Source: Candidatus Hodarchaeota archaeon
GTDB lineage: Archaea; Asgardarchaeota; Heimdallarchaeia; Hodarchaeales; Hodarchaeaceae
Assembly: GCA_016840035.1 (NCBI GenBank)
Contig: JAEOTC010000194.1
Coordinates: 1 to 43,828, forward strand
Reading direction: 5' to 3'
Length of the DNA stretch: 43,828 bases
Shown here: positions 1 through 43,828 of the stretch, piece after piece
Numbering within the stretch: position 1 is the stretch's first letter
How the letters are laid out: each line of letters starts with the position of its first letter
Notes under the pieces: model-generated
The model's database searches: none
Told to the model about the DNA's origin: nothing
Seen by the model: the letters and a program-made list of their open reading frames with translations, nothing else
Position numbers and translations under genes: made by a program

Positions 1-909
1 ATTTGGAAAAAATTAGAAGAGTATTACAAAGATAAGAAACCGAAATTTTTAACGAAAATATATTTTGAGTATATGAGGACCTATAAGCTTTCTGGAAAAT
101 TCAAGCAAGCAAAAGAAATGATGGATAGAGTTCTGACACAAATTTCTCCTGATGAGGAAAGTGAAAAAAGAATTACCAAAGTTTTTGTGCATTTGGGCTA
201 TGCAGAAATTTATTTTCTGCAAAATAAAAATGAAGATGCCATCAAAGCTATTGAAACAGTCAGAGCTTTAGTTCGAAACACTGATCCTGTTTCAATCCAA
301 CTCAAAATTTTAGAAGTAGAAGTAGAGATTCTCTGCAGCCAGAACCGATCTGATGAAGCTAGAAAAAAATTGGAAAGTATTCGCAAAACTTGGGAATCCA
401 ATTGGGATAAGGTAAAGTGGTATCGAACTCTTGCACGAATTGAAAAATATGACATGAACTATGGAGCAGCACAAACTGCTTTAAAATCAGCTATTGAAAT
501 AACGAAGGAAATTGGAGCCATAACGTATTCTGATGAATTAGCTCTGACTGAGTTGCTTATTGAAATGTCTAGGATTGGTAATGTTAAGGCATACCAAGAA
601 GCTAAGGAAAGATTATCATTAATTGATTTAGATATCTCAAAGAAAAATTTACCAGTGCTTCATCTTGAAAGCAAGCTCCAGCATGGATACTTAGCTTGGA
701 GTCAATCAAACTTTGAGAAAGCCTACGCAATTTTTGCTGATATTGTGAAAGAAGCTGATAATCACCGATTATTTCGTCAAAAAGCCATAGCTATTAGTTC
801 TTTGAATAAGATCGAAAACCAAGAACAGCACTTAACCGCAATGACTAAGAATAAAGCTGTCTACAGGTATCTAGATGATGCAAGAAGAATCCTAAAGGAG
901 TCTTCGTAA
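1..909 (+). CDS. TPR-like helical-repeat protein (5' partial)
   Basis: The reading frame is open from base 1, so the true start lies upstream of the window; the first internal ATG is at 73. The product is almost entirely alpha-helical, with repeated pairs of amphipathic helices of roughly 35-40 residues containing A, Y and L at TPR-like positions (for example around YAEIYFLQNKNEDAIKAIE and the later SNFEKAYAIFADIV). No signal peptide, membrane segment or catalytic motif is visible in the part present. Tetratricopeptide repeats normally act as protein-protein interaction scaffolds; the partner is unknown. It resembles in style the large TPR protein at 37287-39179. It converges on the gpmA-like gene with only 14 bp between them. 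Confidence 0.75.
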   Translation: MWKKLEEYYKDKKPKFLTKIYFEYMRTYKLSGKFKQAKEMMDRVLTQISPDEESEKRITKVFVHLGYAEIYFLQNKNEDAIKAIETVRALVRNTDPVSIQLKILEVEVEILCSQNRSDEARKKLESIRKTWESNWDKVKWYRTLARIEKYDMNYGAAQTALKSAIEITKEIGAITYSDELALTELLIEMSRIGNVKAYQEAKERLSLIDLDISKKNLPVLHLESKLQHGYLAWSQSNFEKAYAIFADIVKEADNHRLFRQKAIAISSLNKIENQEQHLTAMTKNKAVYRYLDDARRILKESS

Positions 910-923
910 TATTACTTTGAAAT

Positions 924-1673
924 TTATCGTTTAGATTTTCCCTGATTTGCCACTTTTTGCATTGCTTTTGCTACAATCTCTGGATCTCCCAAGTAATAGT
1001 GTTTTATGGGCGCAAAGTTTTCATCTAGCTCATAAACCAGAGGGATACCAGTTGGAATGTTTAGTTTTAGAATTTCATCATTGGGAACATTATCTAGATA
1101 CTTCACGAGTGCTCGGAGACTATTTCCATGAGCTGCAACAAGAACCCGATTACCAGATTTAATACTTGGTACAATAACATCATGCCAATATGGAAGTACT
1201 CGTGCAACCGTATCCTTTAGGCATTCGGCCCTTGGAATTTCATTTTTTGACAATTTACTATATCTAGGATCTTTACCAGGATATCTATCATCGTCCTCCT
1301 CTAGTTCTGGAGGACGGATATCATAACTACGTCTCCAAATTAAGACTTGTTCATCTCCGTGCTTAGCCGCTGTTTCTGCTTTATTTAACCCTTGTAACGC
1401 TCCATAATGGCGTTCGTTAAGTTTCCAAGACCTTCTAACTGGGATCCACATGAGATCCATCTCTTCTAGCGCTAGCCACAGGGTACGAATTGCTCGTTTG
1501 AGCACACTCGTATACGCAATATCAAATACATACCCTTCATCTCTTAAAACTTGACCTGATGTAGAAGCTTCGTTAATACCTTTTTCTGATAAATCAACAT
1601 CAGTCCAACCTGTAAATTTGTTGATTTTATTCCAGATTGATTCACCATGACGTAAAAATACTACTTTGTACAA
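924..1673 (-). CDS. gpmA: 2,3-bisphosphoglycerate-dependent phosphoglycerate mutase
   Basis: This 249-residue protein matches the classic dPGM family at usual length. It interconverts 3- and 2-phosphoglycerate in glycolysis and gluconeogenesis through a phosphohistidine. The LRHGE motif gives the nucleophile His9, followed by the family block [13 protein letters not shown], the [13 protein letters not shown] segment with the acid/base Glu, and the second histidine in AAHGNSLR. The start is TTG at 1673; GGGTG lies upstream. Many archaea use the cofactor-independent enzyme (apgM) instead, so a bacterial-type dPGM suggests ancient transfer. Function is confident; which enzyme the cell mainly uses cannot be seen here. 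Confidence 0.93.
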
Positions 1674-1782
1674 AATAAAACACCCAGACGGTTAAATGGA
1701 GTAAATTCTTGAATTACTGAATGTAAGCTGTTTTTTTGAATCTAGATGCTAGATTGTATAGTCCAATCTGATCTAGATCCGA

Positions 1783-2289
1783 TTATCTCGATTTAAGAAT
1801 TGAATAATGAATTTTATTCTTATTAGTTCTTCCTTTTTTTATCAACCCAAGTTCCGTTAACTTGTTTAAGTATACCCGCTCGGTGTTGGTTTTTCGACGA
1901 GTGATTTGGGATATTCGTCCTGCTGTAGCTGGAGTGTTAGCTTTCTTTAAAGCAAAAAATGTTTTTCTTAGAAGTCTTGGAACTGCTGATGTTTCGTCCA
2001 CTAGCGTTTTGAGTTCTTTATGCACAGTTTTTGAAATCTGCACATATTTATCTGAGTTTAACATTAGGTTAATAGCATCTTTTACTGTTAGAGCCGAAGA
2101 ATTTTGTTTCCAGCGTTTTTTAATTTCTTTTACTAGCATTGCCTGCGGCACTTTGCTATTCTTCAGAACTTCAGAAGCTCCAGGGGTAATCTGAATTTTA
2201 AGTCTTTCAAGTTCAGATAAAAGATCAGGTTTTGACATCGAGACACTTCGGTGAATATCTTTACACTTACAGCTGATATAAAGATGCAT
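1783..2289 (-). CDS. small DNA-binding protein with C-terminal winged helix
   Basis: The 168-residue product has a C-terminal winged-helix-like segment (about residues 105-168: helix, TAGRISQITRR turn, NTERVYLNKLTELGLI recognition helix, then a basic wing). The N-terminal helical part, with the ITPGASEVL stretch, resembles the small N-terminal domain of the archaeal DNA polymerase D small subunit; that is a by-eye resemblance and is weak. The first ATG gives an extra CKC-containing leader; an internal ATG at 2238 (MSKPDLL) could be the real start. It is basic at the C-terminus, as expected for nucleic-acid binding. A transcription regulator or replication-linked factor are both possible. Confidence 0.6.
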   Translation of the reverse strand: MHLYISCKCKDIHRSVSMSKPDLLSELERLKIQITPGASEVLKNSKVPQAMLVKEIKKRWKQNSSALTVKDAINLMLNSDKYVQISKTVHKELKTLVDETSAVPRLLRKTFFALKKANTPATAGRISQITRRKTNTERVYLNKLTELGLIKKGRTNKNKIHYSILKSR

Positions 2290-2375
2290 TATTCTGTTAA
2301 TAAGTCAATCCTAGGATAGAAAAGAAATGTTTTGAAGTAAATTTGTCTCAATTATTCACTGGTTTGGTTAGGTTT

Positions 2376-3389
2376 TCACTCTCTTTTTGGTTTGAAATTA
2401 CTGATAAGTCGTTTTTCCCCTTGAATCTCACGCAATCGCGTGACATCTTGAATTCTTTCCAATGTGCCTAAATACGTACCATTTCCATCACGAATCGCGT
2501 GATATTGAAGATAGATGAACTTTCCTTGATAATTAATCCAAAATTCTTCCTCATCTCGCTTGTTTTGTTTGAAATCATCTAAAATTTGATTCACATGTCT
2601 GATACTTTTAGGTGGATGACAATGATTGACATCCCTCCCTAAGTTGGCAAGTGTTCTTCGAAAAATGGGAGTTCTTATGGGTGAAAAGTAGATTAATTTA
2701 TTGTCAGCATCAATAAATGACAGTTGTATCGGTAAATTCTCCATTATATTCTCAAATAGACCTTGTTGTATTCTTCCTGTGGAGAAATTGATTATTTGAG
2801 CGGACTGTTTATCTATGAAGTCTGATTCCAAAAATGATTTCTGTTCTGACGGATCTGGTACAATGATACAATATCCAAACCCGTCACTGAGTGATGCAAT
2901 TTGCATCCAATCCTCTTCTGATAATTTTTCAAGAGCAATCGGGAATATTTCATCTTCTTCTTTTTTGATGATCCAAGGAATTGTTTGTAAAATAGGTTTT
3001 ATTGTGTTTTCTATTGTTTTGGGAAATATTAAATGAGCAGAAAATAGATCCTCGATTTTAAGCAATCGGGTGCGAATATTATCAATATTCTTTCGAATCA
3101 ATACAAGAGGTTTATGAATTCCCTTGTCATATAAGATGGGGAATAATAATTCTTCTTGTCTCAAGTAATGTTTCTCAATGTCCAATATTAGATTGTATTT
3201 TGCACGCAATTCAAGTTTTAACTCCTCATCCTGATCTTGCTTGACTGTTTTAAGTAGAAATTTGAATTGCTCTAGTAAAGATTCGATAGCGCGATTTTCT
3301 TTCATTAAAATAGACAATGGATGGCCAGGAGGAAGTTCCTTTAGCTTAAATGGTACGAGCATGCCGCTGGTTGGCTTAGCGTTTTTCAA
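2376..3389 (-). CDS. DUF438-type hemerythrin-like/PAS sensor protein
   Basis: The 337-residue soluble protein has the DUF438 layout. An N-terminal four-helix, hemerythrin-like half (residues about 20-180) contains GHPLSILMKENRAI, KHYLRQEELLFP and KKEEDEIFPIALEKL. A C-terminal PAS domain (about 215-325) follows, with the typical ENLPIQLSFIDADNKLIYFS entry. Hemerythrin-like domains bind a di-iron or other metal centre and often sense oxygen or nitric oxide. Several positions that would be His in classic hemerythrin are not, so metal binding is uncertain. The start is TTG at 3389 with AAGGGA about 12 nt upstream; an ATG at 3362 is an alternative. No kinase or output domain is attached, so it probably signals through a partner. 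Confidence 0.8.
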   Translation of the reverse strand: MKNAKPTSGMLVPFKLKELPPGHPLSILMKENRAIESLLEQFKFLLKTVKQDQDEELKLELRAKYNLILDIEKHYLRQEELLFPILYDKGIHKPLVLIRKNIDNIRTRLLKIEDLFSAHLIFPKTIENTIKPILQTIPWIIKKEEDEIFPIALEKLSEEDWMQIASLSDGFGYCIIVPDPSEQKSFLESDFIDKQSAQIINFSTGRIQQGLFENIMENLPIQLSFIDADNKLIYFSPIRTPIFRRTLANLGRDVNHCHPPKSIRHVNQILDDFKQNKRDEEEFWINYQGKFIYLQYHAIRDGNGTYLGTLERIQDVTRLREIQGEKRLISNFKPKRE

Positions 3390-3556
3390 TGTTAGTCATT
3401 CCCTTTATTTCCCCCCATTTAACATTCATTAAGATACTTAGAATATTTCCTTAAGAATTTCTTTCTGAAAAGCGCACTTCAACAATCCATACTCTCTTAG
3501 ATAAAAATCAATATCTTTACATAGTATTCCATTACAGGCAAATTACATGATTCAGT

Positions 3557-3565
3557 TTGTCTGAC
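3557..3565 (+). repeat. 9-base repeat TTGTCTGAC, left copy at insertion element end
   Basis: The same 9 bases occur at 4946-4954, just after the tnpB stop codon. The left copy forms the first arm of an 11-base palindrome. It could mark the element's left cleavage site or be part of a subterminal hairpin; IS200/IS605 elements do not normally duplicate their target. Confidence 0.45.
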
Positions 3566-3653
3566 AACAACAAAAAAATGTCCCTCTCACCTTTGAAAAA
3601 CCAGTCGCTAGGCGTCGTTTTCGTCATTTTCACCGTTCTCTCTCTGATACAAG

Positions 3654-3661
3654 TTTATAAG
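3654..3661 (+). promoter_or_regulatory. putative TATA box for tnpB
   Basis: TTTATAAG lies about 27-34 bp before the ATG at 3688, the spacing expected if transcription starts at or just before the start codon. This suggests a leaderless archaeal transcript for the tnpB gene; no Shine-Dalgarno sequence is seen. Confidence 0.5.
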
Positions 3662-3687
3662 GCGGAAGAACCCTCAGAAAGCTGGGA

Positions 3688-4941
3688 ATGCGAAAAACTA
3701 TACCAGCTCAACCACAACTAACGATCCGCATGCAGATGACGCCGCGGCCTATCTTCACAGATCTTTGTATCTGTGCCAAGAATTTGTATAATCGCGCGAC
3801 CTTTGAGGTCCGACAGGAATTCTTTAACACCGGGAAATGGATTCAATACACCGTCCTTTATCATCGGCTCAAACAGGAACCCGTGTACCTTGCACTTAAA
3901 GAACTTCCAGATAGTTATTTGCCACAACAGGTTCTCCGGCAAATTGAACAGACCTGGTGAAGCTACTTCGCCGCAATAAGAGCCTGGAAAAAAAAGCCCA
4001 CGAAGTTTCGCGCCCGTCCACATCTTCCACGATATAAACCAAAAAATAGCCTGCATATGCTCAATTTTCCACGGCCACGAGTGCGAATTCGAAATAATGT
4101 CATTTTATTTGCTAAAAATCTCATGGCGCGTGGATTTCCCGCCTTTCCTGTGGGAACGCTTCCCGTAACGGCCAACACATGTGTAGGAGCACGCTTGCTT
4201 CCTTATTATGATCGATTTGTGATAGAAATCCTATATGAGGTGCAGGTGAGGCCCATTCTGGTTTCTAAAAAACCTTCTCGTACGCTGGGTATTGATCTAG
4301 GGATTTCCAATCTCGTAGCTACGTCAGACGGAGTTCTCGTCAAAGGCGGGGTTGTAAAAACCATCAATCAATGGTATAATAAGCGCTTAGCCCATTATCG
4401 GTCTTTAGCTGCTACCTGTAATTCCTCAGTAATCACTCCTCGAATCCTTCGATTACATCGTAAACGAATGAATAAACTGTACGACTTCTTTCATCAGACC
4501 TCCCGCCGTCTGATTTCCCATTGCATGGCTCAAAATATCGACACCCTTGTTATTGGTTATATACCAAGGTGGAAACAACACTGCAACCTCGGTAAACAGA
4601 CAAACCAAGCATTTGTCCAGCTACCCTTCGCTAAGCTCATTCAAATGCTTGAATATAAAGCTAAACTCGTTGGAATAACAGTTATATGTGTAAATGAATC
4701 GTATACCTCCCAAAAGTGTAACAAATGTGGGCATACGGAGAAAAACAATCGGGTTTCTCGGGGTGTGTTTATTTGCCAGAAGTGTGGAGTGCATCTCAAT
4801 GCTGATATCAATGCGGCGTGTAATATTTGCGCTCGCTCTCAAATTCTCTCTCAAGTAGTCCCAATGGATAGTAATAGGGCTGTTCCTACTATCCTGTCGG
4901 ATAGTGGATGTGTGACTCATCCTTTCCAGAATTCTTTTTAA
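3688..4941 (+). pseudogene. tnpB: TnpB RNA-guided nuclease gene with one in-frame TGA stop
   Basis: A single reading frame runs from ATG 3688 to TAA 4941 (about 417 codons, normal TnpB length) and is broken only by TGA at 3958-3960. The stop falls in the conserved stretch around EQTW*SYFAAIRAWKK; an Arg or Lys codon is expected there, and CGA to TGA is one transition. After the stop the RuvC parts look intact: GIDLGISNL (first Asp), VNESYTSQ (Glu), a four-Cys zinc ribbon beginning CNKCGH, and NADINAACN (last Asp). TnpB cuts DNA guided by an RNA from the element's right end. An internal ATG at 4057 could yield a 294-residue C-terminal fragment. A sequencing error or recoding would restore it. 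Confidence 0.85.
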
Positions 4942-4945
4942 AGAG

Positions 4946-4965
4946 TTGTCTGACTAATACAGTCA
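4946..4965 (+). repeat. right end of tnpB element: repeat copy plus hairpin
   Basis: TTGTCTGAC repeats the left-end sequence and is followed by a perfect 5-bp stem (TGACT/AGTCA) with a 5-base loop. In related elements the sequence overlapping and following the end of tnpB is transcribed as the guide-RNA scaffold, so the guide RNA would be expected to end near here. That is an inference. Confidence 0.45.
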
Positions 4966-4991
4966 TAACCAGTTTTTATCCTATGTAAGCA

Positions 4992-4998
4992 TTTTTTT
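4992..4998 (+). terminator. T-tract, possible terminator after tnpB
   Basis: Seven consecutive T residues lie about 50 bp after the tnpB stop and just before the next gene's leader. Archaeal RNA polymerase terminates at U-rich tracts. Weak on its own. Confidence 0.3.
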
Positions 4999-5035
4999 CA
5001 TACTCCCAGAATTCCTTTAGATAAGGTAAATCTCA

Positions 5036-5545
5036 ATGATTCCGTTTAGAGAATATAAAAAAGATTGTATGTTCAGGAACAACAATCTTTGTTCCTATTG
5101 GAAAAAATCTACAGAATGTCATTTACTTTCGTGCCCGTTTTACTCAAAACATACCTCCATTACGAAGAAAAGTGCATTAAAAAAGCGGGTGAAAGATACA
5201 GTTATTTTTTCCCCTGATGATTTAGATACAGAAGGTAAATCTGTCCAAGATATTATAGGAAAATCTCGAGAAGAAAGGGGAGATTCTGAGAATAAAGAAC
5301 ATAATAAACCTCAACATTCTCTTGTGACGGAAAAGTTAGTTTCTCGTCTAACATGCATAGCATGCGGTGAACAGATTTTTGACGATAAATTTACAACAAT
5401 TAGAGATCCGAAGGGAGTTGTAATCTATCTTCATTCAAAGGGAAAATGCGATGTAAGGCATGAGGGTATGTCGATCGTCCGAAAGAGATGGTTAAAAATG
5501 CATGATTATGCAAAAAACCTCTCTGAAACAGAAGATTCACAATAG
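5036..5545 (+). CDS. Cys-rich hypothetical protein with two putative zinc sites
   Basis: I do not recognise this 169-residue protein. The N-terminus carries four cysteines (C11, C19, C28, C33) in a compact putative metal site. A hydrophilic, low-complexity linker (about residues 40-100) follows. The C-terminal part has a CIAC pair (C107, C110) followed by H133 and C138, resembling a zinc ribbon or zinc finger. The end is basic (VRKRWLKM). This layout suggests nucleic-acid or protein binding, but no function can be assigned. The start ATG is preceded by AAGGT at a good distance. It lies 42 bp upstream of the gamma-glutamyltransferase gene on the same strand and may be cotranscribed with it. 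Confidence 0.65.
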   Translation: MIPFREYKKDCMFRNNNLCSYWKKSTECHLLSCPFYSKHTSITKKSALKKRVKDTVIFSPDDLDTEGKSVQDIIGKSREERGDSENKEHNKPQHSLVTEKLVSRLTCIACGEQIFDDKFTTIRDPKGVVIYLHSKGKCDVRHEGMSIVRKRWLKMHDYAKNLSETEDSQ

Positions 5546-5587
5546 AATTAAATAGTATATTCATAAAAAGGTAAAGGATAACACAAA

Positions 5588-7204
5588 ATGGCTGTAAAAT
5601 ACTGGAGACGCCCTACTGCGGGAAGATCTGCAGTTCACACAAAAAATGGTTTAGTTGCCTCATCTCAACCATTAGCTTCTTCCGCAGGAGTTCAAATGCT
5701 TAAAGCAGGTGGAAATGCCTGTGATGCCGTTGTTGCTATGGCTGCGGTACTTAATGTTGTTGAACCATTTTCAACAGGAATTGGAGGCGATGCATTCGCT
5801 CTACTTTCTATACCTGGAGAGAGGACTCCAATTGCAATAAATGGATCGGGATTCTCACCGAGAAATCTAACTTATGATTACCTTGCTGTAGAGGAGAAAT
5901 TGACTAGTATACCACTCACTGGTATCCTACCTATAACAATTCCAGGGGCTGTAAGTGCATGGGGGATGATCCACGAGAAATTTGGAAAATTATCATGGGA
6001 AGAAGTCCTTACCCCTGCAATCAACTATGCGATTGATGGGTATCCTGTAAGCCCTGTTATTTCTCAGGTGTGGGATGTATTAGTTTCCAAACTCAAACTC
6101 CATGAAGGGGCAAAAGAAAATTATTTAATTGATAAAGAAAGAGCGCCAATGCCAGGAGAGATTTTCAAACAAGATTCTTTGGGAAAAACCTTCCAACTAT
6201 TGGCTAAACGAGGATACAGGGACTTTTACGAGGGTGAACTTGCGAATCGAATTTTAGGATTCTTAAACAACGAGGGAAGTGCTATTAATGCCCAAGATCT
6301 ATCTGCTTATTCCGCTGAGTGGACAGAACCAATTTCTAAAGTAATTTATGACCATCGATTATGGGAACATGGACCAAATGGTCAAGGGTTAGTCACACTA
6401 CAAATTCTAGCAATAGCTGAAGAACTAGATATTGCACGTTATCCGCTTAATTCCGCTGAGTATTTACATATTTTAATTGAAGCAAAGAAACTGGCCTTTT
6501 CTGATGCTTTTAGCTATTTAGCTGACATTAACCATATGAAAGTTGATGTAAATGCTTTTCTATCCGATAAGTATGCACAAACTAGAGCTAGTCAAATAAA
6601 TCCCAATAGGGCTTTAGAAAAACTACCTTTTGCACTAGATATGGGAGAGGACACAGTTTACTTGACGGCAATAGATAAGAGTGGTTTTGCTATCTCTTTT
6701 ATTAATTCACTTTACTATGGTTTCGGATCAGGTGTTGTTGACCCAAAAACAGGAATTGCTTTTCAAAATCGTGGAGCTGGATTCACACTAGAAAAAGGGC
6801 ATCCTAATCAATATAAACCACGCAAAAGACCTTACCATACAATTATTCCGGCAATGATTACTGAAACTTCATCTAATCGGCTTTTACACTCTTTTGGTGT
6901 TATGGGAGGACATCATCAGCCCATAGGGCAATCACAAGTATTTCTAAATCTAGTTCTTCATAACATGGATGCTCAACATGCCATTGATTCCCCTCGTTTC
7001 CACCATGATCAACTTTCCAATACTGTGGCATTTGAAGAACCCATATCCCTTCAAGTAAGAGCCCAATTACACCGTTTAGGACATAATGTGAAAGATTCTG
7101 TAGATGCAAACTTTGGAGGAGGTCAAATCATCTCAGTTACAGAGAACGGGTCTTTTATTGGAGGTTCTGATCCCCGAAAAGATGGTCAAGCTCAAGGTTT
7201 CTAA
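5588..7204 (+). CDS. ggt: gamma-glutamyltransferase-family Ntn-hydrolase
   Basis: The 538-residue protein matches the gamma-glutamyltranspeptidase/cephalosporin acylase family over its full length. The N-terminal landmarks are ASSQPLASSAGVQML and GGNACDAVVAMAAVLNVVEP followed by GIGGDAF. The autocatalytic cleavage site and nucleophile is most likely Thr356 in GEDTVYLTAID, where the large chain would end and the small chain begin. SLYYGFGSGV, NRGAGF and the late GGHHQPIGQ segment are also family hallmarks. The enzymes cleave or transfer gamma-glutamyl groups; close relatives act on other amides. There is no signal peptide, unlike the periplasmic bacterial enzymes, so it is probably cytoplasmic. 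The true substrate in an archaeon, which may lack glutathione, is open. Confidence 0.9.
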   Translation: MAVKYWRRPTAGRSAVHTKNGLVASSQPLASSAGVQMLKAGGNACDAVVAMAAVLNVVEPFSTGIGGDAFALLSIPGERTPIAINGSGFSPRNLTYDYLAVEEKLTSIPLTGILPITIPGAVSAWGMIHEKFGKLSWEEVLTPAINYAIDGYPVSPVISQVWDVLVSKLKLHEGAKENYLIDKERAPMPGEIFKQDSLGKTFQLLAKRGYRDFYEGELANRILGFLNNEGSAINAQDLSAYSAEWTEPISKVIYDHRLWEHGPNGQGLVTLQILAIAEELDIARYPLNSAEYLHILIEAKKLAFSDAFSYLADINHMKVDVNAFLSDKYAQTRASQINPNRALEKLPFALDMGEDTVYLTAIDKSGFAISFINSLYYGFGSGVVDPKTGIAFQNRGAGFTLEKGHPNQYKPRKRPYHTIIPAMITETSSNRLLHSFGVMGGHHQPIGQSQVFLNLVLHNMDAQHAIDSPRFHHDQLSNTVAFEEPISLQVRAQLHRLGHNVKDSVDANFGGGQIISVTENGSFIGGSDPRKDGQAQGF

Positions 7205-7365
7205 TATACATTCATTTTTGATTATTCAGAGGGAATAACTATTATTATCATAGCTAATACTTAAATGAAAATGAGCTCACAATTCGCTAACCAATTCTCA
7301 TAGGTGAAACTTTAGGTTGTTTTCATTCCTGCAGATCGAATCTCTCTATTGGAACATGGATTTAG

Positions 7366-8580
7366 ATGGATAGTAATCAAATACGGAAATTATTACGAGA
7401 AGCAAGTTTTCATTCATACTCTTGGTCAACTGACGATTTAACTGCTAGATTAGCACAAGAAGTCATGAATATTGGTATGGCTAAGATTATAAGTTTCTAT
7501 AAAGAATGTGGAATCGACCCAAATGATGCTTTAGTTATTTTTGGACCAGACGGAAGCATAACTAGGAATAAACCTAGATTTGATTCAGGAGTGGGCTATG
7601 GTTGTTCTGTAATCACGAAAGAATATCTTTTCCCAAGTCTTCTCCATCCTAATGGTTGTGGATTCGGTTTATACCATGTAAAAGACATGCCATCAATTTC
7701 TAAGTTGATGACACGACTCCAAACTCTGAAAAAGGATGGAGTTCCTGTAGGAGAGCAAACAGGGAAGTGGGACGTATGGAAATCCAATCATTTTATTGAC
7801 TTACTTCAATTAGAGGGCTTAATACCTGAATATTCTCATTACGAAAAATATCTTCCTCAAGGAGATTATGTTCTTATTCACTCCTCACAGCAGATTGAGA
7901 AGAAAATGCTTAGTTACTGGAAAAAAGAGGAATTTCACAGAGTTACAACTCCATTTGGACAGATAGAAGGCTTACCTCGGAAATCAGCTGGTGATTACTT
8001 AAACTATTTCATATCAGTAGAAAAATATTCCCAAAAAAAGCGGACATCAATTGCTGAGATTCTTTTTGGTAAAGATAATATCGTTTGTGTTTCCAATTCC
8101 ACACATCAGGGGTATTTTCAGGAGAATGACCTTTTCAATATGCGATTAGGATTATATAACTCTCTAGATACAACTGGTGATTTCTCCTTACCAATATTCC
8201 CAATCGGGTTTAATGGATATTCGTTCATATACTTATATGAAGGTATGCCTAATATAAACCATGATTTTCTGACTGGGAGTCAATTGAAGCAGGCTGAAGA
8301 AAAGGGTCACACATCAATCCTAAATAAGATCAATATCCTCCCACACGGTGGTGGATACAAACTCCTCTATCCATTTATTGAGGTTAAAACGCTAATTCAT
8401 AACGATGAATATTATTTTGAGATGTCCCAAGCTCCAATGCAAAGTCGTATGATCATACAAAATGTTGAGTCTCTTGAATATGGATATCGTGGGCCATCTG
8501 AAGTTCTACCGATTGTCGAAAATTTAAATATGGGGAAGAAAGTTGCTAGATTTACCCCAGTTCAAGTAATAAAATACTAA
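7366..8580 (+). CDS. diverged RtcB-like RNA ligase family protein
   Basis: The 404-residue protein shows RtcB landmarks in the right order. The block GYGCSVITKEYLFPSLL followed by GCGFGL matches the GxVG...TKG..IPAAVG.DIGCG region and places the metal-binding Cys at C98. KSNHFIDL corresponds to GSGNHF (H142), VLIHSS to the IHSGSRG histidine (H172), and STHQGY to the HN.A.E histidine (H247). The end, GKKVARFTPVQVIKY, is close to the canonical AKKVARLRPLGVIKG. The histidine guanylated in RtcB may be H299 (NINHDF), but the HGAGR signature is missing, and the Asp of the DIGCG motif is replaced by Pro. RtcB joins 2',3'-cyclic phosphate and 5'-OH RNA ends. This is likely a paralogue with altered activity. 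Confidence 0.72.
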   Translation: MDSNQIRKLLREASFHSYSWSTDDLTARLAQEVMNIGMAKIISFYKECGIDPNDALVIFGPDGSITRNKPRFDSGVGYGCSVITKEYLFPSLLHPNGCGFGLYHVKDMPSISKLMTRLQTLKKDGVPVGEQTGKWDVWKSNHFIDLLQLEGLIPEYSHYEKYLPQGDYVLIHSSQQIEKKMLSYWKKEEFHRVTTPFGQIEGLPRKSAGDYLNYFISVEKYSQKKRTSIAEILFGKDNIVCVSNSTHQGYFQENDLFNMRLGLYNSLDTTGDFSLPIFPIGFNGYSFIYLYEGMPNINHDFLTGSQLKQAEEKGHTSILNKINILPHGGGYKLLYPFIEVKTLIHNDEYYFEMSQAPMQSRMIIQNVESLEYGYRGPSEVLPIVENLNMGKKVARFTPVQVIKY

Positions 8581-8606
8581 GTTACACGGTACCTTTATTT
8601 TCTTAA

Positions 8607-8632
8607 TTTTTCTTCGGAAGAAGTCATTTTTT
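8607..8632 (+). terminator. UUCG-tetraloop hairpin followed by T-tract
   Basis: TTTTTC and GAAGAA flank a TTCG loop closed by a C-G pair, giving a 6-bp stem with one G-U pair. Six T residues follow at 8627-8632. It lies 27 bp after the stop of the RtcB-like gene and looks like a transcription terminator or RNA-end stabiliser. Confidence 0.45.
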
Positions 8633-8655
8633 CATATTTCTTGTTCATCAGACTG

Positions 8656-8663
8656 TATAAATA
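8656..8663 (+). promoter_or_regulatory. putative TATA box
   Basis: TATAAATA is a near-consensus archaeal TATA element. If it drives the gene starting at 8800, the transcript would have a leader of roughly 110 nt, long for an archaeon. A small perfect stem, TGAAG-aag-CTTCA, lies in that leader at 8710-8722. Confidence 0.45.
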
Positions 8664-8799
8664 TTATCTTTGAGGAATTTAGCTATCAGATTTCTTTCTA
8701 ATATCATTTTGAAGAAGCTTCACTAAGAATTTCAACATTTCAAATAATATCTCAATATGTGGTAAGTTTTTTTAATCCTGAAACCTTTACTGACCTAAC

Positions 8800-9711
8800 A
8801 TGAAAGATCATCAATCAAAAACAGACATAGAAAATCCAGAAATGGATCAATCTGATGATTTTTCATTTCCAGGGAGAAAATCCCTACTAGAAGGATTAGA
8901 ACTGCAATTGGGGGTGATTGGTGATGTATGGATTCATCATGCATACTCTGTTCCATCTAAGGATCCATTACTGATTGATGAAAAATATGAAATTCATTAT
9001 CAGGATAAGATAATTGTTCCCTCCATCCTTCACACTCTTATAGACAAAGTCGGAGGGAAACGCTCCACAAGTCTTGCTGCAATCTGTGGGATGAAGAGTC
9101 CAGAGATATTATTTCTTCACGATCCAGCTACCATGAATTTATCAGTAGTCTTCCAAGAAAAACTATGGGTTACTGAAGTTTTATTAAAACAAGCGAATTT
9201 CTTATATCCCTCACCTGCTGCCCGTGAACATGCATTCACAAATGTAGAGAAAAACAAGGTTGAAGTTATTCAATCTGACATCTCAATTGAACTTAATGGC
9301 CATAGGACAGAGAGGGGGATTGAACAAGATGAAGTGCTAATCCCTCTTGATTCAAATTACCGTCCTGTAATGGGAGGCAAGGATCCAGCTTCTAAGTTCA
9401 AGAGCCCATTTCCGCGATTATTGGATGTAGGAGAACTAGTACTCATGATTTCCGATGCTATTTCCTCGTCTGCTAAAATGTATTTAGGAACTGTCAATGT
9501 CCGTTTGAACGAAGATCAAGTAGCTTTGGAATATCCTTTAGAGGCCCACATCGCAGGAATAAAATTATATCGAAAGTACATTGATGTTATTGAAGTTTAT
9601 TCTCCTTCCCAGCTTGAAAAAACTGAGCTCCAGAAGATAAACTTCCGAATTTATAGGACTGAAATTACAAGGGAGCTTAAACTCCTCCTAAATCTACTTC
9701 ATATTCGCTAA
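8800..9711 (+). CDS. hypothetical protein, unknown family
   Basis: I do not recognise this 303-residue protein. It has an acidic, polar N-terminus (about residues 1-25) and then a mixed alpha/beta body without membrane segments or cysteine clusters. Internal features include a conserved-looking stretch with GGKRSTSLAAICGMKSPE, a PLDSNYRPVMGGKDPASKFKSP segment that may be a loop near an active or binding site, and a long C-terminal helix. The length and even composition argue for a real gene. It stands alone, with a possible long leader on one side and a convergent regulator gene on the other, so context gives no clue to its role. Confidence 0.6.
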   Translation: MKDHQSKTDIENPEMDQSDDFSFPGRKSLLEGLELQLGVIGDVWIHHAYSVPSKDPLLIDEKYEIHYQDKIIVPSILHTLIDKVGGKRSTSLAAICGMKSPEILFLHDPATMNLSVVFQEKLWVTEVLLKQANFLYPSPAAREHAFTNVEKNKVEVIQSDISIELNGHRTERGIEQDEVLIPLDSNYRPVMGGKDPASKFKSPFPRLLDVGELVLMISDAISSSAKMYLGTVNVRLNEDQVALEYPLEAHIAGIKLYRKYIDVIEVYSPSQLEKTELQKINFRIYRTEITRELKLLLNLLHIR

Positions 9712-9724
9712 GAGCTTCTAAATT

Positions 9725-10225
9725 TTAGGATTTACTGCTGTGCTCTGCAATCATTTCCTTAGCTTCTTCTATCCAAATCCGAGTTAATTGTAGTTTTGAA
9801 AGGTCAAACTGTTTCTGCTTTAAATTTTTATGTCGAGATTCATATTCGTTTCTACTAATTCTTTGTAGAATGAAATCACGTTCAATTTGTTCAATTTCTG
9901 CATTGACTATCCCATCCATCGCTTGAAAATAAATCACTGCAGCTGTAGAAATCGAATTTAATAATTCCAAGCCAGGAGTAGAAATATAATATACATAATG
10001 CGGAGAAGGAAAAGGCTCCACTCTCCTTTCTGCAATATATTGGGAACACATCAGTTTCAAATGCTTTTCAACTGCTGGTCGGGATATATTCAATAAACTG
10101 GCTAGTTCTTGAGGATTCTTCGCTTCTTGAGAAATTAGATTGATTATCTTCTTTCTAGTAGGTTCGGAAAAAATTTTTAAAATTTCAATCGTCCGTTTTT
10201 CTAAATTGTCTGACAGAAATCTCAT
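9725..10225 (-). CDS. ArsR-type winged-helix transcription regulator
   Basis: The start at 10225 is preferred because GAGGATGAG precedes that ATG, while a further in-frame ATG at 10276 would add 17 hydrophobic residues unlike the family. The N-terminal 80 residues form a classic ArsR-like helix-turn-helix: ILKIFSEPTRKKIINLI, then LASLLNISRPAVEKHLKLM as the recognition helix, and a beta wing ending YVYYISTPG. The C-terminal half is a long helical region, probably for dimerisation. No cysteine metal site is seen. Its gene is divergent from the bactofilin-like gene, so it may regulate that gene or itself. The ligand is unknown. Confidence 0.82.
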   Translation of the reverse strand: MRFLSDNLEKRTIEILKIFSEPTRKKIINLISQEAKNPQELASLLNISRPAVEKHLKLMCSQYIAERRVEPFPSPHYVYYISTPGLELLNSISTAAVIYFQAMDGIVNAEIEQIERDFILQRISRNEYESRHKNLKQKQFDLSKLQLTRIWIEEAKEMIAEHSSKS

Positions 10226-10501
10226 CCTCAAAGTAAATAATAGAGATAATTTATGAAAAAAACTAATCAAGTACAAAAACTACTAGTAAGTTTAAATTAA
10301 TAAAGATTCGCAAGCTTTAACTTTTGGGTTTAATGAATAAACTATGCGGTTTCGTCTCTAAACTGAAATTATTAGAATATTTTTTAACAGATTCTTCTTT
10401 AAGTAGAAATACATGTCAGATATTATTATTGAATTTGAATGATTCGATACCAAATAAAAATATCTGCTCTAATAACTTAAACAAAATAATGGTTGTTAAA
10501 A

Positions 10502-11344
10502 ATGTCGAATAAAGAAATACAAGACCTTAAAACGTTGATTAAGGCACTAGAAATTCGTTTACGGGCTGATGAAATTACTGAGGTCGAATACAAGGAATTA
10601 AAGGAAAAGTATAATGCTAAACTTCAAGAAGAAGTGGCCGTACTCAAAGAACACAGTTTTCTTAGAAATTTATCATATATATCAATTTCTGGTTCTGGAA
10701 AAGTTACAGATTCATATGTGAGTATATCTGGTTCAGGCCGAATAGAAGGTTGGAGAGATGGTACAATTTCGATTTCGGGTACAGGAAAGGTTAGTGATGA
10801 AGAGATAGAGATTTCTGGATCTGGTACATTGCCTGGAGATCTTAAAACGGAATCAGTATCAGTATCTGGATCTCTGAAGACTGAAGGAGCTGTTGAAACA
10901 GGGAAATTCCTATCATCCGGGTCATTCAAGGTTAATGGTAAATTGACTGTTAATGAACGATTTGCATCGTCGGGTTCAGGAAAGATAGGTGGTCCATTAG
11001 TCGCTAAAAATGCATCAGTAGTATCTAGTGGTGCATTAAAAGTTGAAGGCGATGTAGTCTGTGATAGTGCCGAATTCTCCGGAAGTTACAAAATTGCTGG
11101 TTCGGTTGAATGTAATAATGACTTCACATCAGAATTAAGTGATAAATCCAGCATTAATGATGATTTGATTTGTGGAGGAGATATTTACATCGAACAGGAT
11201 TCACGAAAAGGGTCTTTGAAGGTAAATAAGATAAAATCCAGTGGTGAAGTATATCTGGAAGGTGTCGAAGCTCAGATTGTCATTGGAAAAAAAGTTAAAG
11301 TAGGGCCAGAGTGCAATATTGGCTCTATTGAGGAAACAGGTTAG
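10502..11344 (+). CDS. bactofilin-like beta-helix protein with SHOCT-like N-terminus
   Basis: The N-terminal 45 residues contain a helical segment (LKTLIKALEIRLRADEITEVEYKEL, about residues 5-35) like the short SHOCT oligomerisation domain. From about residue 55 to the end the sequence is a run of short beta-strand repeats (YISISGSGKV, YVSISGSGRIEG, TISISGTGKV, EIEISGSGTL, SVSVSGSLKTEG), typical of a right-handed beta-solenoid such as bactofilins (polymer-forming cytoskeletal proteins). Bactofilins polymerise without nucleotides and act as cell-shape scaffolds or membrane-associated platforms. No membrane-binding motif is obvious. ATG 10502 is preferred; an upstream in-frame TTG at 10493 is possible. 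In-frame polymer formation by this protein is an inference from the fold. Confidence 0.78.
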   Translation: MSNKEIQDLKTLIKALEIRLRADEITEVEYKELKEKYNAKLQEEVAVLKEHSFLRNLSYISISGSGKVTDSYVSISGSGRIEGWRDGTISISGTGKVSDEEIEISGSGTLPGDLKTESVSVSGSLKTEGAVETGKFLSSGSFKVNGKLTVNERFASSGSGKIGGPLVAKNASVVSSGALKVEGDVVCDSAEFSGSYKIAGSVECNNDFTSELSDKSSINDDLICGGDIYIEQDSRKGSLKVNKIKSSGEVYLEGVEAQIVIGKKVKVGPECNIGSIEETG

Positions 11345-11430
11345 TCTGTAAACTGAAAAAAAATGGATTTTCTGGTTCTCATTCTGAAAATAAAGATTTA
11401 ATCTCTTTTGTCACAAGTCATAATAAAAAT

Positions 11431-12195
11431 TTGATAGTTTGGTGCGTAACAGGGGGGGGAGACTTTTTTGACGACAATCATAAGCTTATCTTACAACTAC
11501 TTTCAAAAAACCATCCAATATTAGTCGTATTTTCTAACGCAGGCGCAGTGGTGTATAATAGGTACGGGTTTTTCTGGAATCTAACACGTTCAAATATCGA
11601 ATTTACAAATTCCTACTTTTTATTTGAAAGTCAATATGTATTGGAATATAATATTAGTGATTTACTCAAAAAAACAGGAGTTGTTTACTCCGCATTACCA
11701 AGAGATCCTACATTTGCATCGGGAGTTTGGCTAGCCAACCAAGAAATAAAATGCATTATTGTTAGTCCTTTGACATCAAACTCAGTTGCCAAGTTGATAT
11801 TAGGAATTAATGATAGTCTAATCCTAAATTTGCTCTCAGCAGGTAAAAAAGCGAATCAATTAATAGGAATTCTTCCTACCGATCGTGGATCTAATACAAT
11901 TACTACAAAGCTCCCCGTTCGTCAAAATAAGATTTTTAAATTGGAGGATTACGATCCTAAGGTATGTATGTTTAGAGCACTAGATTCAACAACATATTCT
12001 ACTATATATTATCTGCCAGAATATTGTGTGGGATGTCGAAAGTGTGTAGAAAAGTACCCCCATCATTTTACTGTTGATGAGAAATTGGAGATTCATATCA
12101 GACCAATAGATCAGCAGAATACTCAAAGGTTAAGTGATGAATTTCGAGTCTTTTATTCTGTGGAAGAAATATCCATTTTTATCTCGTCATTGTGA
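11431..12195 (+). CDS. archaeoflavoprotein (AfpA/DmrX-like FMN and Fe-S protein)
   Basis: The 254-residue protein belongs to the flavoprotein family of archaeal AfpA and the acceptor-type dihydromethanopterin reductase. The N-terminal half has the flavodoxin-like WCVTGGGD entry and the hallmark VSPLTSNSVAKLILGINDSL. A Cys motif, CVGCRKC (C199, C202, C205), near the C-terminus would hold an iron-sulfur cluster. The fourth expected Cys is Tyr209 (EKYP instead of ECP), so C179 may substitute or a 3-Cys cluster forms. It probably shuttles electrons with ferredoxin or acts on a pterin. The start is TTG at 11431, with no in-frame ATG nearby. A run of eight G lies at 11452-11459, inside the FMN-loop glycines. 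Confidence 0.8.
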   Translation: MIVWCVTGGGDFFDDNHKLILQLLSKNHPILVVFSNAGAVVYNRYGFFWNLTRSNIEFTNSYFLFESQYVLEYNISDLLKKTGVVYSALPRDPTFASGVWLANQEIKCIIVSPLTSNSVAKLILGINDSLILNLLSAGKKANQLIGILPTDRGSNTITTKLPVRQNKIFKLEDYDPKVCMFRALDSTTYSTIYYLPEYCVGCRKCVEKYPHHFTVDEKLEIHIRPIDQQNTQRLSDEFRVFYSVEEISIFISSL

Positions 12196-12199
12196 CTTT

Positions 12200-12751
12200 T
12201 TAGGTATGAAGTCTTTTATATTCTTCAATATAGTCTCCAATGGTAAGACCTAATTGTTCAAAAGCTTGAGTTACGTTTAAACCCGATTTAGCAGATGTTT
12301 TTAAGTATTTAATATCAAAAGGAATATCTTGTGTTTCAGACTGAGATTTCTTTACGAATTGTTCAATTTGTTCTTGATCGATAGCCCCTGGAAGATCGCT
12401 CTTATTCCCTAAAATTATGAATGGAATTTCTCTCCCAACATTCGTAAAGAGCTCTTTTTTCCAGTTATCCAAACTGTACAATGAATCGAGTCGGGTTTGA
12501 TCAAAAACGAGAATTGCTCCATGAGATCCTTTGTAATAGAGGGCACGTACGGCAGAAAACCGTTGTTGTCCTGCCAAGTCCCAGATTTGAAATTTGTATT
12601 GAATATCTTTAATTGTGAGATTTTGAACCGCGAAATCAGCCCCAATGGTTAAAATGTAACCACTTTGAAATCCTTTTCCTAGGAAACGCTCGCGTAAAGA
12701 TGTCTTACCTACTCCTCCATCTCCTAATAGGCATATTTTGTATAATGGCAC
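12200..12751 (-). CDS. Ras/Rab-like small GTPase
   Basis: All five G motifs are present in this 183-residue protein: GDGGVGKT (residues 10-17), switch-I Thr35 in LTIGADF, WDLAGQ (57-62) with the catalytic Gln62, NKSD (116-119) and TSAK (152-155). The layout matches eukaryotic Rab/Ras/Arf-type GTPases, which are greatly expanded in Asgard archaea. There is no C-terminal cysteine for prenylation, so membrane attachment by that route is not expected. The start is GTG at 12751 behind GAGGGT. The gene converges on the archaeoflavoprotein with 4 bp between stop codons. Its effector and exchange factor are unknown. Confidence 0.93.
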   Translation of the reverse strand: MPLYKICLLGDGGVGKTSLRERFLGKGFQSGYILTIGADFAVQNLTIKDIQYKFQIWDLAGQQRFSAVRALYYKGSHGAILVFDQTRLDSLYSLDNWKKELFTNVGREIPFIILGNKSDLPGAIDQEQIEQFVKKSQSETQDIPFDIKYLKTSAKSGLNVTQAFEQLGLTIGDYIEEYKRLHT

Positions 12752-12954
12752 ATTTTACCCTCTTTTAGGGATAATTTTTATGTTCTATTTATTTAATTGA
12801 TGTGTATATTAATTAACTAGCTCAATCTGGGTTTTAATAAATTCTCCTAGAAAGAACCCTCAAAGTAATTTTTTGTAAAGTCATGTGTGTAAAATTGAGT
12901 TAGATAATATTCTTCTCAAACACAAATTAAACAATTTATAGAATAAAGAACTAG

Positions 12955-12962
12955 CTTATAAG
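12955..12962 (+). promoter_or_regulatory. putative TATA box for pncB-pncA
   Basis: CTTATAAG sits about 30 bp before the Shine-Dalgarno GGTGAG (12993-12998) that precedes the TTG start at 13004. Spacing suits an archaeal promoter with a very short leader. The preceding 200 bp hold no gene and are simply AT-rich. Confidence 0.45.
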
Positions 12963-13003
12963 CATATTATAACAAATCTAAAAGCAATTAACGGTGAGAG
13001 ACA

Positions 13004-14206
13004 TTGGTTAAGAATTCATTTTTTTTAGCATCAGAGAGCGAGATTAAGAGCGCAAAAACAACAGATGTCTACTTCTTACGAACTGAAGAAGTTCTGAAAA
13101 AAGAATCACGAGATAAATTGGTAGCTGTTGAGGTAACAGCTTCATCTATCAGGGGATCTAACTGGGGAGTCTTGGCAGGTATTGAAGATGTGCTTGAATT
13201 ACTGTCTGGACTCGATATTGACGTGTACACAATGCCAGAAGGATCATTTTTTCAAGAAAAAGATGATCATGGAGTGAAGATACCGACGATTGTTATAATT
13301 GGAAAATATCTCAATTTTGCAAGATTTGAAACACCTCTACTTGGTTTCATCTGTTCTAAGAGCGGTATGACTACAAAAACCGCACGAATCCGCTTAGCAG
13401 CAAAGAAAAAATCAGTCCTTAGTTTTGGAGCTCGACGAGCTCATCCCGGAATAACTCCAGTAGTATCATATTGTGCATATATTGGTGGGTGTAATGGAAT
13501 TAGTTGTATCCTTGGTGCTGAAAAATTGGGAATACAACCGACGGGAACAATACCTCATTCATTAATTATTCTTTTCGGAGACCAAGTTACTGCTTGGAAA
13601 GCTTTTGATGCTCACATCCCTAAGCAAGTTCCACGTATCGCATTAGTAGATACATATTATGATGAGAAAATTGAGGCGATATTAGCAGCTGAATCGATTT
13701 CAGATTTATCTGGAGTTAGATTGGACACTCCCTCCTCTCGTCGAGGAAATTTCAAGAGTATCATACAGGAAGTAAGGTGGGAGCTTGATTATCGTGGATT
13801 TAAAGATCTGAAAATTTATATTTCTGGGGGATTAGGAGAGGAAGACGTTCTTGAGTACGTGGACCTTGTTGATGGATTTGGTATCGGAAGTGAAATTAGT
13901 GCTGCCCCTCCTGTAGATTTTGCTCTGGACATTGTAGAATTAACAGATGAGATAGGAAATTGGAAACCAGTCGCAAAAAGAGGTAAATTTTCTGGTAGAA
14001 AAAACGTTTTTAGGTGTGAAAAATGTCTCAAAATAAAAGTCACTGACTGGGAAATCGAAAATGAGACTTGTGATAAATGTAAAATTAACCTCAAACCTAT
14101 TTTAATAAAACAGATAGAGAATGGAAAACGAATCCAGAACAAACCTACAATCGAAGAAACACGAAAATACGTACTCAAACAGTTAGAAATAATCAGAAAA
14201 AAGTAA
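13004..14206 (+). CDS. pncB: nicotinate phosphoribosyltransferase, archaeal type
   Basis: The enzyme joins nicotinate to PRPP to make nicotinate mononucleotide in NAD salvage. The 400-residue protein shows family landmarks: KYLNFARFETPLLGF, the SFGARRAHPGI phosphate-binding region, PHSLIILFGD, GVRLDTPS and ISGGLGEEDVLEYV, giving the type II phosphoribosyltransferase barrel. The C-terminus carries two cysteine pairs (CEKC and CDKC, roughly residues 338-361), a zinc ribbon seen in some archaeal and bacterial members. The start is TTG at 13004 with GGTGAG five bases upstream. The nicotinamidase gene follows 57 bp later on the same strand and supplies its substrate. Confidence 0.93.
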   Translation: MVKNSFFLASESEIKSAKTTDVYFLRTEEVLKKESRDKLVAVEVTASSIRGSNWGVLAGIEDVLELLSGLDIDVYTMPEGSFFQEKDDHGVKIPTIVIIGKYLNFARFETPLLGFICSKSGMTTKTARIRLAAKKKSVLSFGARRAHPGITPVVSYCAYIGGCNGISCILGAEKLGIQPTGTIPHSLIILFGDQVTAWKAFDAHIPKQVPRIALVDTYYDEKIEAILAAESISDLSGVRLDTPSSRRGNFKSIIQEVRWELDYRGFKDLKIYISGGLGEEDVLEYVDLVDGFGIGSEISAAPPVDFALDIVELTDEIGNWKPVAKRGKFSGRKNVFRCEKCLKIKVTDWEIENETCDKCKINLKPILIKQIENGKRIQNKPTIEETRKYVLKQLEIIRKK

Positions 14207-14263
14207 GGGAGAGTTTTTCAATAAGCTAATCGAACTTGGCTGTATTAAAAGGAATTGGAATAG

Positions 14264-14938
14264 ATGCAGAAATTAATTAGCTCAACCGATCAAATAAAAA
14301 TTATTGATTCAGATGCATTAATAGTAATAGATATGCAGAACGACTTTTTACCAGGAGGAAGTTTAGCGGTTCCAGATGGGGACAAAATAATACCAGATAT
14401 TAACACATTAGCGAAATTATTCTTTCAGAAAAATCAAGTTGTCTTTACTCAAGACTGGCACCCCCCAAATCACCAATCATTCGCGAGTTCTCATCCTGGC
14501 AAAAACACTTTTGATGAATTTTCTGCTCATGGATTGGGGCCAGTTCTTTGGCCCGATCACTGTGTTCAGGGTTCAGAGGGGGCAGATTTTGCTTCAAACA
14601 TTGACTCAATCCTAGCAAAAATGATATTGAGAAAAGGGTATCACAGAGAGATTGACTCATATTCAGCCTTTTTAGAAAATGATAAACAGACAAAAACGGG
14701 ATTAAATGCCTATTTAAAGTCATTTAACGTAACTAGAGTTTTTGTTTGTGGATTAGCTTTAGATTATTGCGTTAAATATACCTCTCTTGACGCAAAAACT
14801 TTAGGTTTTGATACTTATATTGTACAAGATTTATCCAAACCAGTAAACACCGATGAAACAGTGCTTATTGCTCTATTAAATGAATTAAAAGAGTCTGATG
14901 TTCATTTAGTTAATTTGGCTCAGTTTCAAGAATTTTGA
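14264..14938 (+). CDS. pncA: nicotinamidase
   Basis: This cysteine hydrolase deamidates nicotinamide to nicotinate, the step before the upstream phosphoribosyltransferase. The catalytic triad is visible as D23 (VIDMQNDF), K124 (ILRKGYH) and C169 (CGLALDYCVKYT). The metal site is D64/H66 in QDWHPPNH plus H70. Length (224 residues) and the WPDHCVQGS block are typical of the family. ATG is preceded by GGA-rich sequence. Together with pncB it forms a two-step salvage module, probably one transcript. Confidence 0.95.
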   Translation: MQKLISSTDQIKIIDSDALIVIDMQNDFLPGGSLAVPDGDKIIPDINTLAKLFFQKNQVVFTQDWHPPNHQSFASSHPGKNTFDEFSAHGLGPVLWPDHCVQGSEGADFASNIDSILAKMILRKGYHREIDSYSAFLENDKQTKTGLNAYLKSFNVTRVFVCGLALDYCVKYTSLDAKTLGFDTYIVQDLSKPVNTDETVLIALLNELKESDVHLVNLAQFQEF

Positions 14939-14991
14939 TTAGTGGATAATAGTCATAAGCATCAATAAATATGTGACCGCAGGGTATAACA

Positions 14992-15423
14992 TTGATTCTC
15001 TACTGGATAGATAAGGAAAGAATTGGAGGAGCAAGTCAACCACAGCTTTCTGATTTACCTTTTTTGAAGAGTATAGATTTAGCAGGCATAATATGTTTGC
15101 AAGAAGAAAGTACATCAGAGGAACTTGCACGTCTATTGGATATTGCATATCTACATCGGCCTATCCAAGATTTTGGAGTTCCTTCTAATGACGATATACC
15201 TGAGATATTAAAATTCCTAGCTCAACAACAGAAAAATAAACCAAACATCCCAGTTCTGGTACATTGTACTGCAGGAAATGGAAGAACTGGCACGATTCTT
15301 GCTTCTGTTATTAAACTTCTTGATCGATTAGGTTCTGAGGATGCAATTCAGAAAATTCGTAAAGTAAATCCACTAGCAATTGAAACTAAAGAACAAGAAG
15401 AGTTTATTAAAGAACTTACTTAA
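14992..15423 (+). CDS. dual-specificity-type protein phosphatase
   Basis: The 143-residue protein has the cysteine phosphatase signature HCTAGNGRTG (C92, R98) and an upstream general-acid loop, PIQDFGVPS, with D60, as in archaeal DSPs and atypical dual-specificity phosphatases. The N-terminal YWIDKERIGGASQP entry also fits archaeal members. It would remove phosphate from Ser/Thr/Tyr residues, or possibly from RNA 5' ends or phosphoinositides as in some relatives. It is compact with no extra domains and should be cytosolic. The start is TTG at 14992 with a weak CAGGG upstream. It follows pncA by 53 bp, but a functional link is not evident. Confidence 0.88.
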   Translation: MILYWIDKERIGGASQPQLSDLPFLKSIDLAGIICLQEESTSEELARLLDIAYLHRPIQDFGVPSNDDIPEILKFLAQQQKNKPNIPVLVHCTAGNGRTGTILASVIKLLDRLGSEDAIQKIRKVNPLAIETKEQEEFIKELT

Positions 15424-15443
15424 GATAACTTTCTAGATCCTGA

Positions 15444-15451
15444 TTTTTTTT
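15444..15451 (+). terminator. T8 tract between convergent genes
   Basis: Eight T residues follow the phosphatase gene by about 20 bp, in the 32-bp gap before the convergent M20 peptidase. A U-tract like this can terminate archaeal transcription on the plus strand. Confidence 0.4.
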
Positions 15452-15455
15452 GTTT

Positions 15456-16601
15456 CTAATCCGCTATTGCATTAGAAAAACATGTTGTAGCTAAAAAATC
15501 AAACAAAATGTCTTCAGCTAGTTCCAACTCGTTGATACTGACTCTTTCGTTTGATACATGTATTTTATTCGGATTTCCAGGACCAAATATAATGAATGGA
15601 AGATTTTTAGGTGCATTAGAGACTAATACCGCCCCGTCTGTAGCATAATTTAACCCAGAAAATGGTTGATTCCCTGAAATCTGGACGAACCTTTTTACAT
15701 AGAAATTGTTCTTATCCGACTCAATAGATGGTAGACTCTGTCGAATTTTTACTTCAAAATCAGCAGGACTTTCATTTCCAAATTCTTTCACGAGATGAAC
15801 TAGTGTCTTGCTGAATTCATGTGATTGATATGGAGGGACAAGACGAAAATCACACTGAACCTCTGCTCTCTCTGGTACAACATTAGCTAAATTTCCTCCT
15901 TGAATAACTCCAATGTTTAAGGTACTCTTTCCAAGAATCTCATCGTGATGATTTGTAATAGAAGAATGAAGAACAGGAAAGAGTTTTACTAACTCTTCAA
16001 TTGCATTAATCCCTTTTTCAGGAGTGGATCCATGGGCAGCCTGACCTGATGCAATTATTGAAACCCAAAGCACACCTTTCTCTGATATACCAATCTTTAA
16101 AGCTGTAGGCTCGGGAATGATAAGAAATTCTGTTTGATTTAATAGGTTTAGTTCAAGAGATGCTTTTGCTCCTCCTAAACCGACTTCTTCATCACTGGTT
16201 CCGAGAAAAGTAATGCTATACTTCATTTCGGAAATGTTAAATTTATCTTTGATTCTTTTAAGAGCGCTAAGAGCAATTGATACGCCTGCCTTCATATCAG
16301 CTGCTCCTCTTCCATAAATGTATCCTTTTTCTTCCTCTCCACCGAAGGGGTCTGTGTTCCAATTTTTTAAATCACCAACTGGAACTGTATCAAGATGTCC
16401 ACAGATTAGTACTGTTTTATCCGACTTTCCAATGGTTAATTGAATATTACCCCTCTCTTCTTCATACCAGTGGATCTGTGAAGAGATTCCCTCCTTTTTT
16501 GCCCATTTATCAATCCAGTAAATAATCTTTTTAGTATTTCCCGGAGGATTTTCCGTTTTAATTTGAATTAGCTGTTTTAGTATAGGAGTACTATCGTTCA
16601 T
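15456..16601 (-). CDS. M20-family metallopeptidase (ArgE/DapE/CPG2-like)
   Basis: The zinc ligands of the M20 family are all recognisable: H69 and D71 in CGHLDTVP, bridging D102 in GAADMKAG, the catalytic E138-E139 pair in TSDEEVG, E164 in PEPT, and a C-terminal His in NKIHVSNE. The small dimerisation domain follows (about 178-290, with GQAAHGSTP). These enzymes are aminoacylases, dipeptidases or deacylases; the precise substrate cannot be read from sequence. ATG 16601 is preferred because it lies one base after the TGA of the upstream zinc-ribbon gene, implying translational coupling; an ATG at 16619 would overlap that gene. Confidence 0.9.
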   Translation of the reverse strand: MNDSTPILKQLIQIKTENPPGNTKKIIYWIDKWAKKEGISSQIHWYEEERGNIQLTIGKSDKTVLICGHLDTVPVGDLKNWNTDPFGGEEEKGYIYGRGAADMKAGVSIALSALKRIKDKFNISEMKYSITFLGTSDEEVGLGGAKASLELNLLNQTEFLIIPEPTALKIGISEKGVLWVSIIASGQAAHGSTPEKGINAIEELVKLFPVLHSSITNHHDEILGKSTLNIGVIQGGNLANVVPERAEVQCDFRLVPPYQSHEFSKTLVHLVKEFGNESPADFEVKIRQSLPSIESDKNNFYVKRFVQISGNQPFSGLNYATDGAVLVSNAPKNLPFIIFGPGNPNKIHVSNERVSINELELAEDILFDFLATTCFSNAIAD

Positions 16602-16602
16602 T

Positions 16603-16890
16603 TCAGAAATTATCCACATTGACTAATTCGTTGTCTGAAATCTCTGATTTTTCGTTGAGTATTGTTTCATAATCTTCAATAGGAACTTCAGCAAAAATTG
16701 GGCCTTTATATTGGCAGTTTGAACAGGAATAAGTTGAAGGTACGATAAACGTAAGGAAGGTAGGTTCTATCGCTAGGGAACTTTCCAAGCATATTGGACA
16801 GACTCGAATAACGTCTTTAGAGTTGCTTTTCCTTCGCATCAACTTTCTAATCTCCCCAAAATTCCTAAAAAACTGTCTCATTGCAATCAT
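16603..16890 (-). CDS. small zinc-ribbon protein
   Basis: The 95-residue protein has two cysteine pairs, CPIC and CSNC, spaced as in an archaeal zinc ribbon. A basic N-terminal stretch (FRNFGEIRKLMRRKSNSK) precedes it and an acidic tail follows. Similar short proteins are widespread in archaea without a defined function. The gene is directly upstream of, and abuts, the M20 peptidase gene, so the two are translationally coupled. Whether it serves the peptidase or is an independent protein is unclear. Confidence 0.75.
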   Translation of the reverse strand: MIAMRQFFRNFGEIRKLMRRKSNSKDVIRVCPICLESSLAIEPTFLTFIVPSTYSCSNCQYKGPIFAEVPIEDYETILNEKSEISDNELVNVDNF

Positions 16891-17073
16891 GTACTAATTT
16901 TATTAACATCATTTAGAGTTTTCTGAAACGTTTACCAGCTTCGATTGTATTTATCCTCATCATAAGGTGATAAAACTAAGCTTTTCTTAGGAAGAGTGAA
17001 AACCTTTTTTTACCTCTCTATCACTGAAGATTTGTAATATGCCAGCTTCAGTATGCTCCGGATATGAACCGAT

Positions 17074-17610
17074 GTGTCGTTAAATTTTAACTTTCTCGCT
17101 AAGATATTACTTCTTGGGGAATTTCGTGTTGGAAAATCTTCTATGGTGCTTCGGTACGTGGAAGACCGGTTTCCAGGCGATTATATGGCAACCATTGGTG
17201 CAAACTTTTTGGTTAAATCCGTGAATTTATCTTTGAACGGAGAACCAGTTAGAGTTGGATTACAAATTTGGGATTTAGGTGGTCATACTAGATCTACCCA
17301 AGTAGGACGTGTCTTTTTCCAAGGAGTGTCTGGTGCTTTACTTGTATATGATTTGACCCGTCCTGATACATTGGATAAAATTCCACTATGGCAAGACCAA
17401 CTCAAAAAATACTCCCCAACTGCAAAATTATATCTAGTCGGAAATAAGAATGATCTAATCGATGAACGACAAATTTCCACCTCTGAGGGACAAAAAGCAC
17501 AGGGAACATTCAAAGTTGAGCATTTTTTTGAGACATCAGCGAAAACTGGTGATCATATTCAGGAAACTTTTGAACACATGGCAGTATCTCTTATTGAGTT
17601 AAACCAGTAG
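17074..17610 (+). CDS. Ras-like small GTPase with Gln-to-His in switch II
   Basis: The 178-residue protein carries GEFRVGKS (15-22), switch-I Thr40 in ATIGANF, WDLGGH (66-71), NKND (124-127) and TSAK (154-157). The usual catalytic Gln after the DxxG motif (Gln61 in Ras) is His71 here, and the preceding Ala is Gly. In Ras such a change lowers intrinsic hydrolysis, though some natural GTPases use His there. No C-terminal cysteine or lipidation signal is present. The start is GTG, preceded by GGATATGA. It is the second GTPase in the window and a clear paralogue of the one at 12200-12751. Confidence 0.92.
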   Translation: MSLNFNFLAKILLLGEFRVGKSSMVLRYVEDRFPGDYMATIGANFLVKSVNLSLNGEPVRVGLQIWDLGGHTRSTQVGRVFFQGVSGALLVYDLTRPDTLDKIPLWQDQLKKYSPTAKLYLVGNKNDLIDERQISTSEGQKAQGTFKVEHFFETSAKTGDHIQETFEHMAVSLIELNQ

Positions 17611-17661
17611 ACTGTAATCTTGCTGTAGCAAATACTAGAATATTGTAGATATGCCTACTAC

Positions 17662-18030
17662 TTATCCTGCCATCAATTCTTCAAAACTATTAATATTTTT
17701 GAGTTTTTCTTTAAATAACAACACATCATTGGTGGATACTTCGTCATTTACCTCTAAAAACTCTAAAATATCAAAAAAAAGATTTTTGGCGTTTGGAAAA
17801 TTGGTTGGAGCATCAGGTAATGAAGAGAAAGCAAATGTTAATTTATCTGCTAGGGAGGCATCAGGAACACGAAGAGCATTCCGTACTGTTTGGACGTAGA
17901 TTTCATCATCACTTATTTTGGAAGCAATTTCAATTCGTTTTTGAGCTACTTGAGAGGCTTGATGGGATAATTGTGGAGGGGAAAATATCCTACGGAAAAA
18001 GCGTACAAATCGGTTCATTATATCCGACAC
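17662..18030 (-). CDS. hypothetical small helical protein
   Basis: I do not recognise this 122-residue protein. It begins with a basic, aromatic-rich stretch (NRFVRFFRRIFSPP), which could be an amphipathic membrane-binding helix. The rest is helical and moderately acidic. GTG 18030 or ATG 18018 could be the start. It lies between a small GTPase and a divergent V4R-domain gene. The reading frame is intact, but coding status is only moderately supported. Confidence 0.5.
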   Translation of the reverse strand: MSDIMNRFVRFFRRIFSPPQLSHQASQVAQKRIEIASKISDDEIYVQTVRNALRVPDASLADKLTFAFSSLPDAPTNFPNAKNLFFDILEFLEVNDEVSTNDVLLFKEKLKNINSFEELMAG

Positions 18031-18194
18031 TCATCCAGAATTGAAAAACTAATATATGAGTCCTTCTAATCCAATCCTTTTTAAGGCCTTTTTGCTTCTT
18101 GTTGTTTATATAATTCGTGTAATTGATAAATCTTGTTATTTGAAGAGGAAAATTCTTCTATTGATTGTCAATGTTTTAGAAGAAGGTCAACATC

Positions 18195-19247
18195 TTGACA
18201 GAGAAACAGACAACTGGTTATTCAGAAGGGATTGTCGGAGTACGGGTGAAAAGATTCTTAGGCTTATCCGTAATGAACATGGCTAAGGAACTTTTAGAGA
18301 AAATTGAAAAATCTGAGAGAGAAAAGGCATTAGAGGCAATAATTCTTCCATTAGTGAGAGAAACTTTTTCTTTATCCGCAGGAGACAATCCAACGGCACA
18401 AGCCAAGTTATTTCTTGCTTCTTTAGGTTTTTCTCCATGTGAGATAGAATGGAAAGAGGATACACGAATTGGAACAATTCTTCTTGGGAAAGGAAGAATC
18501 TGGAGATCAGCCTCTGAAAAGGAAGAAAAATTAGTGAGGAGTCTTTTACTAATCGTTGTGAAAGGTTTAGGTTTTGCTTTCATGGGAACAAGTGTAAAAG
18601 CATCGTTTATAACTTCTGAAACCTTATCGCCTCGCTTCACATACGAAATTCAATTTCGTGCTACAGAAGATGTATTTGCGGAAGTAATAGGTACGGAGGA
18701 AGAAATTCCAGGTGTTTCACTATCTATTAGCGTTTTATTGGAGCCAATTTTAGGTACTGGTATTCGTACTCAAGATGCTGCTAGATTTCTAATTGAAGCA
18801 ACTAAGATCGTAGTTAGTGAGAATTTACCTTCTTTATTGGAACGTAAAGATATTATTGATAAACCGCTGAAAATACTAGAGCTTTTCTATATCAATATCG
18901 ATGATTCTGAAAAACTCAGTAGGTTAGCACACCAGATTGGAGAAATAATGATTAGAAATATTCGTTTAGAATTCCCAAATTTAAAGAACCATCAGTTATT
19001 GAAAGGTATTGGACTACTACCAATTGAGGAAATTGATGAACTACTATTCTACGGGTCTGTCGAAATTTGTGGAACAGGGGAGAGGGGATCAAATTTGCCT
19101 TTCTGTAAATTCTTGGGTCAAATGTGGAGTGGTTATGCTTCTGAAGTTCTTGGAAAACGTTTTCAAATGGATGAAGATCCACTCTGTGCAGGAGGGACAG
19201 GTACAAAGTGCATCTTTACCTTATCTGAAGTTTCAGAGTCTATTTGA
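18195..19247 (+). CDS. V4R-domain protein
   Basis: The last 120 or so residues match the V4R (4-vinyl reductase) domain: a helical segment, the glycine-rich FCKFLGQMWSGYASEVLGKRF stretch, and the characteristic cysteines C304, C331 and C339 (C...E.PLC..GG...KC.F). V4R domains bind small ligands or metals and share their fold with the TRAPP subunit Bet3. The N-terminal 200 residues are helical then beta-rich and may hold a second, degenerate copy, but I cannot be sure. The start may be TTG 18195 (AAGGT upstream) or ATG 18273. It is divergent from the small gene at 17662-18030 and near a Ras-like GTPase. Confidence 0.75.
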   Translation: MTEKQTTGYSEGIVGVRVKRFLGLSVMNMAKELLEKIEKSEREKALEAIILPLVRETFSLSAGDNPTAQAKLFLASLGFSPCEIEWKEDTRIGTILLGKGRIWRSASEKEEKLVRSLLLIVVKGLGFAFMGTSVKASFITSETLSPRFTYEIQFRATEDVFAEVIGTEEEIPGVSLSISVLLEPILGTGIRTQDAARFLIEATKIVVSENLPSLLERKDIIDKPLKILELFYINIDDSEKLSRLAHQIGEIMIRNIRLEFPNLKNHQLLKGIGLLPIEEIDELLFYGSVEICGTGERGSNLPFCKFLGQMWSGYASEVLGKRFQMDEDPLCAGGTGTKCIFTLSEVSESI

Positions 19248-19416
19248 GGAAAAGGATCATTGAGCGAATCATAAAGCGATTTGTTATAGCTCGTTTCTAT
19301 AGCTTTAAAAAGGCAGGAATGATAATATTTAGAAAATCTTATCAAAAGTCAATCTTCGTTGTTTAAATTCCTAATAATAGATGTAAATTAGGTATTCCTT
19401 GGAATGAGTGATTCTC

Positions 19417-19752
19417 ATGGTAAATTTTTGTGAAAAATGTGGCTCTTTACTTCAACCAACAAGAAATGAGGATGGTTCCATCTCTCTTTTTTGCAAAGTG
19501 TGTAAAGAGGAATCCAAAGAACAATTCAAGAGTAAATCATATCAGATCAAGTCAAAAATTGATCATACAGAAAAAGATCGACTCACGGTTATTGAAGATG
19601 AGTTTGATGTCCGACCTATTTCTCGGGTGATTTGTCCAAAATGTGATCACACTGAAGCTCGTTATTGGGAAGCAGAAGATAGACGAAAAGAGGAGTGGGA
19701 AACAACCACATATTATCAATGTGTCAAGTGTAATTGGGTTTGGTCCGAATAG
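19417..19752 (+). CDS. TFS/RPB9-like transcription factor S protein
   Basis: This 111-residue protein has the two zinc ribbons of archaeal TFS and RNA polymerase subunit RPB9/TFIIS: C5/C8 with C26/C29, and C73/C76 with C102/C105. In TFS the acidic hairpin tip reads DE and stimulates RNA cleavage by the stalled polymerase; here the aligned residues are E92-E93 in RRKEEWETTTYYQC. The conserved pattern E..T..YYQC.KC and C-terminal W are retained. The ATG at 19417 is chosen because GAGTGA lies a few bases before it; an upstream in-frame GTG at 19408 also exists. It is likely a TFS paralogue that works at the RNA polymerase. Confidence 0.88.
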   Translation: MVNFCEKCGSLLQPTRNEDGSISLFCKVCKEESKEQFKSKSYQIKSKIDHTEKDRLTVIEDEFDVRPISRVICPKCDHTEARYWEAEDRRKEEWETTTYYQCVKCNWVWSE

Positions 19753-19771
19753 ATCAAATGAACTAGAGCGA

Positions 19772-20281
19772 TTATTCAGAAATCGTAAATTCCCATCCAC
19801 AATGAAAATCTCTTTCTAGTTCATCTGGTGGACAAGCAATAACTTCTGTTTTAATACGTGGATCAATTGTGGATGCAAAACCAGAATACTCTACTATTCC
19901 TACTTCTTTACAGGGAAAATGAGGCAAATTTTTCCACTCTCTAGCAGATTGTACCCTGCACGTCATCATTTTAAATATTAGTTTTGAGGGAGAGACTTTT
20001 TCGATTTCCTGTGTATTGATTGTGGCATATAAACGCAAAGAAAGTGCTTTTTCTAGTCCCTCTAATCCAGATCCATGTGGAATATCGAATTCTTTCATTA
20101 TCCGCTTAGCTTCCACAACAGTGAATTTTCTCCACCCTTCTTTGTCAATCTGAATAGCTTCCTCCAATCCATGCCTATTTTCTGAAGCTAGAAACCAGCA
20201 TCCATCATGCGCTAACCAATTTTTTGCATACATTCTGATAATTTTGATTAATTCCTCTTTAGACAATGTTGTAAGATCCAA
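19772..20281 (-). CDS. DUF6125-type conserved protein
   Basis: The sequence matches, from memory, a conserved family found in archaea and bacteria (DUF6125), recognisable by the ending FKMMTCRVQSAREWK, FPCKEVGIVEYSGFA and CGWEF. No catalytic function is established to my knowledge. It has several Cys residues (C132-like MMTC, FPC, ACPPD, HCGW) that could form a metal or thiol site. The start is TTG 20281 with GAGGT upstream. It is the last gene of a three-gene minus-strand operon, 10 bp after the cytidylate-kinase-like gene. Confidence 0.7.
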   Translation of the reverse strand: MDLTTLSKEELIKIIRMYAKNWLAHDGCWFLASENRHGLEEAIQIDKEGWRKFTVVEAKRIMKEFDIPHGSGLEGLEKALSLRLYATINTQEIEKVSPSKLIFKMMTCRVQSAREWKNLPHFPCKEVGIVEYSGFASTIDPRIKTEVIACPPDELERDFHCGWEFTISE

Positions 20282-20291
20282 AATTCAGACC

Positions 20292-20990
20292 TCATTCATT
20301 TTTAATCGGATATTTTTCTGATAGTAACTCTATGATTTTTAATTCTAAATCTTCTATTGAAAAGCCCTCGTTCCTCAGTGTTAAATCAAAATATTTCTTA
20401 TCTCGAAAAGAAATCTTATAGATTCTTTCAAGACGCTCACCATCCGTCTGATCACGTGACTGGATCCTTTTTATTAATTCATCCTTGTTCATTCGATATT
20501 CAGACCTTGTAGGATCACTAGAAATTCTCTCTGCAATTACTTGTGCAGCTACTTCCAGCCATATTGTCGTACCATGAGCTCCAATGGTAAATGGTGCCAT
20601 TCTTCCAACAAATATACCACCCTCTAAAATAGCAGTTTTCAACTGGTGTTTTTCTATCTCCAAGTCAACTTTTTCCGCGAATTCATCATCTTGTGTGTTT
20701 TTAATATGAGCCATGAATTCATCCATGTTCTTTTCATCCCACCCCGATTCAACGGCAATCTTCCTAACAAACTCGCCAGCATGAATTAAATCGAGAGAGA
20801 GATTATGGTTATTTTCAAAATACTGTTGTACAATGATTGCTACAGTGTCTTTTCCAGTTCCTGAAAATCCCCCAATAGCAATAATTGGATTAGTATTCTT
20901 CTCAATATCAATTGAAAACTGAGTTAGGAGTATTTTTTCAAACTCCTTCAGTCGTGGGATGAACGTGCCCATGATTTGAGCATCGTCCAT
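20292..20990 (-). CDS. cytidylate-kinase-like P-loop NMP kinase
   Basis: The 232-residue protein has a Walker A motif, GGFSGTGKDT (40-49), and a LID-like region with RSEYRMNKDELIKRIQSRDQTDGER. The closing strand, KKYFDLTLRNEGFSIEDL, parallels the YDLVINTD...S.EE ending of archaeal CMP kinases. It most likely phosphorylates CMP, dCMP or a related small substrate with ATP. An N-terminal extension of about 35 residues precedes the P-loop, longer than in the standard archaeal enzyme. The gene begins with an ATG that overlaps the stop of the enoyl-CoA hydratase (TAATG), so the two are cotranscribed. Substrate is unproven. Confidence 0.75.
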   Translation of the reverse strand: MDDAQIMGTFIPRLKEFEKILLTQFSIDIEKNTNPIIAIGGFSGTGKDTVAIIVQQYFENNHNLSLDLIHAGEFVRKIAVESGWDEKNMDEFMAHIKNTQDDEFAEKVDLEIEKHQLKTAILEGGIFVGRMAPFTIGAHGTTIWLEVAAQVIAERISSDPTRSEYRMNKDELIKRIQSRDQTDGERLERIYKISFRDKKYFDLTLRNEGFSIEDLELKIIELLSEKYPIKNE

Positions 20991-21766
20991 TAACTAAAAT
21001 TTGGCTTACGCTTATTCAGAAAGGCATCTACCCCTTCTTTGACATCTTCGTGTGAAAAACATAAAGCAAACAATTCAGCTTCCATTCTAATTGCATCCAG
21101 AAGGGAAATCTCTGGTCCTCTATTAATTGCTTCTTTAGCCATATTTAATGCAAATGAGGGCCCTTTAGCAAGGCGTGAGGCTATCTTTAAGGTTTCTTCT
21201 TCCAGCTCTTCGGGAGAAGCGACCCAATTTATCAATCCATATGATTTTGCTGATTCAGCATCAACATTGTTTCCAAAAAATATCATTTCTTTTGCCCTAC
21301 CAGCCCCTACTAAACGGGTTAGGCGTTGAGTCCCTCCTGCACCTGGAATTAACCCTAATTTAATTTCTGGTTGTCCAACTATTGCTTTTTCACTCGCAAT
21401 CCGTAAATCACAAGCCATAGCTAATTCAAGTCCTCCTCCAAGGCAGAATCCATTAATTGAAGCAATAACTGGAATAGTTAGGTCTTCAAGTTTGTTTAGA
21501 GTATCTTGGAGCTTTAAGATAATCGTTCTTATAGAAGCCGGAGATTTTCCTTCAAACATTGTAATATCGGCCCCTGCAATGAAAGACTTATTACCAACTC
21601 CCGTTATTACCACGACTTTTATATCTTCAGACTTAGAAATACTTTCAATACAATCATACAATTCATCAATGGTTTTTTCGTTTAAAGCATTTAGAGATTT
21701 CTCACGATTGATTTTTATGGTAGTTATCCGATTCTCTGTCGTAACAATTATGTTAGAATAGCTCAT
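20990..21766 (-). CDS. enoyl-CoA hydratase (crotonase family)
   Basis: This 258-residue protein is a standard crotonase. The oxyanion-hole segments are FIAGADITMFEG and GFCLGGGLELAMACDLRIAS. The two catalytic glutamates are E114 and E134 (the latter in VGQPEIKLGLIPGAGGTQRL). It would hydrate a trans-2-enoyl-CoA such as crotonyl-CoA. It is the first gene of an operon with a cytidylate-kinase-like gene and a DUF6125 gene. The intergenic region shared with the divergent helical-repeat gene holds a TATA-like element for each direction. Confidence 0.92.
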   Translation of the reverse strand: MSYSNIIVTTENRITTIKINREKSLNALNEKTIDELYDCIESISKSEDIKVVVITGVGNKSFIAGADITMFEGKSPASIRTIILKLQDTLNKLEDLTIPVIASINGFCLGGGLELAMACDLRIASEKAIVGQPEIKLGLIPGAGGTQRLTRLVGAGRAKEMIFFGNNVDAESAKSYGLINWVASPEELEEETLKIASRLAKGPSFALNMAKEAINRGPEISLLDAIRMEAELFALCFSHEDVKEGVDAFLNKRKPNFS

Positions 21767-21787
21767 ATTTCATTAACACCCTACTAA

Positions 21788-21795
21788 AATTATAT
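21788..21795 (-). promoter_or_regulatory. putative TATA box for the enoyl-CoA hydratase operon
   Basis: On the minus strand the sequence reads CATATAAT, about 24 bp before the ATG at 21766. This suggests a nearly leaderless transcript. Weak evidence by itself, but it is paired with a divergent element at 21843. Confidence 0.4.
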
Positions 21796-21842
21796 GAGAG
21801 CCTCTTGTTAAGGAATTCAAAAACTTAGTTCCATCACAATAA

Positions 21843-21852
21843 ATTATATAAG
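21843..21852 (+). promoter_or_regulatory. putative TATA box for helical-repeat gene
   Basis: ATTATATAAG is a good match to an archaeal TATA element, 50 bp before the GTG start at 21901 and about 40 bp before the Shine-Dalgarno GAGG at 21889-21894. Confidence 0.45.
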
Positions 21853-21900
21853 GAATCATTTAGCATTTTTAAGCCGTTTAGAATTATATGAGGATTTAGA

Positions 21901-23328
21901 GTGAAAGATTTTGATCCTTTTGCAGAATTTTTATTGGAACGCTTAAAATCTGCTTCAGTGACCGAACAAGAAGCTTTAGCAATCGCTCTTGGGTTTGAAC
22001 CCAATATTAACGCGAAAATCCGCTTTAAATTTCTCGAAAGAGCTATTAAAAGCCAAAACGTTAGTGTTAGACGATCAGGAATAATTGGATTGGCTTTTTC
22101 ATCCATTTTAAAGAAGGGAAAAAAACCAAAGCATCAGCAGAAAATATTAAAGAAGCATTTCAAGGATCCGCTTTCTTCTATTAGAACAACATCAGCAATA
22201 GGGCAAGGTATTAATGCGTATTTCACACAAAATAGTAAGATTAAAAGGAAGGTCAATAAAGAAATAAAGAAAAAGATAAAAAAACAATCTGAACCAGTAA
22301 AACAAGGTTTAACTGTTAGTATGGGACTTCTCGGAGAGAAGCAAAAGGATACTAAGAAAGATTTCAAGTATTTAATGGATCATTGTTCTGTGTTTAGACT
22401 TGAAAATCCTACTCTTTTCTTTATAGGTTTTGCTTTGAATGCGATGAAAGCAGGAGAGTCAGAACTTGCAGCTGAATTCATTCTTGAATCACTCATCCCT
22501 CCTTTAACCAGTAAGGAAAGTCGTCGGATTGCGATTATTTGCTATGCATTCCTTCTCCCCCTTATCGCTGATCCTATTGTTCGCTTAGAAAAGCTTCAAG
22601 GGCTAATTCACCGTAAGGTTGAATTTCAATCAAAGTTTGGAAGCGATTTGGCAATTATATTTACATTTTTTTCATTGTACAAAGATGAACAATTGAAAAA
22701 ACAATTCTTACTACTATTAGAACAAATTAAAGATAGTGATCCAGATTATGTGCAGATTCATCAGATTTTATCAAAAAATAAGGACATAATTGAGATTTTA
22801 TTGGAACTAATTCAAAGCAATACGATGGATATAAAGGCTACAGGAATAAATGCAAGTTTTTTCTTGGAAACATCCAGAGAAGAGATAAATTTTGAACCAT
22901 TCATTGAAGAAGGATTCACTCAACGTGATTCAGGATACTTCGGGAGATTTCTAATCCTATTAAGATCCTTTTCTTTCTGTCTACTTGAAAAAAAATACTC
23001 CTATGCAATATACTTCGAGCCATTTATTCATTCCAGTGATCAACAGGTAAAACGGATTGCAAGTCTTGCTTTTTCATCTCTTTATCAGATGAATCCAGAG
23101 AATGAGGGAAACCTCGATCTTATAGAACGATTAAGAACAGAACAAGATGAAAATGTAAGATGGGGATTAATGATTGGTGCATCTTTATCCCAACTGATTG
23201 GGAAATCGGCGTTAGATGACGAACTAATATTGGGAGCATTGTTGCTATGTTTAGGATTTACTGAAGCAGGTATGTCATTAATACTGTCCCAAGTGATGGT
23301 TCCAATCTTTTATCAGGATAGAGAATAA
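21901..23328 (+). CDS. HEAT-like helical-repeat protein
   Basis: The 475-residue protein is all alpha-helical with recurrent segments such as VRRSGIIGLAFSSI, IRTTSAIGQGINAYF, PVKQGLTVSMGLLG, QVKRIASLAFSSLY and NVRWGLMIGASLSQLIG. These look like HEAT repeats, and the Ala/Gly pattern also resembles the proteasome/cyclosome (PC) repeats of Rpn1 and Rpn2. No catalytic motif is seen. There are no membrane spans, though hydrophobic helices are frequent. The start is GTG with GAGG upstream. It ends two bases before the convergent acyl-CoA synthetase gene. Function as a scaffold or adaptor is an inference. Confidence 0.72.
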   Translation: MKDFDPFAEFLLERLKSASVTEQEALAIALGFEPNINAKIRFKFLERAIKSQNVSVRRSGIIGLAFSSILKKGKKPKHQQKILKKHFKDPLSSIRTTSAIGQGINAYFTQNSKIKRKVNKEIKKKIKKQSEPVKQGLTVSMGLLGEKQKDTKKDFKYLMDHCSVFRLENPTLFFIGFALNAMKAGESELAAEFILESLIPPLTSKESRRIAIICYAFLLPLIADPIVRLEKLQGLIHRKVEFQSKFGSDLAIIFTFFSLYKDEQLKKQFLLLLEQIKDSDPDYVQIHQILSKNKDIIEILLELIQSNTMDIKATGINASFFLETSREEINFEPFIEEGFTQRDSGYFGRFLILLRSFSFCLLEKKYSYAIYFEPFIHSSDQQVKRIASLAFSSLYQMNPENEGNLDLIERLRTEQDENVRWGLMIGASLSQLIGKSALDDELILGALLLCLGFTEAGMSLILSQVMVPIFYQDRE

Positions 23329-23330
23329 AG

Positions 23331-24794
23331 CTAGATTCTGTTTCTCCATCGAAAATGATTTACCATGTATCTAAAAACTTGAACCATTTTCGCTGGACTC
23401 GAAAATAATGGATAGTTTTGAGATTGAAGATATTTCACTCCTGGTGAATCTGCAGGGACTAATAATGTAGTAATTAGAATTGGTTTGCGAAATCTAGCAG
23501 ATAATGCTAAAATTTCTTTAAATAGCGCAACTTCTGCATGAATAATGAAATCTAAATTTGATTTATCATCTTCTGGGATTAAGGGGGACGATTTTGCTAA
23601 ATTAGCAAGGAAGGAAAATCCCCCAATCCCAAGTAGAAGGATTGCTTCAACCTGAGGCATTTCCTCAAAGACGATGAGCATTATCTCACGCAGAGAGTCT
23701 AAATTAAGAGATGCAACGGTATCAATAGGATTTCCCTTAGACCAATACGGAGGTAAGATATCATTGATCCGATTATATGCTTTTTCAGACAGGGGTTCAA
23801 GATTAATCCCATGACGAGAACATTCATCTGCAGCCATCACTCCCCAACCTCCACCTAATGTCAAGACTACTACTTTACCTCTAGGAAAAGACCAATCAAT
23901 CCAGTTGGAAAATGCTAAGAAAAGATCAAACATTTCCTCTAGAGAGTTTACAATAATACTCCCTGCATTTTGAAGAATATTTTTAAAGACTGTATCGTCT
24001 CCAGTGATCGCACCAGTATGAGAATGAGCTGCCTGTCTACCAGCTTTTGTTCCTCCCGCTTTGAGGATAATCACGGGTTTAATTTTCGATATTTCTTTAA
24101 CTAAGGAGACAAACCGTCTCGCATCTTGTATTCCTTCAACATAGAGACCAATTACTTTGGTTTTATCATCATATTTGCCAAAATACTCAAGATAATCTGC
24201 GATGGTCAGATCAGCCATATTTCCAGCCGAGACATAAGTATTCAATCCAATACCTCTACGGGCTGCAACAGATATTCCAATTGTTCCAATGTTTCCAGAC
24301 TGAGAAATAAATGCTAAACCTCCTTGTTTTAACTCTTTAACTGGCCACATTACAGCTGTGAGATTCACTCGTGTTGAAACTATTCCCATACCATTCGGAC
24401 CAATAATCCGAATTTCATTTTCCTGTGCATAAGTAACTACTTGTTGTTCCAATATTTCCCCTCCTTCCCCTGATTCTTTAAATCCACCTGATATTATTAC
24501 AACATGATGAATTTTCCGAATAACCATCTGCTCAAGGATTGATAGGACTTTGGCAGCGGGGATGATGATGATAACAAGATCAACTTTCACATCCTGAGGT
24601 ATTTCTAGAATCGTTGGATAGGCATCATATCCCAAAATTTTCTTACTTTTCGGATTTATAGGATAAAATGATCCGGAATATTTATTCTGGATGATATTAT
24701 GGGCAACAATGAACCCCCAAGAGGAAAGATTGTTGCTAGCACCAACAAGTGCAATAGAATCTGGATTAAAGAATGGATCAAGATCGAGGGGCAT
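23331..24794 (-). CDS. acdA: ADP-forming acetyl/acyl-CoA synthetase, alpha subunit
   Basis: The 487-residue protein has the CoA-binding Rossmann domain (NPDSIALVGASNNLSSWG), the succinyl-CoA-synthetase-like ligase domain with IGPNGMGIVST and FISQSGNIGT, and the phospho-histidine motif AAHSHTGAITGD with H259 as the likely phosphorylated residue. It lacks the ATP-grasp beta half; in split enzymes a separate beta subunit supplies ATP/ADP binding, and none is encoded nearby. The enzyme turns acyl-CoA, ADP and phosphate into acid, CoA and ATP in archaeal fermentation. It lies upstream of and divergent from iorAB, which makes aryl-acyl-CoA, so a pathway link is likely. Confidence 0.9.
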   Translation of the reverse strand: MPLDLDPFFNPDSIALVGASNNLSSWGFIVAHNIIQNKYSGSFYPINPKSKKILGYDAYPTILEIPQDVKVDLVIIIIPAAKVLSILEQMVIRKIHHVVIISGGFKESGEGGEILEQQVVTYAQENEIRIIGPNGMGIVSTRVNLTAVMWPVKELKQGGLAFISQSGNIGTIGISVAARRGIGLNTYVSAGNMADLTIADYLEYFGKYDDKTKVIGLYVEGIQDARRFVSLVKEISKIKPVIILKAGGTKAGRQAAHSHTGAITGDDTVFKNILQNAGSIIVNSLEEMFDLFLAFSNWIDWSFPRGKVVVLTLGGGWGVMAADECSRHGINLEPLSEKAYNRINDILPPYWSKGNPIDTVASLNLDSLREIMLIVFEEMPQVEAILLLGIGGFSFLANLAKSSPLIPEDDKSNLDFIIHAEVALFKEILALSARFRKPILITTLLVPADSPGVKYLQSQNYPLFSSPAKMVQVFRYMVNHFRWRNRI

Positions 24795-24928
24795 AAGAAT
24801 TCATCTCAGGATATCATTAAGGAATAAACAATAACTATCCCTAATAATCTGGACATTCATCATCCTCCAGTAATTTAGTAAATAATAATAAAGGTTCTGC
24901 GGATGAGTAATTGTAATGTATACATGAA

Positions 24929-25435
24929 TTGGAGCTATCATCTCAGTCATCCAAAAACACAGTGAGGAAAATGGAAATCGTACAAGAAGATGTAATTCTT
25001 TCTATCTGGGATAACCTCATTTTTCCAGCCAAGCAGCTCAAAAAGAATACTTTAGAGTTGACCATTAAATCGATTGACTCTTTCTATTCTCAAGGACATC
25101 TAGATTTTGGTGGAAGCGAGTTCAGAACAGCAATTTATGAGAGAGTTACTCCAATTATCGAAGATGATCCTAAATATGCATGGTGGAGTCTATCACCAGG
25201 CCAATATTTGGTAACTTACAACGAAATTTTGAATGATACAAATTACTATACACTTATTTATCCACACACTCGATTGATTCAGACTGGTAGCTCGCATCCA
25301 GCCATATATTGGTCGCCAACTTCGAAAAATCAAAAAATTGTCTCAATTTTGCAAGTTGGAGAAAAGGGAGTAAGACTCAAAGAAAATTCTCGGATTTCTG
25401 TTGCCCTCACTTATAGAATTGTTAGAAAAGATTGA
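24929..25435 (+). CDS. dUTPase/dCTP-deaminase-fold protein
   Basis: The 168-residue protein resembles the archaeal dUTPase-like family. The order LDFGGSEF, then SLSPGQYLVTYNEIL, then LIYPHTRLIQTGSSHP (the region that binds the nucleotide in dUTPase) and a terminal strand bundle match the trimeric fold. The catalytic Asp of true dUTPases is not certain by eye. It might therefore be a dUTPase, a dCTP deaminase or a paralogue. Start is unclear: TTG 24929, GTG 24962 or ATG 24971 (GAGG just before it). It lies between the divergent acdA and iorA genes. Confidence 0.65.
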   Translation: MELSSQSSKNTVRKMEIVQEDVILSIWDNLIFPAKQLKKNTLELTIKSIDSFYSQGHLDFGGSEFRTAIYERVTPIIEDDPKYAWWSLSPGQYLVTYNEILNDTNYYTLIYPHTRLIQTGSSHPAIYWSPTSKNQKIVSILQVGEKGVRLKENSRISVALTYRIVRKD

Positions 25436-25619
25436 TCCCAATAATCTGTAAAAGATTATGATAATCTTTCATTCAACTTAATTCTAATTAATTTATTGTT
25501 CTTGAGTCATTCAGGGCCATAAAATATAAAGTATAACCAATTTCCGCACAAATCACACCATCATATTACAACAGTAATTCGAATCTTATACCCTTAAAGA
25601 TTTTCGAGTTGACATAATT

Positions 25620-27527
25620 TTGGCTAAGTTAAAAGATATTTTCCAAGATGTTGGTGAGGAAGAAGAGAAGAATCTCGTTTTACTAGGTAATGAGGCTATT
25701 GCACGAGGAATTGTAGAGTTAGGTGTTTCAGGAGTGTTTACTTATCCCGGTACACCATCTTCTGAGATTCCTACTACGTTATTTCAAGCAAAGGACCTTT
25801 TAAAACAAAACGGCTATGATCTTCACCTTGAATGGAGTACTAATGAGGCTGTTGCCCTTGAAAGTGCATATGGATATTCATTCAGTGGTTTACGCACAAT
25901 TTTTGTTTGTAAACACGTTGGGTTAAATGTAGCAGCCGATGCATTCTTAACTTTAGTGAACGCAGGAGTTGTAGGGGGATTAGTGATGATAGTCGCAGAA
26001 GATCCGGAAATGCATAGCAGTCAAAACGAACAGGATAATAGATGGTACACAAAATTAGCTAATGTTCCAATATTTGAACCTAGTGATGCCAAAGAAGCTA
26101 AAGACATGCTTAAATCAGCTTTTGAGTTAAGTGAGAAGTTCGAAACTCCAGTAATTCTGAGAACTGTGACTAGAATCTCTCATTCTCGAGCCGATGTTCC
26201 CATTTATCCGATTATTATCCCAAAAGAACTTAAAGAAACTAAAATCACAATCGATCCTTCTAGATTTGTATGTGTACCAGGAAATGCACGGAAAAATAAA
26301 ATTCGAATTCTCAAACGTATTGAACATATTTCGGATTATATAGCCAAGAGTAAATGGAACTTAATTGAAGATGGAAAAAAGGGGGATTATGCAATTATAA
26401 CATGCGGTTCTGCTTATGCATATACGCGCGAAGTCTTAGACCATTTAAAATACGAATTTCCCTTATTAAAAATTGGTATATCTCATCCATTCCCTAAAAA
26501 GGTCGTAAGTGAATTTATTAAGTCCAACCCCTCAAGTACAATTATTGTAATCGAAGAAGCTGACTCTGTTCTAGAAACCTTTGTTAAAAAATTATCATTT
26601 GAAGTAAAATTTTCTGGAAAGGTAATTGGTCGAGAGGAAGGAGTCACTCCCACCCATGGAGAGCTTACTACAAGGAAAATCTTACTTGGTTTAGCAAAAG
26701 TATTGGAAAAGAAGGTTGTGATTCCAGAAATACCTTCATCTGAAGAAGATATACTATTTTCACGCCCTCCAGTCCTCTGTCCAGGTTGTCCTCATCGGGC
26801 AACATTTTACGCCTTGAATAAGGCTATCCCAAAACGTCATCGAATTGTTAGTACTGATATCGGATGCTATACTTTAGGAGCGGCTCCTCCCTTAAATGCT
26901 GGTCACTTAGTGATTTGTATGGGTTCTTCCATTGGCATCGGTTCAGGTCTCTCTCAGATTCCAAACTTAAAGGATCCTGTTGTAGCTATTATAGGAGATT
27001 CCACTTTTTGGCATACAGGACTTCCTGGATTAGTTAACGCTGTATACAATAATAGTAAGTTACTCCTTCTTGTTGTTGATAACTCTGCGACTGCGATGAC
27101 TGGATTTCAACCCAATCCAGGAGAAGTGCTATCAATAGCAGATGCAGCAAAAGGGGTAGGAGTAAACCATGTTGTGGAGGTTGATGCATTTAGCCCTAAA
27201 CATACTCTCGAAGTTATTAAAGATACTCTGAAAAATGAGGGAGTGTCTGTAGTTGTTTCTAAAGGTGAATGTAGGATACAATATGTCCGACGTGAAGGTT
27301 TACCAGATACTACTTTTATGGTGGAGTCTACACGATGTGTAGGATGTCACACTTGTATCAATCGAATTGCTTGTCCAGCAATTATGTGGTCTAATCAGAA
27401 AAATGAAAAAGGGAAAACAATTCCAGTTATAGATCAGTTTCTCTGTGCAAGATGTGGTCTATGTTCTCATGTGTGTCCCTATGGAGTAATTGTTCCCAAG
27501 AACGTTAATTCTGGAGCTGATGAGTAA
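25620..27527 (+). CDS. iorA: indolepyruvate:ferredoxin oxidoreductase, alpha subunit
   Basis: The 635-residue subunit oxidatively decarboxylates aryl-2-oxo acids (indolepyruvate, phenylpyruvate) to aryl-acetyl-CoA and reduces ferredoxin. The N-terminal pyrimidine-binding domain has GVFTYPGTPSSEIP and the C-terminal half has the thiamine diphosphate region (CPGCPHRATF, GDSTFWHTGLPG, LVVDNSATAMTGFQP). Two iron-sulfur motifs end the protein, CVGCHTCINRIACP and CARCGLCSHVCP. The start is TTG at 25620, with a TTATA element 30 bp before it. IorB overlaps its 3' end, so they form one operon. Confidence 0.95.
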   Translation: MAKLKDIFQDVGEEEEKNLVLLGNEAIARGIVELGVSGVFTYPGTPSSEIPTTLFQAKDLLKQNGYDLHLEWSTNEAVALESAYGYSFSGLRTIFVCKHVGLNVAADAFLTLVNAGVVGGLVMIVAEDPEMHSSQNEQDNRWYTKLANVPIFEPSDAKEAKDMLKSAFELSEKFETPVILRTVTRISHSRADVPIYPIIIPKELKETKITIDPSRFVCVPGNARKNKIRILKRIEHISDYIAKSKWNLIEDGKKGDYAIITCGSAYAYTREVLDHLKYEFPLLKIGISHPFPKKVVSEFIKSNPSSTIIVIEEADSVLETFVKKLSFEVKFSGKVIGREEGVTPTHGELTTRKILLGLAKVLEKKVVIPEIPSSEEDILFSRPPVLCPGCPHRATFYALNKAIPKRHRIVSTDIGCYTLGAAPPLNAGHLVICMGSSIGIGSGLSQIPNLKDPVVAIIGDSTFWHTGLPGLVNAVYNNSKLLLLVVDNSATAMTGFQPNPGEVLSIADAAKGVGVNHVVEVDAFSPKHTLEVIKDTLKNEGVSVVVSKGECRIQYVRREGLPDTTFMVESTRCVGCHTCINRIACPAIMWSNQKNEKGKTIPVIDQFLCARCGLCSHVCPYGVIVPKNVNSGADE

Positions 27528-28125
27528 AATGGAATACAATATCTTTTTATCTGGAGTAGGAGGCCAGGGAATTCTTTCTGTTACGGATATTCTGTGTAAT
27601 GCAGCTGTTGAAATGGGTTTTAAGGTTCGTGGATCTGAAACCCACGGTATGTCACAAAGAGGGGGAAGTGTTTTTTCAAATGTACGGTTTGGAGATGTCC
27701 ATTCACCCTTGATCACTGAACGGACCGCTAACATTCTCCTAGCTTTTGAACCTGCTGAAGCCTTGCGTTATGCACAATTTGTCAAATCTGATGGATACAG
27801 CTTAGTAAATACGCATCCTATTCCTAGTCCCAGTTTTATATTATCTAAGAATACTTACCCAGAGATAAATGCTATTCTTACAAAGTTAAAAATCTATTGT
27901 GAGCGAATATTTACGCTAGATGCCACACAATTAGCTACCGATCTTGGAAAACCAATAATACAGAATATAATCATGCTAGGATCCTTATCAGCTGTTCCTG
28001 GCCTTCCTATTACAAACTCTTCGTTGAAAGAAGCATTGAAGCTTCAATTTAAGACTCAATTTTATGATGTAAACTTGCAGGCATACGAACTAGGAAGAAA
28101 ACGTTTTGAAGACTTTTTCAGCTAA
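27520..28125 (+). CDS. iorB: indolepyruvate:ferredoxin oxidoreductase, beta subunit
   Basis: This subunit of about 200 residues has the GVGGQGILSVTDIL and GMSQRGGSV motifs of the gamma/beta domain that binds CoA in 2-oxo-acid oxidoreductases. With IorA it forms the two-subunit enzyme. The proposed ATG (27520) overlaps the iorA stop (ATGAGTAA) and has GGAG just upstream; ATG 27529 is also possible. A further in-frame ATG at 27490 lies inside iorA and is less likely. The overlap implies translational coupling. Confidence 0.92.
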   Translation: MSKMEYNIFLSGVGGQGILSVTDILCNAAVEMGFKVRGSETHGMSQRGGSVFSNVRFGDVHSPLITERTANILLAFEPAEALRYAQFVKSDGYSLVNTHPIPSPSFILSKNTYPEINAILTKLKIYCERIFTLDATQLATDLGKPIIQNIIMLGSLSAVPGLPITNSSLKEALKLQFKTQFYDVNLQAYELGRKRFEDFFS

Positions 28126-28156
28126 TCTTAAATAATCGTACCCTGAATCTTTCCAC

Positions 28157-28780
28157 CTATTTGTCTAAATACAACCTCTGTTCCCATTCATCTATGATTT
28201 CAAGAATATCCTCGAGATATTTGACTTTTCCAGATTGAATTTCACGATTGTATGAAGCAATATCATAAAGCAATCTTGAGGATTGACTCGTCTCTGAAAG
28301 CACATCACGAAATTGATCTATGAATTCAGGGATTCTTTCAGGTGATTTATCCCAGAAACGTGCTAGATTCTCACGTAAAGCCTGAATTAATATCCTAAGA
28401 TCTCCAGCGTCGGAAACGGATAAAAAAGTAAGCGTTTTATCTTGAATTCTATCCTTTATTTGTTCAATAAGACGATCTGCTGCTTCGGTTCGGTTTTTAA
28501 CAATTCCTGCATCAATCCATGATTCCACTACTACTTCGATTAGTTGAAATAAGGCTAAATCCTCATTTCCATTGATCTCTGGTAAATAATGAAATAATCC
28601 AAGTTTAGTGATGATCAATCTAAAATTCGCACTAATGTATCTCTTTTCACGCGGGGTGAATTTGATTCTTTTCAGTAAATCACGAAAATCCTTGACATTT
28701 AATCGACCCGATTGAAATTCAACAGTAAGATTAGGCCGAATTTTATCACATACTTGATCAATAATTTTTATTTCTCTCAC
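28157..28780 (-). CDS. hypothetical helical protein
   Basis: I do not recognise this 207-residue protein. It is largely alpha-helical with acidic and basic patches, no cysteine clusters and no membrane segment; segments such as PNLTVEFQSGRLNVKDFRDLLKRI and ILEIIDEWEQRLYLDK look like helical bundles. GTG 28780 is the only good start near the N-terminus. It converges with iorB. A role cannot be assigned. Confidence 0.6.
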   Translation of the reverse strand: MREIKIIDQVCDKIRPNLTVEFQSGRLNVKDFRDLLKRIKFTPREKRYISANFRLIITKLGLFHYLPEINGNEDLALFQLIEVVVESWIDAGIVKNRTEAADRLIEQIKDRIQDKTLTFLSVSDAGDLRILIQALRENLARFWDKSPERIPEFIDQFRDVLSETSQSSRLLYDIASYNREIQSGKVKYLEDILEIIDEWEQRLYLDK

Positions 28781-29060
28781 CAGTTTTCTCAGACTTTACT
28801 CGAATTTCTATTGAGTTCTAACATAGAATTCGAAAATAGTGGTAATAAATATTTTTATTTTAATTCGGATTGAAAAAAGAGAACTTGGAGCTAAAACGAA
28901 AATTTCTGGTTGGGTTGTCTACTAATGAGACCTATATGATCGAGTTCACACAAAATGAGTTGGGATCTAGAAATTTACGAGATTATCCACTCTAATATTC
29001 AACATGAGATTCTACCTCATGTAAAAACAAACGTTCTAAGTCAAGGGCTCTTGAGAGATG

Positions 29061-29339
29061 TTATTTCTTTGCAATGGTGATTTCAATAGCACTGACATTC
29101 GATAGATTACCCTCACGAGTTTCTATCTGTTCTGTATCAATTTTAATATCTGTAACATCAACGAGATCTTTCATGAATCTCCGCCTTAAAACCTCTGCAA
29201 CGTCTACTGCTCGGCTTATAGCTCTTCCTCGGGCTTTTAAAACTATAGTTTCAGCATTCCGATTGAATTGTGTTACACAAGCCATAACATAGGCAGTTAC
29301 AGGTTTGTTTCCGATAAAAACTGTATTTTCCTCTGACAA
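29061..29339 (-). CDS. alba: Alba chromatin protein
   Basis: The 92-residue protein has the Alba pattern from [15 protein letters not shown] to the central [20 protein letters not shown] and the strand-rich C-terminus. Alba dimers bind DNA or RNA and coat chromatin in many archaea. In the Sulfolobus protein the motif is GKKPV and the first Lys can be acetylated; here it is GNKPV, so that Lys is Asn. The start is TTG at 29339 with AAGGAG about 11 bp upstream, and a weak TATA-like CAATATAC further up. It stands alone in a 280-bp and a 184-bp flanking gap. Confidence 0.93.
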
Positions 29340-29523
29340 TTTTGAATTACTCCTTGGTACTCAAAGTATATTGTTTAGTCAATGAATCACTGAGATTTTG
29401 GTATCCCATATTTCCTCTCACTAATGACTTGAAAAACTTTACGAATATGTCTTAACTCCCTAGGCTTAATATTCATGAATCATGATCACTATCTTAATAC
29501 AAACGGTCATTCAAAGGATGACA

Positions 29524-30156
29524 TTAAAGGGGGTCGTCTTGAATACCTGTAAAGTATCCAAATAAATTCGCTGCAATGTGAGTTAGGAAAGTAATTGGTA
29601 CCAAAAATGCTAACCAGAGTGGAGGCCATGGAATAATAGGATAGATGAATACCATTCCCAACATCAGAAAACCAAGTTGATCAAGAAAGATAAAGGTCTT
29701 CCCGCGAGGAATACCACTGCGACGCTTAATAAATGAGCCAACCATATCCCCAGTCATTCCTCCTAACGTGGAAATACCCCCAGTTACTCCCCCCAACACT
29801 AATGAACTGGATAACATGTCGGACAGATTTATAACAGATAGAAGATGATAAAAAATACTTGATTCATAAAAATCTTGATATCGAAGTCTTATATCGATTG
29901 GTGGGTTCCCAAAAAGGACTCCATCGAAAGTAGCTACAATCCATGCAATTAAAATGCCGATGATAACCCCAACAAGAACTGCTAACCAGAATCCCCTGAT
30001 TGTTTTCCCATCTCCTAATATTCGCTTACCATCTTTCCAATAGCGGCCTCCATCAATTGGGGGGCCTCCTCCTAAAATAGTTGGCGCAGCATTTCCAAAA
30101 TAAAGAGGTAGTACAAATACGAGAATATCAAAGATTATCTGTCCAAGTTCTGCCAT
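29524..30156 (-). CDS. carS: CDP-archaeol synthase
   Basis: CarS transfers CMP from CTP onto unsaturated archaetidic acid, giving CDP-archaeol for ether phospholipids. The 210-residue membrane protein shows the family signature: PLYFGNAAPTILGGGPPIDGG near the N-terminus, DGKRILGDGKTIRG, then GDMVGSFIKRRSGIPRG and LDQLGFLML. About five hydrophobic membrane helices are visible. This gene is a marker of archaeal lipid synthesis and argues that the host makes archaeal ether lipids. The start is a plain ATG. No operon partner is close by. Confidence 0.93.
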   Translation of the reverse strand: MAELGQIIFDILVFVLPLYFGNAAPTILGGGPPIDGGRYWKDGKRILGDGKTIRGFWLAVLVGVIIGILIAWIVATFDGVLFGNPPIDIRLRYQDFYESSIFYHLLSVINLSDMLSSSLVLGGVTGGISTLGGMTGDMVGSFIKRRSGIPRGKTFIFLDQLGFLMLGMVFIYPIIPWPPLWLAFLVPITFLTHIAANLFGYFTGIQDDPL

Positions 30157-30345
30157 TAAGTAACAATTCCAGCAATCATCTGACTGATGAAAAATAGTAC
30201 CATCTAGTACTACTAAGATAACGGTGAAAGGTATTAGATTTGTCTAATTTAGTTGATTAAAGAGTTACAAGCTTCTACTCTGAGCGTTGGTAACCCAAGA
30301 ATGTTAAATGTATAAACATCTTTTTCATATCGAAGAAATAAGAAC

Positions 30346-30867
30346 TTACATATATTGAATAAAAATCCTTTCATGCCCCCCAATAATTTCCCCTTCAGTC
30401 AAAAAGAAAATAATATTTTTCCCAGTATTGTTAATTGTATGGAAAGAGGTGGATTCCACTTTATAGATATTTCCGTTTGTATACCAGCATGAAATTGCGG
30501 AATGAGGGATCTCTTCTGGCTTTGCATATAAGTGAACTTCATTTGTGGAAGTATTATTCATTTGGAATGGTGTTGATAATACTTTAAAACTTAAAATTGG
30601 GAATATCGGATCATTGTTATAGAAATACAATTTAGTGGATTTAATTATCATCCTGATGAGTTTGTTATTGATGTGGAGAGTATCCTCATCAATAAATCGT
30701 TGAAGGTTTTTTTGTACAGAATCTAATTCCCCTTGGATTGCACTTGTTTTCATTAAATTGAAGTAAATTTTCGAGATATCATAATAATGGAAGTACATAG
30801 ATTGAGAGATTTGGTTGTTCCCGAGAGAGAAATATGTTTCAGCAAAGATTGGTTTCTCCCGTTTCAT
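30346..30867 (-). CDS. hypothetical protein
   Basis: I do not recognise this 173-residue protein. Secondary structure looks mixed, helical in the N-terminal half (residues 30-75) and beta-rich in the C-terminal half. There is a single Cys in the beta part (SAISCWY). No motif stands out. The ATG is preceded by AAGGGA at good distance. It diverges from the AIR-synthase-family gene by about 70 bp, so the two may share a promoter region. Confidence 0.6.
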   Translation of the reverse strand: MKREKPIFAETYFSLGNNQISQSMYFHYYDISKIYFNLMKTSAIQGELDSVQKNLQRFIDEDTLHINNKLIRMIIKSTKLYFYNNDPIFPILSFKVLSTPFQMNNTSTNEVHLYAKPEEIPHSAISCWYTNGNIYKVESTSFHTINNTGKNIIFFLTEGEIIGGHERIFIQYM

Positions 30868-30940
30868 TTATTAGTCCCTTCGTACACTCACAAATTACTC
30901 TCACAATAAATACTTTACATATCGTAGGAATAGAATTTGT

Positions 30941-32005
30941 ATGAGCAAGTTAAGAGAAGGAAAAATTCCTTGGGATCTCTTATCTAGACTTACTGAATTA
31001 CGTGGATATCATGATAATCCTGGTATCATTCAAGAGGCGGCCCCTGGGATTGATGTAGCATCATTAAATTTGCAAGAAATTATAACGCATATTCAAGAAT
31101 TCTATAAGACATCTGAAATACCGTATTTAATATATAAGGCTGATCCTATAACTTTTCCCACCCCTGATCCAGCGAAATATTTAGTAGCTGTGAATATGAA
31201 TGACTTGGCTACTTGTGGGGCCATTCCTTATGGAATCACAATCACTCTTTTACTCCCACCAAAAACTCAGATGGATGTAGTTCTAAAATTTCAAAAAAGA
31301 TTGTCAGAGATCTGTGAGAAGGAAAAGATTTCCATCCTAGGGGGCCATAGCGAGATCACTCCGAATGTTTCCTCCCCCATCTATTCCGCAAGTATGATCG
31401 GTTTCGTTCCACCCGAATATTATATTCCACGAAATCCAAAACCTGGAGATAAGATCATTTGTTCTGGATGGGTAGCGGCTGAAGGTACTGGTATATTGAT
31501 TTCAAGTGCTAAAAAGTATTTTTCGGACAAGTTATCAGAAGAGGAGATACTTGAAGGAAGCAGGATTGGAGAAAATATTTCTATTGCAGAAAGAATTCTC
31601 TCTTTAAACCAGAGACATCATGATGCATTGAATTTAATCCATGATGCAACAGAAGGAGGAATTTTGGGAGCTTTGTATGAATGCCTGTCACCCTATAGTT
31701 TGGGGTGCGAAATTGAATCCTCTTCAATCCCTATCTCAAGTGTGACACAGAAAATCACTCAATTATTGGGAATTGACCCATTTAAGCTGATTTCATCAGG
31801 TGCAATAATCATTATTTGCGATCAGGAAAAAGTTTCACCTGTTTTGGAACATTTAACCAAAGTATCAGCAGAACCAAGTAGGATAATTGGTTCTATCACC
31901 CATGAAAATTCTCCAATGTATTTTGACGGTAATAAAATGGCTCCTCCACAAGCAGATGATATTATTAAAGGTCTAGAAAAAATAAAAACTATACTTGGTC
32001 AATAG
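30941..32005 (+). CDS. AIR synthase/HypE-like ATP-binding protein
   Basis: The 354-residue protein has the two-domain PurM/HypE/SelD fold, with KIPWDLLSRL at the start, YLVAVNMNDLATCGAIPYG and ISILGGHSEITPNVS in the N-terminal half, and HDATEGGILGALYE in the C-terminal half, where ATP is bound. It belongs to the HypE-like group often seen in archaea. True HypE ends in a cysteine (PRIC) that carries carbamoyl and cyanide; this one ends KTILGQ with no Cys, so it is unlikely to be a hydrogenase maturation HypE. The SelD N-terminal Cys/Sec motif is also absent. Substrate is unknown. It overlaps the convergent GHMP kinase by 17 bp. Confidence 0.82.
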   Translation: MSKLREGKIPWDLLSRLTELRGYHDNPGIIQEAAPGIDVASLNLQEIITHIQEFYKTSEIPYLIYKADPITFPTPDPAKYLVAVNMNDLATCGAIPYGITITLLLPPKTQMDVVLKFQKRLSEICEKEKISILGGHSEITPNVSSPIYSASMIGFVPPEYYIPRNPKPGDKIICSGWVAAEGTGILISSAKKYFSDKLSEEEILEGSRIGENISIAERILSLNQRHHDALNLIHDATEGGILGALYECLSPYSLGCEIESSSIPISSVTQKITQLLGIDPFKLISSGAIIIICDQEKVSPVLEHLTKVSAEPSRIIGSITHENSPMYFDGNKMAPPQADDIIKGLEKIKTILGQ

Positions 32006-33089
32006 ATTCTATTTTAACTCCCTCTGTCTGTTGAACTACGAAGCACTTCCCATACTGGCTTAATCTATCACGAATTTTTAATGCCCTGTCATGTGAATCA
32101 GTCAGAGCGAACATACATCCTCCAAATCCCGCTCCTGTTATTTTCGCACCCAAGGCACCAGTTTTTATTGCTTCTTCACACATTCTATCAATCTTTGGAT
32201 GTGAAATTTTGTAATTACTGCGGAGAAGCGTATGTTGTTCATTTAGTAAGGTTCCTAATTCAGATAAATCCGGATTTGGTGTTTTAAGTCCTTTGAAAGC
32301 CTGTTTGGTGTTATCTCTTACTCCCAAAATACCTTTTACTAATTTGAAACGTTCTGTTGTCAAAGATCTCTTTGTCTCACGAGTTACTTGATAAGAAATC
32401 AAATCTGGAGTATCAATAACTTTCAAAGTACTGAAAATATCCTTCTGAACATGCTTGAGGGGCACATCTGCCTTACGTGAAACCTCTGAATCTCCAATTA
32501 CGAAATATGAATCCTTAGGTAGATCCAATGGAGTGATATGTGGAATTCCAGAAGTTGTCATATGAAAAAGGCCTCCTAAAGCCGAACTTGCTTGATCCAT
32601 TCTACCGCATGAAATACCGAGAATATCATGTTCAACTAAATATGCAACATCAGCAATTTGAATTGGTGTTAGATTCTCCTGTAAAATTACATTTGCAACA
32701 AGAAATACAGTAGATACAATCAGTGCAGCTGATGATGAAAGACCCGATTTGATGGGAATCCTACTACGAATTTTAATCTCACTAGGTAAGATTTTTTCTA
32801 GTATTGATTGATGATAAAACTTGAAAACCGCTTTAATATGATCAAATGGAGTACCAGATAGCTTATCAATTTCTGCTCTATCAATTACCTCAATAAATGA
32901 AAGGGCATCACTTGAGATTCTAAGTGTTGATTTTTGGAGTTCTCTGAGAAATGAAATTGTTAATCTTCGGTCTATAGCGAGAGGGATAACTGGAAGGCCA
33001 AGATAATCTTGGTGTTCTCCAAAAAGACAAATCCGTCCTGGACTGCTAATTGAACCAATTCTCTCATCTGAATTCAAGAAATTGTTCAT
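31989..33089 (-). CDS. galactokinase-family GHMP kinase
   Basis: The 366-residue protein has the galactokinase-type entry SPGRICLFGEHQDYLG (residues 16-31; T of the usual GEHTDY is Q here), the GHMP ATP-binding KSGLSSSAAL (114-123), the catalytic base region CGRMDQASSALGG (D165) and the closing ITGAGFGGCMFAL. It phosphorylates a sugar or related alcohol at C1. Galactose is the default guess, but the Gln in the sugar-binding loop leaves the substrate open. The ATG start is preceded by AGGATC. Its 3' end overlaps the convergent HypE-like gene by 17 bp. Confidence 0.85.
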   Translation of the reverse strand: MNNFLNSDERIGSISSPGRICLFGEHQDYLGLPVIPLAIDRRLTISFLRELQKSTLRISSDALSFIEVIDRAEIDKLSGTPFDHIKAVFKFYHQSILEKILPSEIKIRSRIPIKSGLSSSAALIVSTVFLVANVILQENLTPIQIADVAYLVEHDILGISCGRMDQASSALGGLFHMTTSGIPHITPLDLPKDSYFVIGDSEVSRKADVPLKHVQKDIFSTLKVIDTPDLISYQVTRETKRSLTTERFKLVKGILGVRDNTKQAFKGLKTPNPDLSELGTLLNEQHTLLRSNYKISHPKIDRMCEEAIKTGALGAKITGAGFGGCMFALTDSHDRALKIRDRLSQYGKCFVVQQTEGVKIESIDQV

Positions 33090-33287
33090 GATCCTATTCG
33101 ACTCTGATTAATAACGAGTAAAGCTTCATTGATTTCGTGTTTGGATTCATCTCATCTAGGTGTAGTCATTATTATGACAGAGGGAATTCTCTATTCTCGT
33201 TATAGTTTTGTTTAAGCGTCATCTTACTTTGAATTTCGGGTGTTCTAATAGTTTTTAATCTGTCTTGTTCCTAGCTCACATAAGACA

Positions 33288-33632
33288 ATGGCATTAGCAA
33301 AATCCTATCAGAACTCCCCAACTCACCTCCCAGAGGAAGAATCAGTTCAAGTAAATCTAGATTCTTTAATTTTAGCAATGTTCACAGCGTTTAATATCAG
33401 ATTAACTAGAAAAAACATTGTCATTAATATCGTTAATCTCTTCTCTGAATTGAATTTAGCTATCCCAGAGAATTTAATCCATGAAATCTTCAAATCGGTT
33501 GATACACTTGTGCAAAATAATTTCCTAATCACTAAGGAAGGAGATATTAAAATTTCGGAGCTGGGTAAGGGTTATGGTGAAACGGCCTTGCAGGATTTTC
33601 GCGAAACGGTCCCTGAATTCTTTAGAAACTGA
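33288..33632 (+). CDS. small winged-helix-like hypothetical protein
   Basis: I do not recognise the family of this 114-residue protein. Residues about 25-110 are three helices followed by a short hairpin ending in the NNFLITKEGDIKISELGKGYGETAL stretch, which resembles the wing and third helix of a winged helix. It is not strongly basic. It lies about 100 bp upstream of the PCNA gene in the same orientation, so it may be co-regulated with replication genes, though a TATA-like element in between suggests a separate promoter. Confidence 0.55.
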   Translation: MALAKSYQNSPTHLPEEESVQVNLDSLILAMFTAFNIRLTRKNIVINIVNLFSELNLAIPENLIHEIFKSVDTLVQNNFLITKEGDIKISELGKGYGETALQDFRETVPEFFRN

Positions 33633-33733
33633 TTCACTTCTTATGTGTGTTATCTAACAATTTATGTTAGTCACCAGTAAACTCATAAAATAAAACTCAG
33701 ACAATAGATTATAGACCTGATCTTTGATAAGTG

Positions 33734-34594
33734 ATGAAGATGACTCTTGAAATTAAGGTTGATGATTTAGATTTATTTACAAAAGTTCTTAATGCAACAG
33801 CTACTGTATTAGAGGATGAAGGAACTTTTGTAGTTAATCCCAAAGAAGGAATGACACTTAGAAATATGGATAAGCCAAGATTTGCGATGGTAGATTTGAA
33901 AATTAAGCCTGAATATTTTCATGGCGATTTTAAATGTGATAAAGAATATAAAATCTCCATCCAAATGCAGGATCTGAAGAAAATTTTACAGAGGGGTGGA
34001 AAAGAGGATAGTTTAGTGATAACTCTTGATGAGGGAAAAAATCTTCTGAATTTTACTTTTGAAGGTCGTGTTAAGCGACAATTTATTCTTCCATTGTCAG
34101 AACCAGAGGAAAGCACTCTCCCCGATCCCAGTGCACTCAAGTACGATATCAAGGCTGTATTATTTAGTGGTTCATTAACTGATTTTATTAAGGATGCTTC
34201 AATTATTGGCGGAAGCATAAATTTGTATGCAGAATCAAACAAAATGATTTTCAGCAGCTCTCAAGACAATCGGGAGGTTAGAATTGAAATTGATGCGCAA
34301 TCAGAAAATTCTGCGGCTAAATTAATCGAAGCAGAGGGAACTCATGAAGCGTTATATTCGATTGACTCATTTAAAAATTTAATATTAGTGGATCAAGCTT
34401 TTTCAGAGGTTCAACTAACATTTACCTCTGTAAGACCATTGCATTTACTATATACTGATGCTCGAGGCATTGATCTTGGCTACCTACTTGCTCCTATGCA
34501 ACCTGATCTTGATGATGAACTTGAAGGTGCATCCTCGGAAAATGAATACGACGACGATGAGTATGACGATGAATACGACGATGAAGAAGATTAA
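33734..34594 (+). CDS. pcn: PCNA sliding clamp with long acidic C-terminal tail
   Basis: The clamp ring fold is clear: TLEIKVDDLDLFTKVLNA at the N-terminus, NMDKPRFAMVDL and the interdomain connector region, and YLLAPM where most PCNAs nearly end. The protein then runs on for roughly 30 residues of mostly Asp, Glu and Tyr with repeating DDEYDDE. That is an unusual extension, and the DNA shows a matching near-tandem repeat. The start is one of GTG 33731, ATG 33734 or ATG 33740 behind GATAAGTGATG; 33734 is used here. PCNA tethers polymerase and other factors to DNA. RFC subunits follow directly. Confidence 0.95.
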   Translation: MKMTLEIKVDDLDLFTKVLNATATVLEDEGTFVVNPKEGMTLRNMDKPRFAMVDLKIKPEYFHGDFKCDKEYKISIQMQDLKKILQRGGKEDSLVITLDEGKNLLNFTFEGRVKRQFILPLSEPEESTLPDPSALKYDIKAVLFSGSLTDFIKDASIIGGSINLYAESNKMIFSSSQDNREVRIEIDAQSENSAAKLIEAEGTHEALYSIDSFKNLILVDQAFSEVQLTFTSVRPLHLLYTDARGIDLGYLLAPMQPDLDDELEGASSENEYDDDEYDDEYDDEED

Positions 34595-34649
34595 TTCGTT
34601 GTATACTCCCCTAATATTTCTTGACTTTCATAGACGTTTGTGATCAATA

Positions 34650-35630
34650 GTGGTTACTACAGAACGAATGTGGACGGAGTATTTTCGTCCTAAAACTCTA
34701 GATGACGTGGTTGGCCAACAAGAAATCGTTGACAGATTAAAGCAACTTGTAACCCAAGCAGATTTTCCTCATATGTTATTTTCTGGCCCCCCAGGAGTAG
34801 GAAAAACTACTTCTGCGGAAGCGGTGATAAATGAAGTTTTTTCTCTTGCTCAACGTGCTGCAAACGTGAAACGTCTGAATGCATCAGACGATCGTGGTAT
34901 AAATGTTGTCCGTGAGGATATTAAGAATTTTGCTCGTGTATTACCCTCAGGAGGAGCAAAATTTAAACTAATAATTCTAGACGAAGCTGATCAAATGACT
35001 AGTGAAGCTCAACATGCTTTACGTCGAACCATGGAAACTTATAATGAAATTACGCGTTTCATTCTTATTTGTAACTATAGTTCGAAAATTATATCCCCAA
35101 TTCAATCTAGATGCGCAATATTTCGATTTAAAGGATTACAGAAAGACGAAGTTATTTCACGCTTGAAATTCATCGCTTCAAACAAGAAATTAAAGATCGA
35201 TAAAGGAGGGTTAGAATCTCTATATAAGAGTTCAGAGGGGGATATGAGACAAGCAATCAATGCATTACAGGCTGCAGCATCCTTGACGAAGGATGTAACT
35301 GATAAAGTTGTATATCAAGTACAAGGTTACATTAAACCTGCTGAGTTAACTGACATTATCTTTAACTGTATCGGTCCAAAACCGAATTTCAGTGCTGCTC
35401 GAAAGAAAGTAGTCACTCTTATGGAATCTTATGGTCTCTCAGGGCAGGATCTGGTAAAGCAATTTAATAGTCAATTGAGTACAATAGCCGAGGAAGATCT
35501 TCCTGGTCATCTCCGATACGAGGCTTTAGCTATGCTTTCTGATGTCGATTATCGCTTAGTATCGGGGTGTAATCCTCTTGTTCAGTTTGATGCTTTTCTT
35601 GCAAAATTAATTGCACTCGCTCAAAGCTGA
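34650..35630 (+). CDS. rfcS: replication factor C small subunit
   Basis: The clamp-loader ATPase loads PCNA onto primed DNA. The 326-residue protein has the RFC box TEYFRPKTLDDVVGQ, Walker A GPPGVGKTT (46-54), Walker B LIILDEAD (107-114), the SRC arginine finger (153-155) and the LNASDDRGI signature. Length is typical. The start is GTG at 34650, 55 bp after the PCNA stop. The operon continues to the large subunit after 12 bp. Intron-like insertions or inteins, common in some archaeal RFC genes, are absent. Confidence 0.97.
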   Translation: MVTTERMWTEYFRPKTLDDVVGQQEIVDRLKQLVTQADFPHMLFSGPPGVGKTTSAEAVINEVFSLAQRAANVKRLNASDDRGINVVREDIKNFARVLPSGGAKFKLIILDEADQMTSEAQHALRRTMETYNEITRFILICNYSSKIISPIQSRCAIFRFKGLQKDEVISRLKFIASNKKLKIDKGGLESLYKSSEGDMRQAINALQAAASLTKDVTDKVVYQVQGYIKPAELTDIIFNCIGPKPNFSAARKKVVTLMESYGLSGQDLVKQFNSQLSTIAEEDLPGHLRYEALAMLSDVDYRLVSGCNPLVQFDAFLAKLIALAQS

Positions 35631-35642
35631 GGTGTTTATCTC

Positions 35643-37265
35643 TTGGTATCTTGGACGCACAAATACGCGCCCCAAAATCGATCAGAAGTTGTTGGTAATA
35701 ATACAAGTGTTAATTCAATAATTGGTTATTTAAATCGATTTAGAAATATTAAATTAAGAACCAAGAGTTCTAAAAATGCTTTACTTCTTTTTGGCCCACC
35801 AGGTATTGGAAAAACAAGTTCAGTACTAGCAATTGCAAAATCTCTTAATTTTGACGTAGTAATTGTTAACGCGAGTGATAAACGAAACAAATCATCCCTT
35901 CAAATGGTGAAAAATGCTTCCCAATTTAGTTCTTTAAAAGAAAGCCTAAATGATAAAATCATTGGTCAAATTCTACTTATAGATGAAGTTGATGGTCTGA
36001 GTGGGACGGCTGATCGGGGTGGGATTCGGGAAATCGTCGAAATTATAAAATCAACTCGAATACCAATAATTCTTACTGCTAATGATATTTCAAATCAAAA
36101 ATTCAAGACTCTAAAATCATACTGTGAACTTAGTAGATTTGACTCCCCAGAGGATAGTGAAATTCTAAAAATCCTAAAGAGAATTTCAGCGGCAGAATCT
36201 ATCACGGTTACAGATAAAGTTCTCCGATCTCTTATAGAATTTAGCAATCACGATATACGTGGCTCAATAAATTCTTTACAGACACTTTCGGGTGGAAAAA
36301 AGGAGATTACTAAGGAAGATCTCTCCGTTCTTTCTGTTAGAGATCAATCTGTTGATATCCGTGAATTCCTAAGGAGTATCTTTATTGAACGGGATGGGGA
36401 AAAAGCATACCGTCAAACACGTGTATTAGCAGATGTGGATTATAACAAATTACTTTTAATTTTAAGAGATGTAACGGCAAGAACTATTGGACAAGAAGAT
36501 TTTGAGCGATTATCGGATGTATACGCATTATTAGCGAAAGCAGATTTGGCTTTAACTCGAGCTTCACGGCAAAGAGTTTGGTCTCAACTTTATTACTATT
36601 ATTTTCATGTGACGAAAGGATTGACGGCTCTTCTTCCTGAGATTGACTATTTACCTCCGTTTCAGGACTGGCAACTACAAGTGCCCCAATTTTGGATAAC
36701 ACTCTCTAGGCAGAGAAGAGGGAAAAATATTGCGCTAAAAGTAGGAAAATCATGTTTAGTGTCCGCTCGCGTTGCTATCAGTGATATATTCCCCTACCTT
36801 AGAATTATATTTAATAAAGACGCTGAAATGGCATCTGATCTATCAATTGAATTTAAATTGTTTGATATTGAAGCTGGTAAACGGAAGACAAAGATTGTTT
36901 GGAATAAAGAAATTGATTATTTTGCGAAAGATAAGGCCATCAATAAAGAGATAAAAATGCTAATACGCAAAAAATTTCCTCTTATTGAAAAAGTACAGAC
37001 ACAAGATATAGATGAAAAGGTTTTACAAGAGGCAAAGGAACAGCAGGCCACGTTAAAAAAATCACATGAGGCTAAAGCATCCGTTCCTAAAAAATCAAAG
37101 CGCTCTACAAAATCAACGAAAAAACCAAAGCGAAAAAAGAAAATCGCGATTGAAGCCTCATCTGTCAAACCAAAGAAGTCTAAGAAGGACGAAAAATCCA
37201 GTAAATCTAAGAACAAAGGTAAAAAACCAAAAAAGGCACCAAAAACTCTTGCAGAATTTTTCTAG
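35643..37265 (+). CDS. rfcL: replication factor C large subunit with lysine-rich tail and PIP-like end
   Basis: The 540-residue subunit has Walker A GPPGIGKTS (51-59), Walker B ending LLIDEVDGLS (112-120) and the NASDKR sensor segment. The C-terminal region (about residues 455-540) is an extended lysine-rich, low-complexity tail with KKSKRSTKSTKKPKR and SVKPKKSKK blocks. It ends in KTLAEFF, a PIP-box-like motif without the usual Gln, which would bind PCNA. The start is TTG 35643 with GAGGTG upstream. It forms one operon with rfcS and probably pcn. The tail is probably unstructured and may also bind DNA. Confidence 0.96.
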   Translation: MVSWTHKYAPQNRSEVVGNNTSVNSIIGYLNRFRNIKLRTKSSKNALLLFGPPGIGKTSSVLAIAKSLNFDVVIVNASDKRNKSSLQMVKNASQFSSLKESLNDKIIGQILLIDEVDGLSGTADRGGIREIVEIIKSTRIPIILTANDISNQKFKTLKSYCELSRFDSPEDSEILKILKRISAAESITVTDKVLRSLIEFSNHDIRGSINSLQTLSGGKKEITKEDLSVLSVRDQSVDIREFLRSIFIERDGEKAYRQTRVLADVDYNKLLLILRDVTARTIGQEDFERLSDVYALLAKADLALTRASRQRVWSQLYYYYFHVTKGLTALLPEIDYLPPFQDWQLQVPQFWITLSRQRRGKNIALKVGKSCLVSARVAISDIFPYLRIIFNKDAEMASDLSIEFKLFDIEAGKRKTKIVWNKEIDYFAKDKAINKEIKMLIRKKFPLIEKVQTQDIDEKVLQEAKEQQATLKKSHEAKASVPKKSKRSTKSTKKPKRKKKIAIEASSVKPKKSKKDEKSSKSKNKGKKPKKAPKTLAEFF

Positions 37266-37286
37266 TTTATCAATTCTTAAAAGGGT

Positions 37287-39179
37287 TTAGGTCTGATCTA
37301 ACCTATATTTAGCTTTAGAGTACATAAAGCTAATTTCTAGGTCTTTTGCTTCTTGAGCAATCTGACGTATCATGTTCAGCCCATTAACCTGAAACCCTTG
37401 CTTAATACGTAAATTAGCCTTTAAGAATTGTGAATCAAGTAAAAGACTGAGACTACCGCTAGTCGATGCTTTTTCATCTGCAGAGGCATGATGACGTTCA
37501 GCGAGTTTTAAATTGCCTTTCTCTAATTCTAAGTAACCTAAACTTAGATGAGCATCAATAAAATTCTTTAAGTTCACTAGGTCAGTACTAATTACATCTA
37601 GAGAATTATGGAACCATTTAGATGCCTCATTAAAGTCTTCTATTAATAAGTAAGTGTAACCTTTACTTAGATATATGATAGATAACCCAGTTATCGAGTT
37701 CCATTGATTTAACTGTAATTCTGCCTGTTCCAGCAGTTTTAAAGCAGCTTCTTCATGTGAATGAAGTGTTAAAAGTTCAGATAGTAGCGACACATTTTGG
37801 GGATTAATTCTATTCTTTTCTTGGAATAATGGTTGTAGAACATTTATTCCTTCCTTAAAATCCATCTGGTTTCGATAGAAAATTGCTTGTGACCTTAAGA
37901 AACGAGTGAAAACGGGTGAAGTTGTCTTAATAGAGACAAGTTTCTCTCTACCACTCTCAAAGATTTGTTTTGCAGTTTTGAAATCACCTCTTGCTACAGC
38001 GATATCACCTCGAATATGAGCAATATCAAGATGTAAAGGAGTTCTGATTTCACTTGATAAGTCCAGATGATTTAAAGTTCTTTCTGCGTAATTAAGATGT
38101 TCTATGGCCTTTCCCCAAGAATTCAAGCCTTTTAGTATTTTTGCATAATTCAAATTTGCTTGTAAGAAATAAGTGATTTTTAAATCGTCGTCTGTTGATC
38201 TAACTGCGGAATTCAAAAAGTGTAGTGCCCATTCTTGAGCTTCAATAAAGCGATGTAAATTATAGAAGAAATTACTCAGTTTTTCCTCCGTAAACATTAT
38301 AGAAAGCTCATTTTTTTGGAGGGTGTGAATGTACAATGTCATAGAAAGTATATCTAATGTTTTCTTGTACAGACCAATTCTCCAATAACCACGGGCCATT
38401 TCATCCAAGCTAGCTCCAATACCAGACTTATCTTCTAGTACTTCGATAATTTTTTCAGCACGTTGAAATAGATACAACCCTTTAGAAATCGTGGTGCTAT
38501 TTAAAATTTGAAGACAACCCGCTAGGACTGCAAACGAGATAGCAGTAGCGTTTCCCTCTAAGGATTGTATATTTTTTAGTGCTAATTCAAAGAAGACGTT
38601 CGTTTCTTTGAATCTTTGCTCTTCATATAGTCTAATAGCCTTTTCCACTAAGCTTGACGATTCTTGATAAATTGATGAGGGGCTTCGGAGTAATGTAACT
38701 GAGCTCCTAACTATATTAATTAAATTTCTCGGGACGTTAAACCTATCAATCAGCTCTAAATCTACTTCTTCGGTTAATCTACTATCTCTAAAATCTAAGA
38801 TACCTTCAGCTGTCGTTGAAAACTTATTATCCTCTATAGCATTCCATAAGATCTTTGCTGTTTGAATTTCCGACTCCCAAGGTTCACTCCCAGTTTCACG
38901 CGTCTCTTCATATACTTTCTTAAAAATATCCATGAAATCCTGCTGCCATATAAATTCAAGTTCACGTGATCGATTGTATAATGCCATTTTATCCGTGATA
39001 ACTTGAGAAAACAGCTTACCACTTAATAAAAAGTACGAGTCCTTATTAGTAATGCCTCGAAGACTGGATATTATTTCTTTTTCCCTTTCTTGTGTATGAA
39101 GGTATTCAATGTCACCAAAAGCAATACTTTGAAGATATTTATTTATTATTGACAATTGATCGTGAGACGGGGATTTCAC
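37287..39179 (-). CDS. large TPR repeat protein
   Basis: The 630-residue protein is alpha-helical and holds many TPR-like helix pairs from about residue 170 to the end (for example YEEQRFKETNVFFELALKNI, AIEHLNYAERTL, FNEASKWFHNSL and GNLKLAERHHASA). The N-terminal 150 residues are helical and unassigned. No membrane segment is seen. It would be a scaffold for other proteins. The start is GTG 39179, weakly supported. It converges with rfcL with 21 bp between stops and diverges from the peptidase gene. Confidence 0.82.
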   Translation of the reverse strand: MKSPSHDQLSIINKYLQSIAFGDIEYLHTQEREKEIISSLRGITNKDSYFLLSGKLFSQVITDKMALYNRSRELEFIWQQDFMDIFKKVYEETRETGSEPWESEIQTAKILWNAIEDNKFSTTAEGILDFRDSRLTEEVDLELIDRFNVPRNLINIVRSSVTLLRSPSSIYQESSSLVEKAIRLYEEQRFKETNVFFELALKNIQSLEGNATAISFAVLAGCLQILNSTTISKGLYLFQRAEKIIEVLEDKSGIGASLDEMARGYWRIGLYKKTLDILSMTLYIHTLQKNELSIMFTEEKLSNFFYNLHRFIEAQEWALHFLNSAVRSTDDDLKITYFLQANLNYAKILKGLNSWGKAIEHLNYAERTLNHLDLSSEIRTPLHLDIAHIRGDIAVARGDFKTAKQIFESGREKLVSIKTTSPVFTRFLRSQAIFYRNQMDFKEGINVLQPLFQEKNRINPQNVSLLSELLTLHSHEEAALKLLEQAELQLNQWNSITGLSIIYLSKGYTYLLIEDFNEASKWFHNSLDVISTDLVNLKNFIDAHLSLGYLELEKGNLKLAERHHASADEKASTSGSLSLLLDSQFLKANLRIKQGFQVNGLNMIRQIAQEAKDLEISFMYSKAKYRLDQT

Positions 39180-39257
39180 AAAAAGACAATAGAACTTTTC
39201 AAATAAAAGATTGACGAAAAGGATCTAAGTTCTAATTTAAGATACTGGTGTTTATTC

Positions 39258-40346
39258 ATGAATCCAAGTTTATCAAAAGTTGAAAAGCTGCAACATAAAA
39301 TGAGAAAGTCGGATATTGGAGCAGTAATTATACCTCTGGGCATAAATTTCAAATGGTTGTATAATATTAAGGAAGAACCATCAGAAAGATTGTTGGTTAG
39401 TATTATTAAGTCGGAAGGGGAACCAAATTTTCTTGTTCCGTCTTTTGAATCAAATCGTATCAAAAAAGCCACTGGATCCTCCGATGTCGTTGGTTGGGAT
39501 GAAACAGACAATCCTTTTAAGTTGTTGGCATCTGAATTAATACCTAATGATGTGAAAACGATTGCTCTTGAACCTAAGCTCTGGTTTTCAGTATACAAAT
39601 CAATTTCCCGGAATTTACCGGATAAAGAGTTTGTAGATGGAGAAGAAATCTTCTCATCATTACGAAGGGTCAAAGATGAGTCTGAAAGGAAAAATCTAAA
39701 ACAAGCATATACTAAATCAAGTGATTCGATAATTAAAACACTCAATGAGCTTGAAGTGGGAATGTCTGAATCAGAGGTCCAATCAATACTCAAAACTCGA
39801 TTACTATGGGGGGTTAATGAGCTCTCATTTAGTCTAGTTCAGTTTGGAAATAATACGGCCTTACCACATTATCACGGAGGGAATAGAACTTTAAAAAAGG
39901 ATGATGTCGTGTTAATTGATGCGGGAGGAACTGTTAATGGATATTGGGGAGATATCACGATAACTTCTGTATTCGGAACTGCAAGTGAGAAATTTAAAGA
40001 AATATTTGATCTTGTTAACCGAGCTAATATTCAGGGAAAGGATTTAGCTAGGCGTGGAGAAACTCCACATGATATCGATGTTGGGACCCGGAATGTTATT
40101 ACGAAAGAAGGGTATGGAAAGTTTTTCACACATCGAACAGGTCATGGTTTGGGATTGGAAATTCATGAACATCCCTATATCCTTGAAGGAAACAAAAATT
40201 CATTAGAAACCGGTAATTCCTTTACTATTGAACCAGGAGTTTACCTTCCAGGAAAATTTGGTGTACGAGTAGAAGATGATGTGATAAAGCTAGAGGACGG
40301 TATTTCTGCTAGTGAAATACCACGTTTGGAGCTTTTAGAGATATAA
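39258..40346 (+). CDS. pepQ: M24 metallopeptidase (Xaa-Pro dipeptidase/aminopeptidase type)
   Basis: The 362-residue protein has a creatinase-like N-terminal domain and a pita-bread catalytic domain. The metal ligands are D221 (VLIDAGGTVNG), D232 (GYWGDITITS), H296 (RTGHGLGLEIHEHP), E325 (FTIEPGVYLPGKFG) and E339 (VRVEDD). It removes an N-terminal residue before proline or splits X-Pro dipeptides. Which of these it prefers cannot be told. ATG at 39258 follows GGTG. It diverges from the large TPR gene with about 80 bp between. Confidence 0.9.
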   Translation: MNPSLSKVEKLQHKMRKSDIGAVIIPLGINFKWLYNIKEEPSERLLVSIIKSEGEPNFLVPSFESNRIKKATGSSDVVGWDETDNPFKLLASELIPNDVKTIALEPKLWFSVYKSISRNLPDKEFVDGEEIFSSLRRVKDESERKNLKQAYTKSSDSIIKTLNELEVGMSESEVQSILKTRLLWGVNELSFSLVQFGNNTALPHYHGGNRTLKKDDVVLIDAGGTVNGYWGDITITSVFGTASEKFKEIFDLVNRANIQGKDLARRGETPHDIDVGTRNVITKEGYGKFFTHRTGHGLGLEIHEHPYILEGNKNSLETGNSFTIEPGVYLPGKFGVRVEDDVIKLEDGISASEIPRLELLEI

Positions 40347-40381
40347 CGGAATGGATTTAACAAGTTGTTTCTTTACATACA

Positions 40382-40390
40382 TATTTAAAA
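40382..40390 (+). promoter_or_regulatory. putative TATA box for AbrB-PhoU gene
   Basis: TATTTAAAA lies 52 bp before the ATG at 40442 and would start a transcript about 30 bp before the start, just ahead of the strong Shine-Dalgarno AAGGAGA at 40424-40430. Confidence 0.45.
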
Positions 40391-40441
40391 CAAAAAGACT
40401 TTGGAGAATAAATAGAATCAACTAAGGAGACTTTCTAAAGG

Positions 40442-41455
40442 ATGGAAATTCGAAAAATCCAAGTTACTGGAGCAGGGGATACAAGGATTATTTCTTTGCC
40501 AAAAGACTGGGCTGCTCGTCACAAACTTGATAAGGGCTCAAATGTTGTGATTAAAGAAATGTCTTCTGGTGAGTTATTAATCTATCCGACTGAAATCCCT
40601 GTAGAGAAGAGAATTACAAGAATCCAAGAATCTGCCCATGTTAGTCGGGATGTTCTTGCTGCTTATCTCCTTGGTAGCGATGTAATCGTTATAGAGTCAG
40701 AAAAAGATACTCCTCTTCAGAATAAAAGTGTTATTCGAGATTTGAGTCGCCAGCTTGTTGGGCTTGAAATCCTGGGTGAGACTCAAGAAAGTATTGAACT
40801 ACATTTTCTGATTGATTCAAGCTCTTTACCCAATCCCCGTGAATATGTGCATAGATGTTTTTCAATTGCAAATCAAATGCAAAGTGATGCGATTTCAGCC
40901 TTTATCAGTGACGATATTACGCTCGCAGAAGAAGTTATTGAACGAGATGTTGAAGTTAATCGACTATATTTCCTTATTGTCAGAATGCTCAAGATAATGG
41001 TAAACGATAAGCGTGAAATATCTAATATCAAACCCACGACTTGCTTAGATTGGCGAATGGTAGCAGCATACGGAGAAAATTTGGGAGATGCTTCTGTTGA
41101 TTTTGCTAAAACAGTAAAAAAGAACAAAAACATGAAAGGAACACTTGAAAAATCTACATTGAACAAAATTCAACATTTAAGTAATTTATTAACAAAAGCT
41201 TTAGCAGAAAGCTTAGATTCCTTTTTCGCAGGAGATGTTCTCTCAGCAGAAGAATTAAAATCTAGAATTGACAATCAATTGAAAGATATTCATAAAGATA
41301 TTCAAGAAGACATTTCTAGGCATGATAAGGAGGTTGTTTCCAAGCTGACATCGCTAATCAGCTTTCTGGCTCAATTACGTGAAGTAGCGATAGATATTGG
41401 AGATTTAGTTATAGCAAATGACACTTCATTGAATGGCTTTTATCTGCGAGATTGA
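40442..41455 (+). CDS. AbrB-PhoU phosphate-type regulator
   Basis: The 337-residue protein joins an N-terminal SpoVT/AbrB swapped-hairpin DNA-binding domain (residues 1-45, with IQVTGAGDTRIISLPKDWAARHKLDKG) to a C-terminal PhoU-like helical part (about residues 110-330, with repeated acid-rich three-helix units such as IQHLSNLLTKALAESLDS). This domain order is a standard archaeal PhoU-related regulator of phosphate transport or related signalling. Acidic residues at PhoU metal-binding positions are frequent. A strong Shine-Dalgarno and a TATA-like element lie upstream. No pst transporter is in view. Confidence 0.85.
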   Translation: MEIRKIQVTGAGDTRIISLPKDWAARHKLDKGSNVVIKEMSSGELLIYPTEIPVEKRITRIQESAHVSRDVLAAYLLGSDVIVIESEKDTPLQNKSVIRDLSRQLVGLEILGETQESIELHFLIDSSSLPNPREYVHRCFSIANQMQSDAISAFISDDITLAEEVIERDVEVNRLYFLIVRMLKIMVNDKREISNIKPTTCLDWRMVAAYGENLGDASVDFAKTVKKNKNMKGTLEKSTLNKIQHLSNLLTKALAESLDSFFAGDVLSAEELKSRIDNQLKDIHKDIQEDISRHDKEVVSKLTSLISFLAQLREVAIDIGDLVIANDTSLNGFYLRD

Positions 41456-41475
41456 CGGTTTCAGTTACGAAATGC

Positions 41476-41486
41476 TAATATAAAAA
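41476..41486 (+). promoter_or_regulatory. putative TATA box for nfu
   Basis: TAATATAAAAA lies about 45 bp before the ATG at 41523 and about 25-30 bp before the Shine-Dalgarno AAGGA at 41512-41516. Spacing fits a short archaeal leader. Confidence 0.45.
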
Positions 41487-41522
41487 TCTACAGGAACTCT
41501 CCTCAGTATGGAAGGATAATCT

Positions 41523-41753
41523 ATGTCAATTAAAGATCAGATCGCAAGCAATTTGGAACAGATAAGACCAGCTCTGCAACGAGATGGTGGAGATGTAGAA
41601 TTTGTTGATTATGATGTCGATAGCGGGATTCTAAAAGTACGCTTGATGGGTTCTTGCCGAGGCTGCCCATATTCACAAATGACACTCTCAAACGGGATCA
41701 AAAGAGCCCTTCAACAAAACTTTCCAGCCCTTAAAGATGTTGTCTCGGTATAA
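41523..41753 (+). CDS. nfu: NFU-type iron-sulfur cluster scaffold/carrier
   Basis: The 76-residue protein is a stand-alone NifU C-terminal domain. The RPALQRDGGDVEFVDY start and MGSCRGCPYS (C45 and C48, the cluster ligands) are the family signature. It carries and passes on a [4Fe-4S] cluster, bridging two subunits in a dimer. Small stand-alone NFU proteins are common in archaea. A Shine-Dalgarno AAGGA and a TATA-like element lie upstream. It may serve the many Fe-S proteins such as IorA. Confidence 0.95.
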   Translation: MSIKDQIASNLEQIRPALQRDGGDVEFVDYDVDSGILKVRLMGSCRGCPYSQMTLSNGIKRALQQNFPALKDVVSV

Positions 41754-41798
41754 CGAGATTTGGATTAAGGAATCATAAAGGGAGGGAAGTTTAATTTT

Positions 41799-41833
41799 CC
41801 CTAAGTGGGTTTTTGTACTTACTTAGGGTAAGT
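41799..41833 (+). other. two overlapping inverted repeats after nfu
   Basis: CCCTAAGT (41799-41806) pairs with ACTTAGGG (41821-41828), an 8-bp perfect stem with a 14-base loop. ACTTAC (41817-41822) pairs with GTAAGT (41828-41833), a 6-bp stem with a 5-base loop. The two stems share bases, so only one can form at a time. It lies between nfu and the histidine kinase gene and could be a terminator, an operator or a switching RNA. Confidence 0.45.
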
Positions 41834-41968
41834 TTATTTATGGAGAAGTAATTATCTAAGATTTAGATATTTTCTTGTTGGATTTCTTCTGTTGAAAAAT
41901 ACTAAGAGTTGCGCAAAATGAATCCTTTAAAAACAACGATTGATTAGTTTCTAGAAATGAGGGTATAG

Positions 41969-43294
41969 TTGAGTTATTTGAAGACAGAAATTAGTGTATT
42001 GGAAGAAAATCAATTGAAGGAATTAAGTCGGACGAAGATAATTAGAGATTTGTCCCGAAAATTAAATGAACTTGATTCTCTCGATTCAATATTAAGAACT
42101 TTATACTTAAAGTTAAAAACACTCTATTCCTTTACATTTCTAATATTAAGTAACCCAAATAAACGGCCTGGTTTGGTAATATACCCCACAAAAATCATTT
42201 TCTCTTCTAAAGATCTCTCTGATTTTGTAAATGAGTTGAAATCGCAAAAAATAGACTCCGAAGTTACCTATCATCTCTATTCCCAAACTAATGAATCTCC
42301 TTTATCATTTGGAGGAAAATATATTCAAGAAATGGTGATTACAAAGATTGATTCACAATTCACCCCACATTGCTTTTTTGGAATGATAAGCTTTGAAGAG
42401 CCAATTGGAATAGAGAAATCAGATATAGATTTTTTCCAAATAATTACAAACCTCTTAACCCTGAAATACGCAAACATTGAGCTCAATCAGTCAGTAGATA
42501 AGGCCAAGGCACAGATCATTGACGATTCACAACGAATTCAAAGAGAAAATGATCAGCGTTCTGAGCTGTTGAAAAAAATTAAATCTCAAACTCAAGAATT
42601 ACGCATAAAGTCCCAAGAAGTGGAAGAATTCGTATACAGTGTCAGTCACGATTTAAAAACGCCAGTCATATCAATTTTAGGCTTTATTGAAACTTTGAAA
42701 TCTGATTCGGACAATGATTTTTCCTCTGAGAGTATATTTTATCTTGAACGTATTGAGAAGAATACACGTCATGTCATCTCTATGATTGATGAGGTCCTTG
42801 AATATTCACGTATTGGTAGATTTACTCAAGAAAGAACCAAAGTAAATTTAACCACCATTATTAATGAGTCTTTACTTAGATTTTCAAAAAAGATAGATAC
42901 TAGAAAAGTGAAGATTGAATTAGATTCAGATTTTCCTGATGTAGAAGTAGAGTTCAATCGGTTGCTTCAGTTATTTGATAATCTCATAGGTAATAGTATT
43001 AAATTTATGGGAGAACAGGAGAATCCTGTGATAAAGATCGGTACTTCCGCTTATGATACTGATTACACCAGAGTTTTTATTAGCGATAACGGAATTGGAA
43101 TTCCAGAGGCATCACATAAAAAAGTTTTCAATCTCTTCACTAGAGCTTCAAATGTGAATGATGATATTGAGGGGTCGGGAATCGGTCTCGCGCAGGTTAA
43201 GAAAATTGTGGAGATTCATGAGGGGAATATCTGGCTCGAAAGTAAGGAAGGTGAAGGAACGACCATTCTGTTTACACTTCCGTTGGCTACGTGA
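41969..43294 (+). CDS. soluble sensor histidine kinase
   Basis: The 441-residue protein has a HisKA dimerisation domain with SVSHDLKTP (phosphorylated H227) and a HATPase domain with N-box residues N338/N342 (LFDNLIGNSIKF), G1 DNGIG (373-377) and G2 GSGIGL (402-407). A coiled-coil-like linker (about residues 175-220) precedes it. The N-terminal 165 residues are GAF-like or PAS-like and may bind a ligand. No membrane helix is visible, so it should be a cytoplasmic sensor. No receiver domain or response regulator gene is nearby. The start is TTG 41969 with GAGGGT upstream. Confidence 0.9.
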   Translation: MSYLKTEISVLEENQLKELSRTKIIRDLSRKLNELDSLDSILRTLYLKLKTLYSFTFLILSNPNKRPGLVIYPTKIIFSSKDLSDFVNELKSQKIDSEVTYHLYSQTNESPLSFGGKYIQEMVITKIDSQFTPHCFFGMISFEEPIGIEKSDIDFFQIITNLLTLKYANIELNQSVDKAKAQIIDDSQRIQRENDQRSELLKKIKSQTQELRIKSQEVEEFVYSVSHDLKTPVISILGFIETLKSDSDNDFSSESIFYLERIEKNTRHVISMIDEVLEYSRIGRFTQERTKVNLTTIINESLLRFSKKIDTRKVKIELDSDFPDVEVEFNRLLQLFDNLIGNSIKFMGEQENPVIKIGTSAYDTDYTRVFISDNGIGIPEASHKKVFNLFTRASNVNDDIEGSGIGLAQVKKIVEIHEGNIWLESKEGEGTTILFTLPLAT

Positions 43295-43306
43295 GGATAG
43301 ATAACC

Positions 43307-43828
43307 CTAGCTAGTAATAAACTTGAATATTTGGTTAAACACTTCTGGGGCATCTGGATCTGTGGTGAAATTATGTGCTGAGTTTGGAAATGATTCAATT
43401 GTCACCTCTGTTTTTGGATTGAATTTCTTCTCTATTACTTTACTAATTTCACCTATTGCAATGGTATTGTCAAGATTACCATATGTAATAAGTGTAGGTA
43501 CCTTTATCTGGATCTCTTGTTGCTGAAAGTACCGTCGAAGTTTCATATACTGAGCTATTGCTTTCGTTGGGTAGTAATAGTAGGCATAGAGTTCATGGTC
43601 AAGATAATATTGAAGAACTGAATCTCCTTTGTAGATGAACTTAACGAAGTAGGAAAGAAAAGGGGTCAGATAGGCCAGTTTAGATTTCAAACCAAAAGCA
43701 GGTGCGAGTAAAACAAGCTTGTCAAACTCCACATCTCTGTTCTGGGGAATTATCAAAGTTGATAAGAGAGCACCCATTGATATACCAATTGGAATTATAC
43801 GTTCACACTGCTTTTTCAAGAGTTTTAA
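43307..43828 (-). CDS. alpha/beta hydrolase (5' partial)
   Basis: The reading frame is open to the end of the window, so the start lies beyond it. The GISMGA nucleophile elbow (Ser) is near the visible N-terminus, the Asp in GNLDNTIAIGE fits the acid of the triad, and the His in NSAHNFTTDP fits the base. This resembles the serine aminopeptidase/monoacylglycerol lipase family (hydrolase 4). It would hydrolyse an ester or similar bond. It converges on the histidine kinase with 12 bp between. Substrate is unknown. Confidence 0.82.
   Translation of the reverse strand, partial: LKLLKKQCERIIPIGISMGALLSTLIIPQNRDVEFDKLVLLAPAFGLKSKLAYLTPFLSYFVKFIYKGDSVLQYYLDHELYAYYYYPTKAIAQYMKLRRYFQQQEIQIKVPTLITYGNLDNTIAIGEISKVIEKKFNPKTEVTIESFPNSAHNFTTDPDAPEVFNQIFKFITS

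Follow-up and report, generated by a model that had tools for sequence, protein, structure and literature searches.

A conserved acidic-aromatic tail on the sliding clamp of a Hodarchaeal genus and its possible relation to histones

The locus described here raises the question of why the sliding clamp, a very conserved protein, should carry a long acidic tail in a Hodarchaeal archaeon, and what the partner of this tail might be. The window (the whole stretch of 43,828 nucleotides that was analysed) belongs to an assembly of 4.3 Mb which is 87% complete, and the genus with which it is compared (g1) consists of Hodarchaeota/Heimdallarchaeota MAGs. The genes for PCNA, the RFC small subunit and RFC-L are consecutive in the window, all on the + strand, and form one cluster with the following features.

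33734..34594, + strand: gene for the sliding clamp PCNA, ATG start at 33734, product of 286 aa; PF00705 PCNA_N, E=1.5e-14
34496..34591, + strand: acidic-aromatic C-terminal tail of PCNA, residues 255-286; recognized by composition and genus conservation
34650..35630, + strand: gene for the small subunit of RFC, flanked by those for PCNA and RFC-L; PF00004 and PF08542 Rep_fac_C
35643..37265, + strand: RFC-L gene, 540 aa; PF00004 above cut-off, PF25361 RFC1-like lid just below it
36843..37262, + strand: RFC-L tail past the collar, about 140 aa, second half Lys-rich; net charge +27 over 140 residues
37242..37262, + strand: PIP-like end of RFC-L, KTLAEFF, canonical Gln absent; recognized by sequence

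Elsewhere in the window there are an IS605 OrfB / TnpB-like gene (4057-4941, + strand; PF07282 and PF01385) and two Ras-family small GTPases of PF00071 (12200-12751, - strand; 17074-17610, + strand), which are usual in Asgard genomes.

The clamp, its loader and their tails

The PCNA fold is confirmed by the sequence profile match to PF00705. Pfam PCNA_C gave no match at E<=0.001, but the C-terminal half still aligns with other Asgard PCNAs up to the AP end, and the alignment with these proteins runs from end to end. A profile of Asgard PCNAs that included the window protein matched 106 distinct solved sequences, and those listed are sliding clamps. An AlphaFold model of the PCNA monomer, for which close relatives were the only input, had a mean pLDDT of 36, was unusable over its whole length and was set aside. 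An alternative start, a GTG at 33731, lies three bases upstream of the ATG. As for RFC-L, its AAA+ module (PF00004, E=9.7e-14) carries an RFC-type lid, for which PF25361 scored 32.7 bits against a cut-off of 34.9, and an RFC-L match was found in 55 of 57 relatives at E<=0.001, some of the weak matches possibly being other AAA+ proteins.

A sequence-only reading of this DNA had proposed that PCNA extends about 30 residues past YLLAPM in an acidic, Tyr-containing stretch, and this proved accurate. After the core end YLLAP the protein continues as MQPDLDDELEGASSENEYDDDEYDDEYDDEED, that is, 32 residues with 19 D/E, no K/R and three Tyr placed 15, 10 and 6 residues from the end. Ten further genomes of the genus have a PCNA match, which makes 11 proteins with that of the window; in G004 the protein was not detected. 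Might the tail be absent in close relatives? It is kept in 11 of 11 PCNAs (31-42 residues, 19-29 of them acidic), at core identities down to about 58%. The sixth residue from the end is Tyr or Trp in all 11, and 10 of them have a second aromatic residue at position 15 or 16, counted in the same way. Tyr and Trp are interchanged among these proteins.

Between close relatives (three compared) the codon changes in the tail are mainly synonymous; for G000 and G002 there are 8 synonymous and 3 amino-acid-changing differences, two of the latter being D-E exchanges or aromatic swaps. As the codons are mixed (GAC/GAT, GAA/GAG, TAC/TAT), nucleotide slippage looks unlikely as the origin of the tail. When its pattern (two acidic residues, an aromatic residue or Cys, then four acidic residues) was sought at the DNA level in the 4.3 Mb assembly, the PCNA tail was the single match. 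The tail is neither a chance occurrence nor an annotation error. It is absent in f2, a family of the same order, whose PCNA ends shortly past AP. Whatever its partner, the tail has been added in a particular lineage to a protein that otherwise changes very little, and has been conserved there. Its composition suggests intrinsic disorder, and the window tail has the acidic stretch with aromatic anchors that is characteristic of APLF.

Similar compositions were observed in other genes of these genomes. Very small ORFs coding for nearly nothing but Lys followed by Glu/Asp with Trp occur in G010 (C1, around 924100, L191) and G006 (C1, around 274070, L192), e.g. MKPPKQTKKIIEEEEEEEDWDEEEWDDDEEE, and share a WDE-type motif with the PCNA tail; the one in G010 lies about 0.9 kb upstream of a histone gene. 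A pattern search for this Trp-rich ORF returned one exact match (G006), the G010 copy with two mismatches, and further matches with three. In G013, an ORF judged by eye to encode a MoxR-like AAA+ ATPase (L193) ends in EEEEYEEEEYEEEDYE, so that acidic-Tyr tails are not confined to PCNA.

The same reading had pointed to an RFC-L in the cluster with a Lys-rich tail ending in KTLAEFF, and it was right in this as well: the 70 residues that precede the last ten contain 28 K/R and 6 D/E (net +22), and the chain terminates in KAPKTLAEFF. Compared with the PIP box Qxx[LIM]xxFF, the hydrophobic and FF positions are there and Gln is absent; RFC-L ends of a similar kind occur elsewhere in the genus, e.g. 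KSLTDFF and KTLTDYF. Over 70 residues the tail charge has a mean of +17.8 in the genus, against +5.1 in the other families of the class sampled (Mann-Whitney p=7e-5, for samples that are not phylogenetically independent). The greater basicity of the genus tails could reflect charge matching with the PCNA tail. The PCNA gene of G010 (L065) is followed, within about 140 bases, by a run of 100 N; unrelated genes come next, and RFC-L was not found among the profile matches of this genome at E<=0.001; for these reasons the PCNA-RFC cluster of G010 may be broken or misassembled.

Pairing of the two tails across Asgard archaea

It had been suggested that what is unusual here is the pairing of an acidic clamp tail with a basic loader tail. 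Both tails are real, kept within the genus and encoded in one cluster. Lys-rich RFC-L tails with a PIP-like end, however, occur in much of the class and do not mark out this pairing. When a matching basic RFC-L tail was looked for across Asgard archaea with acidic PCNA tails, the two were found not to accompany each other in general. Seven families (f14, f15, f16, f17, f18, f19 and f20) have a PCNA with an acidic-aromatic end, which is short in f17-f19 and long in the other four, while their RFC-L stops at most 22 residues past its conserved core. Conversely, the RFC-L tail is clearly basic in f26, f29 and f8 (+14, +17 and +8, respectively), families which have no PCNA tail, their PCNAs ending in APRIEGSE, APRIEK or APRREAE; in f21, f23 and f24 the RFC-L tails are more weakly basic and the PCNA tail is absent. 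Family-level contrasts gave no relation of PCNA tail acidity to RFC-L tail charge (r=0.25, p=0.24) or to RFC-L tail length (r=-0.07). With counterexamples in both directions and null contrasts, a general pairing of the two tails is rejected as a rule. A local interaction between them within the genus is possible, and the comparative data do not single it out.

Long PCNA tails in which Phe takes the place of Tyr or Trp were also seen in other Asgard families, at L142 (G162), L136 (G158) and L085 (G080), e.g. RVDDDDDDFEEDFEPGDFDNTFDEEFEEDFN.

Tail acidity and histone number

Histones were counted as PF00808 matches at E<=1e-5, with doublets counted twice and genomes without a listed match set to 0 (this applies to G098, one of the f19 genomes). 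The genus genomes with PCNA have 2-10 histone-fold matches, against 0-3 in other families of the order and class; most of the f14-f20 genomes used have 3-8, f26 has 2-8, and 1-2 is the usual number elsewhere. Across 27 families, the median number of acidic residues in the tail follows the median histone number (Spearman rho=0.75, p=8e-6), also when genome size is given (r=0.60, p=0.001). Of nine families with a median of at least 4 histone matches, eight have at least 6 acidic residues plus an aromatic residue in the tail, and of the 18 other families none does.

Other variables were considered too. Tail acidity is positively related to genome size (rho=0.62) and to small-GTPase number (rho=0.68), and unrelated to the number of Alba, another chromatin protein (r=0.03). 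When genome size and RFC-L charge are entered beside histones in a regression, histones alone matter (p=0.003) and genome size drops out; upon adding a crude measure of small-GTPase expansion and Alba, histones hold at p=0.004.

Independent contrasts were computed on a tree of PCNA and RFC-L cores, which is built on two proteins, midpoint-rooted and has f3 misplaced. Pruned to families (23, one tip each), it gave r=0.71 between tail acidity and histones, with p=1.5e-4; as there were probably about two gains, p-values of this kind, which take the contrasts as independent, are too small. Leaving out f26 raised r to 0.83. Computed for 47 single genomes instead, the contrasts gave r=0.03 and nothing for any variable, and family medians were adopted only after this null result had been seen. 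We suspect that at the genome level the signal is swamped by near-zero branches within genera and by uneven histone counts in MAGs. The tree groups f14-f20, with the Hodarchaeal genus apart, and probably about two origins of the tail, one in the genus and one in the f14-f20 clade, lie behind the correlation.

There are cases which do not follow the trend. A true exception is f26, histone-rich and with a tailless main PCNA; f5 has short acidic PCNA ends and nearly no histones; and within the genus G005 and G010 have few histone matches, yet full PCNA tails. Some peculiar PCNAs were also observed. In the f26 genome G177, a second PCNA (L177:305-1249, + strand) contains a charged linker and ends in a C2H2 zinc finger, with PF00705, PF02747 and zf-C2H2 all above cut-off, and is thus a PCNA-zinc-finger fusion. 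The PCNAs of f4 (G016, G035 and G042; same class) are very divergent from the Asgard profile, with E-values of 1e-17 to 1e-36 against 1e-80 or better in the rest of the class, and histone and Alba matches are nearly absent from these genomes.

What the tail may do

A short acidic end is common among PCNAs, as in human PCNA (IEDEEGS). The solved PCNA chains listed share the same sliding-clamp core (Pfam PCNA_N, solved-PCNA profile) but reach at most about a dozen residues past the part matched, in contrast to the long acidic-aromatic tail found here. The explanation that we tentatively prefer, at somewhat less than even confidence, is by analogy: the tail would be a part of the clamp that is disordered, maintained by selection and able to bind histones, of the kind in which aromatic residues serve as anchors within an acidic stretch. 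Histone binding by the acidic domain of APLF, which is disordered, depends on anchoring Tyr, Phe and Trp residues (PMC9328677). Chz1 is another acidic disordered histone chaperone. The Hodarchaeal segment differs in being the clamp's own C-terminus, and its resemblance to both is one of composition.

On this basis we propose, still more tentatively, that in histone-rich Asgard archaea, Hodarchaeales included, the clamp acts as a replication-coupled histone chaperone that arose alongside the multiplication of histones in no fewer than two lineages. In PCNA the C-terminus is close to the side of the ring on which RFC and polymerases bind. A PCNA trimer would therefore present three polyanionic tails on the face where loader and polymerase dock, and these might collect histones at the fork. 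With their aromatic anchors, placed some 6 and 15 residues before the C-terminus, the tails would be able to shield the basic surface through which histone dimers bind DNA. Histones that the replication fork displaces, or that are delivered to it, could in this way be caught by the clamp, which might return them to the new DNA. The disorder, the histone binding, the ring geometry and the role at the fork are all four things that we infer.

Several other explanations need to be weighed against histone binding. It is plausible, if rather unlikely, that the tail works by undirected electrostatics, as a polyanionic brush which keeps the clamp from adhering to DNA or another clamp, or which folds onto the basic lumen, with no specific partner. 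Its high net charge and simple composition would fit this, as would the short acidic ends of f5 almost without histones and the acidic-Tyr tail on the unrelated AAA+ protein of G013; a brush, however, has no need for a fixed aromatic position or for Tyr-Trp exchange, and it leaves the histone link unexplained. Fixed aromatic anchors do suggest a specific partner, and this might be some other basic or aromatic-reading protein of the fork, such as a flap nuclease, a polymerase subunit, a ligase or Alba. Although an Alba gene is present in the window at 29061-29339, Alba number is unrelated to tail acidity, and we regard a partner of this sort as improbable.

The attraction between the two tails that was originally suggested, with the PIP-like end docking so that loader and clamp are tethered during loading or release, agrees with the common gene cluster and with the higher RFC-L tail charge of the genus. 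It is nevertheless quite unlikely in the light of f14-f20, which have acidic PCNA tails and no Lys-rich RFC-L tail, of the reverse situation in f8, f26 and f29, and of the family contrasts. Most improbable of all is a neutral or near-neutral extension through composition drift in larger genomes: tail acidity does track genome size, but genome size falls out of the model once histones are included, and the tail, with its fixed aromatic position and mainly synonymous change, is kept in every PCNA of the genus.

Known systems offer partial parallels to both proteins. Among the solved structures matched by the Asgard PCNA profile is PDB 1ISQ, which we take to be the Pyrococcus furiosus structure concerning the C-terminal PIP box of RFC-L. 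That archaeal RFC-L resembles the one described here in being an AAA+ protein with a basic linker and a terminal PIP-like motif; the difference is that in this genus Gln is absent and the linker has more Lys than is usual in the class. No earlier report of the PCNA tail was found in the literature searched, with subscription papers and preprints lying outside the search, so a prior description is possible; by title, papers on Asgard archaea, PCNA and replication factor C offered nothing on PCNA tails, and nothing relevant appeared on RFC-L charge clusters.

Eukaryotic PCNA handles histones indirectly, by recruiting CAF-1. The Hodarchaeal clamp would be similar in that histone deposition is coupled to it, but CAF-1 is a separate complex, whereas the histone-binding part proposed here is covalently in PCNA. 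To our knowledge, no archaeal replication-coupled histone chaperone has been established, nor was one evident among the paper titles found, and we know of no account of how histone-rich archaea keep their chromatin intact behind the replication fork. If the proposal is true, a clamp whose own tail handles histones would offer a simple precursor, open to testing, of the way in which eukaryotes connect PCNA with chromatin assembly.
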